A DNA stretch of 64,000 nucleotides from Gordonia sp. (in: high G+C Gram-positive bacteria) (GTDB taxonomy: Bacteria; Actinomycetota; Actinomycetes; Mycobacteriales; Mycobacteriaceae). The stretch covers positions 23,802-87,801 of the forward strand of contig NZ_JAGQTN010000089.1 in the NCBI RefSeq assembly GCF_020438995.1, given 5' to 3'. Below are positions 1 to 64,000 of this stretch, piece by piece (the stretch's first letter is position 1; the number at the start of each line of letters is the position of its first letter). A model generated the notes under the pieces. It ran no database searches, was not told the DNA's origin, and saw only the letters and a list, made by a program, of their open reading frames with translations. The position numbers were made by a program, and so were the translations under genes.

Positions 1-285
1 GTCGAGGCGATGGCCGCGGGTGCCGCCGTCGTGGCCAGCGACCTCAACGCGTTCCGGCGCGTACTCGACGACGGGCGGGCCGGTCGCCTGGTACCCACCG
101 GATCGGCAGAGGGCCTGGCAACCGCCGTCATCGAGCTGCTCGGCGACGACACCGCCCGCGCCGAACTCGTCGCCCGCGCCCAGGCCAGGGCGGCCCGATA
201 CGACTGGTCGCGGGTCGCCGACCAGATCCTGCGGGTGTATGAGACGGTCACCGTCGGCGCGGGCCCCGTCATCATTTCCGACTGA
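1..285 (+). CDS. pimA: Phosphatidylinositol mannosyltransferase PimA, C-terminal part
   Basis: Only the last 94 residues are present; the gene begins before the window. It is a GT-B glycosyltransferase of family GT4, and PimA adds the first mannose from GDP-mannose to phosphatidylinositol at the inner face of the membrane. What is visible is the nucleotide-sugar-binding end of the C-terminal domain, VEAMAAGAAVVASDL followed by FRRVLDDG and GRLVP, then the closing helix RYDWSRVADQILRVYET, which closely recalls mycobacterial PimA. The following pdxS/tesB/pdxT order matches the PimA locus of mycobacteria. Assignment as PimA rather than another GT4 enzyme rests on this tail and synteny. Confidence 0.8.
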   Translation, partial: VEAMAAGAAVVASDLNAFRRVLDDGRAGRLVPTGSAEGLATAVIELLGDDTARAELVARAQARAARYDWSRVADQILRVYETVTVGAGPVIISD

Positions 286-313
286 TCAACCCCTGACCGG
301 AGGGTCCGCACTC

Positions 314-850
314 ATGCACATCTCGGGCCTGACCATTCCCGGGCCGCTCGTGGCCACGTTGACCATCGTGACGATGGTCATGCTGCTCGCCGGGTGGTGG
401 GCGTACAAGGTCGCGGTCAGGCTCGACCGGCTCAACGTGCGCGTCGATCTTGCTCGCGGTGCGCTGGAGGCGGCGCTGTCCCGGCGAGCGGTGGTGGCCC
501 GGCTGGTGGCGGCCGGGATCGCCGATGATCCGCGCGCACCACCACACTCGCAAGACCTCGCCAGGCAACTCGTCACGGCCGCCGACCACGCCGAGCGTGC
601 CGACGCAGCCGGACGCGAGGCCGCTGAGAACGAGCTGTCGGCGGCGCTGGCCCGCACGGATGCCTCCCGGCGGCCCGCGGCGCTGGTCGCCGAGCTGGCA
701 GATGCCGAGACCCGGGTCATGATCGCCCGGCGGTTCTACAACGACGCCGTCCGCGACACTCGCAGCCTCGGCGAACGGCGTCTGGTGCGACGGCTGCACC
801 TGGGTGGAACCGCTCCGTTGCCGCAGTTCTTCGAGATCATCGAACGCTGA
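314..850 (+). CDS. Small LemA-like membrane protein
   Basis: A 178-residue protein with one N-terminal membrane segment (about residues 10-30) and a long helical remainder. The stretches RLDRLNVRVDLARGALEAAL and, near residue 145, ARRFYNDAVRDTR resemble the LemA fold, where an ARxxYN motif ends the helical bundle. The ATG at 314 is chosen because it directly precedes the hydrophobic segment; a longer open frame upstream overlaps pimA and is not credible. It lies 28 nt after pimA and before pdxS, the position of a conserved membrane protein in mycobacteria. Function is unknown; the LemA link is by motif only. Confidence 0.65.
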   Translation: MHISGLTIPGPLVATLTIVTMVMLLAGWWAYKVAVRLDRLNVRVDLARGALEAALSRRAVVARLVAAGIADDPRAPPHSQDLARQLVTAADHAERADAAGREAAENELSAALARTDASRRPAALVAELADAETRVMIARRFYNDAVRDTRSLGERRLVRRLHLGGTAPLPQFFEIIER

Positions 851-1032
851 GCACCAGGGCGTGCCTGTCCATCCGGGTAGGGTTCGTTTAATGAGAGTAG
901 GTCGGGAGTGGCTCATTGCGATCCCTCGCCTAGACTTAACGGGCAACACGCACGTGCGGCCGTCGGTCGCTGCCCGTACCGGGCCCGACCGCCGACCGTG
1001 GGCGAGTGGACGACATCGAAGCAGGAGAGTCA

Positions 1033-1920
1033 GTGAGTCAGTTCCAGGGCACGGCCCGGGTTAAACGCGGAATGGCCGAAATGCTCAAGGGCGGCGTCAT
1101 CATGGACGTGGTCACCGCCGAGCAGGCAAAGATCGCCGAGGACGCCGGTGCGGTCGCGGTGATGGCGCTTGAGCGTGTGCCGGCCGATATCCGCGCCCAG
1201 GGCGGTGTATCGCGGATGAGCGATCCCGACATGATCGACGGCATCATCTCCGCCGTCAGCATCCCGGTGATGGCCAAGGCCCGAATCGGCCACTTCGTGG
1301 AGGCACAGATCCTGCAGAGCCTCGGTGTCGACTACATCGACGAGTCCGAGGTGCTCACCCCCGCCGACTACGCCAACCACATCGATAAGTGGCAGTTCAC
1401 GGTGCCGTTCGTGTGCGGTGCCACCAACCTCGGCGAGGCCCTGCGCCGCATCACCGAAGGTGCGGCGATGATCCGCTCTAAGGGCGAGGCCGGTACGGGT
1501 GACGTCTCCAACGCCACCACCCACATGCGCAAGATCCGCGACGAGATCCGCAGGCTCACATCGTTGCCCAAGGACGAGCTGTACGTGGCGGCCAAGGAAT
1601 TGCAGGCGCCGTACGACCTCGTCGCCGAGGTCGCCGAACTCGGCAAGCTGCCGGTCACCCTGTTCACGGCGGGCGGGATCGCCACGCCCGCCGACGCGGC
1701 GATGATGATGCAGCTCGGTGCCGAAGGTGTGTTCGTCGGATCGGGTATCTTCAAGTCCGGCAATCCGGCTCAGCGTGCTGCGGCGATCGTGCAGGCGACG
1801 ACCTTCCACGACGACCCCGACGTACTGGCCAAGGTGTCACGCGGACTGGGTGAGGCGATGGTCGGAATCAACGTCGACGAGATTCCGCAACCGCACCGCC
1901 TGGCCGAGCGCGGCTGGTAG
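1033..1920 (+). CDS. pdxS: Pyridoxal 5'-phosphate synthase, synthase subunit PdxS
   Basis: PdxS condenses ribose 5-phosphate, glyceraldehyde 3-phosphate and ammonia into PLP; ammonia comes from PdxT, encoded about 3.4 kb downstream. The 295-residue (beta/alpha)8 protein begins with the family N-terminus [18 protein letters not shown]. It contains the catalytic-lysine region [16 protein letters not shown], the phosphate-binding [11 protein letters not shown] and the C-terminal [20 protein letters not shown]. The GTG at 1033 is preceded by AGGAGAG at 1023-1029; an upstream in-frame ATG at 1006 lacks this and adds residues absent from the family. No divergent PdxR regulator is next to it. Confidence 0.97.
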
Positions 1921-1961
1921 GGCCGGGGCACACGACGATGGGCGTATCCGAGGGAGACTCA

Positions 1962-2984
1962 GTGGACTTGATCATTCGCGATGACTCCCGGTGCGGAACC
2001 GACACCGTCGGGCCGCTCACGCTGAGCTGGGCCGCCAACAGTGACGTCGGCCGGGTCCGGGAGTCCAATGAGGACGCGGCGTCGGCGCGGCCCGGTAAGT
2101 ACTTCGTCGCCGACGGAATGGGCGGCCATGAGAGTGGCGAGGTTGCGAGCGAGACCGCGCTGCGCGCGCTCGACGGCGTTGCCTGTGGCGGTGACCGCAC
2201 CGAGACGCAGACGGCGCTGATCGATCTGCTTTCCACCGCGCAGCGGCGGATCGACGAGATCGATCCGGATGCCCGCCGCCGGGCGGGGACCACGGCGACC
2301 GGCCTCATCCTGGTCACCCACGAGGAACGTCCGCACTGGCTGGTACTCAACATCGGCGACTCCCGCACCTACCGCTTTGCGGACGGTGTTCTCGAACAGG
2401 TCACCGTCGACCATTCACAGGTCCAGGAGTTCATCGACGCCGGGTTCATCACCGCCGAAGAGGCCCGCACCGATCCTCGCCGCAACGTGATCACCCGAGC
2501 GCTCGGCGCGGGCATGATCGAACCGGAGGCGGACTTCTATTCGTTTCCGGCGGTACCCGGCGAGGTGCTGTTGATATGCACCGACGGACTGACCGGCGAA
2601 CTGCCCGATGCGGAGATCGAGGGCATCCTCACCGACATGCCCGCGCCGAAGGACGCAGTCGCAACGCTGATCGCCGGCGCCCACGCATTCGGTGCCCATG
2701 ACAATGTCACCGTCGTCGTGGTGGCGGTGTCCGACACGGAGGCCGACGAACTGGCCGAGGCCGACGACGTTACAGTCGACGTGACGAACGACATCGCCGA
2801 GGCCGACGAGGTGGCCGATGACGCGGGCGGTGGCGACGATGACGCGGGCGGTGGCGCCGATACGGACGGTGACCAGACAGGCACGGCAGACTCCGACTCC
2901 ACGGAGTCCGGCGGTCCGGAGGGGAACTCCGCACCGTCCGAACCGGCCACAGAACCCGCAGCAGCCGAAGACGCCCCGGTGTGA
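1962..2984 (+). CDS. PP2C-family Ser/Thr protein phosphatase with acidic tail
   Basis: A 340-residue Mg/Mn-dependent phosphatase that removes phosphate from Ser/Thr. The metal-binding PP2C motifs appear in order: DVGRVRESNEDA (about residue 28), VADGMGGHESGEVAS (about 50), NIGDSRTYRF, ICTDGLTGEL and the final HDNVTVVVV. After about residue 255 the sequence becomes a low-complexity Asp/Glu/Gly/Ser tail of some 85 residues with no hydrophobic segment, so the enzyme is probably cytoplasmic. GTG 1962 is preferred over ATG 1938 because AGGGAG lies at 1951-1956. Its stop overlaps the start of the FHA gene (GTGA), so the two are translationally coupled. No kinase gene is nearby. Confidence 0.9.
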   Translation: MDLIIRDDSRCGTDTVGPLTLSWAANSDVGRVRESNEDAASARPGKYFVADGMGGHESGEVASETALRALDGVACGGDRTETQTALIDLLSTAQRRIDEIDPDARRRAGTTATGLILVTHEERPHWLVLNIGDSRTYRFADGVLEQVTVDHSQVQEFIDAGFITAEEARTDPRRNVITRALGAGMIEPEADFYSFPAVPGEVLLICTDGLTGELPDAEIEGILTDMPAPKDAVATLIAGAHAFGAHDNVTVVVVAVSDTEADELAEADDVTVDVTNDIAEADEVADDAGGGDDDAGGGADTDGDQTGTADSDSTESGGPEGNSAPSEPATEPAAAEDAPV

Positions 2985-3685
2985 GCACCGCTGTCGTCGA
3001 ATATTGCGGGGAACAGTTTCCGCTGGGGGCGGGGGCGCGGTTCTCGATCGGTCGTGAAGCCGACCTGGCCATCGATGACAATCCGTATCTGCATCGCCGG
3101 TTCCTGCTGGTGTACAACCTGAATGAACAGTGGTGGCTCAGCAACCTCGGAACTCATCTGTCGGTCAGCGTCTCAGCCGGCGACGGTTTCACCGCAACGC
3201 TGGGCCCGGGGGCACAGATGCCACTGGTCTACGGGGTGTCGACGATCGTGTTCACCGCAGGCCCCACCACCTACGAGCTCAGCGTGCACACCCCGCAACC
3301 GAGCGTGGGCTCGGTGACCGCACCGGCGATGATCAGCGGCACCACCACCCAGGGGGTGCCGATGCTCACCGAAAGCCAGAAACTGCTCATCGTGGTGTTG
3401 GCAGAGGAGATTCTGCGCCGTGACGGCACCGGAGCCAGTTCCATCCCGTCGTCGGCGCAGGCCGCCGGGAGGCTCGGTTGGTCGATCACCAAGTTCAACC
3501 GCAAACTCGACAACGTCTGCGACAAACTCGACCAGCTCGGTGTCTCGGGGATGCGCGCGGGCGGTGGCAGGCTCGCCACCAATCGGCGCGCCAAACTCGT
3601 CGAGTACGCGGTAGCGTCCCGGATCGTCTCTCGCGCCGATCTACCCATGATCGAGGCCGAGGCGGCGCGCAACCAGATGCCCTGA
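2981..3685 (+). CDS. FHA-domain protein with C-terminal winged-helix region
   Basis: A 234-residue protein. Residues about 15-100 look like a forkhead-associated domain that binds phosphothreonine: FSIGREADLAI supplies the GR motif, and N-x-x-x-HRRF and LSNLG follow. A proline/threonine linker leads to a helical module (about residues 128-232, with SITKFNRKLDNVCDKLDQLG) that looks like a winged helix. The GTG start overlaps the phosphatase stop by four bases. A phospho-binding module joined to a possible DNA-binding module and coupled to a phosphatase suggests phosphorylation-dependent regulation. DNA binding is inferred from predicted fold only. Confidence 0.75.
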   Translation: MSTAVVEYCGEQFPLGAGARFSIGREADLAIDDNPYLHRRFLLVYNLNEQWWLSNLGTHLSVSVSAGDGFTATLGPGAQMPLVYGVSTIVFTAGPTTYELSVHTPQPSVGSVTAPAMISGTTTQGVPMLTESQKLLIVVLAEEILRRDGTGASSIPSSAQAAGRLGWSITKFNRKLDNVCDKLDQLGVSGMRAGGGRLATNRRAKLVEYAVASRIVSRADLPMIEAEAARNQMP

Positions 3686-3701
3686 CCCCTGATCAGTGCT
3701 C

Positions 3702-3756
3702 TCACCTGGGGTTTTCGTATGGGTAGTACTACCCAGGTGATGGGGAGATCTACCCA
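3702..3756 (+). promoter_or_regulatory. Tandem palindromic operator upstream of the LuxR-type gene
   Basis: TGGGTAGTACTACCCA at 3720-3735 is a perfect 16-bp palindrome. TGGGGAGATCTACCCA at 3741-3756 is the same element with one mismatched pair. Their starts are 21 bp apart, two helical turns. A half site TACCCA at 3788-3793 touches the ATG of the next gene. A further 9-bp inverted repeat, TCACCTGGG (3702-3710) and CCCAGGTGA (3732-3740), surrounds the first palindrome. The layout fits cooperative binding of two dimers and probable autoregulation by the LuxR-type protein. Confidence 0.65.
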
Positions 3757-3792
3757 TCGACCGTGGTGCCGGAACGCCTTAGCGTTCTACCC

Positions 3793-4344
3793 ATGACGAC
3801 AACAACTTCGCACCAGCAGATCCCCACCACCAGCTCTGCCCGCGCGACCCAGGTCGTGCACCGCCCCGGCTATGTCGGAGCGCCCGCCGGCAGCCGCACC
3901 TCTCACGTCCGCCGTGATGCGGAAGCGGCTCGCCGTCGTGAAGAGGCACTTGCCCGCCTGACCGCCCGCAGCATGCCGCTGCCCGGCCGTCCGATGCCCG
4001 GGGCGCACGTGCCCGGTCCCACCTCCCGCTCGATGATCCGCACCATCGAGGTCGAACGCGACGAGACCCCGCAGCCGGCGGTACACACCTGCACCTGCGC
4101 GGCGACCTCGGATCATGAGCGTCCGGCGCTGACCGACCGGGAGATCGAGGTGCTGCGCACCTGGCTGATGCTCGACTCCAAACCGGCCGTGGCGCAGGAG
4201 CTCTACATCTCGCTCGGTACCGTCAACACGCACCTGACCCGGATCCGGGCCAAGTACTCCGACATCGGCCGGGCGGCCCCCACCAAGGCCGCGCTCGTGG
4301 CCCGCGCCGTCCAGGACGGACTGGTCGCGCTCGACGACCTGTGA
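3793..4344 (+). CDS. LuxR/GerE-type transcriptional regulator without receiver domain
   Basis: A 183-residue protein. The last 65 residues form a GerE helix-turn-helix: LTDREIEVLRTWLML, then KPAVAQELYISLGTVNTHLT as the recognition region. The first 110 residues are Pro/Arg/Thr-rich with no receiver or autoinducer domain, including a CTCAAT stretch just before the HTH. ATG 3793 has no clear Shine-Dalgarno; an in-frame GTG at 3763 is the alternative. The tandem palindromes immediately upstream make it a candidate autoregulator. It separates the phosphatase/FHA pair from tesB. Target genes are unknown. Confidence 0.8.
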   Translation: MTTTTSHQQIPTTSSARATQVVHRPGYVGAPAGSRTSHVRRDAEAARRREEALARLTARSMPLPGRPMPGAHVPGPTSRSMIRTIEVERDETPQPAVHTCTCAATSDHERPALTDREIEVLRTWLMLDSKPAVAQELYISLGTVNTHLTRIRAKYSDIGRAAPTKAALVARAVQDGLVALDDL

Positions 4345-4424
4345 TCCGCAGACCGCCGATCACCCGCCGCCGGGGTATCCGCGGGTGATCGACGGTCTCG
4401 GTCAGCGGAATCAACCACGCCGAA

Positions 4425-4430
4425 TACACT
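4425..4430 (+). promoter_or_regulatory. -10 box of tesB (leaderless)
   Basis: TACACT is followed by six bases and then the GTG start at 4437, the spacing expected if transcription begins at the start codon. No Shine-Dalgarno is present. No clear -35 is visible. Confidence 0.5.
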
Positions 4431-4436
4431 CGTCGT

Positions 4437-5291
4437 GTGGCAACAATTGAGGAGATCCTGCGTCTCGAACCGATCGAGAAGGACATCTACCGCGGTCCGG
4501 CCTTCGCGAGCAGCCTGGTCCGGACCTTCGGTGGTCAGGTGGCAGCCCAAGCCCTGACCTCGGCGACGCATACCGTGGACGAGACCTACCACGTGCATTC
4601 GCTGCACGGATACTTTCTGCGGCCCGGGAACCCCGACAAACAGACCGTGTTCCTGGTCGACCGCATCCGGGACGGACGGTCGTTCGTGACGCGCCGGGTC
4701 ACCGGTATCCAGGACGGTGAGGCCATCTTCAGCATGTCGGTGTCGTTCCACGTGCAGGACGACGAGGGCCTCGAGCATCAGGACCTGATGCCGCCGGCGC
4801 CGCAACCCACCGAACTGCTCGATCGGCACGACGACGCGACCGCCGAGGACAAGGCCGTCTACCGGGAATGGGACAACTTCGACATCCGGATCGTGCCGCG
4901 CGAGAAGATGGTCACCAACGACTATCTCGCCGCGCAGCAGCGTGTCTGGTTCCGGTACCGCCATCCGTTGCCGGACGATCAGGTCTTCCACGTCGCAACC
5001 TTGGCGTATATGAGCGATATGACGCTGCTCGGCTCTTCGCGGGTGCCGCATCGCGGTGTGCAGGCACAGGGCGCCTCGCTCGATCACGCGATGTGGTTCC
5101 TGCGGCCGTTCCGCACCGACGAGTGGCTGCTCTACGACCAGACGTCGCCGTCGGCCGCGGGGGGCCGCGCACTGACGCAGGGGCGGATCTTCGACCTCAA
5201 GGGCCGTATGGTGGCTGCGGTCACCCAAGAGGGACTGGCCCGCGTCGGACGCGTCTTGCCGAAGGATCAGTACGCACGGCAGGACAAGTGA
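4437..5291 (+). CDS. tesB: Acyl-CoA thioesterase II
   Basis: A 284-residue double-hotdog thioesterase that hydrolyses acyl-CoA to fatty acid and CoA. The N-terminal hotdog carries [13 protein letters not shown] and [12 protein letters not shown]. The C-terminal one has [35 protein letters not shown] and VAAVTQEG, which contain the Asp/Thr/Gln active-site pattern of the family. Length is typical. The GTG start lies right after a -10 box. Its stop overlaps the pdxT start (GTGA), a coupling also implied by the pdxS-tesB-pdxT order in mycobacteria. Why a thioesterase sits between the PLP synthase subunits is unknown. Confidence 0.93.
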
Positions 5292-5980
5292 CCGCCCCCG
5301 GCAGCACCGGTCCGCACGTCAGCAGCCCCGACTCCAGGCCACTTGTCGGTGTCCTGGCGTTGCAGGGTGATGTCCGTGAGCATCTGGCGGCCCTGGAAGT
5401 GTCGGGTGCACGCGCCGTGACCGTGCGTCGGGCCGCTGAACTCGATGCCGTCGACGGTCTGGTCATCCCCGGCGGCGAGTCGACCACGATGAGTCACCTG
5501 CTGACCGTCCTCGACCTGTTCGAGCCACTGGCAGCGCGGCTGGCGGCCGGGCTTCCCGCCTACGGGTCGTGCGCCGGGATGATCATGCTCGCGAGCACCA
5601 TCCTCGACACCAGACCCGATGCCAAGCACCTGGACGCACTTGATATCACGGTGCGCCGCAACGCTTTCGGACGCCAGGTCGAATCCTTCGAGACCGATCT
5701 GGACATCGCGGGGATCACCGACGGTCCCGATGCCGCTCCGATGCGGGCCGTGTTCATCCGGGCACCGTGGGTCGAGTCGGTGTCGCCGCATGTGCAGGTG
5801 CTCGCGCGGGTTCCGGACGGGCCCGCTCAGGGCCGGATCGTCGCCGTGCGGCAAGGCGCGGTACTGGCCACCTCCTTCCACCCCGAGGTGACCGGGGACC
5901 GCCGGGTACACGCGTATTTCGTAGACATGGTTCGGGAGGTGTCCGGCGGCAATCGTGGCGTCGGTAATATCGACACCTGA
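5288..5980 (+). CDS. pdxT: Pyridoxal 5'-phosphate synthase, glutaminase subunit PdxT
   Basis: A class I glutamine amidotransferase that releases ammonia from glutamine and channels it to PdxS. The 230-residue protein shows [14 protein letters not shown] at its start, IPGGESTTM (glutamine binding), the nucleophile in [10 protein letters not shown], and [10 protein letters not shown] with the His-Glu of the triad. The start is a GTG overlapping the tesB stop. Residues before about 17 form a short non-conserved extension, so a slightly later start cannot be excluded. Confidence 0.95.
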
Positions 5981-6084
5981 TCGAACGCCGACCCATGGGG
6001 CATGGCATCACGTGGGCGCAGCAGGCGTCCGTACGGGCCTGCCAGGGGCACCGACGCAACGGGAACGACGACACCGGGAGAACT

Positions 6085-6840
6085 ATGAGCGGCCATTCCA
6101 AATGGGCCACCACCAAGCACAAGAAGGCGGTCATCGACGCCAAACGCGGCAAGATGTTCGCCAAGCTCATCAAGAACATCGAGGTGGCGGCCCGCACCGG
6201 TGGTGGCGACCCGGCAGGCAACCCGACGCTCTACGACGCCATTCAGAAGGCCAAGAAGTCGTCGGTCCCCAACGACAACATCGAACGCGCCCGTAAACGC
6301 GGCGGTGGTGAAGAGGCCGGCGGCGCCGACTGGCAGACCATCATGTACGAGGGTTACGGACCCAACGGGGTGGCGATCCTCATCGAGTGCCTGACCGACA
6401 ACCGCAACCGCGCCGCCGGTGAGGTCCGTACGGCGATGACCCGCAACGGCGGCAACATGGCAGACCCGGGTTCGGTGGCGTACCTGTTCACCCGCAAGGG
6501 CGTGGTGACGCTGGAGAAGGGCGGCCAGAGCGAAGACGATGTGCTGATGGCCGTCCTCGACGCCGGTGCCGAGGAAGTCACCGACCTCGGCGAGACGTTC
6601 GAGGTCGTCAGTGAGCCCACCGACCTGATCGCGGTGCGCTCGGCGTTGCAGGCCGCGGGCATCGACTACGACTCCGCCGAGGCGAGCTTCCGTGCCTCGG
6701 TGGAGGTGGCGGTCGACGCCGACGGCGCGCGCAAGGTCTTCAAACTGATCGACGCGCTCGAAGACTCCGACGACGTGCAGAACGTGTACAGCAATGTCGA
6801 CATCAGTGACGAGGTACTCGCCGAACTCGAGAACGACTGA
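6085..6840 (+). CDS. YebC/PmpR-family protein
   Basis: A 251-residue member of the YebC/TACO1 family, cytoplasmic proteins linked to translation of difficult polyproline stretches and, in some bacteria, described as transcriptional regulators. The family start [20 protein letters not shown] is complete, followed by [27 protein letters not shown] and [21 protein letters not shown] 6085 is chosen for that N-terminus and for GGGAG at 6075-6079. It lies 104 nt after pdxT and just before a strong terminator, so it closes the first transcription unit. Confidence 0.93.
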
Positions 6841-6850
6841 GCCTCATACC

Positions 6851-6886
6851 CACCAAAGGCGCCGCCTACGGGCGGCGCCTTTGGTG
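6851..6886 (+). terminator. Hairpin terminator after yebC
   Basis: CACCAAAGGCGCCGCC (6851-6866) pairs perfectly with 6871-6886 around a TACG loop. The 16-bp stem has no U-tract, as is common for actinobacterial terminators. Confidence 0.85.
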
Positions 6887-6955
6887 TCCGGGTAGTGCCC
6901 GGCCCGGAGTGTGGAGTGTTGTTGTGGAGCGGTGTCCGACCGACCCGATACGATG

Positions 6956-6971
6956 TCGAACAGTTGTTCTC
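6956..6971 (+). promoter_or_regulatory. LexA (SOS) box of ruvCAB
   Basis: TCGAACAGTTGTTCTC matches the actinobacterial LexA consensus TCGAAC-N4-GTTCGA except at the last two bases. It lies 20 bp before the ruvC start, in a position to block the promoter, so the operon should be induced by DNA damage. Confidence 0.8.
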
Positions 6972-6990
6972 TATGTCGGGAGGTGTGCGG

Positions 6991-7575
6991 GTGCGGGTGA
7001 TGGGTGTGGATCCCGGCTTGACCAGGTGCGGTATCGCGTTGGTCGAATCCGGTAAAGGACGTTCGGTCACCGCCCTCGACGTCGACGTTGTCCGCACGCC
7101 CACCGATATGGACCTCGCGCAGCGGTTGCTGGCCGTGTACACCGCCGCGTGCCACTGGCTCGACGTCCATCAGCCCGACGTCGTCGCCATCGAGCGGGTG
7201 TTCGCCCAGAACCAGGTATCGACGGCGATGGGTACCGCCCAGGCCGGGGGAGTGATCGCCCTCGCCGCCGGCCAGCGCGACATTCCGGTGCGATTCCACA
7301 CCCCGTCCGAGGTCAAGGCCGCGGTCACCGGCAGCGGCCGGGCAGACAAGGCCCAGGTCACCACCATGGTGACCCGGATTCTCGGCATGCAGACCAAACC
7401 CAGACCCGCCGACGCCGCCGACGCGCTCGCGCTGGCCATCTGCCACTGCTGGCGCGGCCCGATGGCCGAACGGATGGAGGAGGCCAAACACCGCGCCGAC
7501 GTCCTCGCCGCCCGGCACCGCGCCCGCCTCGCCCAGGCCGCCGGAAGTACTCAGGCCGCAGGAAGTGCCCGATGA
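6991..7575 (+). CDS. ruvC: Holliday junction resolvase RuvC
   Basis: RuvC is the dimeric Mg-dependent nuclease that cuts Holliday junctions symmetrically. The 194-residue protein has the RNase-H-fold acidic residues in [15 protein letters not shown] (first Asp), [11 protein letters not shown] (Glu) and [13 protein letters not shown] (last Asp pair). GTG 6991 is chosen because GGGAGG lies at 6978-6983 and the protein then starts, as in the family, three residues before GVDPG. The ATG at 6973 is a poorer alternative. The stop overlaps the ruvA ATG. Confidence 0.95.
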
Positions 7576-8168
7576 TCGCGTCCGTCCGGGGCCCGGTGAT
7601 CGACGTCGCGCTCGACCACGTCGTCATCGACTGCGCCGGCGTCGGATACCGCGTCCTGGTCACACCGCCGACGCTGGCCACGGTACGTCGCGGTGTCGAG
7701 ACCACCTTGCTCACCACGATGATCGTGCGCGAGGACTCGATGACCCTGTACGGGTTCGTCGACCCGGACGCACGCTCGCTGTTCGGGCTGTTGCAGACGG
7801 TGACCGGGGTGGGACCGAGACTGGCGATGGCCACCCTGGCCGTCCTCGAACCGGACGCACTGCGGCGGGCGCTGGCCGATTCGGACACCAAAGCACTCAT
7901 GTCGGTGCCGGGGATCGGTAAGCGGGTCGCCGAACGGCTCGTCGTCGAACTGCGTGACAAGGTCGACCTTCCGGTCGGCGCAGTAGGACAGGGCACCGAT
8001 TCCGCGGGCGGACCATTGCGCGGACAGGTGACCGAGGCGCTGGTCGGTCTGGGTTTCACCGTGGCCGCCGCCGACAAGGCCGTGCAGTCCGTGCTCGCCG
8101 ACAACCCCGGCGCCGACGCGTCCACCGCGCTACGCGCCGCGCTCAGCTGCCTCGGCAAGACATCATGA
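7572..8168 (+). CDS. ruvA: Holliday junction DNA helicase subunit RuvA
   Basis: RuvA tetramers bind four-way junctions and dock RuvB. The 198-residue protein begins [12 protein letters not shown] and has the OB-fold domain (about residues 1-64). It then has helix-hairpin-helix motifs around [17 protein letters not shown] and [19 protein letters not shown], and the flexible C-terminal RuvB-binding domain ([10 protein letters not shown]). The ATG overlaps the ruvC stop by four bases, so translation is coupled. Confidence 0.95.
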
Positions 8169-8187
8169 CGGGCGTCGGGAGGCCGTG

Positions 8188-9279
8188 ATGGACGAGCACG
8201 ACGACGCGCCGGGACAGTTCTCGGAGATCGATGCGTCCCCGATACCCGGAGACAAGGATTTCGACGCAGGCCTGCGGCCACGGTCGCTGGCCGACTTCAT
8301 CGGCCAGCCGAAGGTGTGTGAACAGCTGGAGCTGGTGTTGCAGGGTGCCAAGGGCCGCGGCAGTACTCCCGACCACATCCTGCTGTCGGGCCCGCCCGGC
8401 CTCGGCAAGACCTCCTTGGCAATGATCATCGCCTCGGAGATGGGAGCGGCGATCCGCGTCACATCGGGACCCGCACTCGAACGTGCCGGCGACCTGGCGG
8501 CGATGCTGTCCAACCTGGTCGAGGGCGATGTGCTGTTCATCGACGAGATCCACCGCATCGCCCGGCCGGCCGAGGAGATGCTGTATCTGGCGATGGAGGA
8601 CTTCCGCGTCGACGTGGTGGTCGGCAAAGGGCCCGGTGCCACATCGATTCCGCTCGATGTCGCGCCGTTCACTCTGGTCGGCGCCACCACCCGGTCCGGT
8701 GCGCTGACCGGGCCGCTGCGCGACCGCTTCGGTTTCACCGCGCACATGGAGTTCTACGAGACCGATGAGCTGGTCCGGGTACTGCGCCGGTCGGCGGGCA
8801 TCCTCGGCATCGTGATGCGACCCGACGCGGCCACCGAGATCGCCCGACGCTCCCGCGGCACGCCCCGGATCGCCAACCGGCTGCTGCGGCGGGTCCGCGA
8901 CTACGCAGAGGTCCGCGGCGACGGCAAGGTCACCGTCGCCGTCGCTCGTGCGGCGCTGGCCGTGTACGACGTCGACGATCTCGGCTTCGACCGGCTCGAT
9001 CGCGCCGTGCTGGGCGCGCTGATCCGCGGTTTCGGTGGGGGACCGGTCGGTGTGTCCACGCTCGCGGTGGCGGTCGGTGAGGAGCCGGCCACCGTCGAAG
9101 AGGTGTGTGAACCGTTCCTGGTGCGGGCGGGGATGATCGCCCGCACGCCGCGCGGACGGGTGGCCACCGCCGCGGCGTGGCAGCATCTGGGACTGACACC
9201 CCCGGCGGGCGCCCTGAACGCGACCTTCGCGGTCCGGGCCCGCGACGACGCCACCGGGTCCCTGTTCGACGAGCTCTGA
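8188..9279 (+). CDS. ruvB: Holliday junction DNA helicase subunit RuvB
   Basis: The AAA+ ring motor of branch migration. The 363-residue protein carries [16 protein letters not shown] at the N-terminus and Walker [15 protein letters not shown]. Walker B is [10 protein letters not shown], and the sensor/arginine-finger region is [19 protein letters not shown] winged-helix DNA-binding domain ends it ([18 protein letters not shown]). ATG 8188 follows GGGAGG at 8177-8182 with five bases between; a GTG directly before it is too close. Confidence 0.96.
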
Positions 9280-9365
9280 TCGTGCTGTGCCGGGCGGCAT
9301 CGGCCCCGGGCGCGCGGGCGTGGAATCGGGGCCCGTACGGGTCATGGCACACTAGGGGGAGAGGT

Positions 9366-9398
9366 CGGGCCGCTTCCCGCGTGGATGAACGCGGCCCG
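9366..9398 (+). other. Structured leader upstream of yajC
   Basis: CGGGCCGC (9366-9373) can pair with GCGGCCCG (9391-9398), while CGCGT (9378-9382) can instead pair with ACGCG (9389-9393). The two stems share bases and exclude each other. A possible -10-like CACACT lies just upstream at about 9349. No known riboswitch is recognised. Confidence 0.3.
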
Positions 9399-9441
9399 AA
9401 TCACCTGACGACACGACACCTCAAGGATCGAAGCGCACACC

Positions 9442-9864
9442 ATGGAGCTACTTTTCCCCCTGATGCTGGCCCTCATGGCCGGCTTCATGTTCATCAGCAT
9501 CCGCAAGCAGAAGAAGCGGATGCAGGAAATGCAGGAGATGCAGAACGACGTGTCGGTGGGCACGCGTCTACAGCTGACATCGGGCTTGTTCGGTACCGTC
9601 GTCGACGCCGACAACAGCGACTACATCGACGTGGAGATCGCGACCGGAGTGGTCACCCGCTGGAACCGGCTGGCGATCATGCGCGTTGTGCAGACCGAGG
9701 ACGCCGCCGAAACCTACCCGGGTGCGGTATCGACCTCCTACCTCGACGATCTCGATGACGACGACGATGACGATGACGATTTCGTCACCGACGACTACCT
9801 TGACGAGGACGACGCACCGGCAGACACCGACATCGCCGGAAAGCGTCCCGATCTGGAGAAGTGA
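9442..9864 (+). CDS. yajC: Preprotein translocase subunit YajC
   Basis: A 140-residue single-span membrane protein that joins SecDF next to SecYEG. The membrane segment LLFPLMLALMAGFMFISIR is followed at once by basic KQKKRMQEMQEMQ. The small conserved domain comes next (VGTRLQLTSGLFGTVVDAD, VTRWNRLAIMRVV). After about residue 95 the tail is highly acidic, with eight consecutive Asp and more Asp/Glu to the end, longer than in many YajC proteins. It heads the yajC-secD-secF group. Confidence 0.93.
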   Translation: MELLFPLMLALMAGFMFISIRKQKKRMQEMQEMQNDVSVGTRLQLTSGLFGTVVDADNSDYIDVEIATGVVTRWNRLAIMRVVQTEDAAETYPGAVSTSYLDDLDDDDDDDDDFVTDDYLDEDDAPADTDIAGKRPDLEK

Positions 9865-10024
9865 CCCGTCTGGCGGACGTTCGATCTCCCGCCCGAACCG
9901 GCTGGCCCCGACACCAGCTACTGAAGACAAGCCCAGGAAGAACCCGCCCACCGGCCGTCGACCGACGGTCGGTCTCGTGCGGTCCGATTGACACCGCCCG
10001 CGGTCGAAGGAGACCTGAACAGCA

Positions 10025-11674
10025 GTGAGCACACCTCGCCGTACGGCCAAGCGGCCGGGACCTCGCAACGAGGTTTCGCCGTGGAAACCGTTGACCGCCT
10101 TTCTCGTCCTCCTCGCCGTCGTGTACGGGCTGGTGTTCTTCACCGGCGGCGGATCGGCGGAGCCGAAACTGGGCATCGACCTGCAGGGCGGCACCCGGGT
10201 CACGCTGACCGCCCGCACCCCGGACGGTAAGACTCCGTCGAAAGATCAGCTCGACCAGGCCAAACAGATCATTGAAAAGCGCGTCAACGGGCTCGGCGTC
10301 GCCGGTTCCGAAGTGGTCGTCAACGGCAACAACCTGGTGATCACCGTCCCCGGCAACGACGGAAAGCAAGCCCGCACGCTGGGACAGACCGCCCGGCTGT
10401 ACGTGCGGCCGGTCACCACGGTGCAGGCCGCAGTCCCCCAGAAAACGGATGAGAAGGACACCAAGGACGGCGACGACGGCAAGACCCCGGCGCAGGGCAC
10501 CGAGGCCGAGCGCAAAGCCGCCCAGGCCGCGATCGAGGAGCAGCGCAAGCTGCGGCAGGCCCCGGCGAACGCCGACCAGAAGCGGATCGCGGAACTGACC
10601 GCACAAATGGCCAAGATGGACTGCTCACCCGAGTTCAACGACCCGCTGCGCGGCAACGACCTGCCCGACCAGTACCTGGTGGCCTGTTCGCAGGACGGCA
10701 CCCAGGTATACCTGATGGAACCGCAGATCATCGACGGCCGTGACATCGCGAGCGCCTCCGCGGGCACCAACGACCGCGGCGAATGGGTCGTTATGGTCGA
10801 GTTCAAGGGCAAGGCCCGCAATTTCTGGCCCGAGTACACCGGCAAGAACATCGGCAAGCAGACCGCGTTCACCCTCGACACCGAGGTCGTGTCGGCGCCC
10901 AGCATCAACGGTGCCATCACCACCCGTCAGACCGAGATCACCGGATCGTTCAACCAGAGTTCGTCCAAGGACCTGGCCAACGTCCTCAAGTACGGTTCGC
11001 TGCCGCTGTCTTTCGAGGCCTCCGACGCCGAGACCGTGTCGGCGACCCTCGGCAAGGAGTCGCTGCGGGCGGGCCTGATCGCCGGCGCGGTCGGCCTGAT
11101 CGCGTGCCTGCTGTACGCGCTGGCGTACTACCGGATGCTCGGCGTGCTCACCTTCCTGTCACTGGTCCTGGCCGGTCTGCAGGTGTACGGCATCATCGTG
11201 CTGCTGGGCCGGTGGATCGGGTTCACCCTCGACCTGGCCGGTATCGCCGGCCTCATCATCGGTATCGGTATGACCGCCGACTCGTTCGTCGTCTACTTCG
11301 AACGCATCAAGGACGAGATACGCGAGGGCAGAACGTTCAGATCGGCGGTCCCGCGCGGCTGGGTCAGCGCGCGACGCACCATCTGGACCGGCAACATGGT
11401 CAGCCTCATCGCCGCCGTCGTCATCTACATCCTGGCCGTCGGCGAGGTTCGCGGTTTCGCGTTCACCTTGGGCCTGACCACCGTGCTCGACGTCGTCGTG
11501 GTGTTCCTGGTGACCCACCCGCTGGTGGTGCTCGCCACCAGGTCGCCGTTCCTGTCGCAGCCCAAGGTCAACGGCCTTGGCGCGGTCAGTGAGGTCGCCG
11601 CGCAGCGCAAGGCTGCGGCACGGGCACAAGCAGCGGTTAAAGCGGCCGAGGCCGGGGAAGGAGCGGTCCGGTGA
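10025..11674 (+). CDS. secD: Protein translocase subunit SecD
   Basis: With SecF it uses the proton gradient to pull translocating proteins out of SecYEG. The 549-residue protein has one N-terminal span (about residues 22-40) and the RND-type motif LGIDLQGGTRVTL. A large extracytoplasmic domain of about 300 residues follows, with an inserted Lys/Asp/Ala-rich stretch (about 140-200). Five C-terminal spans follow, containing GIGMTADSFVVYFERIKDE. GTG 10025 is preceded by AAGGAGAC about 12 bases upstream. Its stop overlaps the secF start. Confidence 0.96.
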   Translation: MSTPRRTAKRPGPRNEVSPWKPLTAFLVLLAVVYGLVFFTGGGSAEPKLGIDLQGGTRVTLTARTPDGKTPSKDQLDQAKQIIEKRVNGLGVAGSEVVVNGNNLVITVPGNDGKQARTLGQTARLYVRPVTTVQAAVPQKTDEKDTKDGDDGKTPAQGTEAERKAAQAAIEEQRKLRQAPANADQKRIAELTAQMAKMDCSPEFNDPLRGNDLPDQYLVACSQDGTQVYLMEPQIIDGRDIASASAGTNDRGEWVVMVEFKGKARNFWPEYTGKNIGKQTAFTLDTEVVSAPSINGAITTRQTEITGSFNQSSSKDLANVLKYGSLPLSFEASDAETVSATLGKESLRAGLIAGAVGLIACLLYALAYYRMLGVLTFLSLVLAGLQVYGIIVLLGRWIGFTLDLAGIAGLIIGIGMTADSFVVYFERIKDEIREGRTFRSAVPRGWVSARRTIWTGNMVSLIAAVVIYILAVGEVRGFAFTLGLTTVLDVVVVFLVTHPLVVLATRSPFLSQPKVNGLGAVSEVAAQRKAAARAQAAVKAAEAGEGAVR

Positions 11675-12885
11675 CCACTCCCAACAACATCAGTGACAGC
11701 GCCGATCCGTCGACTTCCGACGAGAGTGCCCTGGAAGGAGCCGCCGGCGCGACCGAGGCCGACTTCGTCGCCGACAAGAATCGGTCGTTCTTCTCGCGCC
11801 TGTACACCGGTACCGGCGCCTTCGACATCATCGCCAAACGGCGCACGTGGTACATCGTCACGCTGATCATGATCGCCGTCTGCGGTCTGTCGATCCTTGT
11901 GCGCGGTTTCACCTTCGGTATCGATTTCGAGGGCGGCACCCAGATTGCGGTCCCGGCCTCCGCCGAGGTCACCCGCGACGCCGTCGAAACCGTGTACTCG
12001 GACACCTTCGGCAAAGAACCGGACAGCGTGCAGTCCGCGGGCAGCGGTTCCAGCGCCACCATCCAGCTCCGGTCCGAGCACCTGGACCAGGACCAGACCG
12101 TCCGGATCACCACCGCACTTGCCGACAGGTTCAGCTCGTCCATCACCGCCGACGACGTCTCCTCGTCGGATGTGAGCTCCACCTGGGGTGGGGAGATCAC
12201 CAAGAAGATGCTGATCGCGCTCGTCGTGTTCCTGGTGATCGTGTTCGTGTACATCGCGGTCCGCTTCGATCGGGAGATGTCGATCGCGGCGATGGCGTCG
12301 CTGTTCCTGGACATGGTGTTCACCGCCGGTATCTATTCGATCGTCGGCTGGGAGGTCACGCCGGCGACGGTGATCGGCTTGCTGACCATCCTCGGCTTCT
12401 CCATCTACGACACGGTGGTGGTGTTCGACAAGGTCGCCGAGAATACTCGCGGCTTCCTGCGCACCACGCGACGCACATATGCCGAACAGACCAACCTGGC
12501 CGTCAACCAGACCCTGATGCGCTCGATCAACACCACCGTCATCTCGGTGCTGCCGATCATCGCGCTGATGATCATCGCCGTGTGGCTGCTGGGCGTGGGT
12601 ACCCTCAAGGACCTGGCGCTGATCCAGTTCGTCGGCGTGCTCGTCGGCACCTATTCGTCGATCTTCCTGGCCGCGCCGCTGCTGGTGACGCTCAAGGAGA
12701 TGCGCTCGGACGTCAAGGCACACACCGGCAAGGTGCTGGCCCGCCGTGCCCGCATCGAGGCCGGTGAACCGGAGCTCGCCGAACGTCGCACGAGCGCCGG
12801 GCGGGCGGGTCGGCGGGCGCAGTCCGACGACCGCGACACGGCCGTACCGGCCGGGAAGCGCAGGAGCCGGGGTCAGAACCGATAA
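11671..12885 (+). CDS. secF: Protein translocase subunit SecF
   Basis: Partner of SecD. The 404-residue protein has a polar N-terminus of about 50 residues, one span near residues 55-75, and FGIDFEGGTQI, the counterpart of the SecD LQGG motif. An extracytoplasmic domain precedes a five-span C-terminal bundle with LGFSIYDTVVVFDKVAENTR and NQTLMRSINTTVISVLPI. A basic, Arg-rich tail of about 45 residues ends it. The GTG start overlaps the secD stop (GTGA). Confidence 0.96.
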   Translation: MTTPNNISDSADPSTSDESALEGAAGATEADFVADKNRSFFSRLYTGTGAFDIIAKRRTWYIVTLIMIAVCGLSILVRGFTFGIDFEGGTQIAVPASAEVTRDAVETVYSDTFGKEPDSVQSAGSGSSATIQLRSEHLDQDQTVRITTALADRFSSSITADDVSSSDVSSTWGGEITKKMLIALVVFLVIVFVYIAVRFDREMSIAAMASLFLDMVFTAGIYSIVGWEVTPATVIGLLTILGFSIYDTVVVFDKVAENTRGFLRTTRRTYAEQTNLAVNQTLMRSINTTVISVLPIIALMIIAVWLLGVGTLKDLALIQFVGVLVGTYSSIFLAAPLLVTLKEMRSDVKAHTGKVLARRARIEAGEPELAERRTSAGRAGRRAQSDDRDTAVPAGKRRSRGQNR

Positions 12886-12895
12886 CGTCGCCGGT

Positions 12896-14626
12896 ATGAC
12901 AGCAAGACCCGGACGGACCGTCGTGCGTCTGCTCGCCCTGGTGCTCGGCCTCGTCACCGGTGCCGGAGTGGTGACCGCCTGCTCGGGGGAGACCCGGCCA
13001 CCCACCATCGACTATGTCGTCGATGCGGGCCTGACCACCTACAACGCCAATACCGTGACCGGGAACTCCGACGGTGCGCTGATGGCCGTGACACGGGTGC
13101 TGCCCGGGTTCAGTCTGCTCGGCAACAACGGTCAGGTGATGCCTGACCGCGACGTGGGTACGGTCACCGCCATCTCGCAGGCACCGCTCACCCTCCGGTA
13201 CGTCTTCTCGCCGCAGGCGGTGTTCTCCGACGGCACCCCCATGGACTGTGACGACCTGCTGCTGGCATGGGCTGCGATGAGCGGGCGCTTCCCCGGTTTC
13301 ACACCGGCGACCACTGCCGGGTACCGCGACGTCCGGAACGTCGACTGCCGGGCCGGCGCCAAGACCGCCACCGTCGTTTTCGCGGCGGGCCGCGTCTACC
13401 GGGACTGGTTGTCGCTGTTCGGTGCCGGGACCCTGCTGCCGGCGCACGTCGTCGCACGCAAGGCCGGGGTCGCCGATGTCGTCGCCGCCATCCGCGGCGG
13501 CAATCCCGCCAGGATCGGCAAACTCGCCAAGGCCTGGAACACGGGGTTCACGTTCCCCAACGGTGAACTGGAGCCGGCCGACTTTCCGGCGTCGGGCCCG
13601 TTCCGGATCTCGGCCGCCGACCCCGCCGAAGGTCTGGTCCTGGTCCCCAACGACAAATGGTGGGGCGATGCCCCGGCCGCCACGCGCATCGCCATCCGGG
13701 GGGCACGCCACGATCTGGCGGCGTTGACCTCAGGAGACTTCGATGTCGCCGATGTCGCGGACGGCATCGTCGACGGTGAGATCTCCAACTCGGCCACGAG
13801 CAAGGCCCCGGCTTCCGCTGGGCCTGTGGCCACGACGTCGTTGTCGATCGACGAGCTGGTGCTGTCCCAGCGTGGGGTGTTCTCCGATGTCCGGGTACGT
13901 CAGGCCTTCGCGCTGTGCGTGCCCCGGCCCGCCATAGCCACACAATTCGGTGCGGGTTCGCCGGTGTGGAATCTGCGCACCCAGGTGCCGGGCGACAGTT
14001 TGGCCGCACAGCTCAACGGTCAGGTCGGCCTGCGTTACGCACGCCCGGACATCATCGGTGCCCGCGAACTGCTCGGTCAGGCCGCGGCCTCGGGTGCGCA
14101 GGGCGTCAGCTCGAGCGCCGGCACCGGCGTCCGGGCGAAGGTCCGGATCGGTTACCGCACGCCCCACGCCCGCGACCAGGCGCTGGTCGCCGCGATCACC
14201 GGATCGTGCCGCAAGGCGGGGATCGAGGTGACCGACGTAGGCTCCGACGACCTCGCGCCGACCGCTTTGGGTAAACGGGCCGACGCGTTGCTGATCAGCA
14301 GCGGCTCCGGATTTGCCGCGACCGGCGCGGCCAGCCCGATCCGGGACTCATACCGGCTACGTGCCGGAGACCCGTTGAACCTCGCCGGCGCCGACGACCC
14401 CCAGGTGTCGCAGGCGGTCGACACGCTGAGCGTGGTGACCTCCGCCACCGGTCAGCTCGATGCCGTCCGCACCATCGAGACCGGCGCCTGGTCGTCGATG
14501 ATGTCGATCCCGCTGGTCGTCACGCCCCGGGTGTACCGCTCCGGTGGCCGGGTCGCCCACGTGGTTCCCGGCCACGGCCGCAACGGGACCGGCTGGAACA
14601 TGGATCGCTGGTCCCTCACCGAATGA
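12896..14626 (+). CDS. Family 5 solute-binding lipoprotein (oligopeptide-type)
   Basis: A 576-residue secreted lipoprotein. The signal peptide ends in the lipobox VVTAC at about residue 27. The remainder reads as an extracellular solute-binding protein of family 5 (OppA/DppA type): QAPLTLRYVFSPQAVFSDGTPM and DCDDLLLAW, then FPASGPFRISAADPAEGLVLVPNDKWWGD and VRQAFALCVPRPAIA. It begins 10 nt after secF, and the mycobacterial secF neighbour Rv2585c is a similar lipoprotein. No permease genes accompany it, so it may serve a distant transporter or have another envelope role. The substrate is unknown. Confidence 0.85.
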   Translation: MTARPGRTVVRLLALVLGLVTGAGVVTACSGETRPPTIDYVVDAGLTTYNANTVTGNSDGALMAVTRVLPGFSLLGNNGQVMPDRDVGTVTAISQAPLTLRYVFSPQAVFSDGTPMDCDDLLLAWAAMSGRFPGFTPATTAGYRDVRNVDCRAGAKTATVVFAAGRVYRDWLSLFGAGTLLPAHVVARKAGVADVVAAIRGGNPARIGKLAKAWNTGFTFPNGELEPADFPASGPFRISAADPAEGLVLVPNDKWWGDAPAATRIAIRGARHDLAALTSGDFDVADVADGIVDGEISNSATSKAPASAGPVATTSLSIDELVLSQRGVFSDVRVRQAFALCVPRPAIATQFGAGSPVWNLRTQVPGDSLAAQLNGQVGLRYARPDIIGARELLGQAAASGAQGVSSSAGTGVRAKVRIGYRTPHARDQALVAAITGSCRKAGIEVTDVGSDDLAPTALGKRADALLISSGSGFAATGAASPIRDSYRLRAGDPLNLAGADDPQVSQAVDTLSVVTSATGQLDAVRTIETGAWSSMMSIPLVVTPRVYRSGGRVAHVVPGHGRNGTGWNMDRWSLTE

Positions 14627-14663
14627 GCCGCTCGGCCGACGTACCGGATGCTGCCGGTCTTGC

Positions 14664-14669
14664 TACAGT
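14664..14669 (+). promoter_or_regulatory. -10 box of apt (leaderless)
   Basis: TACAGT is followed by six bases and the GTG start at 14676, so the mRNA probably begins at the start codon. No Shine-Dalgarno is seen. Confidence 0.5.
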
Positions 14670-14675
14670 TCGCCC

Positions 14676-15263
14676 GTGACCCCCTCGGATGACCGGCCGG
14701 CCGGCAGCACAGCGCATCACACACTCGATGAGGCGCGTGCGGCCATCGCGGCCCACACCCGGCTCGTCGCGGACTTCCCCGGCCCGGGTGTCCAGTTCAA
14801 GGATCTGACGCCTGTCCTCGCCGAATCGCGCGCCTTCGCCTCGATCATCACCGCCCTGGCACATGGCTGCCCCGATATCGACCTCGTCGGCGGCATCGAT
14901 GCCCGTGGATTCCTGCTTGGCGGTGCCGTCGCCCGTGAACTGGGTGTCGGTGTGCTGGCGGTCCGCAAGCAGGGCAAACTGCCGCCGCCCGTCCACACCG
15001 TCACCTACGACCTCGAATACGGTAGCGCGGCGCTGGAGATCCCCGCCGACGGCCTCGACCTGACAGGACGGCGGGTGCTGCTCATCGACGACGTCCTGGC
15101 CACCGGTGGCACCGCGGTCGCCGCGGCCACACTCATGCGTACCGCCGGCGCGCATGTGGTGCGGGTGTCGGTGATCATGGAGCTGACGGCGCTGGGCGGC
15201 AGGGCCACGATCGCCCGGGGCATCGGCTCCGACGTCGAGGTGCATGCTCTGGTCGCGGACTAG
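14676..15263 (+). CDS. apt: Adenine phosphoribosyltransferase
   Basis: Salvages adenine to AMP using PRPP. The 195-residue protein has FPGPGVQFKDLTPVL near the start, DLVGGIDARGFLLGGAVA, VRKQGKLP and the PRPP-binding VLLIDDVLATGGTAVAA. It then closes with a C-terminal strand region. The start GTG follows a -10 box directly. It lies between the family 5 lipoprotein and rel, as in mycobacteria. Confidence 0.94.
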   Translation: MTPSDDRPAGSTAHHTLDEARAAIAAHTRLVADFPGPGVQFKDLTPVLAESRAFASIITALAHGCPDIDLVGGIDARGFLLGGAVARELGVGVLAVRKQGKLPPPVHTVTYDLEYGSAALEIPADGLDLTGRRVLLIDDVLATGGTAVAAATLMRTAGAHVVRVSVIMELTALGGRATIARGIGSDVEVHALVAD

Positions 15264-15324
15264 ACTTTGACGACCGGCCGGGACACTGCGAGCCGGCGAT
15301 CTACAGCCTTTCAGAGAGGACGCG

Positions 15325-17697
15325 ATGGCAGACGACACAGACACCGTGGCGGCGCCGGCCGACGCGGCCGATCCTTCGGCACCGGAGGTACCACCTGAGC
15401 GGACCGAGACTGTGGTGCGTGAGGAGCCTGTACCATCGTCGGCCTCGCGCCGCGTGCGGGCACGTCTGGCACGCAGGATGACCGCGACCCGTAGCCAGGT
15501 GCGTCCGGTCCTGGAACCGCTGGTGACTCTGCACCGCGACATCTATCCCAAGGCCGATATCGCGAAACTGCAACGCGCCTACGATGTCGCCGACGAACGT
15601 CACGCCGGTCAGACCCGCAAATCGGGTGACCCCTACATCACCCATCCGCTCGCGGTGGCCACCATCCTCGCCGACCTCGGCATGGACACCACCACCCTGA
15701 TAGCCGCCCTGCTGCACGACACCGTCGAGGACACCGGCTATTCGCTCGAACAACTCGAATCCGAGTTCGGCACCGAGGTCGCGCACCTGGTCGACGGTGT
15801 CACCAAACTCGACAAGGTGGCCCTCGGCAGTGCCGCCGAGGCCGAGACCATCCGCAAGATGATCATCGCGATGGCCCGCGATCCGCGCGTGTTGGTCATC
15901 AAGGTCGCCGACCGGTTGCACAACATGCGCACGATGCGGTTCCTGCCGCCGGAGAAGCAGGCCCGCAAGGCCCGTGAAACGCTGGAAGTCATTGCTCCGC
16001 TGGCACATCGGCTCGGAATGGCCACGGTCAAGTGGGAATTGGAAGACCTCTCGTTCGCCATCCTGCACCCCAAGAAGTACGAGGAGATCGTGCGTCTGGT
16101 GGCCGATCGGGCACCCTCGCGCGACACCTATCTGGCGCGGGTACGTGCCGACATCACCAACGCGCTGGCCGCCACCCGCATCACCGCGGTCGTCGAGGGA
16201 AGGCCCAAGCACTACTGGTCGATCTATCAGAAGATGATCGTCAAGGGCCGCGACTTCGACGACATCCACGATCTGGTGGGTGTGCGCATCCTGTGCGATG
16301 AGGTCCGCGACTGCTACGCGGCGGTCGGTGTGGTGCATTCGCTGTGGCAGCCGATGGCCGGGCGGTTCAAGGACTACATCGCGCAGCCACGCTACGGGGT
16401 GTATCAGTCCCTGCACACCACCGTCATCGGTCCCGAGGGCAAACCCCTCGAAGTGCAGATCCGCACGCAGGAGATGCACCGCACCGCCGAATTCGGTATC
16501 GCCGCGCACTGGCGATACAAGGAGAGCGGCTACAAATCCAAGGGCGGCAGCAAGAGGTCCGACATCGCCGAGGTCGACGACATGGCGTGGATGCGCCAAC
16601 TGCTCGACTGGCAACGGGAGGCCGCGGATCCGGGCGAGTTCCTCGAATCGTTGCGGTTCGACCTCGCGTCGCGGGAGATCTTCGTCTTCACTCCGAAGGG
16701 TGATGTGATCACCCTTCCGGCGGGATCCACACCGGTCGACTTCGCGTACGCCGTCCACACCGAGGTCGGCCACCGCTGCATCGGCGCAAGGGTCAACGGC
16801 CGCCTCGTCGCGCTCGAACGGACCCTGGAGAACGGTGAGGTGGTGGAGGTGTTCACCTCCAAAGCACCCAACGCCGGACCGAGCCGCGACTGGCAGAGCT
16901 TCGTCGTGTCCCCACGAGCCAAGGCCAAGATCCGGCAGTGGTTCGCCAAGGAACGCCGCGAGGAAGCGCTCGAATCCGGCAAGGACGCCATCGTCAAGGA
17001 GGTCCGGCGCGGCGGCCTGCCGATCCAGCGGCTGATGAACGCCGAGTCGATGGCCGCGATCGCCAAGGAACTGCGCTACGCCGACGTCAGCGGCCTGTAC
17101 ACGGCGGTCGGCGAGAACCATGTCTCGGCCCGGCACGTCGTCAACAGGCTGGTCGCGATCCTCGGCGGCATCGACGACGCCGTCGACGCGATCGCCGAAC
17201 GCTCGACACCGTCGACGCTGCCGACCCGTGGCCGCCGTGGCGGCGATGCCGGGGTCATCGTGTCCGGCATCGAGAACGTGGTCGCCAAGCTCGCCAAATG
17301 CTGCACCCCGGTCCCCGGCGACGAGATCATGGGGTTCGTGACCCGCGGTGGCTCGGTCAGCGTGCACCGCACCGACTGCACCAACGCGGCAGCGCTGCGC
17401 GAGCAGCCCGAGCGGATCATCGAGGTCACCTGGGCGCCGTCACCGGAGTCGGTGTTCCTGGTCGCGATCCAGGTTGAGGCACTGGACCGGCACCGGCTGC
17501 TCTCGGACGTCACCAAGGTACTGGCCGACGAACGCGTCAACATCCTGTCCGCATCGGTCACCACCAGCCGCGACCGGGTGGCCGTCAGCAAGTTCACCTT
17601 CGAGATGGGCGACCCCAAACACCTCGGCCACGTGCTGAACGTGGTGCGCAACGTCGAAGGTGTCTACGACGTCTACCGCGTCACCTCCGCAGCCTAG
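15325..17697 (+). CDS. rel: Bifunctional (p)ppGpp synthetase/hydrolase Rel
   Basis: Makes and degrades the stringent-response alarmone. The 790-residue protein has a polar N-terminal extension of about 60 residues. The HD hydrolase domain follows ([43 protein letters not shown]). The synthetase domain shows [25 protein letters not shown] and [16 protein letters not shown] domain ([25 protein letters not shown]) and a C-terminal ACT domain complete the full actinobacterial architecture. Both catalytic halves look intact. Confidence 0.96.
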
Positions 17698-17707
17698 GTC
17701 CGCCGAG

Positions 17708-17734
17708 CCCCGCCGATCACCTCGATCGGCGGGG
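17708..17734. terminator. Bidirectional terminator between rel and ppiB
   Basis: CCCCGCCGATC (17708-17718) and GATCGGCGGGG (17724-17734) form an 11-bp stem with a 5-base loop, centred between two convergent genes. Confidence 0.8.
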
Positions 17735-17742
17735 TGGTGCCG

Positions 17743-18657
17743 TCAGTTCTTGACGGTGGCGGTGGTGATCTTGACCGGCAGCTTCGGTGCGCCGTCCTCT
17801 TTGCTGCCTGAGGCGCCGGGCACGATGCCGCCCTTGGCCACCTTGTCGAGCACCGCCAGCCCGGCCTCGTCCACGGTGCCCACCACCGCGTAGTCCGAGG
17901 GCAGCGTGCTGTCGCCGATCACGAGGAAGAACTGGCTCGACCCCGAATTGGCCTGGCCGTTGTTGGCGATGGCGATCGTGCCGCGCGGGTAGGTGACGGC
18001 CTGCTGACCCATCGCGTTGGGTGCGCCGCTCGGCTTGAGATCGGTGGGCGGCTCGTCCGGGCTGGTCCAGCCGGGACCACCCATGCCGGTGCCGGTCGGG
18101 TCGCCGCACTGGAGCACCTTCAGCGACGTGCTGGCCGTCATCCGGTGGCAGGACGAGTCGTCGAAGAACTTGCCGCGGATCAGATGCTCGATCGCACCGG
18201 TGTTGCAAGGGGCCGAGTCGCGTTTGAGCGTGATCGGGATGGAGCCCTGGCTGGTTTCGAACACTGCCGCCAGCGTGCCCTTCTTGAGTTGCTTGTCACC
18301 GGGCTTGGGGGCTGGCCGCTTCTTGGCCAGGTAGTCCTGGATCTGCTTGTTGTACTCGACGACCTGCTTGCGGTACTCGTCGCGCTGCTCGGCCGGGATC
18401 TGCTCCGGCGGATCGACCGGCTGGGCCTTCGGATCTTCCTGCGGCCCCCACGCGCACGCGGTCCAGCGTTCCTTCTCGCGGTCGTCGGACACCTTCTTGA
18501 CCACCAGACCGGTGATCGTGCCCGCCACGATGACGACGATCGCGACGGACACACCGATGATGGTCATCCGGCGTTTGCGTGCGGCGCGCTGCTCGGTTTC
18601 CAAACGCTCCTCGAGCTTGCGTTTGGCCGCTTGTCGGCGCTCCTCGTTGGTCGACAC
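17743..18657 (-). CDS. ppiB: Membrane-anchored cyclophilin-type peptidyl-prolyl isomerase
   Basis: A 304-residue peptidyl-prolyl cis-trans isomerase. A basic coiled N-terminus (TNEERRQAAKRKLEERLETE) leads to one span (MTIIGVSVAIVVIVAGTITG) and a linker. The cyclophilin domain is then outside: FFDDSSCHRMTAS, GTGMGGPGW, GTIAIANNGQANSGSSQFF and YAVVGTVDEAGL. The GTG at 18657 follows AGGAGG (18668-18673 on this strand) and gives the N-terminus seen in the mycobacterial homologue; an ATG at 18687 is possible. It is convergent with rel and divergent from the glyoxalase II-like gene. Confidence 0.92.
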   Translation of the reverse strand: MSTNEERRQAAKRKLEERLETEQRAARKRRMTIIGVSVAIVVIVAGTITGLVVKKVSDDREKERWTACAWGPQEDPKAQPVDPPEQIPAEQRDEYRKQVVEYNKQIQDYLAKKRPAPKPGDKQLKKGTLAAVFETSQGSIPITLKRDSAPCNTGAIEHLIRGKFFDDSSCHRMTASTSLKVLQCGDPTGTGMGGPGWTSPDEPPTDLKPSGAPNAMGQQAVTYPRGTIAIANNGQANSGSSQFFLVIGDSTLPSDYAVVGTVDEAGLAVLDKVAKGGIVPGASGSKEDGAPKLPVKITTATVKN

Positions 18658-18792
18658 GCTGGTGAACCCTCCTGTGGACGTCGGCATACTCGACTCGCCA
18701 GTTTGCCAGCAGTACCTGAGAGTAAGGAACGGCGGGTACGGCGCGCCGTACCCGCCGGACCCGGCCACCGATCCCCCTGCGACAATGAGCCG

Positions 18793-19524
18793 ATGCTGAT
18801 CACCGGATTTCCGGCCGGAATGTTCCAGACCAACTGCTATCTGCTCGCCCCGCAGCCCGGCGGGCAGGCAGTGATCATCGACCCCGGTCAGGATGCCGCG
18901 CCCCAGGTCAGGGCGCTGCTGGCCGAACACGACCTCACCCCCGCGGCGGTACTGCTGACGCACGGACATCTCGACCACACGTGGAACGCCACCGAATTGT
19001 GTGACGAATTCGCCATCCCGGCCTACATCCACACAGCCGACCGGCCCATGCTCACCGACCCTGGGATGGGCCTCGGGCGTGCGTTGGGACAGCTGATCGG
19101 CGACACCGAGTTCACCGAACCACGCCAGGTTGTCGAGTTCGCCGACGGCGAGAACGTCGAGATCGCCGGGATGCGGTTCACCGTCGACCTGGCCCCCGGT
19201 CACACCCAGGGTTCGGTGCTGCTCGGCATCGACGTCGAGGTGCCTGCCGACGAGGACGGGCACGACTCGGGGCAGGTGACCACAACGGTGCCGGTGTGCT
19301 TCTCCGGCGACGTATTGTTTGCCGGGTCGATCGGCCGGACCGATCTGCCCGGCGGCGACCACGATCAGTTGCTCGAATCCATCGAGAAGAAGCTGCTGCC
19401 GCTACCCGACGAGACTCAGGTGCTACCCGGCCACGGACCCCAGACCTCCATCGGCCGCGAACGCGCCACCAACCCGTTCCTCCTCGGGATCGGGACCGAG
19501 AAGAAGGGACGATTCGGACTGTGA
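18793..19524 (+). CDS. Metallo-beta-lactamase-fold hydrolase (glyoxalase II-like)
   Basis: A 243-residue protein of the glyoxalase II branch, which usually hydrolyses thioesters. It has the dinuclear metal motif [12 protein letters not shown] (HxHxDH), then [12 protein letters not shown] with the next His, [15 protein letters not shown] and [19 protein letters not shown]. The ATG at 18793 gives the family start [18 protein letters not shown]. Its stop overlaps the hisS GTG, so the pair forms an operon. The substrate in a mycothiol-using organism is not evident. Confidence 0.88.
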
Positions 19525-20786
19525 GCGCCGAGTTTCAGGCACCACGAGGTATCCCGGACTACTTTCCGCCCGCCTCGGCGGATTTCCGTCGCGTCCGCGA
19601 CACGCTGGCCGACGCCGCCCGCCGTGCCGGGTACGGGCACATCGAACTGCCGATCTTCGAGGACACCGGACTGTTCGCGCGTGGCGTCGGTGAATCCACC
19701 GACGTGGTGAGCAAGGAGATGTACACCTTCGCCGACCGGGGCGAACGTTCGGTGACGCTGCGGCCCGAAGGCACGGCCGGGGTGATGCGTGCGGTCATCC
19801 AGCATGGCCTCGACCGCGGCCAGCTCCCGGTGAAACTCTGTTACGCCGGTCCGTTCTTCCGCTACGAGAAGCCGCAGGAGGGCCGCTACCGGCAGCTGCA
19901 GCAGGTGGGTGTGGAGGCCATCGGTGTCGACGATCCGGCGCTCGACGCCGAGGTCATCGCCATCGCCGACGAAGGCTACCGGCGCCTGGGCCTGTCCGGC
20001 TTCCGGCTGGAGATCACCTCGCTCGGCGACGACGAATCGCGACCCCGCTACCGGGAGGCGTTGCAGCAGTTCCTGTTCGGGCTCGACCTCGATGAATCGA
20101 CCCGCAAACGCGCCGAGATCAATCCGCTGCGGGTACTCGACGACAAGCGTCCCGAGATCAAGGCGGCCACCGCCGACGCGCCACTGCTCATCGACTACCT
20201 CAGCGACGCGGCACGCGAACACTTCGATACTGTCCTCGGGCATCTGAACCGTCTCGGCGTGCCGTACGAGATCAATCCGCGCCTGGTCCGGGGCCTGGAC
20301 TACTACACCAAGACCACGTTCGAGTTCGTCCATGACGGTCTCGGCGCCCAGTCCGGCATCGGCGGCGGTGGCCGCTATGACGGCCTGATGCGGCAGATCG
20401 GTGGCAAGCAGGACCTGTCGGGTATCGGTTTCGGTATCGGCGTGGACCGCACCATGCTCGCGATGCGGGCCGAGGGCGTCGCCGATGCCGAGGCCGCCCG
20501 CTGTCAGGTGTTCGGAGTCCCGATGGGTGGGGCGGCCAAAGCCGAGCTGGTCGCGCTGGCCGGCCGTCTGCGTGCGGCCGGCGTCAGCGTCGACCTGGCT
20601 TACGGCGATCGTGGCCTCAAAGGCGCGATGAAGGCCGCCGACCGCTCAGGTGCGCGGCTCGCGCTGGTGCTCGGTGATCGTGAGATCGCCGACGGTGCCA
20701 TCGAGGTCAAGGACCTGTCGAACGGCGAGCAGCGCAAGGTGTTGCTGGATGCTGTGCTCGACGAAGTGATCAGCACCCTGGGCTGA
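19521..20786 (+). CDS. hisS: Histidyl-tRNA synthetase
   Basis: Class II synthetase charging tRNA-His. The 421-residue protein has [13 protein letters not shown] near the start, motif 2 ([20 protein letters not shown]), the histidine motifs [15 protein letters not shown] and [10 protein letters not shown], and motif 3 ([13 protein letters not shown]). A C-terminal anticodon-binding domain follows. The GTG start overlaps the stop of the upstream hydrolase by four bases. Confidence 0.96.
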
Positions 20787-20897
20787 AGTTTCGCGGCGGC
20801 GGCCGCAGGTCGCGGCGTCCCCCGGAATGGGCACACGCCGACTGAACACAGTGTCGTCGCAGCCTTGCGGCGTACAGTCTGGTGGGTCCACCCGTGC

Positions 20898-20909
20898 TGG
20901 GTGCACCCA
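20898..20909 (+). promoter_or_regulatory. Palindrome upstream of the universal stress protein
   Basis: TGGGTGCACCCA is a perfect 12-bp palindrome 25 bp before the start codon. A weaker GGTGG-GT-CCACC repeat lies at 20881-20892. A regulator-binding site is plausible; it does not match the DosR consensus. Confidence 0.35.
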
Positions 20910-20934
20910 ACCGAATCCACAAGCAAAGGGGCTG

Positions 20935-21810
20935 ATGGTGACGACGAACAATGCACCGATCGCGGTGGCGGTCGACGGGTCCGACGAGGCGCTGGCAGCG
21001 GTGCGCTGGGCGGCGGCCGAGGCGGTCCGTGCGCATGCTGCGCTGACGATCGTGTCGGTGGTGGCACCGTTCACGGCGCCGATCGGCCAGAACGTCGAGG
21101 GCTGGGTCGAGGCCGAACAGTACGTCGAGGCGCGGCGCGATCTGGCGCAGGGAGCGGTCGACGTCGCTCTCGACCTGGCTGTGGAACTGGCACCGGGCGT
21201 GTCGATCGACGGTGAGGTGATCGACGGCAAACCCACCCTCGTGCTGCGGGAACTATCCAGCCGCGTCCGCATGATCGTGGTCGGTCGCCGCGGGCTGGGC
21301 GGTGTCGCCGGCCTGCTCCTGGGATCGGTCAGCAGCGACATCGCCGCACACGGCAATTGCCCGGTGGCCGTCGTCGGACCGCAGGCTCCCGAGTCCGGCC
21401 CTGTCGTTGTCGGTGTCGACGGTTCGCCGATATCGACCGAGGCCGTCACGCACGCCTTCCAGGCGGCCGACACCAGAGGAACAACGCTGGTTGCCGTGCA
21501 CAGCTATGGCGGATTCGCCGGTGGTGCCTTCTACGGGCAGGGTGAGGAAGCCCTGCGTCGGCTCAACGACGAGGCCGCCGCATCACTGGGCTCGCAGCTC
21601 GCCGGCCACAGCGAGGACTATCCCGACGTCGAGGTCGAGTCGGCGATCGTCGCCGGTGACGCGGCACCGGCCATCGTCGGTGCGGCCGGCGATGCCCAAC
21701 TGATCGTCGTCGGCAGCCGAGGCCGAGGGGGCTTCCGGGGCCTGCTGCTGGGTTCGACCGGACAGGCCGTACTGCAGGTGGCGCCGTGCCCGGTGCTGGT
21801 CGTGCACTAG
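20935..21810 (+). CDS. Tandem-domain universal stress protein
   Basis: A 291-residue protein with two UspA domains. The first runs from about residue 7 (IAVAVDGSDEALAAVRWAA) to VVGRRGLGGVAGLLLGSVSS. The second runs from about 158 (VVVGVDGSPISTEAVTHAF) to VVGSRGRGGFRGLLLGSTGQ. Each carries the ATP-binding G-2x-G-9x-G-(S/T) pattern, so both probably bind ATP. Such tandem proteins are common in actinobacteria under hypoxia and stationary phase. AAGGGG lies just upstream of the ATG. Its stop overlaps that of the convergent LLM gene. Confidence 0.92.
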   Translation: MVTTNNAPIAVAVDGSDEALAAVRWAAAEAVRAHAALTIVSVVAPFTAPIGQNVEGWVEAEQYVEARRDLAQGAVDVALDLAVELAPGVSIDGEVIDGKPTLVLRELSSRVRMIVVGRRGLGGVAGLLLGSVSSDIAAHGNCPVAVVGPQAPESGPVVVGVDGSPISTEAVTHAFQAADTRGTTLVAVHSYGGFAGGAFYGQGEEALRRLNDEAAASLGSQLAGHSEDYPDVEVESAIVAGDAAPAIVGAAGDAQLIVVGSRGRGGFRGLLLGSTGQAVLQVAPCPVLVVH

Positions 21811-22688
21811 AGCACGCCCGGCACCTGCCATCTCGGCAGCACCTCCGCCAGCGTGGCCTCGAATGTTTCCATCGAGGCCACGTGTGGCCGGCTGGTCCGG
21901 GGCCAGGGAATGACGACATCGGTGAAACCGAGTCCTGCGGCTCGCCCGATCAGATCGTCGAGCGCCCCCGCACTCGTGAGGGGGTCGTGCGGCGCCCAGG
22001 TCAGGCTGAGATAGCGGGGAAACCGGTCGCCTCCGGGCCGGCCGGTGAGGGTGTCGTCGAGGATGCGCACACTGCGTGCAACTCCGGCGAACCAGTCCTC
22101 GATGTTGCCCGCCTGGGTTCCGGTGGTGATCCAGCCATCGCCGTGACGGGCGGCGAACCGCACAGAGCGCGGCCCGTTTCCGGCCAGTAGCAACGGAATC
22201 CGCTCCCGGACCGATCCGCCGGCCAGCCGCATGTCGATGGCACTGTAGTACTCGCCGGCGAACGTCACGTGGTCATCGGTGAGCGCGAGATCGAGCAGCC
22301 GCACGAACTCCTGGAACCGGTCGACCCGCTCGCGGGCGGTCACCGGCGGCTGACCGAGGATCAGGTCGTCGGGAGTACCGCCCGCGCCGAGGCCTATCAG
22401 CAGCCGATCACCCGCGATGTCCAGGAGGGTCTGCAACTCCCGCGCCAACGGCACCGGATGGCGGAAGTTGGGAGATATCACGAAGGCGCCCAACGGGATT
22501 CGGTTGGTCACCAGTGACGCAGCGGTCAGTGTCGGGATACACGAGAACCAGCGGTTGTCCGGCAGCGAACCCCACACCAGGTGATCGAACGTCCATGCGT
22601 GATCGAAACCCATCTCCTCGGCACGCCGCCACTCGTGCTGCGCCTGCTGCCACGGATGGTCGGGGATGATGTACACACCGATGCGCAT
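21807..22688 (-). CDS. LLM-class flavin/F420-dependent oxidoreductase
   Basis: A 293-residue luciferase-like TIM-barrel oxidoreductase. Features are MRIGVYIIPDHPWQQAQHEW, AEEMGFDHAWTFDHL, ALQTLLDIAGDRLLIGLGAGG-type and IPLLLAGNGPRSVRFAARHGDGWIT-type blocks. The last blocks bind the flavin or deazaflavin phosphate. The ATG at 22688 is taken because the family begins at MRIG; upstream in-frame residues look random. It is the only gene in its unit. Cofactor (F420 or FMN) and substrate cannot be fixed from sequence. Confidence 0.86.
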   Translation of the reverse strand: MRIGVYIIPDHPWQQAQHEWRRAEEMGFDHAWTFDHLVWGSLPDNRWFSCIPTLTAASLVTNRIPLGAFVISPNFRHPVPLARELQTLLDIAGDRLLIGLGAGGTPDDLILGQPPVTARERVDRFQEFVRLLDLALTDDHVTFAGEYYSAIDMRLAGGSVRERIPLLLAGNGPRSVRFAARHGDGWITTGTQAGNIEDWFAGVARSVRILDDTLTGRPGGDRFPRYLSLTWAPHDPLTSAGALDDLIGRAAGLGFTDVVIPWPRTSRPHVASMETFEATLAEVLPRWQVPGVL

Positions 22689-22797
22689 GGTTCGAGGGTA
22701 TCGGGCCCGGTCGCGCGGTTGAGGACAGAGACTGACCTGTTTGGCATGAATACTTGAGCTTGCCACTAAGAACAATCACGACATAGGGGAGTGTGCG

Positions 22798-23235
22798 ATG
22801 GGCCTGGAGATTCAGGTGACCTTTGATTGCGCCGATCCGGCTGCGCTCGCCGGATTCTGGGCGCAGGTCCTGCACTACGAGGTGCAGGGACCGCCGCCCG
22901 GATTCGCCACCTGGGATGCGGCTCTCGACGCGTTCGGTGTGCCGCCCGAGCACCGCAACAGCCGATCAGCGGTCGTCGACCCCGCGGGGGCCGGTCCGCG
23001 GATCTTCTTCCAGCGGGTTCCGGAGGGCAAGAGCGCCAAGAATCGCGTGCATCTGGATGTGCGGGCGGCACCGGGCCTGACCGGCGGCGACAGGATGGCC
23101 GCGCTCGAGGCGGAGGCCCTGCGGTTGATCGAGCTCGGCGCCCGCAGGCTCGAACGGTTCGAGCCGGCTCCGCCGATGGAGACCGGTTTCATCGTGATGG
23201 CCGATCCGGAGGGCAACGAGTTCTGCCTGGATTGA
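22798..23235 (+). CDS. VOC-superfamily (glyoxalase-like) protein
   Basis: A 145-residue protein with the paired beta-alpha-beta units of the vicinal oxygen chelate fold: DCADPAALAGFWAQVLHYEV at the start, FFQRVPEGKSAKNRVHLDV in the middle, and FIVMADPEGNEFCLD at the end. The final Glu and the His of NRVHLDV match metal-ligand positions. AGGGGAG precedes the ATG. It is divergent from the LLM gene and convergent with the TetR gene. The reaction is unknown. Confidence 0.82.
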   Translation: MGLEIQVTFDCADPAALAGFWAQVLHYEVQGPPPGFATWDAALDAFGVPPEHRNSRSAVVDPAGAGPRIFFQRVPEGKSAKNRVHLDVRAAPGLTGGDRMAALEAEALRLIELGARRLERFEPAPPMETGFIVMADPEGNEFCLD

Positions 23236-23249
23236 GCGTGTTCTCGCCG

Positions 23250-23852
23250 CTATCTGTGAACCCGGGCGGGTGGGCACACCCAACGGCTGATGAACTCGCG
23301 CAGTTCGTCGTCGGAACGCGGTGGTGATGTCGGGTATTGCAGCAGGCTCAGGAATACCCGCATCACCAGCTCGGCCAGACCGGCCATGGCCTCGTCGTCA
23401 TAGCCGTTCTCGGCCCACTCCACCGGCAGCCGGCCCAGCATCTGCGCGCCGAGGGAGATGCCGCTTTCCGACGTCGCCTCACGGGTGAACAGTTCGGTCT
23501 GCCCGGCCCGTAGCAACAGGCCCATCGACGGTTCGTCCGGTAACCGGTTGAGGCAGTACAGGATTGTCTCGACGATGGCGCCGTCGACGGTGGTGACGTG
23601 CGCCAGGTCCCGGCGCATCCCGTCGAGGAAGTCCGCGGCACCGGCCTGGGCCACGGCCGCGAGCATGTCGTTGACCGACGAGAAGTAGCGGTAGACGGTC
23701 TGCCGGGTGACGCCGAGTTCGTTCGCCACATCGGCGAGGGTGGTCTTGTTGACCCCGTGCTTCTCGACCGACGCGATCGCGGCGTTGAGAATGCGGGTGC
23801 GGGCCTCCTCGGAATCGGACGGTAGGTTGCCCTGCCAACCGCGAGTTCTCAT
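23250..23852 (-). CDS. TetR-family repressor
   Basis: A 200-residue TetR regulator. The N-terminal HTH reads RILNAAIASVEKHGVNKTTL, then LADVANELGVTRQTVYRYFS. The C-terminal ligand-binding half is helical and unassigned. It is the last gene of a minus-strand run after the FAD monooxygenase (25183) and the membrane protein (23865), 12 nt behind the latter. The large dyad at 26752-26791 in front of that run is the obvious candidate operator. Confidence 0.88.
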   Translation of the reverse strand: MRTRGWQGNLPSDSEEARTRILNAAIASVEKHGVNKTTLADVANELGVTRQTVYRYFSSVNDMLAAVAQAGAADFLDGMRRDLAHVTTVDGAIVETILYCLNRLPDEPSMGLLLRAGQTELFTREATSESGISLGAQMLGRLPVEWAENGYDDEAMAGLAELVMRVFLSLLQYPTSPPRSDDELREFISRWVCPPARVHR

Positions 23853-23864
23853 TCGCCCATACTT

Positions 23865-25094
23865 TCACACCTGTTCGACTGGCTGCCGGGCACCTGAGTC
23901 GCCGGCGGTCGCGGTCTGCTCCGGCGTGGCCCGATCGCGGCCGAGAGCCAGTGCGGCCAACAGACTTCCGGACGCGACCACCAGACAGGCGACGACGTAG
24001 GGGAGACTGCCGATCGGCGTGCCGTCGTCGGTGACCCCGTCGGTGGCGCCGAAATAGGCCGGTAGCGCGCTGATCCACAGCGCGGTGTGCACGCCCAGGA
24101 ACAGGAACGGGAACACGAGCAGGAACGGCCGCGCCGTGCGCGCGGGTGCCTGTGCTGCCGGTGCCGATCGCATCTTCCGCCATTGAGTACCGAGCAGGTA
24201 CAGACCGACCAGCCACAACGCGACGATCTCGATGCCCAGCACGATCGCCTGCCCGGTGAGGTTGGCACCCTCACCGCGACCGAACACCGACGCCGGGATT
24301 CCCATCAGCGGCATGCTGATCACGGCCACCACACCGGACACCACGATGCGCCATGCCAGCGACAGACCGCGCGGCGCGTTGCCGGCCAGCGTCGGGTTGG
24401 CGATGAGCCGGGCGCTGACGTAGGTGAGCACACCGAACGAGACGGACGCGAACAACCACACACTGTTCAGTGGGACCGAGGCGAGAAGCGGAACCGCGGC
24501 CGGGTTACCGAGATCGGCGGCGGTGTTGCCATAGAACGGATCATCCACATTCCAGGCCCACCACTTCAGTTGCGGCCCAAGTTGATCGAAGATCTCATAG
24601 AACACTTGGTACACGAATGCAACGGTCACCGCGCCCTTGAGTGCACCCTGCTTGGTGCCGTCGAAGAAGCCGAACGCCCGCACGATCTCATAGGCCACCT
24701 GGCTGAGCGCCGGGTAGAAGCACACGATGTACAGCGGCAGCCGGTCGTACATGAAATCGACCGTGAACACGTTGTGCGCGAACATGAATCCCATCGCGTC
24801 CTGCATCCCGAACCACTCGGGGAAGTACAGGGGCGGTTCGATCACGAACAGATATACCAGCGAACCGAGCCACAGCGCGAGGTTGGTGGGGTCATTGTCG
24901 CGGCGCAACCTGCGGATCGCGTGCACCAGCGCAAGGACTGCGCCGACGATGATCGTCACCTCGAGAACCGGCAGCGTCCAGTTCTCCAGGCCGAACGGAT
25001 TACGCAGCGCGGCAACCGGATTGGCGTCCTCGCAGATAAAGCCCAGATATCGGGTGATGACATACGCCGGGGTGTCCGGATCGCACACTGCCAT
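23865..25094 (-). CDS. Polytopic membrane protein of unknown function
   Basis: A 409-residue protein with about nine or ten hydrophobic segments, for example LPVLEVTIIVGAVLALVHAI, LYIVCFYPALSQVAYEIV, VVSGVVAVISMPLMGI and LLVFPFLFLGVHTALWI. Charged and aromatic motifs lie between them (RRDNDPTNLALWLG, EIFDQLGPQLKWWAWNVDDP). GAGGAGC precedes the ATG. It sits between a FAD monooxygenase and a TetR gene on the same strand, so a role with that enzyme is likely. The topology is reminiscent of AveC-like (spirocyclase) membrane proteins, but I cannot confirm that family. Confidence 0.75.
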   Translation of the reverse strand: MAVCDPDTPAYVITRYLGFICEDANPVAALRNPFGLENWTLPVLEVTIIVGAVLALVHAIRRLRRDNDPTNLALWLGSLVYLFVIEPPLYFPEWFGMQDAMGFMFAHNVFTVDFMYDRLPLYIVCFYPALSQVAYEIVRAFGFFDGTKQGALKGAVTVAFVYQVFYEIFDQLGPQLKWWAWNVDDPFYGNTAADLGNPAAVPLLASVPLNSVWLFASVSFGVLTYVSARLIANPTLAGNAPRGLSLAWRIVVSGVVAVISMPLMGIPASVFGRGEGANLTGQAIVLGIEIVALWLVGLYLLGTQWRKMRSAPAAQAPARTARPFLLVFPFLFLGVHTALWISALPAYFGATDGVTDDGTPIGSLPYVVACLVVASGSLLAALALGRDRATPEQTATAGDSGARQPVEQV

Positions 25095-25182
25095 GAAAGT
25101 GCTCCTCGATGGTGAACGAAATGTGGGTCGGTCCGGGCCTGCCGCAGTGCCGGAGACGGCAGGCCCGACACGTGTTCGGTAC

Positions 25183-26733
25183 TCAGACCACCGGCGAGGC
25201 TTCGGGTGTCGCAGACGTCTTGGCAGGCCGTTCGATCACCGTCGCCGGACCACCCGGGTGCGGCTCGAAGTCACGGTAGATCTGCGATGGCGGGTCGAGC
25301 GTCTGATCGAATCCGATCGGCAGCTTGTTACGCCTGAACGCCTTCTTGACGGCGAACTTGGCCATGCCCGCCAGGAACTTCGGGTCGCGCACCATCTCGG
25401 TCACCGACTCGTCGAGGTTGAACACCGCGGTGAAATGGGCTTCGAGGTACTTGTCCTCGCGGGTGGCCGCCGACAGCAGGTTGAAGAACGGCCAGCTCAG
25501 TCGTTGGGTGAGACGTTGCTGCCAGGCCGGGGCGATATCGGTGCCGGTGGCGTTGGCGAAGCCACGGTCGCGGGCCAGCGCCAGCGTCCAGATGTCGTCG
25601 AGCAGCTTGGACTGTTCGGCGAAGTAGCTGCGGTAGAAGCCGGGCTCGATGGCGGAGGTCTGCTTGCTCAGCATCTCGCCGAGTAGCACCGAGCACTTGC
25701 CGGCCGAACTCATGCCTTGCGCGTAGAACGGGTTGAAACCGCAGATGGCGTCGCCGATGACCAGCAGGCCGACGGGCGGGTTGTCGAGCTTGTCGTAGCG
25801 CCGCCGCATGTTGCCGGTCGATTTGGTGACGAACACTTTCGACAGCGGAGTGCAGCGTTCGACGGCGCGGGCGAAGGCGGGGGCGCGTAGTCGTCGCGCG
25901 GTCTCGATGAACTCGTCTTCCTTGCGCGGCATGGGATGTCCCCACGAACCCATGGTCACCAGCACCCGGTCGCCTTCGATGGGGAAGATCTGGCTGATGA
26001 ACTCGTGCTCGACCGGGTGCGGGCCGGTCTCACCGGACGGCATGATCGACATGTGGTGCCACCACCAGTCGTCGGGGCGCTCGGCAGGCTTCTGGAACCA
26101 CTGCGTGGTGTAGGTGCAGCCCGCGTCGAGTGACTGGATGGGTGGCGCCGGCCAGCCGGCCTTCTCCAGCCAGGCCGACACGGCCGACCCACGGCCGAGC
26201 GTGTCGATGACCAGGTCTGCCTCGATCAGCCGTTTGCCGGGGCCCTCGGCGCCGCCGCTGAGCCACACACCGGTCACCGCACCGCCCGGCTTGCCACCGT
26301 TGACCGTCTCCAGGCCGGTGACGTTGACACCTTCGTGGACGGTGATGTTGGCGACGTCGGCGAGCTTGTTGCGCAGCACCCGTTCGATGAGCAGCCGCGA
26401 TGCGTACACCATGCTCATCGTCGATTCCGCGCGTGGAATCCAGCCCGCGCCTTCGCAGTGTGCCGCGGAGACCGACGGCATCAGGTGCATGCCACCGGCC
26501 TCGATGAGGTCGTCCTCGTAGCCGGGGAAGAGCGTGTCCATCGCGCGGCGGCCCGAGTTGAGCAGGAAGTGCGGGTGCTTGCTCTGCGGCACGCCGCGCC
26601 GGTGCTCCATGTTGTCGGCGATGACGTCGCGTTCGAGGACGACCACCTCATCGAAGTAGGGCGCGACGGCTCCCGCCGCGCACATACCGGCGATGCTTCC
26701 GCCGAGCACTACCGCCTTCTTACCCAGGCTCAT
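25183..26733 (-). CDS. FAD-dependent monooxygenase / geranylgeranyl-reductase-like oxidoreductase
   Basis: A 516-residue flavoprotein. Near the N-terminus it has VVLGGSIAGMCAAGAVAP, a dinucleotide-binding motif (GGSIAG), then VVVLERD. Further on are ASRLLIERVLRNKL and VIDTLGRGSAVSAWL, and GLLVIGDAICGFNPFYAQGM, the FAD ribityl-binding GD motif. This places it in the PHBH/geranylgeranyl-reductase group acting on hydrophobic substrates. ATG 26733 is chosen because AAGGTGG lies just upstream; an ATG seven codons earlier lacks it. It is the first gene of the operon with 23865 and 23250. Confidence 0.86.
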   Translation of the reverse strand: MSLGKKAVVLGGSIAGMCAAGAVAPYFDEVVVLERDVIADNMEHRRGVPQSKHPHFLLNSGRRAMDTLFPGYEDDLIEAGGMHLMPSVSAAHCEGAGWIPRAESTMSMVYASRLLIERVLRNKLADVANITVHEGVNVTGLETVNGGKPGGAVTGVWLSGGAEGPGKRLIEADLVIDTLGRGSAVSAWLEKAGWPAPPIQSLDAGCTYTTQWFQKPAERPDDWWWHHMSIMPSGETGPHPVEHEFISQIFPIEGDRVLVTMGSWGHPMPRKEDEFIETARRLRAPAFARAVERCTPLSKVFVTKSTGNMRRRYDKLDNPPVGLLVIGDAICGFNPFYAQGMSSAGKCSVLLGEMLSKQTSAIEPGFYRSYFAEQSKLLDDIWTLALARDRGFANATGTDIAPAWQQRLTQRLSWPFFNLLSAATREDKYLEAHFTAVFNLDESVTEMVRDPKFLAGMAKFAVKKAFRRNKLPIGFDQTLDPPSQIYRDFEPHPGGPATVIERPAKTSATPEASPVV

Positions 26734-26751
26734 CTGCCCACCTTTCCCGGT

Positions 26752-26791
26752 CATACGGTCATACGTTCAGTGAATGATGTATGACCGTATG
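26752..26791 (-). promoter_or_regulatory. 13-bp inverted repeat operator of the FAD monooxygenase operon
   Basis: CATACGGTCATAC (26752-26764) and GTATGACCGTATG (26779-26791) are perfect inverted copies separated by 14 bases, and the left arm itself contains CATACG twice. The repeat ends 19 bp before the monooxygenase start, over its likely promoter. Binding by the operon's own TetR protein is the simplest reading. Confidence 0.65.
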
Positions 26792-26844
26792 CTGTGAGGG
26801 CCATCACGTCAAGCAGCCGGGGTTGATCGCCGTCGCACAACAGG

Positions 26845-26878
26845 ACAGGCCCCCGAGAATCGATTCCCGGGGGCCTGT
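26845..26878 (-). terminator. Hairpin terminator after the PPOX-family gene
   Basis: ACAGGCCCCCG (26845-26855) pairs with 26868-26878; after one mismatch the stem continues for a few more pairs. It lies 22 bases past the stop of the upstream minus-strand gene. Confidence 0.75.
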
Positions 26879-26900
26879 AGACGTGTCGGTGTGGCCGGTC

Positions 26901-27356
26901 TCAGATCAGCTTGCGGTGATCCCAGGACCGGACTCGACGTGGCTCGACGATGACCACGACCCGTTTGGTCATCATGAACTCGACAGCTGGTTTCGTCTCC
27001 TCGGTGTAGGGAGCCTGGTAACGCTCGAACACGCTGATCGCCGCCGGCCAGTATTCAGGTCCGTCGGGATACACGATGCGCGCCGTCCCGTCGATCGCCA
27101 CCCCGCGCAACTGGTCATAGGTGTCGCCGGCCTCCACGCTGAAACTCAGTCTGGGGTCGCGCAGCAGATTGACCGCCTTCTGGGATTTGATCTTGGTTTC
27201 GAAACAGACCTTGCCGTCGATGAACCCATACCACATCGCCACCTGATGGGGGAATCCATTGGGGCCGTTCGTCGCCAGCGTCGCCGTCCGTCCTTCCTGC
27301 AAGAACTGCTCGACCTCATCGTCGGTCATGACGACTTGCGCTCGCTGATTGGCCAT
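26901..27356 (-). CDS. PPOX-class (F420/FMN split-barrel) oxidoreductase
   Basis: A 151-residue split-barrel protein of the pyridoxamine-phosphate-oxidase superfamily. It shows MTDDEVEQFLQEGRTATLAT, GFPHQVAMWYGFIDGKVCFE, KSQKAVNLLRDPRLSFSVE and LRGVAIDGTARIV. This order is typical of the actinobacterial FDOR-B group, many of which use F420. It is monocistronic, with its own terminator. The substrate is unknown. Confidence 0.85.
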   Translation of the reverse strand: MANQRAQVVMTDDEVEQFLQEGRTATLATNGPNGFPHQVAMWYGFIDGKVCFETKIKSQKAVNLLRDPRLSFSVEAGDTYDQLRGVAIDGTARIVYPDGPEYWPAAISVFERYQAPYTEETKPAVEFMMTKRVVVIVEPRRVRSWDHRKLI

Positions 27357-27428
27357 CGGGGCCCCTTCCTGGGATGCCGGCCTCCGGGTGTAGTCCGGGG
27401 GTTCGCCCCACTGTACGACCCTGCCCGG

Positions 27429-28241
27429 TCAGATCAGGTAGTGCAGGTTGGCCACCACCCGCCCACCGAGTTCCTCGTCGCCTTCGACGGTGACCGACGC
27501 CGGATCGGCGGTGGTGCGCGCACCGATCAGCCGGGCGTAGTCGGCGATGTCCACATGGATCACGACGTCCGCATCGCCGTCGAGCATAGGCACCACAGCG
27601 GCGCGTTCGCCCACCGATACATGCACCCGTGCGGGCGCGATGCCGGTGAAGTCGATGGTTACCGCGCTGCCGGTGGGCGCCTGCGCGCGTTTGCCGATCA
27701 CGAACGGTAGCGACGCAGCCATCTCATCCCGGGTAACTCCCGCGGGTGCCGGATTCTCCGGGGCGCCCAGCCCCAGCGAGTCACGGACATCCACCTCGTG
27801 AATCCAGCAGTCGAACACGCGGATGCGCATGAACCGGCCGTGCGAATCCTTCCCCGCGGGAGTGAATCCTTCAGCATTCCAGTCTGATTCGCTCATCGCG
27901 CGCAGCACATCGGCGCGCAGGCCCGTCACCTCCCGCAGGTCCGTCATCAATTCGTCGCGGGTGCGGGTCCGGTAGTGGTCGAGCCAGTTCTCGTTCAGTT
28001 CACCGATCGGGTTGCGCACGTAGTCGAGCTCGCCGACGGCCCGGACCGGCTCGACCGTCCGTCCGGTCAACGACCACTCCGTCCCGGCGATATGCGCGAA
28101 CACGTCGGCCACCGTCCACCCGGCCAGGATCGACGGCGAACCCCACTGGTCGTCGTCGAGCCCGTCGGCGAGGTCGATGAGCGTCGCCCACTGCGCCCCC
28201 AGTGCGTCGACGGTCGGCTCATAGGGAACTTGCGTGACCAT
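27429..28241 (-). CDS. Maleylpyruvate-isomerase-family, mycothiol-dependent-type enzyme
   Basis: A 270-residue DinB-fold protein of the actinobacterial group whose named member is mycothiol-dependent maleylpyruvate isomerase. It shows LADGLDDDQWGSPSILAGWT, VADVFAHIAGTEW with the first metal His, and RIRVFDCWIHEVDVRDSLG with the second His. A C-terminal SCP2-like domain ends in EGDEELGGRVVANL. No gentisate genes are near, so the name describes the family, not the reaction. Confidence 0.82.
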   Translation of the reverse strand: MVTQVPYEPTVDALGAQWATLIDLADGLDDDQWGSPSILAGWTVADVFAHIAGTEWSLTGRTVEPVRAVGELDYVRNPIGELNENWLDHYRTRTRDELMTDLREVTGLRADVLRAMSESDWNAEGFTPAGKDSHGRFMRIRVFDCWIHEVDVRDSLGLGAPENPAPAGVTRDEMAASLPFVIGKRAQAPTGSAVTIDFTGIAPARVHVSVGERAAVVPMLDGDADVVIHVDIADYARLIGARTTADPASVTVEGDEELGGRVVANLHYLI

Positions 28242-28522
28242 GCGTTCTCCTCGGGGCTGGATCGGAGCGGACTGCGCCTGTACGTCGCCGCAGCCTTAGG
28301 CGAGGATATCGCCGCGTCCGCGGAGGACGTGCGGATTGTCGCTCGTCGCCCGGTTTCCGATCGACACCAGTGCTGCCGCGCGAATGACGCATCGTCCGGT
28401 CGCGGAGAAGCCGGCGGCCGAAGTGATCGGGTTCAACCATCGTTGGGTCGTCGAATGGGGAACAATCAGCTCGGGCTCGGCCATACTGGGACCAGTAGTG
28501 ACCGACACTGTCAGGAGGGGCC
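28242..28522. other. Intergenic region between divergent genes, 281 bp
   Basis: This lies between the minus-strand mycothiol-dependent-type gene and the plus-strand nitroreductase-like gene and should hold both promoters. AGGAGG at about 28513-28518 serves the latter. I see no convincing ORF, strong palindrome or RNA gene. Confidence 0.5.
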
Positions 28523-28954
28523 ATGGCCGAGGGCGACGACTGGAACACGCAGATCATCAACGAGTTCCGGACCAACGAGGGCCGGGTCGGCGGTGGGTTC
28601 GAGGGCGCACCGATGGTGCTTGTACACCACGTCGGCCGCAAATCGGGTAAGCGGTCCGTCACCCCGATGATGTACCTGCCCGACGACGCCGACCCCGACA
28701 CCGTGTACGTGTTCGCGTCCAAGGCCGGTGCCCCCACCAACCCCGCCTGGTACTACAACCTCACCACAGCGGGCCGTGGACATGCCGAGATCGGCACCGA
28801 GGAGTTCGACGTCACCGTCACCGAGATCACCGGCGCCGACCGTGACCGCATCTACGCCGAGCAGGCCCGCCGCTATCCGGGATTCGCCGAATACGCGGAG
28901 AAGACGGCGGGAATCCGCGTCATTCCGGTACTTGCGTTCCACCGCATCCGGTGA
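28523..28954 (+). CDS. Deazaflavin (F420)-dependent nitroreductase-family protein
   Basis: A 143-residue protein related to mycobacterial Ddn. Features are VLVHHVGRKSGKRSVTPMMY, where the basic GRKSGK loop contacts the F420 phosphate, then VFASKAGAPTNPAWYYNLTT and the closing RVIPVLAFHRIR. Length and motifs are typical. AGGAGG precedes the ATG. It may reduce quinones or other electrophiles with F420H2; the natural substrate is unknown. Confidence 0.9.
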   Translation: MAEGDDWNTQIINEFRTNEGRVGGGFEGAPMVLVHHVGRKSGKRSVTPMMYLPDDADPDTVYVFASKAGAPTNPAWYYNLTTAGRGHAEIGTEEFDVTVTEITGADRDRIYAEQARRYPGFAEYAEKTAGIRVIPVLAFHRIR

Positions 28955-29003
28955 CCGTCGCCTCATGAACGGGCTGCGATGAAGCAGTCAGGAACAGACT
29001 CTG

Positions 29004-29396
29004 TCAGCTCACCACTTCGATGGCGCATCGTGGGCCAGGTGCTCGTGCCAGCCTGGCGTCAAGCGTGATCAGCGTCGCGTTCATGGCCTCGGCGAGCGTC
29101 ACGTAGAAGGCATCCCAGCCCCGGACCGAATCCCGCAATTCCCAAACGCGGTCGAGCATCCAGCGGTGTGCGAATCGCTCGCCCGGCCAGTCCCGCAGAT
29201 CGGCCACCGCCTGATTCGCGGCCGTCGTATCCAGTCGGCCTTTGAGGTACTGGCTACGGATCACCCCGAGGACTTCGACATCGATGATCTCGGGCGCGGC
29301 GTGGTCGGAGTCGGCGAGCATCCGCGCAGCGATCGTATCTGCGCGCGGGGAGTCCGCCACCACCTCGAACAGGCACGATGCGTCAACGACCAGCAT
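29004..29396 (-). CDS. vapC: PIN-domain toxin (VapC family)
   Basis: A 130-residue ribonuclease toxin. The acidic PIN residues lie in MLVVDASCLFEVV (first Asp), PEIIDVEVLGVIRSQYLKG (Glu) and RGWDAFYVTLAEAMNATLIT (Asp), followed by LDARLA. ATG 29396 gives the family N-terminus and overlaps the antitoxin gene by 14 bases; upstream in-frame residues belong to the antitoxin in another frame. Its RNA target is not predictable. Confidence 0.88.
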   Translation of the reverse strand: MLVVDASCLFEVVADSPRADTIAARMLADSDHAAPEIIDVEVLGVIRSQYLKGRLDTTAANQAVADLRDWPGERFAHRWMLDRVWELRDSVRGWDAFYVTLAEAMNATLITLDARLARAPGPRCAIEVVS

Positions 29397-29628
29397 CGGG
29401 CCACTCGCCACGCCAGTCGTCGAGCGAGGCCAGTACATCGTCCGTGGCGATATTCGACGGTCGACGCCCGGTCCTGCTCAGCCACGCTTTCAGTGTCGGG
29501 CGGGAAGCGAGTCTGGTGGCTTCGCGTCGCAGCAGTTCAGGGACCGAGATGTCGTCCTCGGCCGCCCTGCGGACGAGCGCGGCGTAGACCTCGTCATCGA
29601 TGTCGCGAATTTGTATGGTCTTGGGCAT
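29383..29628 (-). CDS. Antitoxin of the VapBC pair
   Basis: An 81-residue protein whose first 45 residues (MPKTIQIRDIDDEVYAALVR, then RAAEDDISVPELLRREAT) look like a ribbon-helix-helix DNA-binding domain of the FitA/VapB kind. The remaining Arg/Trp-rich tail would wrap the toxin. ATG 29628 is used rather than the TTG two codons earlier. It precedes and overlaps the toxin. Confidence 0.85.
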   Translation of the reverse strand: MPKTIQIRDIDDEVYAALVRRAAEDDISVPELLRREATRLASRPTLKAWLSRTGRRPSNIATDDVLASLDDWRGEWPDAGR

Positions 29629-29635
29629 ACTCAAA

Positions 29636-29655
29636 AGTACATGCGTACTCGCATG
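29636..29655 (-). promoter_or_regulatory. Overlapping inverted repeats before the VapB start
   Basis: AGTAC-ATGC-GTACT (29636-29649) and CATGCG-TACT-CGCATG (29640-29655) overlap just upstream of the antitoxin start. They fit an autoregulatory operator bound by the antitoxin's N-terminal dimer. Confidence 0.5.
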
Positions 29656-29784
29656 TTGTCATTCAAACTCGGTGCGCCGTTGGTGGTGAGGTGGGTCCTT
29701 CGGCTGCGTTCGGTGGGCGTGCCGGTGCAGTACCGTCGGAGACGGACCATTGAACGCCGGTGCAACAGGCGAGGAGAGTGAGCC

Positions 29785-30822
29785 ATGACCACGACGCTGA
29801 CCGAATTGCCGATCGTCGACATGTCGTTACTCGACGGTGACAACGCCGGCCGCGCACGTTTTCGCCGCGCACTGCTGGAAGCGACACACGAGGTCGGGTT
29901 CTTCTATCTCGTCGGCCACGGCATCGACCGTGCGACACGCGAACGGCTATTTGCCACCGTGCGAGCGTTCTTCGCGCTGCCGGAGGAGGCCAAGTTCGAC
30001 GTAGAAATGCTCAAGAGCCCACACTTCCGCGGATACACCCGCTTCGGCGGCGAGTACACCCAAGGCGCGATCGACTGGCGTGAGCAGATCGACCTGGCCG
30101 CCGAATATCCCTCGCTCGGTGACGATCCCGGATACCTGCGACTCGACGGTCCCAACCAGTGGCCCGCACTGCCCGGCTTCAGGGAAGTGATCACCGACTG
30201 GCAAAAGCGCTGCGGTGAACTCGGTTTGAGCCTCATGCGGGAGTGGGCCCTGAGCCTGGGCGCCGACCGCGCCGTCTTCGATGATGCGTTCGCCGAACGG
30301 CCGTCCACACTGATGAAACTCGTGCGCTACCCGGGCCGCGAGAGCGCGACCGAGCGGCAGGGCGTCGGCGCACACAAGGACCCGGGCGTACTCACACTAC
30401 TGCTCATCGAACCGGGAAAGGGTGGCCTGCAGGTCGAGCACGACGGAGGCTGGATCGACGCACCACCGGTCGAGGACGCGTTCGTCGTCAACATCGGCGA
30501 GCTGATGGAGTACGCCACCGACGGCTATCTCAAGGCCACGATGCATCGAGTTCAGTCCCCGCCGCCGGGCACCGAACGACTGTCGGTACCGTTCTTCTTC
30601 AACCCCGCACTCTCATCGGCGATGCCGCGGATCGAATTGCCCACCGATCTGGCAGCCGATGCGCCCGGCGTCACCGACGACCCCGACAACCCGATCTCGG
30701 GTACGTTCGGCGAGAACATGATCAAAGCCCGGCTCCGTGCGCACCCCGACGTCGCGGCCCGTCACCACCCCGACCTGGCCCGAGGTGGTGACGATACTCC
30801 GATTCCGGACAAGGTGTCCTGA
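29785..30822 (+). CDS. 2-oxoglutarate/Fe(II) oxygenase, isopenicillin N synthase family
   Basis: A 345-residue double-stranded beta-helix oxygenase. The N-terminal DIOX_N part has LPIVDMSLLDGDNAGRARF and EVGFFYLVGHGID. The iron facial triad appears as GAHKDPGVLTLLL (His-x-Asp) and LKATMHRVQSP (distal His), with RLSVPFFF supplying the Arg-x-Ser that binds 2-oxoglutarate. The cofactor set is complete. It stands alone, convergent with zwf, with GAGGAG before the ATG. The substrate is unknown. Confidence 0.9.
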   Translation: MTTTLTELPIVDMSLLDGDNAGRARFRRALLEATHEVGFFYLVGHGIDRATRERLFATVRAFFALPEEAKFDVEMLKSPHFRGYTRFGGEYTQGAIDWREQIDLAAEYPSLGDDPGYLRLDGPNQWPALPGFREVITDWQKRCGELGLSLMREWALSLGADRAVFDDAFAERPSTLMKLVRYPGRESATERQGVGAHKDPGVLTLLLIEPGKGGLQVEHDGGWIDAPPVEDAFVVNIGELMEYATDGYLKATMHRVQSPPPGTERLSVPFFFNPALSSAMPRIELPTDLAADAPGVTDDPDNPISGTFGENMIKARLRAHPDVAARHHPDLARGGDDTPIPDKVS

Positions 30823-30828
30823 CGTTGC

Positions 30829-32343
30829 CTACTTTTTGGCCCGCCAACCGCGTTCGAACGGCAAACGCCACGCGTGGGGCGCGATGAGCTGGTGAATCTG
30901 ATTGGGACCCCACGACCCCGGTGCGTACGGCTTGACCAACGGGGGATCCGACAGCAATGGAATGGAACGGTCCCACAGTGATTCGATGCCGTCGGCGGTG
31001 GTGAACAGCGTGTGGTCGCCGGCCATGGCATCGAGAATGAGACGTTCGTACGCTTCGAGGACCTCGTCGGCACGATTGGTCTCCTCAGTGGAGAACTGCA
31101 TCGACAGCTTCTCCAGCCGCATCCCCGGTCCGGGCCGCTTACCGTAGAACGACAACGACACCCGCGACTCGTCGGCCAGGTCGAACGTCAGGTGATCGGG
31201 ACCCTGGCTCCCCACACCCGAACCCGCCGGGAACATCGACTTCGGCGCCTCCTTGAAGGCGATCGAAATAATGCGCTGTCCCTCTGCCATCCGCTTACCG
31301 GTGCGCAGGTAGAACGGGACACCCGCCCAGCGCCAGTTGTCGATGTAGGCGCGTAACGCGATGAACGTCTCGGTGTCGGATTCGGGATGCACGCCGGGTT
31401 CGTCCCGGTACCCCAGGTACTGGCCCCGGACCACATCGCTCGGCAATATCGGTGTCAGCGACCGGAACACCTTGTTCTTCTCCTCCGAGATCGCCATCGG
31501 CTCCAGCGCGGTCGGCGGCTCCATCGCCACGAACGCCATCACCTGGAACAGGTGGGTGACCACCATGTCCTTGTAAGCGCCGGTGGGTTCGTAGAATGCG
31601 GCACGCGCATCGAGACCGAGGGCCTCGGGAATGTCTATCTGTATGTGCCCGATGAAGTTCCGGTTCCAGATGGGCTCGAACAGGCCGTTGGCGAACCGCA
31701 GCGCCAGAATGTTCTGTGCCGCCTCTTTGCCCAGAAAGTGGTCGATCCGGAAAATCTGCTCCTCGGCGAACGTCTCGTGCAGAAAATTGTTGAGCCTGAT
31801 CGCAGACTCCAGGTCTTCGCCGAACGGCTTCTCCATGATGACGCGCGACCGCTCGATCAATTCCGCCTCACGCAGGGTGTTGATCACCGCCGGCGCCGCC
31901 TTGGGCGGCACGCTCAGATAATGCAGTCGGCGAACTCCGTCGCCGAGTTCGGCCTCACAGTCGATGACCTTGGCCGCCAATGCTTCCGGACCGGCCGACG
32001 AGGGCACATAGTGCAGCCGCGGAGCGAACTTCGCCCATTGTTCGGCCGTCAGTTTCCGGGCGCCGACAGCCTCGATCGAGCGTCGCGCGAACTCCCGGAA
32101 CTCGTCCTCGGACATATCATCCAGACCGGTACCGACCACCTGCATATCCGCATTCAGATCCGACGCCACCAGATATCCGAGACCGCACAGCAACTTTCGC
32201 CGCGACAGGTCGCCCGTCGCACCGAACAACACGACCACGTGAGGGTGACCGGAATACTCGTACTGACGTGCCCGTGCACCCGGACTCGGATACGCGATGG
32301 ACTGGGCGTGATCAGTGACGTGATCGTGTGCACTCGGACTCAT
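30829..32343 (-). CDS. zwf: Glucose-6-phosphate 1-dehydrogenase
   Basis: First enzyme of the oxidative pentose phosphate pathway, giving NADPH and 6-phosphogluconolactone. The 504-residue protein has the dinucleotide motif VVVLFGATGDLSRRKLL, the active-site EEQIFRIDHFLGKEAAQNIL, and VPFYLRTGKRMAEGQRIISI. The N-terminus before residue 30 is variable. ATG 32343 is used; a GTG two codons earlier is equally possible and no Shine-Dalgarno is seen. It is not next to tal, tkt, opcA or pgl, so it may be an additional copy. Confidence 0.93.
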   Translation of the reverse strand: MSPSAHDHVTDHAQSIAYPSPGARARQYEYSGHPHVVVLFGATGDLSRRKLLCGLGYLVASDLNADMQVVGTGLDDMSEDEFREFARRSIEAVGARKLTAEQWAKFAPRLHYVPSSAGPEALAAKVIDCEAELGDGVRRLHYLSVPPKAAPAVINTLREAELIERSRVIMEKPFGEDLESAIRLNNFLHETFAEEQIFRIDHFLGKEAAQNILALRFANGLFEPIWNRNFIGHIQIDIPEALGLDARAAFYEPTGAYKDMVVTHLFQVMAFVAMEPPTALEPMAISEEKNKVFRSLTPILPSDVVRGQYLGYRDEPGVHPESDTETFIALRAYIDNWRWAGVPFYLRTGKRMAEGQRIISIAFKEAPKSMFPAGSGVGSQGPDHLTFDLADESRVSLSFYGKRPGPGMRLEKLSMQFSTEETNRADEVLEAYERLILDAMAGDHTLFTTADGIESLWDRSIPLLSDPPLVKPYAPGSWGPNQIHQLIAPHAWRLPFERGWRAKK

Positions 32344-32419
32344 GGGCACATGCTTGCACGAAATGATGTATTCCGTCGGGGGAGCGACACTTTACCGTCC
32401 CGGTCCGCTGAGTCCCGGC

Positions 32420-33220
32420 TCAATCGCCGGTCGTGGTCACACCAAGCTTCTGCTGAAAGAAGGCGAGTACCTGGTCGAGGGCGTCGCGGGTGGGCTGCCC
32501 GGGTTCGTCGATCAGATGCTCGGTGAGCACCGAATGCGGTGGGCCCGGCACATTCGGATTTGCCGTGGAGCCCGGCAGTTCGACACCGATGAATGCGGTG
32601 CCGAGTCGATTGCGAAGAAGGGCGAACCTGCCGGAAGGCGACATCTGGTCGCAGTGGAAACGTGTTCCGAGCACCTGCAGACCGTTCTCACACCGCGCCT
32701 GGACAATGTCGAGGTCCGCGGGCGAGATATCGATGGTGCGGCGGCGGCCCGGTGTGATCGCTACAGGCAGCGACGGCTGAGACAGCACCGGTGCGAGCAT
32801 TCGATCGTCGACGGCCATGGCCAGCGCGAACCCCCCGGTCACGCACATTCCGACCGCACCCACACCCGGCCCACCACACTCCTCGTGGGCTCTGGTGGCG
32901 AGTTCGCGTAACCACAGCACCACCGGAGAAGACTTACCCGTCGCGAAGACGGTGAATTCTCTTGATACACAAACTGTCCCGAGTGCTTTCACCATCGCCG
33001 ACGGCTTCTTGCCGGCACCGTCGACCCCGAACAGCGAGGGCACATAGACCGTGCACCCGGCCTCGACCACGCGCCGGGCAAACTCGATCACCTTGGGCGT
33101 GATGCCCGGAATCTCCGCGATCACGACGACCGCCGGACCCGACCCCAGCCGGTAGTAGCGATGGACCATGCCATCGTAGGAGAGCGTGTCGGTGTCGAAG
33201 TCCGCAAGCAGGTCGGTCAT
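32420..33220 (-). CDS. Dienelactone hydrolase family protein
   Basis: A 266-residue alpha/beta hydrolase. After FDTDTLSYDGMVHRYYRLG come the strand and oxyanion region VVVIAEIPGITPKVIEFARR and TVYVPSLFGVDG. The nucleophile elbow is GAVGMCVTGGFALAMAVDD, which has cysteine as in dienelactone hydrolase. A His near the end (PHSVLTEHLIDEP) could complete the triad. ATG 33220 is used because the residues before it are not family-like. Substrate unknown. Confidence 0.83.
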   Translation of the reverse strand: MTDLLADFDTDTLSYDGMVHRYYRLGSGPAVVVIAEIPGITPKVIEFARRVVEAGCTVYVPSLFGVDGAGKKPSAMVKALGTVCVSREFTVFATGKSSPVVLWLRELATRAHEECGGPGVGAVGMCVTGGFALAMAVDDRMLAPVLSQPSLPVAITPGRRRTIDISPADLDIVQARCENGLQVLGTRFHCDQMSPSGRFALLRNRLGTAFIGVELPGSTANPNVPGPPHSVLTEHLIDEPGQPTRDALDQVLAFFQQKLGVTTTGD

Positions 33221-33361
33221 GCGCCAATTGTGCCCCACCCGGATGCCTGCGGGCCCGCGATCGACGCGGAACCCTCAACATCCTGCAGCCGGTCGTGTCG
33301 GTCGTTGGCGTCGGCACGAACCGACTGTGAACAATTCCGGCCCACAGCCGTTCCGCATAGG

Positions 33362-33367
33362 TACTAT
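33362..33367 (+). promoter_or_regulatory. -10 box of the DUF6325 gene (leaderless)
   Basis: TACTAT is followed by six bases and the ATG at 33374. No Shine-Dalgarno is present, which fits a leaderless transcript. Confidence 0.5.
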
Positions 33368-33373
33368 TCGCGG

Positions 33374-33793
33374 ATGATCTTCGACGCCGAACTCGGCCCT
33401 GTCACGCATCTCGTCGTTTCCTTTCCAGGTAACACCGTCCCGACCAAGGGTTTGGAAGCGCTGCGGGCGCTCGATGAGTCGGGGCGAATCGACATTCTCG
33501 ACTTGGAATTCGTGATCAAGGACGAGGACGGCACCGTTCGCTGGGTCGAGGCGTCCGACGTCGGCGCGGAGGCTTTCGCCGCGTCGGCCTCCGAGCTGAT
33601 CGACGGTGAGGATGTCGCCGAGGTCGGCGAGGCGATGGAAGCCGGGAGTGTCGCGATCATCCTGATCTGGGAGGACCGTACCCTGATGGGCGTACTTGAG
33701 ACCTGGTCGGGCGAGTCCGGATCGGTGTTGTCCGCGGGACCTGTCGCGGTCGCCGACCTGGTCCGAGTACTCGAAGACACTGAGGAGAACTGA
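33374..33793 (+). CDS. DUF6325-type protein
   Basis: A 139-residue acidic soluble protein: FDAELGPVTHLVVSFPGN at the start, a middle rich in Glu/Asp (IDGEDVAEVGEAMEAGSVAI), then ILIWEDRTLMGVLETW. It resembles the small actinobacterial proteins grouped as DUF6325. It ends 2 nt before a SHOCT-domain gene, and this pairing recurs in actinobacteria as far as I recall. The function is not known. Confidence 0.7.
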   Translation: MIFDAELGPVTHLVVSFPGNTVPTKGLEALRALDESGRIDILDLEFVIKDEDGTVRWVEASDVGAEAFAASASELIDGEDVAEVGEAMEAGSVAIILIWEDRTLMGVLETWSGESGSVLSAGPVAVADLVRVLEDTEEN

Positions 33794-33795
33794 TC

Positions 33796-34128
33796 ATGAG
33801 CCTTCTGTCCACCGCAGCGAAGGCTGCCGTCGCCAGCTCCGTCCACGGCCGCGTCCAGCGGCGGCAGCAGAACCGCTGGGCCGCAAGGGAAGCAGCAGCA
33901 GCTGCTCCGGTCGCCCACGTACCGGTTGCCCCAGCCCCCGTTGCCCACGCCCCGGTTGCCCAGGCCCCGGTTGCCCAGGCCCCGGTTGCAGCTGCTCCGG
34001 TTGCGCCGGCCGCACCGCCGGCTGCCGGAGGACCCCACGAATTGATGACGGCACTGACCGCTTTACGCGCCGCCGGCGTGGTGACCGACACCGAGTTCGC
34101 GGACATCTCCTCACGCATCTTCGGCTGA
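33796..34128 (+). CDS. SHOCT-domain protein with Val-Ala-x-Ala-Pro repeats
   Basis: A 110-residue protein in three parts: a basic N-terminus (about residues 1-30, RVQRRQQNRW), a run of seven pentapeptides of the form VAxAP (about 39-73), and a short C-terminal helical hairpin (LMTALTALRAAGVVTDTEFA). The last part matches the SHOCT domain often found at protein ends. No signal peptide is seen. GAGGAG lies before the ATG, within the end of the DUF6325 gene, so the two are co-translated. Confidence 0.75.
   Translation: MSLLSTAAKAAVASSVHGRVQRRQQNRWAAREAAAAAPVAHVPVAPAPVAHAPVAQAPVAQAPVAAAPVAPAAPPAAGGPHELMTALTALRAAGVVTDTEFADISSRIFG
33910..34014 (+). repeat. Seven 15-bp tandem repeats inside the SHOCT gene
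   Basis: Units of the type GTTGCCCAGGCCCCG encode VAHVP, VAPAP, VAHAP, VAQAP twice, VAAAP and VAPAA. The central units are almost identical, so the copy number may vary between strains without a frameshift. Confidence 0.8.
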
Positions 34129-34252
34129 TCGAGAATCACTCCGCACGTGGCACCAATGCTTCAGCAGCGTGCATATTTGGCCAGGCATTCCTTGCTGGCG
34201 GGGCCGCACGCGCCGGGAGTACGCTGACGCAACCACTCTGATGGGAGCGCCG

Positions 34253-34606
34253 ATGCGTAGACGATTTCGTTCGGTTGGCACCACCGCTGCGGTAGCGGCG
34301 GCCGGGACCATGATGCTCCTCGGTGGCGTCGGCCAGGCATCCGCCGACGTCGCGCCCGGCACCTACACGTCAACGACATTGTCGTCTACCGGTCAGGTGC
34401 TGCTGCAACGCGACGGACGTGTCGTGGGCGACGATCTCGTCCTCATCGGACGCTATCGAATCCACCCGACGCCGGCAGGCGGCTACGTCGACTTCTTTCC
34501 GGGCCACCGGGTCTTCATGAGAAGCGACGGGCACGGCGGCTACCGGGGACCGGCGTTCCTGGGCGGCCTCGTGGTCGGCACCTTCACGCTGACACCCCAT
34601 CGCTGA
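34253..34606 (+). CDS. Small secreted protein
   Basis: A 117-residue protein with a clear Sec signal peptide: basic MRRRFRSVG, hydrophobic TTAAVAAAGTMMLLGGV, and a cleavage site after GQASA (about residue 32). The mature part is about 85 residues (VAPGTYTSTT, GRYRIHPTPAGGYVDFFPGH), probably all beta. GGGAG at 34243-34247 favours this ATG over the one at 34241. No known domain is recognised. Confidence 0.72.
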   Translation: MRRRFRSVGTTAAVAAAGTMMLLGGVGQASADVAPGTYTSTTLSSTGQVLLQRDGRVVGDDLVLIGRYRIHPTPAGGYVDFFPGHRVFMRSDGHGGYRGPAFLGGLVVGTFTLTPHR

Positions 34607-34631
34607 CGGTCCAGGACGCCAGGATCTCGAC

Positions 34632-35300
34632 TCAGCCGTCGGCGCTGGGAGCACGCAGCGCGGCGACGGTGTCGGCGAACAGCCGGGACTTGATGGTGCC
34701 CAACGTGTTCCGATCCTTACCGGCCAGGTGCTCGACGAAACCGATGGCGACATCGAGCAACTCGTCAATGGGGGTGGTGGCGTCGATGAGCCCGGCCGCG
34801 ACGGCATCGCCGGCGCCGAATCGCCGCGCTGTGGTCATCGCATCGACCGCAGCGCGAGGCGTCAGTTTGCAGGCCACCAGCGCCGACATTCCGGGTGTGA
34901 ACGGAATGTTGATGTCGGCTTCGGGGAAGCAGATGAATCCGCGGTCCTCGCGCATCACCCGCCAGTCGTGGGCCATCGCGAACATCGCGCCTGCGCCGAA
35001 AGCATGACCGTTGATGGCGGCCACCGTCGGCACGGCCAGCGTCAGCATCCGTGCGAACAACAATTCGACGCGAGCGGCGTAAGGCTCGAGTTTGTCGGGG
35101 AATTGGCTGACCCAGTCGAGGTCCAGTCCGTTCGAGTAGAACTTGCCCGTCGCCGTCGTGACGAGCACTGCGGGCTCCGATGACGCTTCGAGCTCATCGA
35201 GTGCCGCGTCCATGCTGTCGAGCCATGCTAGGGAGAAGCGGTTCTCGTCGCCGCCGAGGTCCAGCGTCCAGATCGGACCGTTGGTGGAGATCGTGACCAT
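34632..35300 (-). CDS. Enoyl-CoA hydratase/isomerase family protein
   Basis: A 222-residue crotonase-fold protein. The first oxyanion-hole segment is TATGKFYSNGLDLDWVS and the second is AAINGHAFGAGAMFAMAHDW, followed by CFPEADINIPFTPGM. The segments resemble enoyl-CoA delta-isomerases more than classical hydratases. ATG 35300 has AAGGA eight bases upstream; an in-frame extension of 54 residues reaching back to 35462 looks non-homologous. Substrate chain length is unknown. Confidence 0.85.
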   Translation of the reverse strand: MVTISTNGPIWTLDLGGDENRFSLAWLDSMDAALDELEASSEPAVLVTTATGKFYSNGLDLDWVSQFPDKLEPYAARVELLFARMLTLAVPTVAAINGHAFGAGAMFAMAHDWRVMREDRGFICFPEADINIPFTPGMSALVACKLTPRAAVDAMTTARRFGAGDAVAAGLIDATTPIDELLDVAIGFVEHLAGKDRNTLGTIKSRLFADTVAALRAPSADG

Positions 35301-35602
35301 TGCTTGTTCCTTCTTGATACCGATCGCCGCGCCCGGGCCGGATACGCGCGCCGCTATGGGCTGGTTCGTCGGTGACCGTAGCAGACCGCCCCCTGGAGTG
35401 ACCTCGACATCGGCCTTCCATTCCTCAATGTCAAAGGATTCCTGCGCTGGGGGAGTAGACATGGAAGATGTCCTCGACCTGACGATGGACCGACCGCACG
35501 ACTGTCACTCGCGGCCCACGCGGCACGTGTCTGTAAAGTTTCACATCGGTGTGCCGGGAAGTCTGGTCGGCGTGTGGTTTCGTCGACTTGAAGGGACTTT
35601 CC

Positions 35603-36901
35603 ATGTCTGGCCGAAATGGTCGTTCGTCGTCGCATCGTGTGTTCGGTCGCCGACCGGTCGGGGAGACTCTGCGTATCGACGACATTCTGCGTGCTGAGTC
35701 CGTCGGTGGGTTCCTGCTGGTCGGAGCTGCGATTGCAGCGGTGATCGGGGCAAATGGTCCGCTGGCCGATGAGTACTCCGGGTTGCGCGATGCTCGCGTC
35801 GGCTATGCGCCATGGCATTTGGAACTCAGTGTCGGGCAGTGGGCTGCCGACGGGTTGCTGGCCGTCTTCTTCTTCCTCGTCGGCCTTGAACTCAAACGCG
35901 AGATCGTGATCGGGCGGTTGCGATCGGTACGCACGGCGATGGTCCCGGTCGTCGCGGCCGTTGGCGGCGTCGTGGTGCCCGCGATGATCTATGCCGCGGT
36001 CAACCGGGGTTCGGCCGGCAGCAGCGGGTGGGCGATCCCCACCGCCACCGATATCGCGTTCGCGGTTGCGGTGCTGGCGGTGGTCGGTTCGAGGCTGCCG
36101 GTGGCGTTGCGATTGTTCCTGCTGACCCTCGCCGTGGTCGATGACCTGATCGCGATCGCGATCATCGCCATCTTCTACGCCGATCACGTCAACGGCGTGG
36201 CATTGCTGGGGGCGGCGGTTCCGCTGGCGTTGTTCTGCTTCCTCGCTCACCGGTGCGCCGGCTGGTTTGCCCGCACATGGTGGGCCGCGTGGGCAACGCT
36301 CCTGCCGCTGGGTGTCGTGGTTTGGGCGTTGGTGCACGCTTCGGGAATCCACGCCACGATCGCCGGAGTTCTCCTGGGATTCGCGGTCCCGGTGCGCAGT
36401 GGGGGAGACAACGGCGGGGGACAGAAGGGGCTGGCGGAGCGATTCGAGCATCGTTTCCGTCCGTTGTCGGCGGGATTGGCGGTGCCGGTGTTCGCGTTCT
36501 TCGCGGCCGGCGTCACAGTCGGCGGAGAGGGGAGCCTGACGACGGCATTGACCGATCCGGTCGCTGTGGGCGTGGTGCTGGGCCTGTTGCTGGGCAAGCC
36601 GGTGGGAATCCTCGGCGCAACCTGGCTCGTCGTCCGGTTCACCGACAGCGAACTCGACGATGACGTTCAATGGCGCGATCTCGCGGCAGTGTCACTGCTC
36701 GCGGGAATCGGTTTCACCGTGTCGTTGCTGGTCGTCGAACTCAGCTTTCCCGCAGATCCTGACTTACTTGCGCATGCCAAGATCGCGGTGCTGGTCGCCT
36801 CGACCACGGCGCCACTCGTCGCCGGCGGCGTGCTCGCGCTGCAGTCGAAGCACCACGACGCACATCGACCGGGAGGTAGGTCCGCACCATCCGCGGAGTG
36901 A
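35603..36901 (+). CDS. nhaA: Na+/H+ antiporter NhaA
   Basis: Exports sodium in exchange for protons at alkaline pH or high salt. The 432-residue, roughly 11-12-span protein has the signature pieces DGLLAVFFFLVGLELKREIV, IPTATDIAFAVAVLAVVG and RLFLLTLAVVDDLIAIAIIA. The adjacent aspartates in the last one are the ion-binding pair. LLAGIGFTVSLLVVELSF lies near the end. AAGGGA at 35591-35596 supports ATG 35603 over the longer frame. Confidence 0.94.
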   Translation: MSGRNGRSSSHRVFGRRPVGETLRIDDILRAESVGGFLLVGAAIAAVIGANGPLADEYSGLRDARVGYAPWHLELSVGQWAADGLLAVFFFLVGLELKREIVIGRLRSVRTAMVPVVAAVGGVVVPAMIYAAVNRGSAGSSGWAIPTATDIAFAVAVLAVVGSRLPVALRLFLLTLAVVDDLIAIAIIAIFYADHVNGVALLGAAVPLALFCFLAHRCAGWFARTWWAAWATLLPLGVVVWALVHASGIHATIAGVLLGFAVPVRSGGDNGGGQKGLAERFEHRFRPLSAGLAVPVFAFFAAGVTVGGEGSLTTALTDPVAVGVVLGLLLGKPVGILGATWLVVRFTDSELDDDVQWRDLAAVSLLAGIGFTVSLLVVELSFPADPDLLAHAKIAVLVASTTAPLVAGGVLALQSKHHDAHRPGGRSAPSAE

Positions 36902-36939
36902 ACAGACCGCTCATCTGTGTTTCGAAGCGAGAGCCCGAG

Positions 36940-36945
36940 TAGCGT
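36940..36945 (+). promoter_or_regulatory. -10 box of the truncated gene at 36952
   Basis: TAGCGT is followed by six bases and the GTG at 36952, the leaderless layout used by intact genes in this window. This supports the remnant as the true 5' end of a former gene. Confidence 0.35.
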
Positions 36946-36951
36946 GGCGCC

Positions 36952-37101
36952 GTGGACACCGAGACTTCCGCCCGGGTGGCCTCCCGTGATGTGCTCGCCG
37001 ATCGCTCCCTGCGCCTCGCCTGCCTGACGTATGGGGACGACACCGGGGACTCTTCGGCTGGCCCTGACACTGCTACGCGAACACTATTCCGACTTTGATA
37101 A
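36952..37101 (+). pseudogene. Truncated 5' remnant, possibly of an ankyrin-repeat-type gene
   Basis: A 49-codon frame begins VDTETSARVASRDVLADRSL, continues RLACLTYGDDTGD, then becomes unrelated and stops as the GC content drops into the Fic promoter region. The beginning recalls N-termini of actinobacterial ankyrin-repeat proteins, but I could not verify this. The frame has a leaderless -10 box and ends just where the AT-rich repeats of the Fic gene start. That suggests the rest was deleted or replaced when the Fic segment arrived. Confidence 0.4.
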
Positions 37102-37132
37102 GTAAACTCGGAATATCGACGTAGCTATTCCG
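37085..37132 (+). promoter_or_regulatory. Repeated TATTCCG sites before the Fic gene
   Basis: TATTCCGA (37085-37092) and TCGGAATA (37108-37115) form an 8-bp inverted repeat with a 15-base spacer, and a third TATTCCG lies at 37126-37132. The last copy ends 13 bp before the Fic ATG. The Fic protein's own winged-helix tail is a plausible binder. Confidence 0.5.
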
Positions 37133-37145
37133 GGTTTGGAGGGTC

Positions 37146-38351
37146 ATGGCTGAAGAGGAGACGGTGAACTGGCCGAAACATGGTCGACGCATCGTTCCCT
37201 GGCGTCAACAGGCCCGAGCGGGCAGCCGTGCAGATCGGATGACCTCAGAGATCGAGGTCAGGCTGCCGCCGATGATCGCCGACTCCGATTGCCGACTACC
37301 GGCTGGCCTGGCCGCGGACATGGAAGCATCACTGGGGGAGATCGCCGCATTGGATGCGCAGGACTCCGGCAATCTCGGCGCTCTGGGAACGCTATTACTA
37401 CGTACAGAATGCGTCGCCTCGTCACGAATCGAGGAGATCGACGCCGGGATCGAAGACTATGCTCGCGCCCTGTACGGGGTTGCCGCGAATCCGTCAGCAA
37501 CGTCCATGGTCAGAGCAACCGCGGCGACTGACGAGCTGTTGACAGCGGTGACCGGTAGCGGACGAATCGATCTGGCAGACTTGCTGGCGGCTCATCGCGA
37601 GTTGATGCGCGACGACGCGGACGAACGCCGATATGCCGGGGTTCTGCGGGACGTCCAGAACTGGATCGGGGGGAGTCACTACTCACCACGCGACGCCCTC
37701 TATATCCCACCGCCACCCGCCGATGTCCAGGTGTATATGCGCGACGTCATTGCGTACGCCAATCGCAACGACGTGCCCGTCCTGGCCCAGTGCGCGATTT
37801 CCCACGCCCAGTTCGAGTCGATTCACCCCTTCACCGACGGCAACGGGCGCATCGGGCGAGCGTTGATCAATAGCATCCTGCGGCGCCGCAAGGTCACGAC
37901 GTCGGTCGTCGTGCCACTGGCGTCGGCGCTGGTGGCGCACCGTGATCGCTACTTCGACGATCTCGCTGCCTACCGGGAAGGGGATCCGGTGCCGCTGATG
38001 CGGTCCTTCTCGACAGGTTCACATATCGCTGCGGTTGAGTCCCGCAAGACGGCGCGCATCTTGGCCGGCATCCCCGGCAGATGGCGTGAGATGAGTGGTC
38101 CGCTTCGAAGCCACAGCGCTGCGGCCAAGATCGTCGGATCGCTGATCAACGTGCCCGTGGTGACGGCCGAGGACGTCATCGATCGCCTCGAACTCAAACC
38201 CAGCAGTGTGTACGCCGCAATCGAACGCCTCCAATCGGCCGGCATCATTCACCCGCTGACGACACGCAAACGCGACCAGATCTGGGGCGCGGGCCTGGTC
38301 CTCGACGAACTGGAATCCCTTGGCGCACGTATCAAGAAGGCAGCCACGTAG
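37146..38351 (+). CDS. Fic-family protein with C-terminal winged helix
   Basis: A 401-residue Fic enzyme; such proteins usually AMPylate target proteins with ATP. An N-terminal Fic_N domain contains ASSRIEEID (residues 91-99), matching the inhibitory helix motif (S/T)xxxE(G/N) except that Glu replaces the final Gly/Asn. The catalytic loop IHPFTDGNGRIGRAL (His about 227) is complete. The C-terminal 80 residues form a winged helix (VTAEDVIDRLELKPSSVYAA). GGAGG precedes the ATG. Codon choice and the AT-rich upstream region suggest acquisition. Confidence 0.9.
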   Translation: MAEEETVNWPKHGRRIVPWRQQARAGSRADRMTSEIEVRLPPMIADSDCRLPAGLAADMEASLGEIAALDAQDSGNLGALGTLLLRTECVASSRIEEIDAGIEDYARALYGVAANPSATSMVRATAATDELLTAVTGSGRIDLADLLAAHRELMRDDADERRYAGVLRDVQNWIGGSHYSPRDALYIPPPPADVQVYMRDVIAYANRNDVPVLAQCAISHAQFESIHPFTDGNGRIGRALINSILRRRKVTTSVVVPLASALVAHRDRYFDDLAAYREGDPVPLMRSFSTGSHIAAVESRKTARILAGIPGRWREMSGPLRSHSAAAKIVGSLINVPVVTAEDVIDRLELKPSSVYAAIERLQSAGIIHPLTTRKRDQIWGAGLVLDELESLGARIKKAAT

Positions 38352-38383
38352 CCGCACAACGGGCGCCGTCCCAACCACGGCCA

Positions 38384-38422
38384 TAGCTGTATAGTGCCGA
38401 CAATGCAGCTAATATGACTGCA
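38384..38422 (+). promoter_or_regulatory. Inverted repeats before the second VapBC pair
   Basis: TAGCTG (38384-38389) and CAGCTA (38406-38411) are inverted copies, and TGCAG at 38405 and CTGCA at about 38418 form another pair ending at the antitoxin start. A promoter/operator autoregulated by the antitoxin is likely. Confidence 0.4.
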
Positions 38423-38658
38423 TGAGTGTGGTGATCACAGTTCGTGACGTTCCGGACGCGGTGCGCGATGAGCTCGCAGGGCGGGCCGCACGGGCGGGCA
38501 AATCGTTGCAGGAGTACTTGCGCGGCATGCTGGTGGAGTCTGCGACACGTCCGCAGGTTGATGATGTGATCGCCCGGGCACGGACGCGAGTCGCCGCAAC
38601 CGGAGTTCGTGTCGACGCCGCTGCGATCCTCGACGCACGAGATGCCGACCGACGGTGA
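38422..38658 (+). CDS. FitA/VapB-type antitoxin
   Basis: A 78-residue protein with a ribbon-helix-helix N-terminus: VVITVRDVPDAVRDELAGRA, then GKSLQEYLRGMLVE, the usual antitoxin pattern. An Arg/Ala-rich tail follows for toxin binding. Its TGA overlaps the toxin GTG, and the pair is separated from the Fic gene by only 70 bp. Confidence 0.87.
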   Translation: MSVVITVRDVPDAVRDELAGRAARAGKSLQEYLRGMLVESATRPQVDDVIARARTRVAATGVRVDAAAILDARDADRR

Positions 38659-39053
38659 CGGTAGACGTTGTCTGTGACGCCTCGGCCCTCGTGGCCCTAT
38701 TGCTCGACGACGGTCCGGACGGTCGCTGGGCGGTTGGGCAACTGTCCGGTACTCGCTTGCTCGCACCGCAACTGGTGATGTTCGAAGTAAGCAATATCGT
38801 TCGCAGACAAGAGATGGCCGGAGTCGTCAGTGCCGATCAGGCGGTGCAGGCCCACGGTGATCTGCTCGACTTGTCGATCGAGCAGTGGCCGTACGAGCTT
38901 CTCGGTTCGCGGGTGTGGGAACTCCGCAGCAACTTGTCCGGATACGACGCCAGCTACGTCGCGGTCGCCGAATTAGCAAATGCGCCGCTCATCACGCTTG
39001 ACCGTCGCATAGGCAGGGCCCCAGGTCTGCGGTGTGAGGTGAAGGTTCCCTGA
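38655..39053 (+). CDS. vapC: PIN-domain toxin (VapC family)
   Basis: A 132-residue toxin. PIN acidic residues appear in VDVVCDASALVALLLDD (first Asp), LVMFEVSNIVRRQEMAG (Glu), and NLSGYDASYVAVAELANAPL then ITLDRRI (Asp residues). The GTG start overlaps the antitoxin stop by four bases, so toxin translation depends on antitoxin translation. It shares the ancestral layout of the pair at 29004 but is not a close copy. Confidence 0.88.
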   Translation: MTVDVVCDASALVALLLDDGPDGRWAVGQLSGTRLLAPQLVMFEVSNIVRRQEMAGVVSADQAVQAHGDLLDLSIEQWPYELLGSRVWELRSNLSGYDASYVAVAELANAPLITLDRRIGRAPGLRCEVKVP

Positions 39054-39191
39054 CGACGTCATCCGACTAACAGTGTTGCGGCGTAGAGCGCTGCGGAGCG
39101 CTTACTTAACATAATGTATATTATCGGCTCGTTCACCCAGGCGGAAATCCCTGCCCAGACGTATGGATAATCTGAAATATCCATGTACGAG
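39054..39191. other. Low-GC, repeat-rich scar after vapC
   Basis: This stretch contains AGCGCT-GCGG-AGCGCT (39087-39102), ATAAT-GTAT-ATTAT (39111-39124) and ATGGATA...TATCCAT (39163-39184). It includes the most AT-rich run in this part of the window. No ORF is credible. It probably contains the vapC terminator and the edge of an inserted segment. Confidence 0.4.
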
Positions 39192-39229
39192 CAACGGCAC
39201 CGAGATCCTGGTGGACATCGGTGCCGTTG
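39192..39229 (-). terminator. Hairpin terminator after the LGFP lipoprotein gene
   Basis: CAACGGCACCGA (39192-39203) pairs with TCGGTGCCGTTG (39218-39229), a 12-bp stem with a 14-base loop, 15 bases past the lipoprotein stop on the minus strand. Confidence 0.75.
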
Positions 39230-39244
39230 GTTGTTGCGAGCGGT

Positions 39245-39979
39245 CTACAGGCCGGACGGCACGACCTTGCCGTTGACGGTGACCTCGACCTTGCCGGTCT
39301 TGGTGTTGAAGGTGACCTTGCCGTGTTCGAAGGTTGTCACCTTCAGATCGCCTTGGGTTTGCTCGTCGCTGGTGGCCGTGCCCAGCGGTCCGGCCGAACC
39401 GTTGGTGCCGGTGGTCTCCGGTGTGCCGTCGGCCGCGCGCGGAACGTTCCAGGCGTCGCGGATCTTGCCCCAGGTGATGAATGCGGGTGTGCCGGCGTCA
39501 CCGTTCTTGGCGGTGATCGCGCCGCCTTCGAACTGCTGATATACGACGCCACTGTCGCGAGTTCCGGCATTGCGGTCGCCGTCGAGCGGCTTGCCGAGGT
39601 CCTTCTTCTCGGCATCGGTCGCCGACTTGTATCTGGTGGCGATCGGGCCGGTCAGCGTGACTTCACGGCCCTGCGCCCCCGTGATCGTCACCTCGGTTGC
39701 CGAGTCCTCCCCTGCCGTCTTCGACGCGGACGCGTCTTCGGTGGCGCTCGCGTTGGCGGACGCATCGTCGCTGGCTGCCGATTCACTCGTGGCTGATTCA
39801 CCCGACGGTGCCGATGATGTGACATCGGTTGCTGTCGTTGATGTTTCGGACACAACGACAGACGTCGACGCGCTGGGCGATGCGCTGTCGCCGTCGTCAT
39901 CGCCGCAGGCGGCCGCGACGAGCGCGACGGCGGCGAGGCCGGCGGCGACAGCCATACGGCGGTGTGCGAGCTTGGTCAT
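39245..39979 (-). CDS. Lipoprotein with LGFP-type repeat
   Basis: A 244-residue exported lipoprotein. The signal peptide ends in the lipobox LVAAAC at about residue 25. A Ser/Ala/Thr/Glu-rich stalk of about 70 residues follows. The folded part contains KPLDGDRNAGTRDSGVVYQQ and FEGGAITAKNGDAGTPAFIT, like the LGFP repeat found in actinobacterial wall-associated proteins, and ends in a small beta-rich segment (KTGKVEVTVNGKVVPSGL). It is probably anchored in the envelope. Function unknown. Confidence 0.8.
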   Translation of the reverse strand: MTKLAHRRMAVAAGLAAVALVAAACGDDDGDSASPSASTSVVVSETSTTATDVTSSAPSGESATSESAASDDASANASATEDASASKTAGEDSATEVTITGAQGREVTLTGPIATRYKSATDAEKKDLGKPLDGDRNAGTRDSGVVYQQFEGGAITAKNGDAGTPAFITWGKIRDAWNVPRAADGTPETTGTNGSAGPLGTATSDEQTQGDLKVTTFEHGKVTFNTKTGKVEVTVNGKVVPSGL

Positions 39980-40266
39980 AGGGTTCCTCTCGGTTCCGGT
40001 TCGTCCGAGCGGCTACCGAACCACCCGACCGGTCTGACTCTAGCGGCACGAACCCTCCGGTAGGTTCCCGTTCGCCGGAGCGGCACGCGGCCTGTCACCG
40101 GGTGCGTCCAGGTGCATGCCCCACGGGTCGGAGAGGCGTGTGCAACCGAGGCCACCGGTAGTGTGTGGTATGCGCCACATCGTGTGAGGAGCATCGGAAT
40201 GGGACGGACGACGTCGTGTGACCAGGTGGCTCTGTCGACTTCAGGTTCAGCGGCGGTCTCCGAGTA
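39980..40266. other. Intergenic region between divergent genes, 287 bp
   Basis: This should hold promoters for the LGFP lipoprotein and the DksA-like gene. A CTCCGG/CCGGAG hairpin around 40053-40079 and TGTGG-TATGCG-CCACA near 40165-40182 are the only repeats noticed. I see no RNA gene or convincing ORF. Confidence 0.4.
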
Positions 40267-40638
40267 GTGACGGGACCGGATCCGGGCGACCATCGTCAGG
40301 CGCTGCTCGCCGAACAAGCGCGGACGCTCATGCTGATCGAGTCGTTGACGGCGAGGCTGTCCGAGGTGATTGAGGCGGCGTCGGATGAGGCTTCGGATGA
40401 CGAACACGATCCGGAGGGCACGACGCTGGCCGTCGAACGCGGTCAGTTGGTCGCTCAGCTCGCCCGGTCCCGGATTCGCGTCGAGGAGATCGATGCAGCG
40501 TTGGAGCGTGTTGGTCGAGGTTCCTACGGGGTGTGCGAAACGTGCGGGTCCCCCATCGACCCCGAACGGTTGGAGGTGCTGCCCGCTGCTCGCCAATGCG
40601 TCTCATGCGCGATACGCGGCCGATCGACTCGGTGGTGA
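40267..40638 (+). CDS. DksA/TraR-type C4 zinc-finger protein
   Basis: A 123-residue protein: a helical first half (residues 10-85, coiled-coil-like, with acidic DEASDDEHDPE and EEIDAALERVGRGSYGVC) and a C-terminal four-cysteine zinc finger. In the finger, CETCGSP is followed by IDPERLEVLPAARQCVSC. DksA-type proteins bind the RNA polymerase secondary channel, but actinobacterial members are little studied and a link to the window's rel gene is only inference. Confidence 0.87.
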   Translation: MTGPDPGDHRQALLAEQARTLMLIESLTARLSEVIEAASDEASDDEHDPEGTTLAVERGQLVAQLARSRIRVEEIDAALERVGRGSYGVCETCGSPIDPERLEVLPAARQCVSCAIRGRSTRW

Positions 40639-40659
40639 TGTGTGTGGGTACGGCTGTTC

Positions 40660-41523
40660 CTAGCCGAAGTGACGGTCGGCGATGAACGCCGTCGCCGAAT
40701 CGGCCGCGTGTGCGGCGGCGTCGTGCAGATCGGCTCCCGACGCGATCCGTGCCGCCAGGACACCCGCGAAATAGTCACCGGCGCCGGTGGTTTCGACGCC
40801 TTCGGGCACCGGTGTCACCGCGATCGACGACGTCCGGTCACCGGTGGCGACGATGACGCCGCGGGCGCCCATCGTGATCACCGCCGAAGTGCTCAGCCGC
40901 AACAGTGCCGTTGCGAAGTCGGAGTCGGTGTCGGCGTACGCCTGGGCCTCGTGCTCATTGACCACCAGCGGATCGGCGAGCGACAGAACCCGTGCAGGCA
41001 GCGGGGCGACGGGACTCGGGTTCAGAACGAACCGTCTGCCCCGGGCTGCGGACCAGTCGGCCACCGATTCGGCGACGGCCCTGGAGCTTTCGAGCTGGGT
41101 CAGCACCACGGCAGGGTCGAGAGCTTCCAGCGCGGTGACCACCGATGTGCATGACAGCAACGCGTTCGCGCCCGGTACAAACACGATTCGGTTGTCACCG
41201 GAGGCATCCACCTCAACGAGCGTGCGTCCGCTCGTATCGCCGTCGATACCGACATACGTGACGTCGACGCCGAACGACTTGGCGTTAGCCAGCATCGACG
41301 CGCCGGCGATGTCGCGGCCGACCGTGCCGATGAGTGCCACCGATGTCCCGTCACCGACCGATGCCGCCGCGATCGCCTGGTTGGCGCCCTTGCCGCCGCA
41401 CCGTTCCCGCACCACCGACCCAAGGACCATCTCCTCCGCCCCCGGCTGGCCATCGACCGTCACGACCACATCCAACACATCCATGTTGAGGGTGCCGACA
41501 ACGGCAACTCGCGTGGGCCTCAC
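40660..41523 (-). CDS. rbsK: Ribokinase (PfkB family)
   Basis: A 287-residue sugar kinase transferring ATP phosphate to the 5-hydroxyl of ribose. The N-terminal RVAVVGTLNMDVLDVVVTVD and RCGGKGANQAIAAA are typical of ribokinase, and VETTGAGDYFAGVLAA holds the catalytic Asp and anion hole. GTG 41523 gives the family N-terminus but lacks a clear Shine-Dalgarno; a longer frame starts at 41571. No ribose transporter is adjacent. Confidence 0.85.
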   Translation of the reverse strand: MRPTRVAVVGTLNMDVLDVVVTVDGQPGAEEMVLGSVVRERCGGKGANQAIAAASVGDGTSVALIGTVGRDIAGASMLANAKSFGVDVTYVGIDGDTSGRTLVEVDASGDNRIVFVPGANALLSCTSVVTALEALDPAVVLTQLESSRAVAESVADWSAARGRRFVLNPSPVAPLPARVLSLADPLVVNEHEAQAYADTDSDFATALLRLSTSAVITMGARGVIVATGDRTSSIAVTPVPEGVETTGAGDYFAGVLAARIASGADLHDAAAHAADSATAFIADRHFG

Positions 41524-41763
41524 CTCGCGGACGCTACCACCGGAAACCCACTGCTGAACTCCGACCACCAAACCTTGCTTGATAGCTGAGGTCGGCCGTC
41601 ACAAAGAGCGAGCTGGATCGCCGTGGCGTCGGTGCTAGGCTCTTGGCGTGCCCCGCGCCCACTCTGATCAGTGCGAATCATGCGTCGGCCGTGCCGTCGA
41701 ACGCTTTGCGGTCGCTGCTGCGTCAGCCCTCGGCTGTGCAGTGCGCCCGCGAACCGGGGCGAT

Positions 41764-42615
41764 ATGAGCGATGCGCGTCGACGTCCCGGCCGCCTCGACG
41801 ACACGGACAAGCGCCGCCCTTCGGGCTTGCAGCGCGCACTCCGATGGATCGCGTGGTTGGTCTTCCTCGGCATCGCGATATGGAAGTCGGACACCGTATC
41901 CTTCGGCGGACTGGAGTTACTCGCCCTCGCGGTGGCTGTTGCGATCACCGTCTGGTGTCTGGCCAAGCCGATGGGTCCCCAAAAGATCGACCTGACCGTG
42001 CCTGCCGACGTGCGTGGCGAGTTCGCTTCGCGCACCAATTGGGCGTGGTTGCTGGTGGGCACGCTCCTCACCGTCGGCGGCTTGGGTGCTACCGGCGCCA
42101 TCGTCTATGACCTGTCGTCGGGCCGCGCCGATGTCGGTGACGTTCTCACCGACATCGGGGTCTTCATCGAAGGCTGGGCGGTCGAGATCTTCACCAAGGG
42201 GTTCTACGACGCGGAACTGGAACGGACCCGCGGCTACGCCCTCGCCGTCCTGCTCATCCCCGGTCTACTGCTGCTCTGGTACAACCTCATCCCACTGCTG
42301 AACCGGGGGCATCGATTTTTTGTCGACGACGCCGGCGAGGTGCGCATCAAGGCTGGCGACGGCTGGCAGGCGCTCCAGCCACAGAAGTTCGCCGCGGTCG
42401 TCGCCGATGGCACCACCATCACATTCGACGGCGCGCACGACGAACCGAAAGTCGTTCTCCCACAACAACGCGTCTACCTGGTCGAGAACAGCGCACGGCT
42501 GTCCGGCAAGCTCAGCGCCGCCTTCTTCACCGACTATCTCCGAGCGCGTGGATTCAGCGTCGACGAACTCAGCGCGGCAGGGTTCGACGCATACCGGCTC
42601 GAGGACACGGACTGA
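41764..42615 (+). CDS. Membrane protein of unknown function
   Basis: A 283-residue protein. Four hydrophobic segments are visible: LRWIAWLVFLGIAIW, LELLALAVAVAITVWCL, WAWLLVGTLLTVGGLGATGAIV and YALAVLLIPGLLLLWYNLI. They are followed by a soluble C-terminal domain of about 100 residues (FFVDDAGEVRIKAGDGWQAL, PQQRVYLVENSARLSGKL). ATG 41764 begins MSDARRRPGR. No known family is recognised. It faces the CoA transferase gene, with a hairpin between them. Confidence 0.7.
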   Translation: MSDARRRPGRLDDTDKRRPSGLQRALRWIAWLVFLGIAIWKSDTVSFGGLELLALAVAVAITVWCLAKPMGPQKIDLTVPADVRGEFASRTNWAWLLVGTLLTVGGLGATGAIVYDLSSGRADVGDVLTDIGVFIEGWAVEIFTKGFYDAELERTRGYALAVLLIPGLLLLWYNLIPLLNRGHRFFVDDAGEVRIKAGDGWQALQPQKFAAVVADGTTITFDGAHDEPKVVLPQQRVYLVENSARLSGKLSAAFFTDYLRARGFSVDELSAAGFDAYRLEDTD

Positions 42616-42633
42616 CGGCAGACAGGCGCAAAC

Positions 42634-42670
42634 ATTGCTGATGGTTCCGGAATCCGGAGCTACCAGCAAT
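42634..42670. terminator. Hairpin between convergent genes
   Basis: ATTGCTG (42634-42640) pairs with CAGCAAT (42664-42670), with further pairing inside around TCCGGA. It lies between two convergent stops and may serve both. Confidence 0.45.
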
Positions 42671-42715
42671 ATTTGGCGGTGACGCGGTATCTATCCGGTC
42701 GGCAACGTTGATTAT

Positions 42716-44260
42716 TTACTTCATCGAGCCGGTCGCCAGGTAGCGCTGGTGGAAGGCGAACGTCTCGCCGAGCAGGTGCGGTGTTTGGCCGCTGCCGGTG
42801 GCCGCTTGGGCTCGCAGGAAGTAGTCGTCGAGTGCCGGACGGTAGTCCGGGTGGGCGCATTTGTCGATGATGACGCGGGCGCGCTTGCGCGGCGACAGAC
42901 TGCGCAGGTCGGCGAGCCCGTATTCGGTGACGATCACCTGGACGTCGTGTTCGGTGTGGTCGACGTGCGGCACCATCGGCACAATTGCGGAGATCGCCCC
43001 GCCGCGGGCGGTGGATGGGCTCAGGAACATCGACACGAATCCGTTGCGCGCGAAGTCGCCGGAGCCGCCGATGCCGTTCATGATCTTGGTGCCCATCACG
43101 TGGGTCGAGTTGACGTTGCCGTAGATGTCGGCTTCGAGCATGCCGTTCATGGCGATGATGCCGAGACGGCGGACGACCTCGGGGTGGTTGCTGATCTCCT
43201 GTGGCCGCAGGATGATCCGGTCGTGATAGAAGTCGATGTTGGCTTCGAGATCGCGGAATCCGGCGTCGGTCAACGCGAGCGCCGTTGTCGAGGCGTGAGT
43301 GACGATGCCCTCTTTGATCAGGTGCAGCATGCCGTCCTGAATGACCTCGGTGTAGCAGCTCAGGCCGCGGTATCCGCCGTGGTCGAGGCCGCTGAGGACC
43401 GCGTTCGCCACGTTGCCGATACCGGCCTGCAACGGCAGGAGGGAATCGGCCGGAAGCCGTCCTGCGCGCACCTCATGTGCGAAGAAGTCCAGGACATGAT
43501 CTGCGATGGCCTGGCTGACGGCGTCCGGCGCGGCCACAGGGCTGCCCGCGTCGGGGGTTTGGGTGCGGATGACGGCGACAACCTTGTCCGGGTCGACGCG
43601 GAAGGTCGGCTGACCGATGCGGTCATCAGCTTTGGCGATCTCGATCGGCTTGCGGTCAGGTGGCAGCGCGGTGCCGTAGTAGATGTCGTGCATGCCCTCC
43701 AGGTGCGACGGGATGGCCGAGTTGACCTCAAGAATGACCTTCTCGGCAACGTCGAGCCACGTCTTGTTGTTGCCTACGGACGCGGCCGGGATCAACTCCC
43801 CAGACTCGGTGATTCCGGAGACCTCGACGATCGCGATGTCGACTTTGCCGTAGTACCCGAGCCACACCTGCTGCGCCACGTGCGACAGGTGGATGTCGAC
43901 GTAGTCCATGGTGCCGGAGTTGATGCGCCCGCGGGCGGTCGGTTCGGACTGGTACGGCATGCGCAGCGCGATACCGTCGACCTCGGACAGCAACCGCTCG
44001 GTGTCGGAGGAAACTGACGCGCCGGTGAGCAGGTTGATCGTGAAGTCCGTGCCGGTCGACCGGATCTGGCCGATCCGTCCGGCGAGCGCCACGATCGAGT
44101 CCTTGGGTGTGCCGGCGCTGGCGAAACCACTGATCGCCACGGTGTCACCGGGATGGATGAACTTGACCGCATCGTCAGCGGAGACCACCCGCTGCCGGAA
44201 CGTGGCACTCCGAATGCGGTCGGTGGATTCGGTCTGGGCTGTAGACGTGATCACTCTCAT
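42716..44260 (-). CDS. Succinyl-CoA:acetate CoA-transferase / acetyl-CoA hydrolase family
   Basis: A 514-residue class I CoA transferase. It has GDTVAISGFASAGTPKDSIV near the start, then NLLTGASVSSDTERLL and GIGNVANAVLSGL. The glutamate that forms the CoA thioester is in CYTEVIQDGMLHLI. Further motifs are STHVMGTKIMNGIGGSGDFA and VTEYGLADLRSLSPRKRA. This is the SucCoAT/Cat1 pattern, so acetate and succinyl-CoA interconversion is likely, though propionate or butyrate are possible. ATG 44260 gives a normal family length; the longer open frame upstream is spurious. Confidence 0.9.
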   Translation of the reverse strand: MRVITSTAQTESTDRIRSATFRQRVVSADDAVKFIHPGDTVAISGFASAGTPKDSIVALAGRIGQIRSTGTDFTINLLTGASVSSDTERLLSEVDGIALRMPYQSEPTARGRINSGTMDYVDIHLSHVAQQVWLGYYGKVDIAIVEVSGITESGELIPAASVGNNKTWLDVAEKVILEVNSAIPSHLEGMHDIYYGTALPPDRKPIEIAKADDRIGQPTFRVDPDKVVAVIRTQTPDAGSPVAAPDAVSQAIADHVLDFFAHEVRAGRLPADSLLPLQAGIGNVANAVLSGLDHGGYRGLSCYTEVIQDGMLHLIKEGIVTHASTTALALTDAGFRDLEANIDFYHDRIILRPQEISNHPEVVRRLGIIAMNGMLEADIYGNVNSTHVMGTKIMNGIGGSGDFARNGFVSMFLSPSTARGGAISAIVPMVPHVDHTEHDVQVIVTEYGLADLRSLSPRKRARVIIDKCAHPDYRPALDDYFLRAQAATGSGQTPHLLGETFAFHQRYLATGSMK

Positions 44261-44403
44261 GAAAATACGCCGTTGGCGGGTCGCCGCAATTCGGTTACGC
44301 AGATAACTTTCCCCACGATCGTGTGACCTGGGTCGAGTGGGCGTCGATGGGGTGCGCAGCCCAGCAGGACTACCGGGTGTCGTGAGCCGGTGACGGCCCG
44401 GAG

Positions 44404-45189
44404 TCAGCCGAATACTGCGACGGTCTGGGTGCCGATGAGGACAGGTGCGCGGTCGGCGTCCCACATGGTCATCTGCTGGGCCGAGTAGCCACTGTGGGCG
44501 ACGGCGCTGACCGAGCGCAGCAGGAACCAGCCGTTCGGGTCGACGGGCTTGTCGGCGCAGATGTTGATCGTCCACGACATGGTGCTGATGGGTGCCCAGT
44601 CGGTGAACGCGGTCGTCGCCGCCGGCGGCAGTGCGTCACCCAGCGCCACCAGTGCGACATCCGGGTCGATGCCAGTGGCATCGAGATGTCTTACCCAGCA
44701 CAGTAACTCGGGCAATTCGGCGCCGCTGATCGGTGCTGCCCCACCTGCGACGCGGACCTCGAAGTTGCGGAAGAACGCCGGCGTGAGAGCGCCCGAATTC
44801 GGGAACTCGGGGCAATCGTGCGGTCCGGGTACCTCGGGTGCGGTGAGCACCGAATGTACGACGGCCGACTCGCGGACCCCGGAGAAGATCAATGACGCGG
44901 TGGACGCGACCTGTCCTGCGCTGATGCCTTCGACGGCGAAGCCGGTCGCCGACCGGCCGCGCCGCAGGCTGCGTGGGTGAATGGACAGGGTGCCAGATGC
45001 CGGTGCGGTGAAGGCGAATTGGGCGGAACGAAGCGGTGGCAACGACTCTTCGGCCGACGCCTGGGTTGCGGCCACCGCCAGCGCGGCGGTCAGTCCGCCG
45101 TAAGCGGTGCGGCCCTGGGTCCAGGCGTCGGGGATGGTGAATTCCTCACCCGGGGCGAAGCTCCCCACCGTGTCACTCAGTGTGCCCAT
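44404..45189 (-). CDS. Acyl-CoA thioesterase-like (double hotdog) protein
   Basis: A 261-residue protein with the TesB-like arrangement. It shows WTQGRTAYGGLTAALAVAAT, then LRSAQFAFTAPASGTLSIHP in the first hotdog. The second has ISTMSWTINICADKPVDPNG, WFLLRSVSAVAHSGYSAQQM and MTMWDADRAPVLIGTQTVAV. It is divergent from a TetR gene, and two palindromes in the 90-bp gap suggest that this regulator controls it. The acyl substrate is unknown. Confidence 0.82.
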   Translation of the reverse strand: MGTLSDTVGSFAPGEEFTIPDAWTQGRTAYGGLTAALAVAATQASAEESLPPLRSAQFAFTAPASGTLSIHPRSLRRGRSATGFAVEGISAGQVASTASLIFSGVRESAVVHSVLTAPEVPGPHDCPEFPNSGALTPAFFRNFEVRVAGGAAPISGAELPELLCWVRHLDATGIDPDVALVALGDALPPAATTAFTDWAPISTMSWTINICADKPVDPNGWFLLRSVSAVAHSGYSAQQMTMWDADRAPVLIGTQTVAVFG

Positions 45190-45208
45190 GTCGCTACCTC
45201 CATCACGT

Positions 45209-45258
45209 TATAACAGTTGTTATACTTCATCGAACGCTACGCTATGACAGTCGTTATG
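45209..45258. promoter_or_regulatory. Paired TetR-type operators in a divergent promoter
   Basis: TATAACA-GT-TGTTATA (45209-45224) is a perfect palindrome with 7-bp arms. TATGACAGTCGTTATG (45243-45258) matches it at 13 of 16 positions, 34 bp further on. They lie 20 bp from the thioesterase start and 22 bp from the TetR start, so one regulator probably controls both promoters. Confidence 0.7.
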
Positions 45259-45280
45259 AGCAAGATGGAAGGGGTTGGAC

Positions 45281-45862
45281 GTGGCCACACGCACACCACG
45301 CGAGCAACTGATCAGCGGTGCCGCCGACCTGTTCGCGCGCCGCGGGCTCCGCGCCACCAGCGTGCGTGAGGTGGCCAAGTACTCCGGCGCACCGCTGGGT
45401 TCGACGTACCACTACTTTCCCGGCGGCAAGTCCGAGCTCGCGGTCGCGGCCGTCGAGCACGCCAACACGTTCATCTGCCGGGCGTTGCGCCGCGAACTGA
45501 CCGCCGGGGGTCCCGTCGACGGGATGCGGGAGTTCCTGGTGATGTGGCGAAAGATCATTGTCGACAGCGATTATCGCGCGGGATGCCCGGTGCTGGCGGT
45601 CGCGGTCGAGGAACCCGACGACGACGATGCTCCCCTGCTCGCCGCGGCCGCCGCGTTCGGCGATTGGACCGCAATCCTGGCAGACTCGTTGCGAGAGCAC
45701 GGCGCGGACGAGGTCATCGCGCGGCAGACGGCGACGCTTGTAGTCGCGTCGATCGAGGGAACGGTGGCGATCTGCCGGGCCGAGCGCAGCACGACGGCGC
45801 TCGATGACATCGACGCGATACTCACCCCACTGTTGCGCCGGACGATTGGTATGTCTGACTGA
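45281..45862 (+). CDS. TetR-family repressor
   Basis: A 193-residue regulator with the HTH in LISGAADLFARRGLRATSVR, then EVAKYSGAPLGSTYHYFPGGK, and a C-terminal domain of the YfiR/LmrA-like type (GCPVLAVAVEE). GTG 45281 follows AAGGGG at 45269-45274; a TTG two codons earlier is less likely. It is divergent from the thioesterase-like gene, its probable target together with itself. Confidence 0.88.
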   Translation: MATRTPREQLISGAADLFARRGLRATSVREVAKYSGAPLGSTYHYFPGGKSELAVAAVEHANTFICRALRRELTAGGPVDGMREFLVMWRKIIVDSDYRAGCPVLAVAVEEPDDDDAPLLAAAAAFGDWTAILADSLREHGADEVIARQTATLVVASIEGTVAICRAERSTTALDDIDAILTPLLRRTIGMSD

Positions 45863-45894
45863 TCACGCACTTCTGACTCGGATGCGGCGGCCGG

Positions 45895-46067
45895 AACCGG
45901 ACAGACGAGCCCGGCCGGGGTGTCCAGTCGCAGGGTGGTGATCGGTTCGGTGACGGGCACCATGCCTGTCTCCACCAGGACGGTCGCGGTGCCGCCGCCG
46001 GCGATGACTCGGGTCGCATGCCCTCGGTGTGTGAGTCGACGGCGTGGTGGACGTGCGATGTCCTCAT
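45895..46067 (-). pseudogene. Broken proline racemase / 4-hydroxyproline epimerase gene
   Basis: ATG 46067 overlaps the dehydrogenase stop and starts MRTSHVHHAVDSHTEGM, the family N-terminus. A 1-nt deletion in the next codon shifts the frame. Restoring it gives PTRVIAGG, which joins directly to TATVLVETGMVPVTEPITTL and RLDTPAGLV, a segment that normally lies about 80-100 residues later. The rest is missing. So the gene has a frameshift, a large internal deletion and a lost C-terminus, and the catalytic cysteines are gone. Hydroxyproline epimerase fits the context best. Confidence 0.7.
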
Positions 46068-47524
46068 CGGAGTGTGTCCGGGTCGTGCACGCCGTTCACG
46101 CGGCGCGGCGCAGGTACCGACTGGTCGTCGCGCAGTTCGCCCGGTAACAGTTGCTGCGGGAATCCCTGCCATGCCACTGCCCGCACGAAACGGCTCAATG
46201 CGGCGGTTCCGACCGAGGTGGTGCCGGGTGTGGTGCTGGCCGGGTACGGGCCGCCGTGCTGCTGGGCGTAGGTCGCCGACACCCCGGTCGGCCACTGGTT
46301 CCACAGGATGCGACCGGCTTTGCGGGTGAGGATGGTGGTCAGCGGTCCGACGATGGCGTCGTCGGGTTCGGCGACGAGGGTTGCGGTGAGCTGACCGTGC
46401 AGCCTGCGGGCGATCCGGAGCAGGTCGCTGGTATCGGCATAGGTCACCACAAGCGCTGTGGGACCGAAACATTCGACGACGAGATCGTCGAAGCCGGTGA
46501 TCAGCGTGGCACTGTCGGTGGCTAGCAACGTAGGTGCCGGTGGGTCCGTCTCCGGTCCGCCTCCGGTGAGCAACCGCACCCCCGGGTGGCCGGTGAGCCC
46601 GTCGCGCACCTTGCTGTGTCCCCGGGCTATTCCCGCGTTGAGCAGTGCATGTCCGGGCGGCAGCGCGGCATCGCGCAGCAAGTCCGGGATCGCCGAATCG
46701 GCGGGTACCAGAAGGATTCCGGGTTTGGTGCAGAACTGCCCCTGCCCGAGCGTGAACGACCCGAGGAAGCCGTCGACGATCTCCTGTGCCCGGGCGGAGG
46801 CCGCGGACTCGGTGACGAACACCGGATTGACGCTGCCGAGTTCACCGTAGAACGGGATCGGTTCGGGACGTGCCTGTGCGATGTCGAAAAGTGCTCGGCC
46901 GCCGGGTATTCCGCCGGTGAATGCGGCGGCCTTGAGGTCGGGGTGGGCGAGCACGGCGCGGCCGTCGGCTTCGGAGTGGATTGTCGAGAACAGGCCCGCC
47001 GGTGCGCCGGCGGTGTCGAGTGCGTCGTTCACGACGGTGGCGGTGGCGTCCGACAGTGCGGGGTGGCCGTGGTGGGCCTTGTAGATCACCGGGCAGCCGG
47101 CCGCGAGTGCCGAGGCGGTGTCGCCGCCGGCGGTGCTGAACGCGAATGGGAAGTTGGACGCACCGAAGACGAGGACCGGGCCCACGGGGACCGACGTGCG
47201 GCGCAGATCCGGCCGCGGAGCGCCCATCGGCCACTGTGGGTCGGCGTGATCGATACGAACGTCAAGGTGCTCGCCCGCCGCGGCGGCGTCGGCGAGAAGC
47301 CGGATCTGGAATGTGGTGCGGGTCAGTTCACCGGTCAGCCGTGGCCGTGGCAGATGTGATTCGTCCTGCGCGATCGGGATCAGGTGGTCGGCGGCCGCGT
47401 CGAGCGCATCGGCGACCGCGTGCAGGATCTGCCGACGCTCGCCTGATTCTGTTGCCGCCCAACGTTCTCCGGCGATGGTGGTGGCGGCGACCAGGTCGTC
47501 GATGGATCGCTCCGGTGCGGTCAT
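46064..47524 (-). CDS. Alpha-ketoglutarate semialdehyde dehydrogenase-type aldehyde dehydrogenase
   Basis: A 486-residue enzyme oxidising 2,5-dioxopentanoate to 2-oxoglutarate with NAD(P). It has VPVGPVLVFGASNFPFAFST, then GGDTASALAAGCPVIYKAHH. The catalytic glutamate is in IPFYGELGSVNPVFV and the catalytic cysteine in LGQGQFCTKPGILLV. These are the marks of the KGSADH branch used in hydroxyproline, arabinose and glucarate breakdown. GAGGAGC precedes the ATG. Both flanking genes on the same strand are broken, so this looks like the last intact member of a decayed operon. Confidence 0.88.
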   Translation of the reverse strand: MTAPERSIDDLVAATTIAGERWAATESGERRQILHAVADALDAAADHLIPIAQDESHLPRPRLTGELTRTTFQIRLLADAAAAGEHLDVRIDHADPQWPMGAPRPDLRRTSVPVGPVLVFGASNFPFAFSTAGGDTASALAAGCPVIYKAHHGHPALSDATATVVNDALDTAGAPAGLFSTIHSEADGRAVLAHPDLKAAAFTGGIPGGRALFDIAQARPEPIPFYGELGSVNPVFVTESAASARAQEIVDGFLGSFTLGQGQFCTKPGILLVPADSAIPDLLRDAALPPGHALLNAGIARGHSKVRDGLTGHPGVRLLTGGGPETDPPAPTLLATDSATLITGFDDLVVECFGPTALVVTYADTSDLLRIARRLHGQLTATLVAEPDDAIVGPLTTILTRKAGRILWNQWPTGVSATYAQQHGGPYPASTTPGTTSVGTAALSRFVRAVAWQGFPQQLLPGELRDDQSVPAPRRVNGVHDPDTLR

Positions 47525-47562
47525 GTCTGCTCCTCGTCTTGATCGGTGGTCGGGTCCTGTGC

Positions 47563-47757
47563 TCAGTTGTACCCGGCCGCAACGGCGTTGTGGGTGGCCT
47601 TGGTGACCTGTGCCGCGATCTTCGGTGACAGCGGCGAACGCTGCGGGCGGCAGCGACCGCCCTTGCAGCCGACTATGTCCATCGACAGTCTGATGGCCTG
47701 CACGAATTCGGTCGTGGAGTCCTGGCGCAGCAGCGGGTGTAAATCCCTGTACAGGGA
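47563..47757 (-). pseudogene. C-terminal remnant of a dihydrodipicolinate-synthase-family gene
   Basis: About 65 codons read LYRDLHPLLRQDSTTEFVQA, IRLSMDIVGCKGGRCRPQ, then RSPLSPKIAAQV and KATHNAVAAGYN. This matches the last two helices of DHDPS-family aldolases, where a GxRPP-type motif is normal. No start or TIM-barrel body exists upstream; the sequence runs instead into the promoter region of the recombinase. The family includes pyrroline-4-hydroxy-2-carboxylate deaminase, which acts directly before KGSADH, and KDG dehydratase. Confidence 0.65.
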
Positions 47758-47848
47758 GTGCGGCGGCCGTGTCCGCGGTTTGTCGTAGCGGGTGGCTACC
47801 CTCATGCGTCATGACCGAACCCTCTGCGCCAAGGCCGGGCTGTGAACC

Positions 47849-48886
47849 ATGTCCGAACCGTGTGACATGACCGAACCGCGCCGGGTGCCCTCGACCGAAC
47901 GCCGGGACACCGACCGGCCCGAGTGGTTCGAGGAGTTCATGCAGTCGCGGACACGGATGGGCCGCTCCCCGCACACTCTGCGTGCGCTCCGGCAGGACTT
48001 CGATTCCATCGCGACCGCGATCCTCGGCGGTTCCGAGGACCTGTCGGTACTCGAAATCCGGCAGGTGACCAAGCGTTCCATTCAGCGCGCGTTCAGCGAC
48101 TATGCTGACACTCACCGCTCCAACAGCTACCTGCGGTGCTGGTCGACGTGGAATCAGTTGTGCGACTGGCTGATCGACAACGACTACCTGAATCGGATCA
48201 ACCCGATGCGGACCGTCGAGCGGCGCAGGCCCGAACGTCACCACCCCAAGTCGTTGACCGCCGAGGAGATCGGGAAACTGATCGACGCCGCGTGGCAGGA
48301 GAACAATCCGCCCCGTAGCTGGCCCGAACTCGAGCACGCCGTCGTGGCAGTCGGAGTACTCACTGGGGTGCGTGAGGCCGAACTGATCAGCCTGAACATC
48401 AACAGCATCCGGCACACCGAGCAGGGGCCGGTGCTGCATGTGCGCGGTAAAGGGAGCAAGGACCGTTCCATCCCGTTCGAGCCCGAACTGCTCACGATCA
48501 TCGAGACGTATCTGCATTCGCGGACGCAGGTGTTCAGGACCCGTTCGTCCGCCCGGCGTGACGCGATCGACCGGTTCCCTCCGGATGATCCGTTGTTCGT
48601 AGGTGCCGACGGCGAACGGATCACCGTCGGCACCCTGCAGGCGCGGATCGGACGGCTGTTCAAACGTGCGGCGGTCCCGACCAAACCCGGCGCGTTGCTG
48701 CATTCATTGCGGCACACCTACGCCACCGTGCTCGCAGATACCGGAATCAATCCGTATCAGCTGCGCACTCTCCTCGGACACGAATCCGCCGAGACCTCGC
48801 AACGCTACATCGCGGCGGCCGGGCAGGAGAATCGGGGCGCGGCCGCCCGCAATCCGCTATATGCCCAGCTGGACAGACCGGTGTGA
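47849..48886 (+). CDS. Tyrosine recombinase / integrase
   Basis: A 345-residue site-specific recombinase. The N-terminal core-binding domain has FEEFMQSRTRMGRSPHTLRA. The catalytic domain holds the full residue set: Arg in LTGVREAELISL, Lys in RGKGSKDRSIPF, HSLRHTYATVLADTG (His-x-x-Arg), LLGHES and the Tyr in TSQRYIAAAG. ATG 47849 or ATG 47867 may be the start. It stands alone between a truncated gene and kynU, with its stop 1 nt from the kynU stop, and has no excisionase or relaxase partner. Confidence 0.9.
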   Translation: MSEPCDMTEPRRVPSTERRDTDRPEWFEEFMQSRTRMGRSPHTLRALRQDFDSIATAILGGSEDLSVLEIRQVTKRSIQRAFSDYADTHRSNSYLRCWSTWNQLCDWLIDNDYLNRINPMRTVERRRPERHHPKSLTAEEIGKLIDAAWQENNPPRSWPELEHAVVAVGVLTGVREAELISLNINSIRHTEQGPVLHVRGKGSKDRSIPFEPELLTIIETYLHSRTQVFRTRSSARRDAIDRFPPDDPLFVGADGERITVGTLQARIGRLFKRAAVPTKPGALLHSLRHTYATVLADTGINPYQLRTLLGHESAETSQRYIAAAGQENRGAAARNPLYAQLDRPV

Positions 48887-48887
48887 T

Positions 48888-50120
48888 TCAGTCCCCGAGT
48901 TGTGCGGCGACGGCTGACACCCCGGCGAGGACCTCGGCGAACGAGGTGCTGAGCGGGCTGAGTCCGAGCCGGATGCCGTCGGGGCGCCGGAAGTCGGGGA
49001 TGACGCCCTGTGCCCATAGTGCGGCGGTGACGGCTTTGAAGTCGGGGTGGTCGATCGTGATGTGCCCGCCCCTGCGCTCCGGGTCGCGGGGCGATGACAC
49101 GACCACGCCCCGGCCGTTGAGGACGGCGTCGACGGACTGAACGGCGAATTCGGTCAGTGCCACGGATTTCTCCCGTATGGCGGGCATCCCGGTTTCGGCG
49201 ATCAAGTCGATCGAGTCCTGGATCGGCAGCATCCCGATGATCGCCGGGGTTCCACTGATGACGCGGCGGATTCCTTTGGCCGGAACGTATCCCTGTTCCA
49301 TCTCGAACGGATTGTGCCGTCCCATCCAGCCCCAGATCGGCTGCCGGAACTCGTCGAGGTGACGGGCGGCGACATAGGCGAACGCAGGTGATCCGGGTCC
49401 GCCGTTGAGGTACTTGTAGGTGCATCCGGCGGCGAAGTCGACACCCCATCCGTCGAGGTCGACCTCCACCGATCCTGCCGAATGGCACAGGTCGAGCAAC
49501 AGGAGTGCCCCGGCGTCGTGGATGACGTCGACGGCTGCGGGCACGTCGATCAGGTATCCGGAACGGTAGGCGACGTGACTGAGCACTACCAGCGCCGTGC
49601 GCTCGCTGACCACCGCGGCCAGATCGTCTGTGGTGACTCCGCCGGCGAGCTCGACGTCGATCCAGCGCAGCGTCAGTCCGCGGTCGGCGGCGATCGACTC
49701 GATCAGATAGCGGTCGGTGGGAAAGTTCTCCCGGTCCAGGACGATCTCGGTACAGCCGGGCCGCAGATTGAGCGCGCCGCAGGCGAGTTTGTACAGCAGG
49801 ACCGTCGTCGAATCGCCGATCGTCGTCTGACCGGCGGCCGCTCCGAGAACGACCTCGCCCAGCCGGTCACCGATGGTCAACGGCAACTCGTACCAGCTCT
49901 CATCCCAGCCGCGGATCAGCCTGCCGGCCCATTCGTCGGTGACGAACGCCGCCAGTCGCTGCGCCGACGCCGCCAAAGGCCGGCCGAGCGAATTGCCGTC
50001 GAGGTAGGCGACGATCCCGGGATCGTCATGACGCAGAAAGCGGCAACGATAGTCGCGCAGTGGGTCTGCGGCGTCGAGGGCGGCAGCGGTGTCGGCGAGC
50101 CCGGCGAGCGTCGATGTCAT
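48888..50120 (-). CDS. kynU: Kynureninase
   Basis: PLP enzyme cleaving kynurenine to anthranilate and alanine. The 410-residue protein has YLDGNSLGRPLAASAQRLA at the start and LDRENFPTDRYLIESIA. The PLP-binding segment CHSAGSVEVDLDGWGVDFA is followed by the Schiff-base lysine in GCTYKYLNGGPGSPAFAYV. RHNPFEMEQGYVPA follows. All expected motifs are intact. No tryptophan dioxygenase or formamidase gene is adjacent, so the rest of the pathway must be elsewhere. Confidence 0.94.
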   Translation of the reverse strand: MTSTLAGLADTAAALDAADPLRDYRCRFLRHDDPGIVAYLDGNSLGRPLAASAQRLAAFVTDEWAGRLIRGWDESWYELPLTIGDRLGEVVLGAAAGQTTIGDSTTVLLYKLACGALNLRPGCTEIVLDRENFPTDRYLIESIAADRGLTLRWIDVELAGGVTTDDLAAVVSERTALVVLSHVAYRSGYLIDVPAAVDVIHDAGALLLLDLCHSAGSVEVDLDGWGVDFAAGCTYKYLNGGPGSPAFAYVAARHLDEFRQPIWGWMGRHNPFEMEQGYVPAKGIRRVISGTPAIIGMLPIQDSIDLIAETGMPAIREKSVALTEFAVQSVDAVLNGRGVVVSSPRDPERRGGHITIDHPDFKAVTAALWAQGVIPDFRRPDGIRLGLSPLSTSFAEVLAGVSAVAAQLGD

Positions 50121-50159
50121 GGGTCGAGCGTAGAGCTCTTGGCCGACGGCGACAGAATT

Positions 50160-51071
50160 TCAGATGGTCTCCTCCAACCGCCAGTCCTCGTAGGCGCGGG
50201 GGTCGCCGATCGGCTCGATGTGGATCGTCGGGAACAGGTCGTCGACGGCGGCTTCCAGATGTGACTCGACCCGCTCGGCCAGGTCGTGGGCCCGCTGCAC
50301 CGACCAGTCGCCGGGCACAAGCATGTGCATCTGAACGAACCGGATGTGGCCCGACTCCCGGGTTCGCACATCGTGGAACATGACGTCGGGTGTGCTGAAC
50401 TCGCCGAGAACGGTGTCGATCGCGGTGCGCTGTTCGTCGGGTAGCGCGGTGTCCATGAGGCCCGCCGCCGCTCGGCCGACCAGTCCCCCGCCGACGAACA
50501 GGATGTTGACGGCCACGGCGATCGCCACGATCGGGTCGAGAATGTTCCAGCCGGTGATCGCCACCAGCGCGATGGCGATCAGGATTCCAGCGGTGGTCCA
50601 CACGTCGGTGGCCAGGTGTTTGCCGTCGGCCTCCAGTGTTACCGATCGGTGTCGGCGGCCGGCCCGGATCAGGGCCAGCGCGACGGCGCCGTTGATCATG
50701 CTCGCGATCACCGAGACCAGCAGGCCGATGCCTGCCGACTCGATGTCTTTGGGGTTGAGCAGGCGCTCGACGGCGCTGATGATGATGACGACGGCGGCGA
50801 TCGCGATGCAGGTGCCTTCGATGATCGCCGAGAAGTACTCGCTCTTCTGGTGACCGAAGTTGTGGTTCGCGTCGGCGGGACGGGCAGCTACTTTGAGCGC
50901 CACGAATGCGACCACCGCGGCGACGAGATTGACCACCGACTCGGCCGCATCCGAGAGCAGACCCACCGAACCGGTGACGAGCCACGCCGTCGTCTTCAGT
51001 GCGATGGTGAGTGCCGCCGCGGCGATACTGAGCAAAGCCCAGCGGCTCAGATCCTGTGTCTTATGGGCCAT
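50160..51071 (-). CDS. Cation diffusion facilitator (CDF) metal exporter
   Basis: A 303-residue, six-span divalent-cation/proton antiporter. Metal-site motifs are GLLSDAAESVVNLVAAVVAF in span 2 (Asp pair region) and HNFGHQKSEYFSAIIEG, then LATDVWTTAGI in span 5. A cytoplasmic C-terminal domain contains MFHDVRTRESGHIRFVQMHM. Zinc, iron or manganese are possible substrates. It lies 39 nt upstream of kynU and 48 nt after the amidohydrolase, so it may be read through from either unit. Confidence 0.9.
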   Translation of the reverse strand: MAHKTQDLSRWALLSIAAAALTIALKTTAWLVTGSVGLLSDAAESVVNLVAAVVAFVALKVAARPADANHNFGHQKSEYFSAIIEGTCIAIAAVVIIISAVERLLNPKDIESAGIGLLVSVIASMINGAVALALIRAGRRHRSVTLEADGKHLATDVWTTAGILIAIALVAITGWNILDPIVAIAVAVNILFVGGGLVGRAAAGLMDTALPDEQRTAIDTVLGEFSTPDVMFHDVRTRESGHIRFVQMHMLVPGDWSVQRAHDLAERVESHLEAAVDDLFPTIHIEPIGDPRAYEDWRLEETI

Positions 51072-51119
51072 TCATTCATCATCACCGGTGCCTGGCCGGC
51101 GTGGGTGGATACCAGGCGG

Positions 51120-52424
51120 TCAATCGGAGCGGGCGGCGATCAGTTCGGTCAATGATCGCGCGGCGGCACGCGAATCGTCGGTCAGCAGTCGACCGTCGCG
51201 AACCACCCACCGGCCTGCGACCATCACATCGCGTGGCCGCCGGCCGGGCGCGGCCCACAACAGGCCCTCGACAGGGTCGGCGACGCCGGCGTCGAAGACG
51301 TCGCCGCAATCCCAGATGCACAGGTCCGCGGCAGCACCCGGCCGTAGATGCCCGATGTCGCTGCGGCCCAGGCCTTGTGCCGACCCTTCGGTACACATGG
51401 TCAGCAGGGTCCGGCCGGTGACCGGGTCGCCGGTGAGTCCGGATACCTGCATCGCCAGCCGGGCGTCCGCGAGCAGGTGACCTGCGTCGTTGCTGCCGCC
51501 ACCGCTCGTGCCCATCCCCACCGGCACACCTGACCGCAACAGGGCCGCGACCGGGGCGATACCCCAGCCCATCGGGATGTCGCAGCCGGGTGCGTGGGTG
51601 GCCGTCACCCTGCGGGCGGCGAGCAGTTCGATCTCGCCGGCGGTGACCTCGCACAAGTGCGCGATGGTGACATCCGGTTCGAGCCAGCCCCAGTCGTCGA
51701 GTAGCTCCAGGGGTCTTCGTCCGTACCGTTCGGCGGCGATGGCGACGTCGACCTGCTCGTTGGCCTGCGTCCTGCGCCGCAACCCGAGTGCGGTGGCGAC
51801 CTCCCGCAGTGCGGTGAAAGTCTCGGGGCCGTCCGCATGGACACCGGACGGGCCGACTGCCAGCTGCAACCGGCCGTCGTCGCTGACGCCATCGACGGCG
51901 CCGGCCAGATAGGTGTCGTGGATCCCCGCGATCGACTGGGCAGCCGTGACCGGATCGTCGCGGGCAGTGCCCCGGACGAAGACCAGCCGTGCTCCCGAGC
52001 TCGCCGCCGAGTCGATGGTCGCTCCGGCCAGTTCGACGGGGTCGATACCGGCCGGCCAGGTGAGGTGGTGGTCGGCGACGGTGGTCACACCGCACAGTAG
52101 GGACTCGGCCAGTCCCACCCGGGCCGCGGCGGCGGCGAGTTCCGGATCGACCCGAAGACACCCGTACGCCGCCGACATCTGCCGCAGCCAGTCACTCATC
52201 ACGGCGAACCGGGTACCCGGCAGGGTACGGAAGGCACTCTGCAGCAGGTGATGATGTGCGTTGATCAGGCCGGCGGTGACCACGCAGTCAGACGCGTCGA
52301 CGACCTCGTCCGGCCGGCCCGGTGACTCGGCGCCGATACATCCGTCGGCGACGTAGAGCGGTGCATTGCTCACCGTCGTCGCGTCGACGACGACGGTGGC
52401 ACCCTCGATCAGCACCGAGGTCAC
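51120..52424 (-). CDS. Amidohydrolase (8-oxoguanine/triazine deaminase-like) with altered metal ligands
   Basis: A 434-residue member of the ATZ/TRZ amidohydrolase group. The first metal motif GLINAHHHLLQSAFRTLPG is intact and resembles 8-oxoguanine deaminase. At the position of the usual LHTHLAE the sequence reads RRTQANE, so Gln replaces the metal-binding His. TIAHLCEVTAGE keeps its His. The usual GTDGxxSND reads VGMGTSGGGSNDAGHLLADA, with Ser for the catalytic/metal Asp. The GTG start overlaps the stop of the reductase gene upstream. Family membership is clear; its activity is doubtful or changed. Confidence 0.83.
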   Translation of the reverse strand: MTSVLIEGATVVVDATTVSNAPLYVADGCIGAESPGRPDEVVDASDCVVTAGLINAHHHLLQSAFRTLPGTRFAVMSDWLRQMSAAYGCLRVDPELAAAAARVGLAESLLCGVTTVADHHLTWPAGIDPVELAGATIDSAASSGARLVFVRGTARDDPVTAAQSIAGIHDTYLAGAVDGVSDDGRLQLAVGPSGVHADGPETFTALREVATALGLRRRTQANEQVDVAIAAERYGRRPLELLDDWGWLEPDVTIAHLCEVTAGEIELLAARRVTATHAPGCDIPMGWGIAPVAALLRSGVPVGMGTSGGGSNDAGHLLADARLAMQVSGLTGDPVTGRTLLTMCTEGSAQGLGRSDIGHLRPGAAADLCIWDCGDVFDAGVADPVEGLLWAAPGRRPRDVMVAGRWVVRDGRLLTDDSRAAARSLTELIAARSD

Positions 52425-53380
52425 AGCTCCAGCACCAGTCGTCCACTGGTGCAACGGGATACGCAGATCATCATGGATTCGTTCTCGGCCCGTTCCTCCG
52501 GGGTCAGGACGGTGTCCCGGTGGTCGACCTCGCCGCTGACCACCCCCACTTCGCAGGTGCCGCAGATCCCGTCGCGGCACGACGAGACGGTGATCACGCC
52601 GGCGTCGTCGAGGACGTCGAGAATCGTCCGATCGGCCGGCACCACGGTGGTCAGCCCCGACATCGCGAGGTCGATCTGGAATGGTGTGTTGGTCAGGGTC
52701 TGGCCGTCGGCGGCGACGAATTTTTCCGAGAACACGTCGACAGCGGGCAGGTCGGCACAGGCGGTGGTCACGTCCTCGACCATCGCGGGTGGTCCGCACA
52801 CGTAGACCGCGGTGCCGCGCGGCAGATCCGCGAGTGCCTCGGTGAAGTCGACCCGCCCGGCCGTCGACGTCTCCTGGATGGCGACGCGATCGGTGTACTG
52901 CTCCGATAGTTCGCCGCAGTAGGCCATCTCGTCTGCGGTCCGGCCCGAGTAGATTAGCCGCCACGGCCGGCCGACACGTTCGACGGCTTCGATCAGCGCC
53001 AGGATCGGGGTGATGCCGACGCCGCCGGCGATGAATACGTACTCCAGCGCCCGGGTGAGCGGAAAGTGATTGCGCGGTGCGCCGATGTCGGTCGTGTCGC
53101 CGACGTTGAGGCCGGAGTGGATCGATGCCGAACCGCCGCGGCTGTCGGGGCGGCGTTCCACCGCGACACGGTAGTTGCTCAGATCGTCGGCGGACGAGCA
53201 CAGCGAGTATTGGCGGACGATTCCGCCGGGGGTGGCCAGGTCGATATGTGAGCCCGCGGTCCAGGCGGGCAGCGCGTCCCCACTCACCGGGGTCAGTGTG
53301 AACTCATCGATGTTCTCGGTGAGCGACCGTCGCGAATCAACTTGTACGGCAATCGTTCTGGTTGTTGTGGAGTCGGACAT
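52421..53380 (-). CDS. PDR/VanB-type ferredoxin reductase of a Rieske oxygenase system
   Basis: A 319-residue flavin reductase: FAD/FMN domain (WTAGSHIDLATPGGIVRQYSLC), NAD domain (YVFIAGGVGITPILALIEA, AVYVCGPPAMV) and C-terminal plant-type 2Fe-2S ferredoxin domain (SSCRDGICGTCEVGV, later ICVSR). Such proteins feed electrons to a Rieske oxygenase, but none is encoded next to it here. ATG 53380 begins MSDSTTT. It is translationally coupled to the amidohydrolase downstream. Confidence 0.9.
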   Translation of the reverse strand: MSDSTTTRTIAVQVDSRRSLTENIDEFTLTPVSGDALPAWTAGSHIDLATPGGIVRQYSLCSSADDLSNYRVAVERRPDSRGGSASIHSGLNVGDTTDIGAPRNHFPLTRALEYVFIAGGVGITPILALIEAVERVGRPWRLIYSGRTADEMAYCGELSEQYTDRVAIQETSTAGRVDFTEALADLPRGTAVYVCGPPAMVEDVTTACADLPAVDVFSEKFVAADGQTLTNTPFQIDLAMSGLTTVVPADRTILDVLDDAGVITVSSCRDGICGTCEVGVVSGEVDHRDTVLTPEERAENESMMICVSRCTSGRLVLEL

Positions 53381-53465
53381 GGCGGGCACCTTTCGCGGGA
53401 GGAAAGGTCAGCCCCTTGTCGGTGCCCAGCCAGGGAACCTCGATTCCGCGGTGGCCTCGGGCGGG

Positions 53466-54083
53466 CTATCCGGCCTGAACCACGATCAATCGGGCCGGCC
53501 GGTCTCCGGACGCACGCCATCGATGCGGAATGCCGCCACGATAGTAGAGGCTGTCGCCGGCGTGCAATTCGACGGTGCGTTCACCGCCGAGATCGATCTG
53601 GATCGATCCGGAGATGACATGTACCCATTCGTCTTGTTCGTGGCGATAGAAGTTGTCGAATTCGGTGCGGCTGATCACCTGTTCCTGCGGGTAGAAGGCC
53701 GCGGCGCCCGCGACGAGCAGACGCGAGAAACCTTCGTGCTCATGCTCACTCGTCTGCGGGATCACCAGCCCCTCGTCGGCGCGGACGACCTGTACACCGT
53801 CGGGAACGTCGCCGACGTGTGTGGCAGGTGACGCCGGGGTTTGCGCGGCGAGCATCAGGTTGACCTGTGTGGTGCCCAGCGCTTTGGCTATGCGGTCCAG
53901 TGTTGCCATGCTCGGCCGGGCCAGTCCGCGTTCGAGTTGTGACAGGAACGGATGCGATATCCCCGCGTCCGCGGCGAGGGTCTTGAGAGTCCGCCCCTGT
54001 GCGAGCCGGGCGCGACGGATCTCGGCTCCGACGGCCTTGTGTGCCTGGTCGGTGGTGGATTGCGTCACGGTGCGAGGCCTCAC
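53466..54083 (-). CDS. XRE-cupin transcriptional regulator
   Basis: A 205-residue regulator: an HTH_3 domain (IRRARLAQGRTLKTLAADAG, then ISHPFLSQLERG) followed by a small-molecule-sensing cupin (FYRHEQDEWVHVISGSIQID, DSLYYRGGIPHRW). This class often controls neighbouring catabolic genes. Start choice is uncertain: GTG 54083 or GTG 54068. It sits at the divergence point of the catabolic locus, upstream of the reductase/amidohydrolase pair and facing the transporter operon. Confidence 0.88.
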   Translation of the reverse strand: MRPRTVTQSTTDQAHKAVGAEIRRARLAQGRTLKTLAADAGISHPFLSQLERGLARPSMATLDRIAKALGTTQVNLMLAAQTPASPATHVGDVPDGVQVVRADEGLVIPQTSEHEHEGFSRLLVAGAAAFYPQEQVISRTEFDNFYRHEQDEWVHVISGSIQIDLGGERTVELHAGDSLYYRGGIPHRWRASGDRPARLIVVQAG

Positions 54084-54224
54084 TTCCAGTGTGAGGGCTT
54101 GCGCGTGGACCCCCCGGTGTTTGTTGCTGAGTCAACGACTACCACGGTGCAAGCCGAAACGAAGGGAACGCAATGCGAAGCACAGCGGTAACACGATGGA
54201 AATCGAGTGTCCCTATCGTTGCCG

Positions 54225-54243
54225 ATGTTGACCTCATCAACAT
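54225..54243. promoter_or_regulatory. Candidate operator in the divergent catabolic promoter
   Basis: ATGTTGA-CCTCA-TCAACAT is an inverted repeat with 7-bp arms and a 5-base spacer. A weaker relative, GTTGCTGAGTCAAC, lies at 54124-54137. Both fall in the 262-bp gap between the XRE-cupin gene and the amidohydrolase/ABC operon, the natural place for that regulator to bind. Confidence 0.5.
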
Positions 54244-54345
54244 TTGGTCAGTGCCTCGTCGACCAGCCACGACGAACCTCCCGATGTCCGAACGTCTTCG
54301 ACCGCCCGATCCATCATTGTCTTTCCCGACCATTCTGAGGAATCC

Positions 54346-55668
54346 ATGCCGCTCGGTTCAGCTCCCCTGCGTGGGATCACCGCACGCCTCGGTGACGGGT
54401 CGCTCGTCGACCTCGACCTGACCCCTCCGGGTGATTCGGGTGTGCGCGTGGCCCGCATCGGTGCCGCTTCGCGAACTCCGGAAGACCAACGCGCGGAATC
54501 GGATTGGCTCACCTTGCCCGATCATGTGCTGTTCGGTGCGGCCGCCGAACCGCACGCCCATCTCGACAAGGCGCTGAGCTGGAACGAACTGCACCCACCC
54601 CTCGGTGACCTGCGTGCGGCGATCGCGACGTGGACCGAAGGTGCCGCCCATTTCACCGAGGAATCCTACGAACACCGCGCCCGTCGCGCAGCGCTGATGA
54701 TGCTCGGCAACGGGTACACGGCGATCCGCACGCACGTCAACGCCGCGGCCCCCGATGACCCCACACGTGCGGTGCGCGCGATCAACCGGGTCCGCGACGA
54801 ACTCGCCGGGCTGATCGCCATCCAGATCGTCTTCCTGCCCGCATCGACCGTCGCCGACGATGTCGTCCACGCCGCGCTCGACGCGGGGGCCGACCTGGTC
54901 GGGGGTGCACCACATCTGGCCGACGATCCGCTCACCGACCTGCACCGGCTGCTCGACATCGCCGAAGCCCGCGGTGTCGGGACTGACATGCACATCGACG
55001 AGTTCCTGCAGGGCGACCACCTGACGATCAACGCCTATGCCGACCGGGTGGCGTCGTGGCCGGCCGACCGGATCCGTACTGCGAGCCACTGCAGCCGCCT
55101 GTCGACATTGTCGCCGGCCGAGCTGGCCGACGTGACCGGAAGACTCGCGTCCGCCCATGTGGGGGTGGTCGCGTTGCCGATCACCAACCTGTACCTGCAA
55201 GGTCACGACGGCCCGGGCCGGGGTCAGCGCGCGATCGCGCCGATCGGTGCGCTGCGAGCCGGTGGTGTCGAGGTGTGTGCCGGTGCCGACAATCTGCGAG
55301 ACCCGTTCAACCCGCTCGGCCGGGCTGACCCGCTGGAAACGGCCGCGCTCAGTGTAGTTGCCGCGCACCAGAGCCCGCACGACGCGATCGATCTGGTGAC
55401 CGGCGATGTGCGGCGTGTGCTCGGTCTCGAGCCGGCCGGGCCGGTTGTCGGGGCCCGCGCGGACTTCCTCGCTGTCCGCGGCACCGATGTCGTCGACGTG
55501 ATCGCCGCCGCACCCGCCGACCGGGTCGTGATCGTGGGCGGTGTCGTCGTCGCCCGTACCGAGACCCACCGCGATATCGCCTTCGGCAGCCATGCGCCTC
55601 CGTCCACCGACCTTGATCAACCCCGACCCCTGCCCGATGACGACCGCGACCTCACGGAGGCGTTATGA
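54346..55668 (+). CDS. Cytosine-deaminase-like amidohydrolase
   Basis: A 440-residue protein of the CodA branch. Metal ligands look complete: GAAAEPHAHLDKALSWNEL (HxH), VGTDMHIDEFLQ (His and Glu as in cytosine deaminase), IRTASHCSRLSTLSP (His) and VEVCAGADNLRDPFNPLGR (Asp). It should deaminate or hydrolyse a cyclic amidine or amide. ATG 54346 follows GAGG at 54336-54340; the frame is open 34 codons further up but without a better site. It begins the importer operon and overlaps the ATPase start (ATGA). Confidence 0.86.
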   Translation: MPLGSAPLRGITARLGDGSLVDLDLTPPGDSGVRVARIGAASRTPEDQRAESDWLTLPDHVLFGAAAEPHAHLDKALSWNELHPPLGDLRAAIATWTEGAAHFTEESYEHRARRAALMMLGNGYTAIRTHVNAAAPDDPTRAVRAINRVRDELAGLIAIQIVFLPASTVADDVVHAALDAGADLVGGAPHLADDPLTDLHRLLDIAEARGVGTDMHIDEFLQGDHLTINAYADRVASWPADRIRTASHCSRLSTLSPAELADVTGRLASAHVGVVALPITNLYLQGHDGPGRGQRAIAPIGALRAGGVEVCAGADNLRDPFNPLGRADPLETAALSVVAAHQSPHDAIDLVTGDVRRVLGLEPAGPVVGARADFLAVRGTDVVDVIAAAPADRVVIVGGVVVARTETHRDIAFGSHAPPSTDLDQPRPLPDDDRDLTEAL

Positions 55669-56459
55669 CCACCCCCCAAATATCGGCCCCGGATTCCACA
55701 GCGGCCCCGGACACGCCGGCTCATGGCCGTCCGCTCGTCGGTTTCGAACACTGCGAACTGCGCTACCCGAACGGCACCCACGCCCTCAGCGACGTCAATC
55801 TGACTGTGCGCGAAGGAGAGTTCGTCTCCGTCGTCGGACCGTCGGGATGTGGCAAGTCGACGCTGCTGCGGCTGTCGGCCGGGCTGGAGAAGATCACCGG
55901 CGGCTACTTGCAGTGCGGCGCCCAGCGCATCGGCTACGTCTTCCAGGACGCCACCCTGTTGCCGTGGCGCAGCGTCCTGGACAACGTGGCACTGCTCGGC
56001 GAACTCGACGGTGTCAGCAAGGCCGAGCGACGCAAACGAGCCGAGGAGGCGATCGGAACGGTCGGCCTTACCGGGTTCGAGAACCATCTGCCGCACCAGC
56101 TTTCGGGTGGCATGCGGATGCGTGTGTCGCTGGCGCGGGCGCTGACGCTGGAACCCGAACTGTTCCTGTTCGATGAGCCGTTCGCTGCTCTCGATGAGAT
56201 CACCCGCGAGCGTCTCGGTGTGGAGTTGACCGAACTGTTCGCCGCACGACCGTTCGCGGGGCTGTTCATCACGCACTCGGTGTCCGAGGCGGTGTTCCTG
56301 TCCAGCCGCGTCCTGGTGATGTCGGGGCGCCCCGGAACCATCGTCGAGGAGTTCGAGGTTCCGTTCCCCTTCCCCCGTCCGCCCGAACTGCGATTCGAGG
56401 CCGAATTCAGCGAACTCGCCGGCCGGGTGTCGGTGGCATTGCGAGAGGCACACTCATGA
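55665..56459 (+). CDS. ABC transporter ATP-binding protein (SsuB/TauB type)
   Basis: A 264-residue ATPase of the nitrate/sulfonate/taurine/pyrimidine import class. Walker A is VVGPSGCGKSTLLRL, the Q-loop is in VFQDATLLPWRSVLDN, the signature is LSGGMRMRVSLARAL, and Walker B is LFLFDEPFAALDEITRE; the switch His is in FITHSVSEAVFLSSRV. Its start overlaps the amidohydrolase stop and its end overlaps the permease start, so the three are co-translated. Confidence 0.93.
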   Translation: MTTPQISAPDSTAAPDTPAHGRPLVGFEHCELRYPNGTHALSDVNLTVREGEFVSVVGPSGCGKSTLLRLSAGLEKITGGYLQCGAQRIGYVFQDATLLPWRSVLDNVALLGELDGVSKAERRKRAEEAIGTVGLTGFENHLPHQLSGGMRMRVSLARALTLEPELFLFDEPFAALDEITRERLGVELTELFAARPFAGLFITHSVSEAVFLSSRVLVMSGRPGTIVEEFEVPFPFPRPPELRFEAEFSELAGRVSVALREAHS

Positions 56460-57340
56460 CCACACACACTGATCAGGCTGCCGCGCCGAAAGATCCGGTT
56501 GAACCGGACCCCGGCGCTCCGTCGACCACCACCGATATCGCCGTTCTCGCGCAGAAGGTGAAACCGGCCGCCGGTGCCGTCAAGAAGATGGCCGGACCGT
56601 TCGCGGTATTCCTGCTGGTTCTGGGTGCCTGGTACCTGGTCAGTTACGGCGTTCTCGACCCCGACCGGCGCTTCCTGATGCCGCCGCCGCACGAGGTGAT
56701 CACCGACGGTCTGCTCGGCGATCAGGCCGACGAGATGTGGCAGGGACTGGCGCGCACCGCTGGTGTCGCCCTGACCGGTCTGATCGTGGCGACGGTGATC
56801 GGTATGACGTGGGCGGTGGCGATGGCCCAGTCCAAACAGCTGGAGAACGCGCTGTTTCCGTATGCGGTGGTGCTGCAATGTATTCCGGTGCTGGCACTGG
56901 TTCCGCTGGTCGGCTTCTGGTTCGGTTTCGGGTTCGGCGCACGGGTGTTCGTGTGTGTGCTGATCGCGTTGTTCCCGATCGTGTCGAACACGCTGTTCGG
57001 CCTCAAGTCGGTCGATCCACGCCTGCAGGACCTGTTCGCTCTGCACAAACCGGGCCGCTGGACGACGCTGCGCAAGTTGTACTTTCCCGCGGCGATGCCC
57101 GCGATCTTCGCCGGGCTGAGAATCTCGGCAGGCCTGGCGGTGGTCGGTGCGATCGTCGGTGACTTCTTCTTCAAACAGGGCGAGCCCGGTATCGGTGTGC
57201 TGATCGACAACTATCGCTCCCGCCTGCAGGCGCCGGAACTGTTCGCCTCCATCGTGCTCGCCTCACTGCTGGGCATCGTCTTCTTCTGGTTCTTCGGCTG
57301 GTTGTCGAACCGCGTCGTCGGCCGCTGGTACCAGAAATAG
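56456..57340 (+). CDS. ABC transporter permease (SsuC/TauC type)
   Basis: A 294-residue inner-membrane permease. After a polar N-terminus of about 45 residues come some six spans (FAVFLLVLGAWYLVSYG, GVALTGLIVATVIGMTWAVA, IPVLALVPLVGFWFGFGFGA). The EAA-like loop is LFALHKPGRWTTLRKLYFPAAMP, which couples to the ATPase. Its ATG overlaps the ATPase stop. A 72-nt gap precedes the binding-protein gene. Confidence 0.92.
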   Translation: MTTHTDQAAAPKDPVEPDPGAPSTTTDIAVLAQKVKPAAGAVKKMAGPFAVFLLVLGAWYLVSYGVLDPDRRFLMPPPHEVITDGLLGDQADEMWQGLARTAGVALTGLIVATVIGMTWAVAMAQSKQLENALFPYAVVLQCIPVLALVPLVGFWFGFGFGARVFVCVLIALFPIVSNTLFGLKSVDPRLQDLFALHKPGRWTTLRKLYFPAAMPAIFAGLRISAGLAVVGAIVGDFFFKQGEPGIGVLIDNYRSRLQAPELFASIVLASLLGIVFFWFFGWLSNRVVGRWYQK

Positions 57341-57412
57341 CTCCACCCCGAACACTCCCCTCCCGGTTTCTCACACAGGACATCTGTTCCTGCCCAAACG
57401 ATTTGAGGAAAC

Positions 57413-58591
57413 ATGGCCAAGCGCCCACTGCACCGAGTCTCCCGATATGTCGGGATGGCCGCCATCGCCGCCACAGTCGCTGCCGCCACCGTGGCCTGCG
57501 GCTCCGACGACTCCAGCGCCGGATCCGGCTACACCGGCACCGTCGGCAAGGTCGACCTGTCCAAGGTGTGCCCCGCCAAGATCGTCGTGCAGACCGACTG
57601 GGCACCCGAATCCGAGCACGGTCACCTGTATCAGTTGCTCGGGCCGGACGCCAAGATCGACGCCGGCGCCAAGAAGGTCGTCGGGCCGCTGTTCACCGGC
57701 GGTGAATACACCGGCGTCGACATCGAGATCCGGGCCGGCGGTCCTGCGATCGGCAACCAGTCAGTGGTGTCCACGATGTATCAGGACCCCTCGATCATGC
57801 TCGGTTACGTCGACACCGACCAGGCCGTCCAGACCTCCAAGCAGTTCCCGACGACCGCGGTGATGGCATCGGTCGACATCAGCCCGCAGATGATCATGTG
57901 GGATCCGGCCACCTATCCGCAGGTCACCAAGATCGCCGACCTCAAGGCCACCGGAGCCAGTGTCCTGTACTTCCAGGGCACCACCTGGATGGACTACGTC
58001 ACCGGCGCCGGCATCCTCAGCCCGAGCCAGGTCGACGGCAGCTACGACGGCACCCCCGCCAACTTCGTCGCCGCCAAGGGCAAGAAGGCGCAGCAGGGTT
58101 ATGCCAGCTCCGAACCGCAGCTGTACGAGGAAGAGATCGAAGGCTGGAAGAAGCCGGTCAAGTACCAGCTGGTCAACGACATCGGCTTCCCCACCTACAA
58201 GTCCTCGGTCGCCCTGCGCACACCGGACGTCGAGAAGTACTCCGACTGCCTCAAGCAGTTCGTGCCCGTCATGCAGAAGGGTGTGGTGGACTTCTTCGCC
58301 GACCCGGCCCCGGCCAACAAGGTCATCCTCGACGCCGTCAAGCAGTACGACACCGGCTGGGTGTACACCCAGCGCAACGCCGACTACGCCGTGGAGACCA
58401 TGAAGAAGCTCAAGCTCGTCGGTAACAGCGCCATGGGTGCCGTCGGTGGCTTCGACGAGAAGCGGGTGCAGCGCATCATCGACATCACCACCCCGATCTT
58501 CGCCAAGCAGAACTCCCCTGCAGCCGACGGCCTGACTCCGGAGAAGATCGCCACCAACGAGTTCATCGACAAGTCCGTGGTGATGCCCTGA
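57413..58591 (+). CDS. Substrate-binding lipoprotein of the ABC importer (NMT1/THI5-like)
   Basis: A 392-residue lipoprotein with signal peptide and lipobox ATVAC at about residue 28. The mature part starts CPAKIVVQTDWAPESEHGHL, the strand-loop of NMT1/THI5/SsuA-type binding proteins for small aromatic or heterocyclic ligands. It continues with VDIEIRAGGPAIGNQSVVST and DISPQMIMWDPATYPQVTKI. GAGGAAAC precedes the ATG. Its stop shares one base with the next start (TGATG). The ligand is unknown but probably defines the whole operon. Confidence 0.87.
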   Translation: MAKRPLHRVSRYVGMAAIAATVAAATVACGSDDSSAGSGYTGTVGKVDLSKVCPAKIVVQTDWAPESEHGHLYQLLGPDAKIDAGAKKVVGPLFTGGEYTGVDIEIRAGGPAIGNQSVVSTMYQDPSIMLGYVDTDQAVQTSKQFPTTAVMASVDISPQMIMWDPATYPQVTKIADLKATGASVLYFQGTTWMDYVTGAGILSPSQVDGSYDGTPANFVAAKGKKAQQGYASSEPQLYEEEIEGWKKPVKYQLVNDIGFPTYKSSVALRTPDVEKYSDCLKQFVPVMQKGVVDFFADPAPANKVILDAVKQYDTGWVYTQRNADYAVETMKKLKLVGNSAMGAVGGFDEKRVQRIIDITTPIFAKQNSPAADGLTPEKIATNEFIDKSVVMP

Positions 58592-59922
58592 TGACCGCAC
58601 CGCTGTTCGGTGTGCACACCGACGCCGGCCGACCCGATTTCGGGCCGGACGACGTCGACGCGCTGGCCGACGATCTGCTCCCGATCGTCGGTCCGCGCGG
58701 GATCAGTTCCCTGCCGCGCGCGATCGACCGGGCCTCACGTGACGGTTCGGGCATGAGCCCGATCCTGTCGGCGGCGGACCTCGGGCGGCCGGACCTGGTC
58801 TGTTATCCACGGACCGTCGACGTGGTGGCCCCGATCGTGCGGGCCGCGGTCCGCCGCGGTGTGCCCGTCACGACCCGCGGCAAGGGCACCGGAAACTACG
58901 GTCAGGTGGTGCCCCGGTTTGGTGGGCTGGTGCTGGACATGACCTCGCTCACCGAGATCACGGCCGTCACCGACCGGGCGATCTCGGCGCAGGCCGGTGC
59001 CCGGATGATCAATCTGGAGCAGGCCGCCTGGAATCGCGGGTCACAGCTGTGGATGTATCCGTCGACGGTGCAGTCGACGCTCGGCGGGTTCCTCGCCGGT
59101 GGTTCGGCCGGTACCGGGACGATCGTGCACGGGCGCAACCACGAGGGTTTCGTGGAGTCGGTCGATGTCGTGTACGGCACCGATGACGCCGAGCTTATCC
59201 ACCTCGAAGGCGACGACGCCCAGCCGATGGTGCACACCTATGGAGTGGCCGGCATCATCGTCTCGGCCACGGTACGGCTGGAACCATTGCAGGACTGGAA
59301 ATGCCTGTACGCGAGCTTCACCGAGCAGCACGACGCGTTCACCACCGCACAGGTGCTGTCAAAGGTGGAACCGTTGCCGCGGATCCTGTCGGCCGACGGT
59401 CCGCTGATGGCGGCGGCCCTGCCCGACGATCCGGCGATCGTCAAGGGCCGGGCCAGTGTTCGTGGCATCTTCGACGCCCGTTGCGTCGAGCAGGTCACCG
59501 ACATCATCACCACGGCAGGTGGTCGGGTGGAGGCGATCCGCGACGGGATCGCGCAATCGATCAAGATGTCCACCCTGTCGTACAACCACCCCACGTGGTG
59601 GCTACAAAAGGCGTACCCCGGCAAGTACTTTCATATGGAATGCATGGGTGACGCGCTGGTGGAGAAGCTCGACGAAGTGCAGGCGGTGTACGACGGCGGT
59701 GTGGTGCACCTGGAAGCCGGGCACGGGCAGATGTTCGGGATGGCCAACGGCATCTTCCACAGCCCGCAGCAGGTCATGGACGGCGTGCCCGCGCTCACCG
59801 AACTCGGTATCGCCGTGCATTCTCCGCACCAGTGGTACGTCGACCTCGACGCCGACCGCGTCAAAGCACTTGCCGCCCAGACGGATCCGAAAGGACTGCT
59901 GAACCCGGGGAGGTGGATGTGA
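58591..59922 (+). CDS. FAD-binding oxidoreductase (PCMH/GlcD-like)
   Basis: A 443-residue flavoprotein of the vanillyl-alcohol-oxidase/D-lactate-dehydrogenase fold. The FAD domain has LVCYPRTVDVVAPIVRAAVR, VPVTTRGKGTGNYGQVVPRF, GLVLDMTSLTEI and QSTLGGFLAGGSAGTGTIVH. The substrate domain includes HLEAGHGQMFGMANGIFHS, and the end is QTDPKGLLNPGRWM. It probably oxidises an intermediate of the pathway. It lies between the binding protein and the creatininase-type gene with overlapping ends. Confidence 0.86.
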   Translation: MTAPLFGVHTDAGRPDFGPDDVDALADDLLPIVGPRGISSLPRAIDRASRDGSGMSPILSAADLGRPDLVCYPRTVDVVAPIVRAAVRRGVPVTTRGKGTGNYGQVVPRFGGLVLDMTSLTEITAVTDRAISAQAGARMINLEQAAWNRGSQLWMYPSTVQSTLGGFLAGGSAGTGTIVHGRNHEGFVESVDVVYGTDDAELIHLEGDDAQPMVHTYGVAGIIVSATVRLEPLQDWKCLYASFTEQHDAFTTAQVLSKVEPLPRILSADGPLMAAALPDDPAIVKGRASVRGIFDARCVEQVTDIITTAGGRVEAIRDGIAQSIKMSTLSYNHPTWWLQKAYPGKYFHMECMGDALVEKLDEVQAVYDGGVVHLEAGHGQMFGMANGIFHSPQQVMDGVPALTELGIAVHSPHQWYVDLDADRVKALAAQTDPKGLLNPGRWM

Positions 59923-60692
59923 GCTCGGCGACCCGCCGCTTCGCCGACCTCACCACCGCCGAGGTCGGCACCGCACTGAGCCGCGATTCGGTGCTGGTGC
60001 TGCCGACCGGTGCGGTCGAGCCGCACGGCCCGCACCTGCCGATGTCCACCGATCTGGTTGTGGCCGAGGAGTTGTCGGCAGCTGTGGTGGATGCGGGTGC
60101 GCGGGCCGGGCACGACGTGTGGCTGATGCCGGCGCTGGCGTACACGAAATCCGATGAGCACGCCGAGTTGCCGGGAACCATCTGGACCCGGGCGTCGACA
60201 TTCTTCGAGACACTGGTCGACATCGGTGCCTCGATCGTGGGCACGCCCGCGCGGCGTCTGCTTGTGATCAACGCGCACGGCGGCAACTCCGCACTGGTCG
60301 AGGTGGCCGCCCGCGAACTGCGCCGCCGCTTCGGCCTGCAGACCTTCTTCGCGTGGGGACCGGCCACGCCCGGCCCCACCGAACGCGGCCTCGGTATCCA
60401 TGCCGGCTGGGCCGAGACGTCGATCATGCTGCACCTGCGTCCCGACCTTGTCGACATGGACCACGCGCACGCCACGATCGCCGACACTGTCGCCGGATAC
60501 GATCACGTCGGATTCACCAAGACGATCCGGTTCGGCTGGCTGTCCACCGATTTCAGCGAATCGGGTGTCGTCGGCGACCCCACCGGCGCGACCGCCACCA
60601 TCGGCGAGGTCCTGTTCAACGATCGAGTGACCGAGCTCGTCGCCGCACTCGGTGAAGTCGCCACCTTCGATCCGGGCAGAGTGCGCGCATGA
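59919..60692 (+). CDS. Creatininase-family amide hydrolase
   Basis: A 257-residue metal-dependent hydrolase; the family opens cyclic amides (creatinine, FAPy compounds) or acts in cofactor maturation. Metal motifs are VLPTGAVEPHGPHLPMSTD (Glu, His, Asp), SDEHAELPGTIW, LLVINAHGGNSALV and GIHAGWAETSIMLHL. GTG 59919 follows GGGGAGG at 59907-59913 and overlaps the upstream stop (GTGA). Its presence suggests that ring opening of a lactam or imide is part of the pathway. Confidence 0.88.
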   Translation: MSSATRRFADLTTAEVGTALSRDSVLVLPTGAVEPHGPHLPMSTDLVVAEELSAAVVDAGARAGHDVWLMPALAYTKSDEHAELPGTIWTRASTFFETLVDIGASIVGTPARRLLVINAHGGNSALVEVAARELRRRFGLQTFFAWGPATPGPTERGLGIHAGWAETSIMLHLRPDLVDMDHAHATIADTVAGYDHVGFTKTIRFGWLSTDFSESGVVGDPTGATATIGEVLFNDRVTELVAALGEVATFDPGRVRA

Positions 60693-61309
60693 TCACTGCC
60701 GGAACCGGTTTCGGCGTCGACTGCGCCCCCGAGGACGTCCTGACTGTCGACCCGGTGACATTGGCGACGATGTGGACCCGCCGCCCCGAGGGCGCGTCAC
60801 CGCTGCTGATGGCACTGGCCACCACCGGCACCGACGGCTATCCACGCGTCCGGCATGTCCTGCTCACCGAAATCGACGACGGCGCCCTGTACTTCCACAC
60901 CGACAGCCGCTCGGACAAGGTAGCCGAGCTGGCCGCATCACCGCGGGCGTGCCTATCGATCCCATGGCCGGCCGACGGACGTCAACTCGGCGTCGTCGGC
61001 GATGTGCAGACCGCCGACGACACTGAGCTGCGCCGTGCGTACGAGGCGCGTTCGCGATATCTGAAGTTACTCGCCTGGCTCAACGACGCCGAGCACGCAG
61101 CGCTGCCACCGGCCACCCGCCACGAACGGTGGGCCGCGTTCGACGCCGGCCATCCGAACCCGCAACCGCCGTCGACGTGGACGGGTTTCGCGGTTATCCC
61201 CCGGGAGTTCACATTCTGGCGAGGCGACCCCGACGGCCCATCACAACGAGTGCGGTTCCGTCGCAAGACACCGCGGGACGAATGGATGTCGCAGATCCTT
61301 CCCGGCTGA
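60689..61309 (+). CDS. Pyridoxamine-phosphate-oxidase-family flavoprotein
   Basis: A 206-residue PNPOx-like protein with ALATTGTDGYPRVRHVLLTE, ALYFHTDSRSDKVAELAASP and WPADGRQLGVVGDVQ. The C-terminal dimerisation part is FTFWRGDPDGPSQRVRFRRK, which resembles PdxH. The last gene of the operon; its ATG overlaps the creatininase stop. It could be a PdxH paralogue or an FMN enzyme with a pathway-specific role. The company it keeps favours the latter. Confidence 0.82.
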   Translation: MITAGTGFGVDCAPEDVLTVDPVTLATMWTRRPEGASPLLMALATTGTDGYPRVRHVLLTEIDDGALYFHTDSRSDKVAELAASPRACLSIPWPADGRQLGVVGDVQTADDTELRRAYEARSRYLKLLAWLNDAEHAALPPATRHERWAAFDAGHPNPQPPSTWTGFAVIPREFTFWRGDPDGPSQRVRFRRKTPRDEWMSQILPG

Positions 61310-61388
61310 GTTCGCGTTGGCCCTCACACGCTCCGGTGAGTAGAGTTCCGCGAGGTTTCTGCGCACATGTGAAATGGAGCTGACGACT

Positions 61389-62879
61389 ATGCCGGCCGCT
61401 GTGGTATCGCCCGCTGAACAACAATCGGTACTGGCGGCCTTGAGGTCGCCGCGGCGCCTGCGGACCGAGGTGCTCGCCGGTTTGGTGGTGGCGCTGGCGC
61501 TGATTCCCGAGGCGATCTCGTTCTCCATCATCGCCGGCGTCGACCCGCGGGTGGGGCTGTTCGCCTCGTTCACGATGGCGGTGACCATCGCGATCGTCGG
61601 GGGCCGGCCGGCGATGATCTCGGCGGCCACCGGTGCGGTGGCCCTTGTCGTGGCACCCGTGGTGAAGAATCACGGCCTGGACTACCTGATCGCGACGGTA
61701 CCGTTGGCCGGGGCGTTCCAGATTCTGCTCAGTGCGCTCGGCGTGGCCAAACTGATGCGTTTCATCCCGCGCAGCGTGATGGTCGGATTCGTCAACTCCC
61801 TGGCGATCCTCATCTTCATCGCGCAACTTCCCCACCTCGTCGGCGTGCCGTGGCTGGTGTATCCGATGGTCGCCGCCGGTCTCGTGATCATCGTCGGCCT
61901 GCCCCGGCTCACCACCGTGGTGCCCGCGCCGCTGGTGGCGATCGTGCTGCTCACAGCGGTCACCCTCGTCGCCGGGTTATCGGTGCCCGATGTCGGTGAC
62001 GAGGGCGAACTACCCGACAGCCTTCCCGCCCTCGTCGTCCCCGACGTTCCGTTCACCTGGCACACGCTGTCGGTGATCGCCCCGTACGCACTCGCCATGG
62101 CACTGGTCGGCTTGCTCGAATCGTTGTTGACGGCCAAGCTCGTCGACGACATCACCGACACCCACTCCAACAAGACCCGCGAAGGGTTCGGTCAGGGCGT
62201 CGCCAACGTGGTGACCGGACTGTTCGGCGGCATGGGCGGGTGCGCGATGATCGGGCAGACGATGATCAACGTCAAGGTGTCCGGTGCCCGTACCCGGATC
62301 TCCACCTTCCTTGCCGGGGTGTTCCTGCTGATCCTGGTGGTCGCACTCGGTGACGTGGTGGCGCTCATCCCGATGGCGGCGTTGGTGGCGGTGATGATCA
62401 TGGTGTCCGTCGGCACCCTGGACTGGCACAGCATCGACCCACGCACCCTGCGGCGGATGCCCAAGAGCGAAACCACCGTGATGGTGGTGACGGTCGCGGC
62501 CACGGTCATCACCCACAATCTCGCGATCGGGGTGGTCCTGGGTGTACTCACCGCGATGGTGCTGTTCGTGCGCCGCGTCGCGCACCTCACCGAGGTGACC
62601 GAGGTGCCCTCCGATGACCCTGACATCCGCACGTATGCGGTGACCGGCGAACTGTTCTTCGCCTCCAGCAACGACCTGATCTACCAATTCGACTACACCG
62701 ATGCGGTGTCCCATGTGGTCATCGACCTGAGTGCCGCACATATCTGGGACGCCTCGACCGTGGCCACCCTCGACGCGATCACCACCAAATTCCAGGCCAA
62801 AGGCACGACCGTGACGATCGAGGGCCTCAACGACAACAGCGCACAACGCCACCGCAGGCTCAGCGGTCACCTCGGTTGA
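61389..62879 (+). CDS. SulP-family anion transporter with STAS domain
   Basis: A 496-residue membrane protein. The sulfate-transporter core has EVLAGLVVALALIPEAISFS near the start, and many spans up to about residue 400, including QGVANVVTGLFGGMGGCAMI and GQTMINVKVSGARTRIST. A shortened STAS domain follows (AVSHVVIDLSAAHIWDASTV). Overall it resembles bacterial SulP bicarbonate or sulfate carriers. ATG 61389 has GGAG nine bases upstream; ATG 61374 in the same frame is an alternative. It stands alone after the catabolic operon. Confidence 0.88.
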   Translation: MPAAVVSPAEQQSVLAALRSPRRLRTEVLAGLVVALALIPEAISFSIIAGVDPRVGLFASFTMAVTIAIVGGRPAMISAATGAVALVVAPVVKNHGLDYLIATVPLAGAFQILLSALGVAKLMRFIPRSVMVGFVNSLAILIFIAQLPHLVGVPWLVYPMVAAGLVIIVGLPRLTTVVPAPLVAIVLLTAVTLVAGLSVPDVGDEGELPDSLPALVVPDVPFTWHTLSVIAPYALAMALVGLLESLLTAKLVDDITDTHSNKTREGFGQGVANVVTGLFGGMGGCAMIGQTMINVKVSGARTRISTFLAGVFLLILVVALGDVVALIPMAALVAVMIMVSVGTLDWHSIDPRTLRRMPKSETTVMVVTVAATVITHNLAIGVVLGVLTAMVLFVRRVAHLTEVTEVPSDDPDIRTYAVTGELFFASSNDLIYQFDYTDAVSHVVIDLSAAHIWDASTVATLDAITTKFQAKGTTVTIEGLNDNSAQRHRRLSGHLG

Positions 62880-62951
62880 GCGATCAGCTCGCCGCGATGC
62901 CCTGCCAGTGCGCGTACACTTCGGTGCAAGCGATGCATGCAGGAGGTGGTC

Positions 62952-63212
62952 ATGACAATTCTGACAGTCAGAAACCTGGATCCCGAGATTCACCAGAAGC
63001 TTCGAGAACAGGCCGCGGCGCATGGTCGGTCGATGGAAGCCGAGGCCCGCGCGATACTCGAGGCCGGCGTGGGACCCCGGACGATCAACCTGGTCGAAGC
63101 GTTGCGCCGATTCGCCGACGACGCAGACCTGACCGAAGACGAGATCGACCTGATGTTCCCGGCACGGCGCACTGAGGTTCAACGACCGGTGACTTTCGAC
63201 GACGCCGAATGA
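62952..63212 (+). CDS. FitA-type ribbon-helix-helix antitoxin
   Basis: An 86-residue protein with a classical FitA/StbC N-terminus: MTILTVRNLDPEIHQKLREQ, then AAAHGRSMEAEARAILEAGV. An acidic tail follows (ADLTEDEIDLMFP) that would occupy the toxin. AGGAGGTGG directly precedes ATG 62952, which decides against the in-frame ATG at 62937. Its stop overlaps the toxin start (ATGA). Confidence 0.92.
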   Translation: MTILTVRNLDPEIHQKLREQAAAHGRSMEAEARAILEAGVGPRTINLVEALRRFADDADLTEDEIDLMFPARRTEVQRPVTFDDAE

Positions 63213-63625
63213 TCATCCTCGACACCAACGTCGTCGCGGTGTTGATGGGAACGAGCAAGCACGATGTCGCAACGGCGTGGCTGAACCGGCAGGACCCGCA
63301 TGCGCTATTCCTCACGGCAATCACTCGGGCCGAGGTGCGCTACGGGATTGCCCGGCTGCCTGCGGGGAGTCGCCGCGACAGGCTCTCCCGGATGGCCGAC
63401 AATCTATTCACCAGCCAGGCCGATCGAACACTGATGTTCGACATCGCCGCTGCCGACTACTACGGCGACATCGTCGCCGGCCGTGAGCGTGACGGGCGCC
63501 CGATCGGTTCCGCCGATGCACAGATCGCGGCGATCGCCCGCGTCCACGACGCGATCGTCGCTACCCGCGACAGCAACGGCTTCCTCAGAACCGGCGTCAC
63601 GACGGTCGACCCGTTCGAAAGCTGA
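63209..63625 (+). CDS. vapC: PIN-domain toxin, FitB/VapC type
   Basis: A 138-residue toxin: MIILDTNVVAVLMGTSKHDV (first Asp), AITRAEVRYGIARLPAGSRR (Glu, and the FitB-typical GIxxLPxGxRR), and GRPIGSADAQIAAIARVHDA then IVATRDSNGF (Asp residues). This is the FitB subgroup, distinct from the two other PIN toxins in the window. Translation is coupled to the antitoxin. Confidence 0.92.
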   Translation: MIILDTNVVAVLMGTSKHDVATAWLNRQDPHALFLTAITRAEVRYGIARLPAGSRRDRLSRMADNLFTSQADRTLMFDIAAADYYGDIVAGRERDGRPIGSADAQIAAIARVHDAIVATRDSNGFLRTGVTTVDPFES

Positions 63626-63627
63626 CG

Positions 63628-63647
63628 GTGCAGGCGAGATGCTGCAC
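63628..63647 (+). terminator. Short hairpin after the FitAB-type pair
   Basis: GTGCAG (63628-63633) pairs with CTGCAC (63642-63647) around an 8-base loop, right after the toxin stop. It is a weak terminator candidate. Confidence 0.35.
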
Positions 63648-63839
63648 GGTACCCCGACCCGAAGTGTCACAGGGGCCAACGACCTTCCTGTGCGCGCTGT
63701 CGACCGATCGGGCTAAACGCCGCGAGGAAACTCTATTTGGGACCTATCGCCTGTGGTTCGCAGCGGACCCTGTCAGTATTCAGTGATGATCCCACCCGAC
63801 CCAAAGCAACCGTCTCCCATCGGAAACCCACCCTGCATC
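63648..63839. other. Non-coding stretch before the intron-like RNA
   Basis: No credible gene is seen; a 65-codon frame at 63753 has low-complexity Pro/Gly content. The 5' intron boundary and its target site may lie here. Confidence 0.35.
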
Positions 63840-64000
63840 AAACCTCCTCCTGAGCCGGGTGCTCGGGAGGCCATCGTGGTACGCCCGGCATGGGCATTCG
63901 CTTGGAGGTGGAAGTCCTCTGGAGGGGAAGGTGGTTTAACTCCTAGTTGATGGCAACTGCGTCACTGTGAGGTGGGGTGGGAAGGAAGCCGGAGACGAAA
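63840..64000 (+). mobile_element. 5' (domain I) part of a group II intron, running off the window
   Basis: This non-coding stretch folds into successive hairpins: CCTCCTGAGC/GCTCGGGAGG (63846-63870), GCCC-GGCAT-GGGC (63883-63895), GAGG...CCTC (63905-63919) and GTTG-ATGG-CAAC (63946-63957). The order CGGCATGGGC, GTGGAAGTCCTCT, GATGGCAAC and GGAAGGAAGCCGGAGACGAAA is the pattern I know from domain I of bacterial group II introns that encode a reverse transcriptase. The exact 5' splice site (GUGYG) is not fixed, and the reverse-transcriptase ORF would lie beyond the window. Confidence 0.6.

Follow-up and report, generated by a model that had tools for sequence, protein, structure and literature searches.

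The genes SCO6289-6293 of Streptomyces coelicolor, described together with HypR, code for an LhpB/F/E-type dehydrogenase, a DHDPS-family deaminase, an epimerase and a GntR-like regulator (PMC6608401), families also found in the hydroxyproline (Hyp) island discussed below. The Cys-Cys dyad of proline racemase-type enzymes is described in PMC4113996, together with a 4HypE whose dyad is Ser-Cys; function is therefore not fixed by the dyad alone. The last enzyme of the pathway, KGSADH, converts alpha-ketoglutaric semialdehyde (alpha-KGSA) to alpha-ketoglutarate. A working trans-4-hydroxy-L-proline pathway needs four enzymes: the epimerase, the dehydrogenase, the deaminase and KGSADH. Here we describe a Gordonia locus in which epimerase and deaminase are fragmentary and KGSADH is intact. 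It lies in a 64,000-nucleotide stretch of contig NZ_JAGQTN010000089.1, hereafter the window. Literature searches returned no paper on hydroxyproline in Gordonia amarae and, among the titles listed for KGSADH, pseudogene and hydroxyproline, none on this locus.

Results

The features of the locus are collected in Table 1. The initial annotation had recognized an intact minus-strand gene of KGSADH type, with its stop codon sharing an ATGA overlap with the start of a racemase-family remnant, and both observations hold. The sequence GAGGAG precedes the ATG of this gene and is a candidate ribosome-binding sequence. Besides the Aldedh domain, the predicted protein has Cys265, Glu228 and Asn124, which we take to be the catalytic residues.

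Table 1. Positions of genes, remnants and deletion junctions in the window
Feature	Position	Strand	Basis or content
TetR gene, left border common with G. amarae	45275..45862	+	profile match and locus comparison
12.6-kb deletion junction	45898..45905		gone: the second gene of the racemase family, Rieske/ferredoxin, MFS, OYE, regulators, LhpE/F/B-like subunits and the 3' end of the epimerase gene
4-hydroxyproline epimerase-type (proline racemase family) remnant	45904..46067	-	piece 1, residues 1-17 of the G. amarae protein, at 46017-46067; piece 2, residues 97-126, at 45904-45993
KGSADH gene, intact	46064..47524	-	uninterrupted 486-codon ORF, 486 aa; Aldedh E 8.9e-35
OCD-gene scar, 1,023 bp missing relative to G. 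amarae	47534..47561	-	block alignment
DHDPS-family deaminase remnant	47563..47788	-	in-frame end of the gene (63 codons, 47566-47754) and about 34 bp with small indels
837-bp deletion junction	47788..47791	-	gone: DHDPS 5' part, upstream region, two HypR-type operator-like sequences
XerC-like tyrosine recombinase, right border common with G. amarae	47849..48886	+	94% aa identity

The key to the locus is a member of the same genus, Gordonia amarae NBRC 15530 (to which we assign genome G033), which carries a full hydroxyproline island of about 16 kb (contig C65, about 101.1-117.6 kb). The flanks are common to both genomes: the TetR gene on one side and, on the other, upstream of the deaminase remnant, the tyrosine recombinase on the opposite strand followed by a kynureninase gene. 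On the minus strand of G. amarae the order is DHDPS, ornithine-cyclodeaminase (OCD) family, KGSADH, epimerase, DAO (an FAD oxidoreductase), a small Fer2_4 protein, a protein of the pyridine-nucleotide-oxidoreductase family that may by analogy be called LhpE-like, and a regulator of GntR type. Further genes beyond these encode an HTH/FCD protein, an oxidoreductase of the OYE family, an MFS transporter, a Rieske protein fused to ferredoxin and a second protein of the racemase family. The core order DHDPS-OCD-KGSADH-epimerase-DAO recurs in a more distant Gordonia (G004), and its presence in both species identifies the state of the window as derived; neither recombinase nor kynureninase was matched in the 36 kb examined around the G004 island. 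We also considered whether G. amarae had gained the OCD gene by insertion and rejected this, as G004 carries the gene too. Since an intact operon occupies the same locus in a relative, in the same order and between the same flanks, the fragments in the window qualify as remnants of a Hyp operon, and their collinearity with the island excludes chance resemblance.

The G. amarae locus has some further features. The GbcA-like Rieske protein fused to ferredoxin, the OYE-family oxidoreductase and the MFS transporter (L134:9000-15001 and L032:1-4032; C65 about 101-110 kb) all score under the NCBIfam cut-offs; they could form a hydroxyproline-betaine branch, and among the papers listed for hydroxyproline-betaine none dealt with such a demethylase, by titles and abstract openings. 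The second proline-racemase-family protein (L134:9141-10130) has the motifs ACGHGT and DRSPCGSGT, and its best NCBIfam match is trans-3-hydroxyproline dehydratase, far under the cut-off (294.9 of 540). A 382-aa ORF of G. amarae (C65:99140-100288), in the interval between the thioesterase and TetR genes, has no match in the window (window 45191-45207).

The epimerase remnant was correctly assigned to its family, as alignment to the G. amarae protein confirms. It retains 47 codons, in two pieces 82% and 97% identical to the G. amarae sequence, with a 1-nt frameshift and a missing stretch of 213 bp between them. The frameshift and the loss of the 3' part had been noted correctly; the internal deletion, put at roughly 80 residues, amounts to 71 codons. 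As located in G. amarae, the first catalytic Cys lies in the segment taken by the 213-bp gap and the second in the 3' part taken by the 12.6-kb gap. The remnant passes the Pfam cut-off for Pro_racemase (28 bits against 27, E 1.5e-6, profile positions 89-119), and the frame of its first piece gave one unrelated weak match only (Pfam, E<=1). The orthologue in G. amarae scores 432.8 bits with Pro_racemase and shows a Cys-Cys dyad in the motifs MCGHGT and DRSPCGTGT. The curated 4-hydroxyproline epimerase model PRK13971 is its best match, at 352.4 bits, under the cut-off of 376; by the models, 4-hydroxyproline is a putative substrate.

The deaminase remnant, undetected by Pfam and NCBIfam at E<=1, was identified through the comparison with G. 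amarae: its 63 residues are 79% identical to the DHDPS-family protein (tblastn E 5e-28). The family had thus been named rightly; the 65 codons first reported are 63 in frame, adjoined on the side towards 47788 by about 34 bp of further DHDPS sequence broken by small indels.

The blocks in which the window aligns with G. amarae (45207-45898, 45905-45994, 45995-47534, 47561-47788, 47791-47822 and 47861 onward) define what is missing. Taken as the G. amarae stretches between the first five blocks, the loss comes to 14,691 bp in four gaps (12,618, 213, 1,023 and 837 bp), in addition to the frameshift. The proposed loss of a pathway is therefore borne out, on a larger scale than was envisioned: it concerned an island of about 16 kb, including the OCD gene formerly in the interval between DHDPS and KGSADH. 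The GntR gene is absent from the window locus, its best matches elsewhere in the genome being 27-34% identical. One part of the start region of the G. amarae recombinase gene (117639-117656) aligns with two places in the window, 47791-47822 and 47861-47878, so that the deletion junction carries a short duplication.

The G. amarae region lost in the 837-bp gap contains TGCAATGTCAC exactly, the core of the HypR motif described for S. coelicolor (PMC6608401), and the same core once more with one mismatch. The exact TGC(A/C)ATGTCAC core lies near the 5' end of the DHDPS gene, inside its longest ORF and ahead of the ATG that, from a ribosome-binding-like sequence, is the likely start. In the G. amarae stretch L040 the core is matched twice, with 0.93 expected and 24 of 100 shuffles reaching 2. 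This count alone is non-significant, so the case for an operator-like site rests on exactness and position. In the window, two one-mismatch matches compare with a chance expectation of 2.59 and carry no meaning. A sigma-70 consensus scan of positions 46000-48000, which may suit this organism poorly, found no promoter-like site.

Could the missing functions be supplied from elsewhere in the genome, or could the deletions be artefacts of a draft assembly in 325 contigs, with the pathway in fact intact? The fragmentation of the genome invites the second idea, which we find scarcely credible. The four separate gaps lie on one contig, the genome is 98.6% complete, and misassembly would leave the substitutions in the deaminase tail unexplained. 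The sole racemase-family match is the remnant itself. The OCD query returned nothing from the genome (an empty search run without a positive control), and DAO yielded only weak matches, 25-28% identical over most of the length or short pieces at 41-43%. Queries with DAO, OCD and the LhpE-like protein had no match in the window, and no close copies of racemase, DAO, DHDPS or OCD were found elsewhere in the genome. Apart from the remnant, the only DHDPS-family gene, and the only one above the cut-off, is dapA (236.1 bits, cut-off 206.15), which stands beside RNase J and thyX.

The same search bears on the source of alpha-KGSA. To reach this compound, the glucarate and arabinose routes depend on a dehydratase of the DHDPS family, and the xylose route of bacteria depends on a xylonate dehydratase of ILVD/EDD type. 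The genome holds one ILVD/EDD gene and three MR_MLE matches; two of these are strong and exceed the cut-off for o-succinylbenzoate synthase, and the third is weak. With dapA as the sole DHDPS gene, and given the gene needs of the known routes, the 98.6% complete draft yielded no further known source of alpha-KGSA among the DHDPS, ILVD/EDD and MR_MLE families. The suggestion in the initial annotation that KGSADH is kept for another sugar-acid route thus finds no support. It seems to us quite unlikely that the enzyme serves an alpha-KGSA route outside the Hyp, glucarate/galactarate, arabinose and xylose pathways, or a new aldehyde; if it did, a selected orphan of this kind would be a pointer to an undescribed Gordonia pathway.

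The identity of the enzyme was approached through its relatives. The closest KGSADH among 61 genomes searched (its own and 60 relatives) is that of G. amarae, at 85% amino-acid identity. The curated NCBIfam equivalog for KGSADH, AlphKGSA_gudD, gives the window protein 51.2 bits, far short of the cut-off of 770; as the G. amarae enzyme from the intact Hyp cluster reaches merely 46.8 bits, this model probably represents a different type of KGSADH. A tree was built from 81 KGSADHs, taken from the window, from G004 and from 79 of 80 named loci (the length/stop filter removed L110). In it the window protein groups with those of G. amarae and G004 at support 100/100. It also falls in a seven-row clade (100/99) comprising five Hyp-linked rows, Kribbella L044 and the window, which places it among the Hyp-cluster KGSADHs.

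In the fetched stretches, an epimerase match occurs near KGSADH in 44 of the 80 named loci, G. amarae included, and a DHDPS match in 41; L059, in which the epimerase match is merely 42% identical, is counted among the 44, yet labelled non-Hyp in the tree. A full-length racemase-family match was found in four of 59 genomes of the genus (G033, G004, G025 and G003), which makes the trait patchy; a fifth genome above the cut-off, G021, has a short match only. Another reduced arrangement is seen in Kribbella catacumbae (L044, 8783-12334), where KGSADH, DHDPS and GntR relatives stand together with no epimerase or DAO match in the fetched 21 kb.

One might suppose that the gene is kept as a broad-range aldehyde dehydrogenase, for detoxification or aromatic/acyl metabolism, and not for alpha-KGSA. 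The only two distinct PDB sequences that match the window protein at E<=1e-20, 3v4c (named NADP+) and 1eyy/1ez0, are both aldehyde dehydrogenases, a likeness that is a sequence relation only. Moreover, at four sampled KGSADH loci without an epimerase match (relatives 56-58% identical), eight of nine scanned neighbour proteins were a TPP enzyme, CoA transferase, AMP-binding enzyme, acyl-CoA dehydrogenase, FMN dehydrogenase or transporters, varied metabolic and transport families; the ninth had no match. However, the nesting of the window protein among Hyp-cluster enzymes argues against this supposition, as does the lack of any acceleration hinting at a changed substrate. We regard it as possible, though doubtful, and it may overlap with the explanation that we prefer.

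That KGSADH is dying, the other fate initially proposed for it, is contradicted by its pattern of substitution. Pairwise omega against G. amarae is 0.068 (dN 0.081, dS 1.19), far from neutrality and like that of six neighbour genes (0.025-0.073). (The XerC-like recombinase, which stands at the island border in both species, has omega 0.025 against its G. amarae counterpart.) With G004 as third taxon, omega on the window branch is 0.067 or 0.082 depending on the model; a value of 1 is rejected (2 delta lnL 7.3 and 9.1). With omega fixed at 1 on that branch, however, the outgroup branch became absurdly long. The distance to G004 is large (dS about 2 or more), and the KGSADH dS between G. amarae and G004 is saturated. 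For these reasons we place weight on a mixture model, in which the window branch is allowed to end in a neutral phase, and on plain counts.

In the mixture model, the neutral fraction of the window branch is best put at 0 for KGSADH (95% upper bound about 0.03), at 0.13 for the DHDPS tail (95% about 0.05-0.27) and at 0 for the epimerase fragments (46 codons used; upper bound about 0.055). An equal fraction for tail and KGSADH is rejected (2 delta lnL 12.8), and a single fraction across all three genes less strongly (6.0). Letting tail and epimerase share one fraction is worse than separate fractions by 7.4, which suggests a stepwise loss, with the deaminase going before the epimerase. The counts run parallel. 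KGSADH has 23 amino-acid changes found only in the window and 25 found only in G. amarae; the tail has 9 and 2 (relative-rate p 0.065; tail against KGSADH, Fisher's test p 0.027) and the epimerase fragments 2 and 1. Three of 124 near-invariant KGSADH columns deviate in the window, as in G. amarae. Residues unseen in 78 relatives number 13 of 448 in the window KGSADH (16 in G. amarae, 12 in G004), and those unseen in 33 orthologs 9 of 63 in the window tail (3 in each of the others).

With the tail neutral for about 13% of the branch and KGSADH for at most about 3%, the constraint on KGSADH seems to have outlasted the death of the deaminase. The evidence against a dying KGSADH is good as concerns KGSADH itself and moderate as concerns the deaminase tail, whose relaxation is read from 63 codons. 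The drift of the tail, 0.13 x 0.65, amounts to about 0.09 synonymous changes per site, so that the label "recently lost" holds loosely; the lack of relaxation in the epimerase codons suggests that the latest deletions may be recent. Could KGSADH then be a mere last survivor, in an operon lost too recently for drift to mark it? The epimerase fragments, free of detectable relaxation, fit such a scenario, and so does our failure to find a promoter-like site or a substrate source; but the deaminase tail did drift and KGSADH did not, as the rejection of an equal fraction indicates, and we hold the scenario to be unlikely.

Discussion

The explanation that we favor, and consider fairly probable, is a piecemeal loss of the island in which the deaminase died before the epimerase, with KGSADH remaining under purifying selection and probably working on alpha-KGSA, or on an aldehyde like it, that is supplied from elsewhere. 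In this view the Gordonia of the window descends from an ancestor with a hydroxyproline island of about 16 kb like that of G. amarae, and the island was removed stepwise in its lineage. The DHDPS-type deaminase would have been dead before the epimerase. The reductase, dehydrogenase subunits, transporter, regulator and deaminase upstream region are now absent from the locus. KGSADH would be expressed from a new or read-through promoter. The constraint retained by the gene suggests that it now has another job.

Catabolic operons often decay, and it is the constrained orphan that is mildly surprising here. With the intact version preserved at this position in a sister species, the order and timing of loss become readable. 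One enzyme was apparently selected after the decay of the gene that fed it, which calls for caution in inferring a pathway from a single conserved gene.

The locus can be set against known systems. The G. amarae NBRC 15530 island has the same location, flanks and order around KGSADH and is intact, whereas the window holds one gene and fragments of two. Compared with the L-hydroxyproline cluster of Pseudomonas aeruginosa, PA1252-1269 (PMC5144071), the window is without intact genes for the other three enzymes. In S. coelicolor the KGSADH gene lies away from the operon (PMC6608401), whereas the window keeps KGSADH alone.
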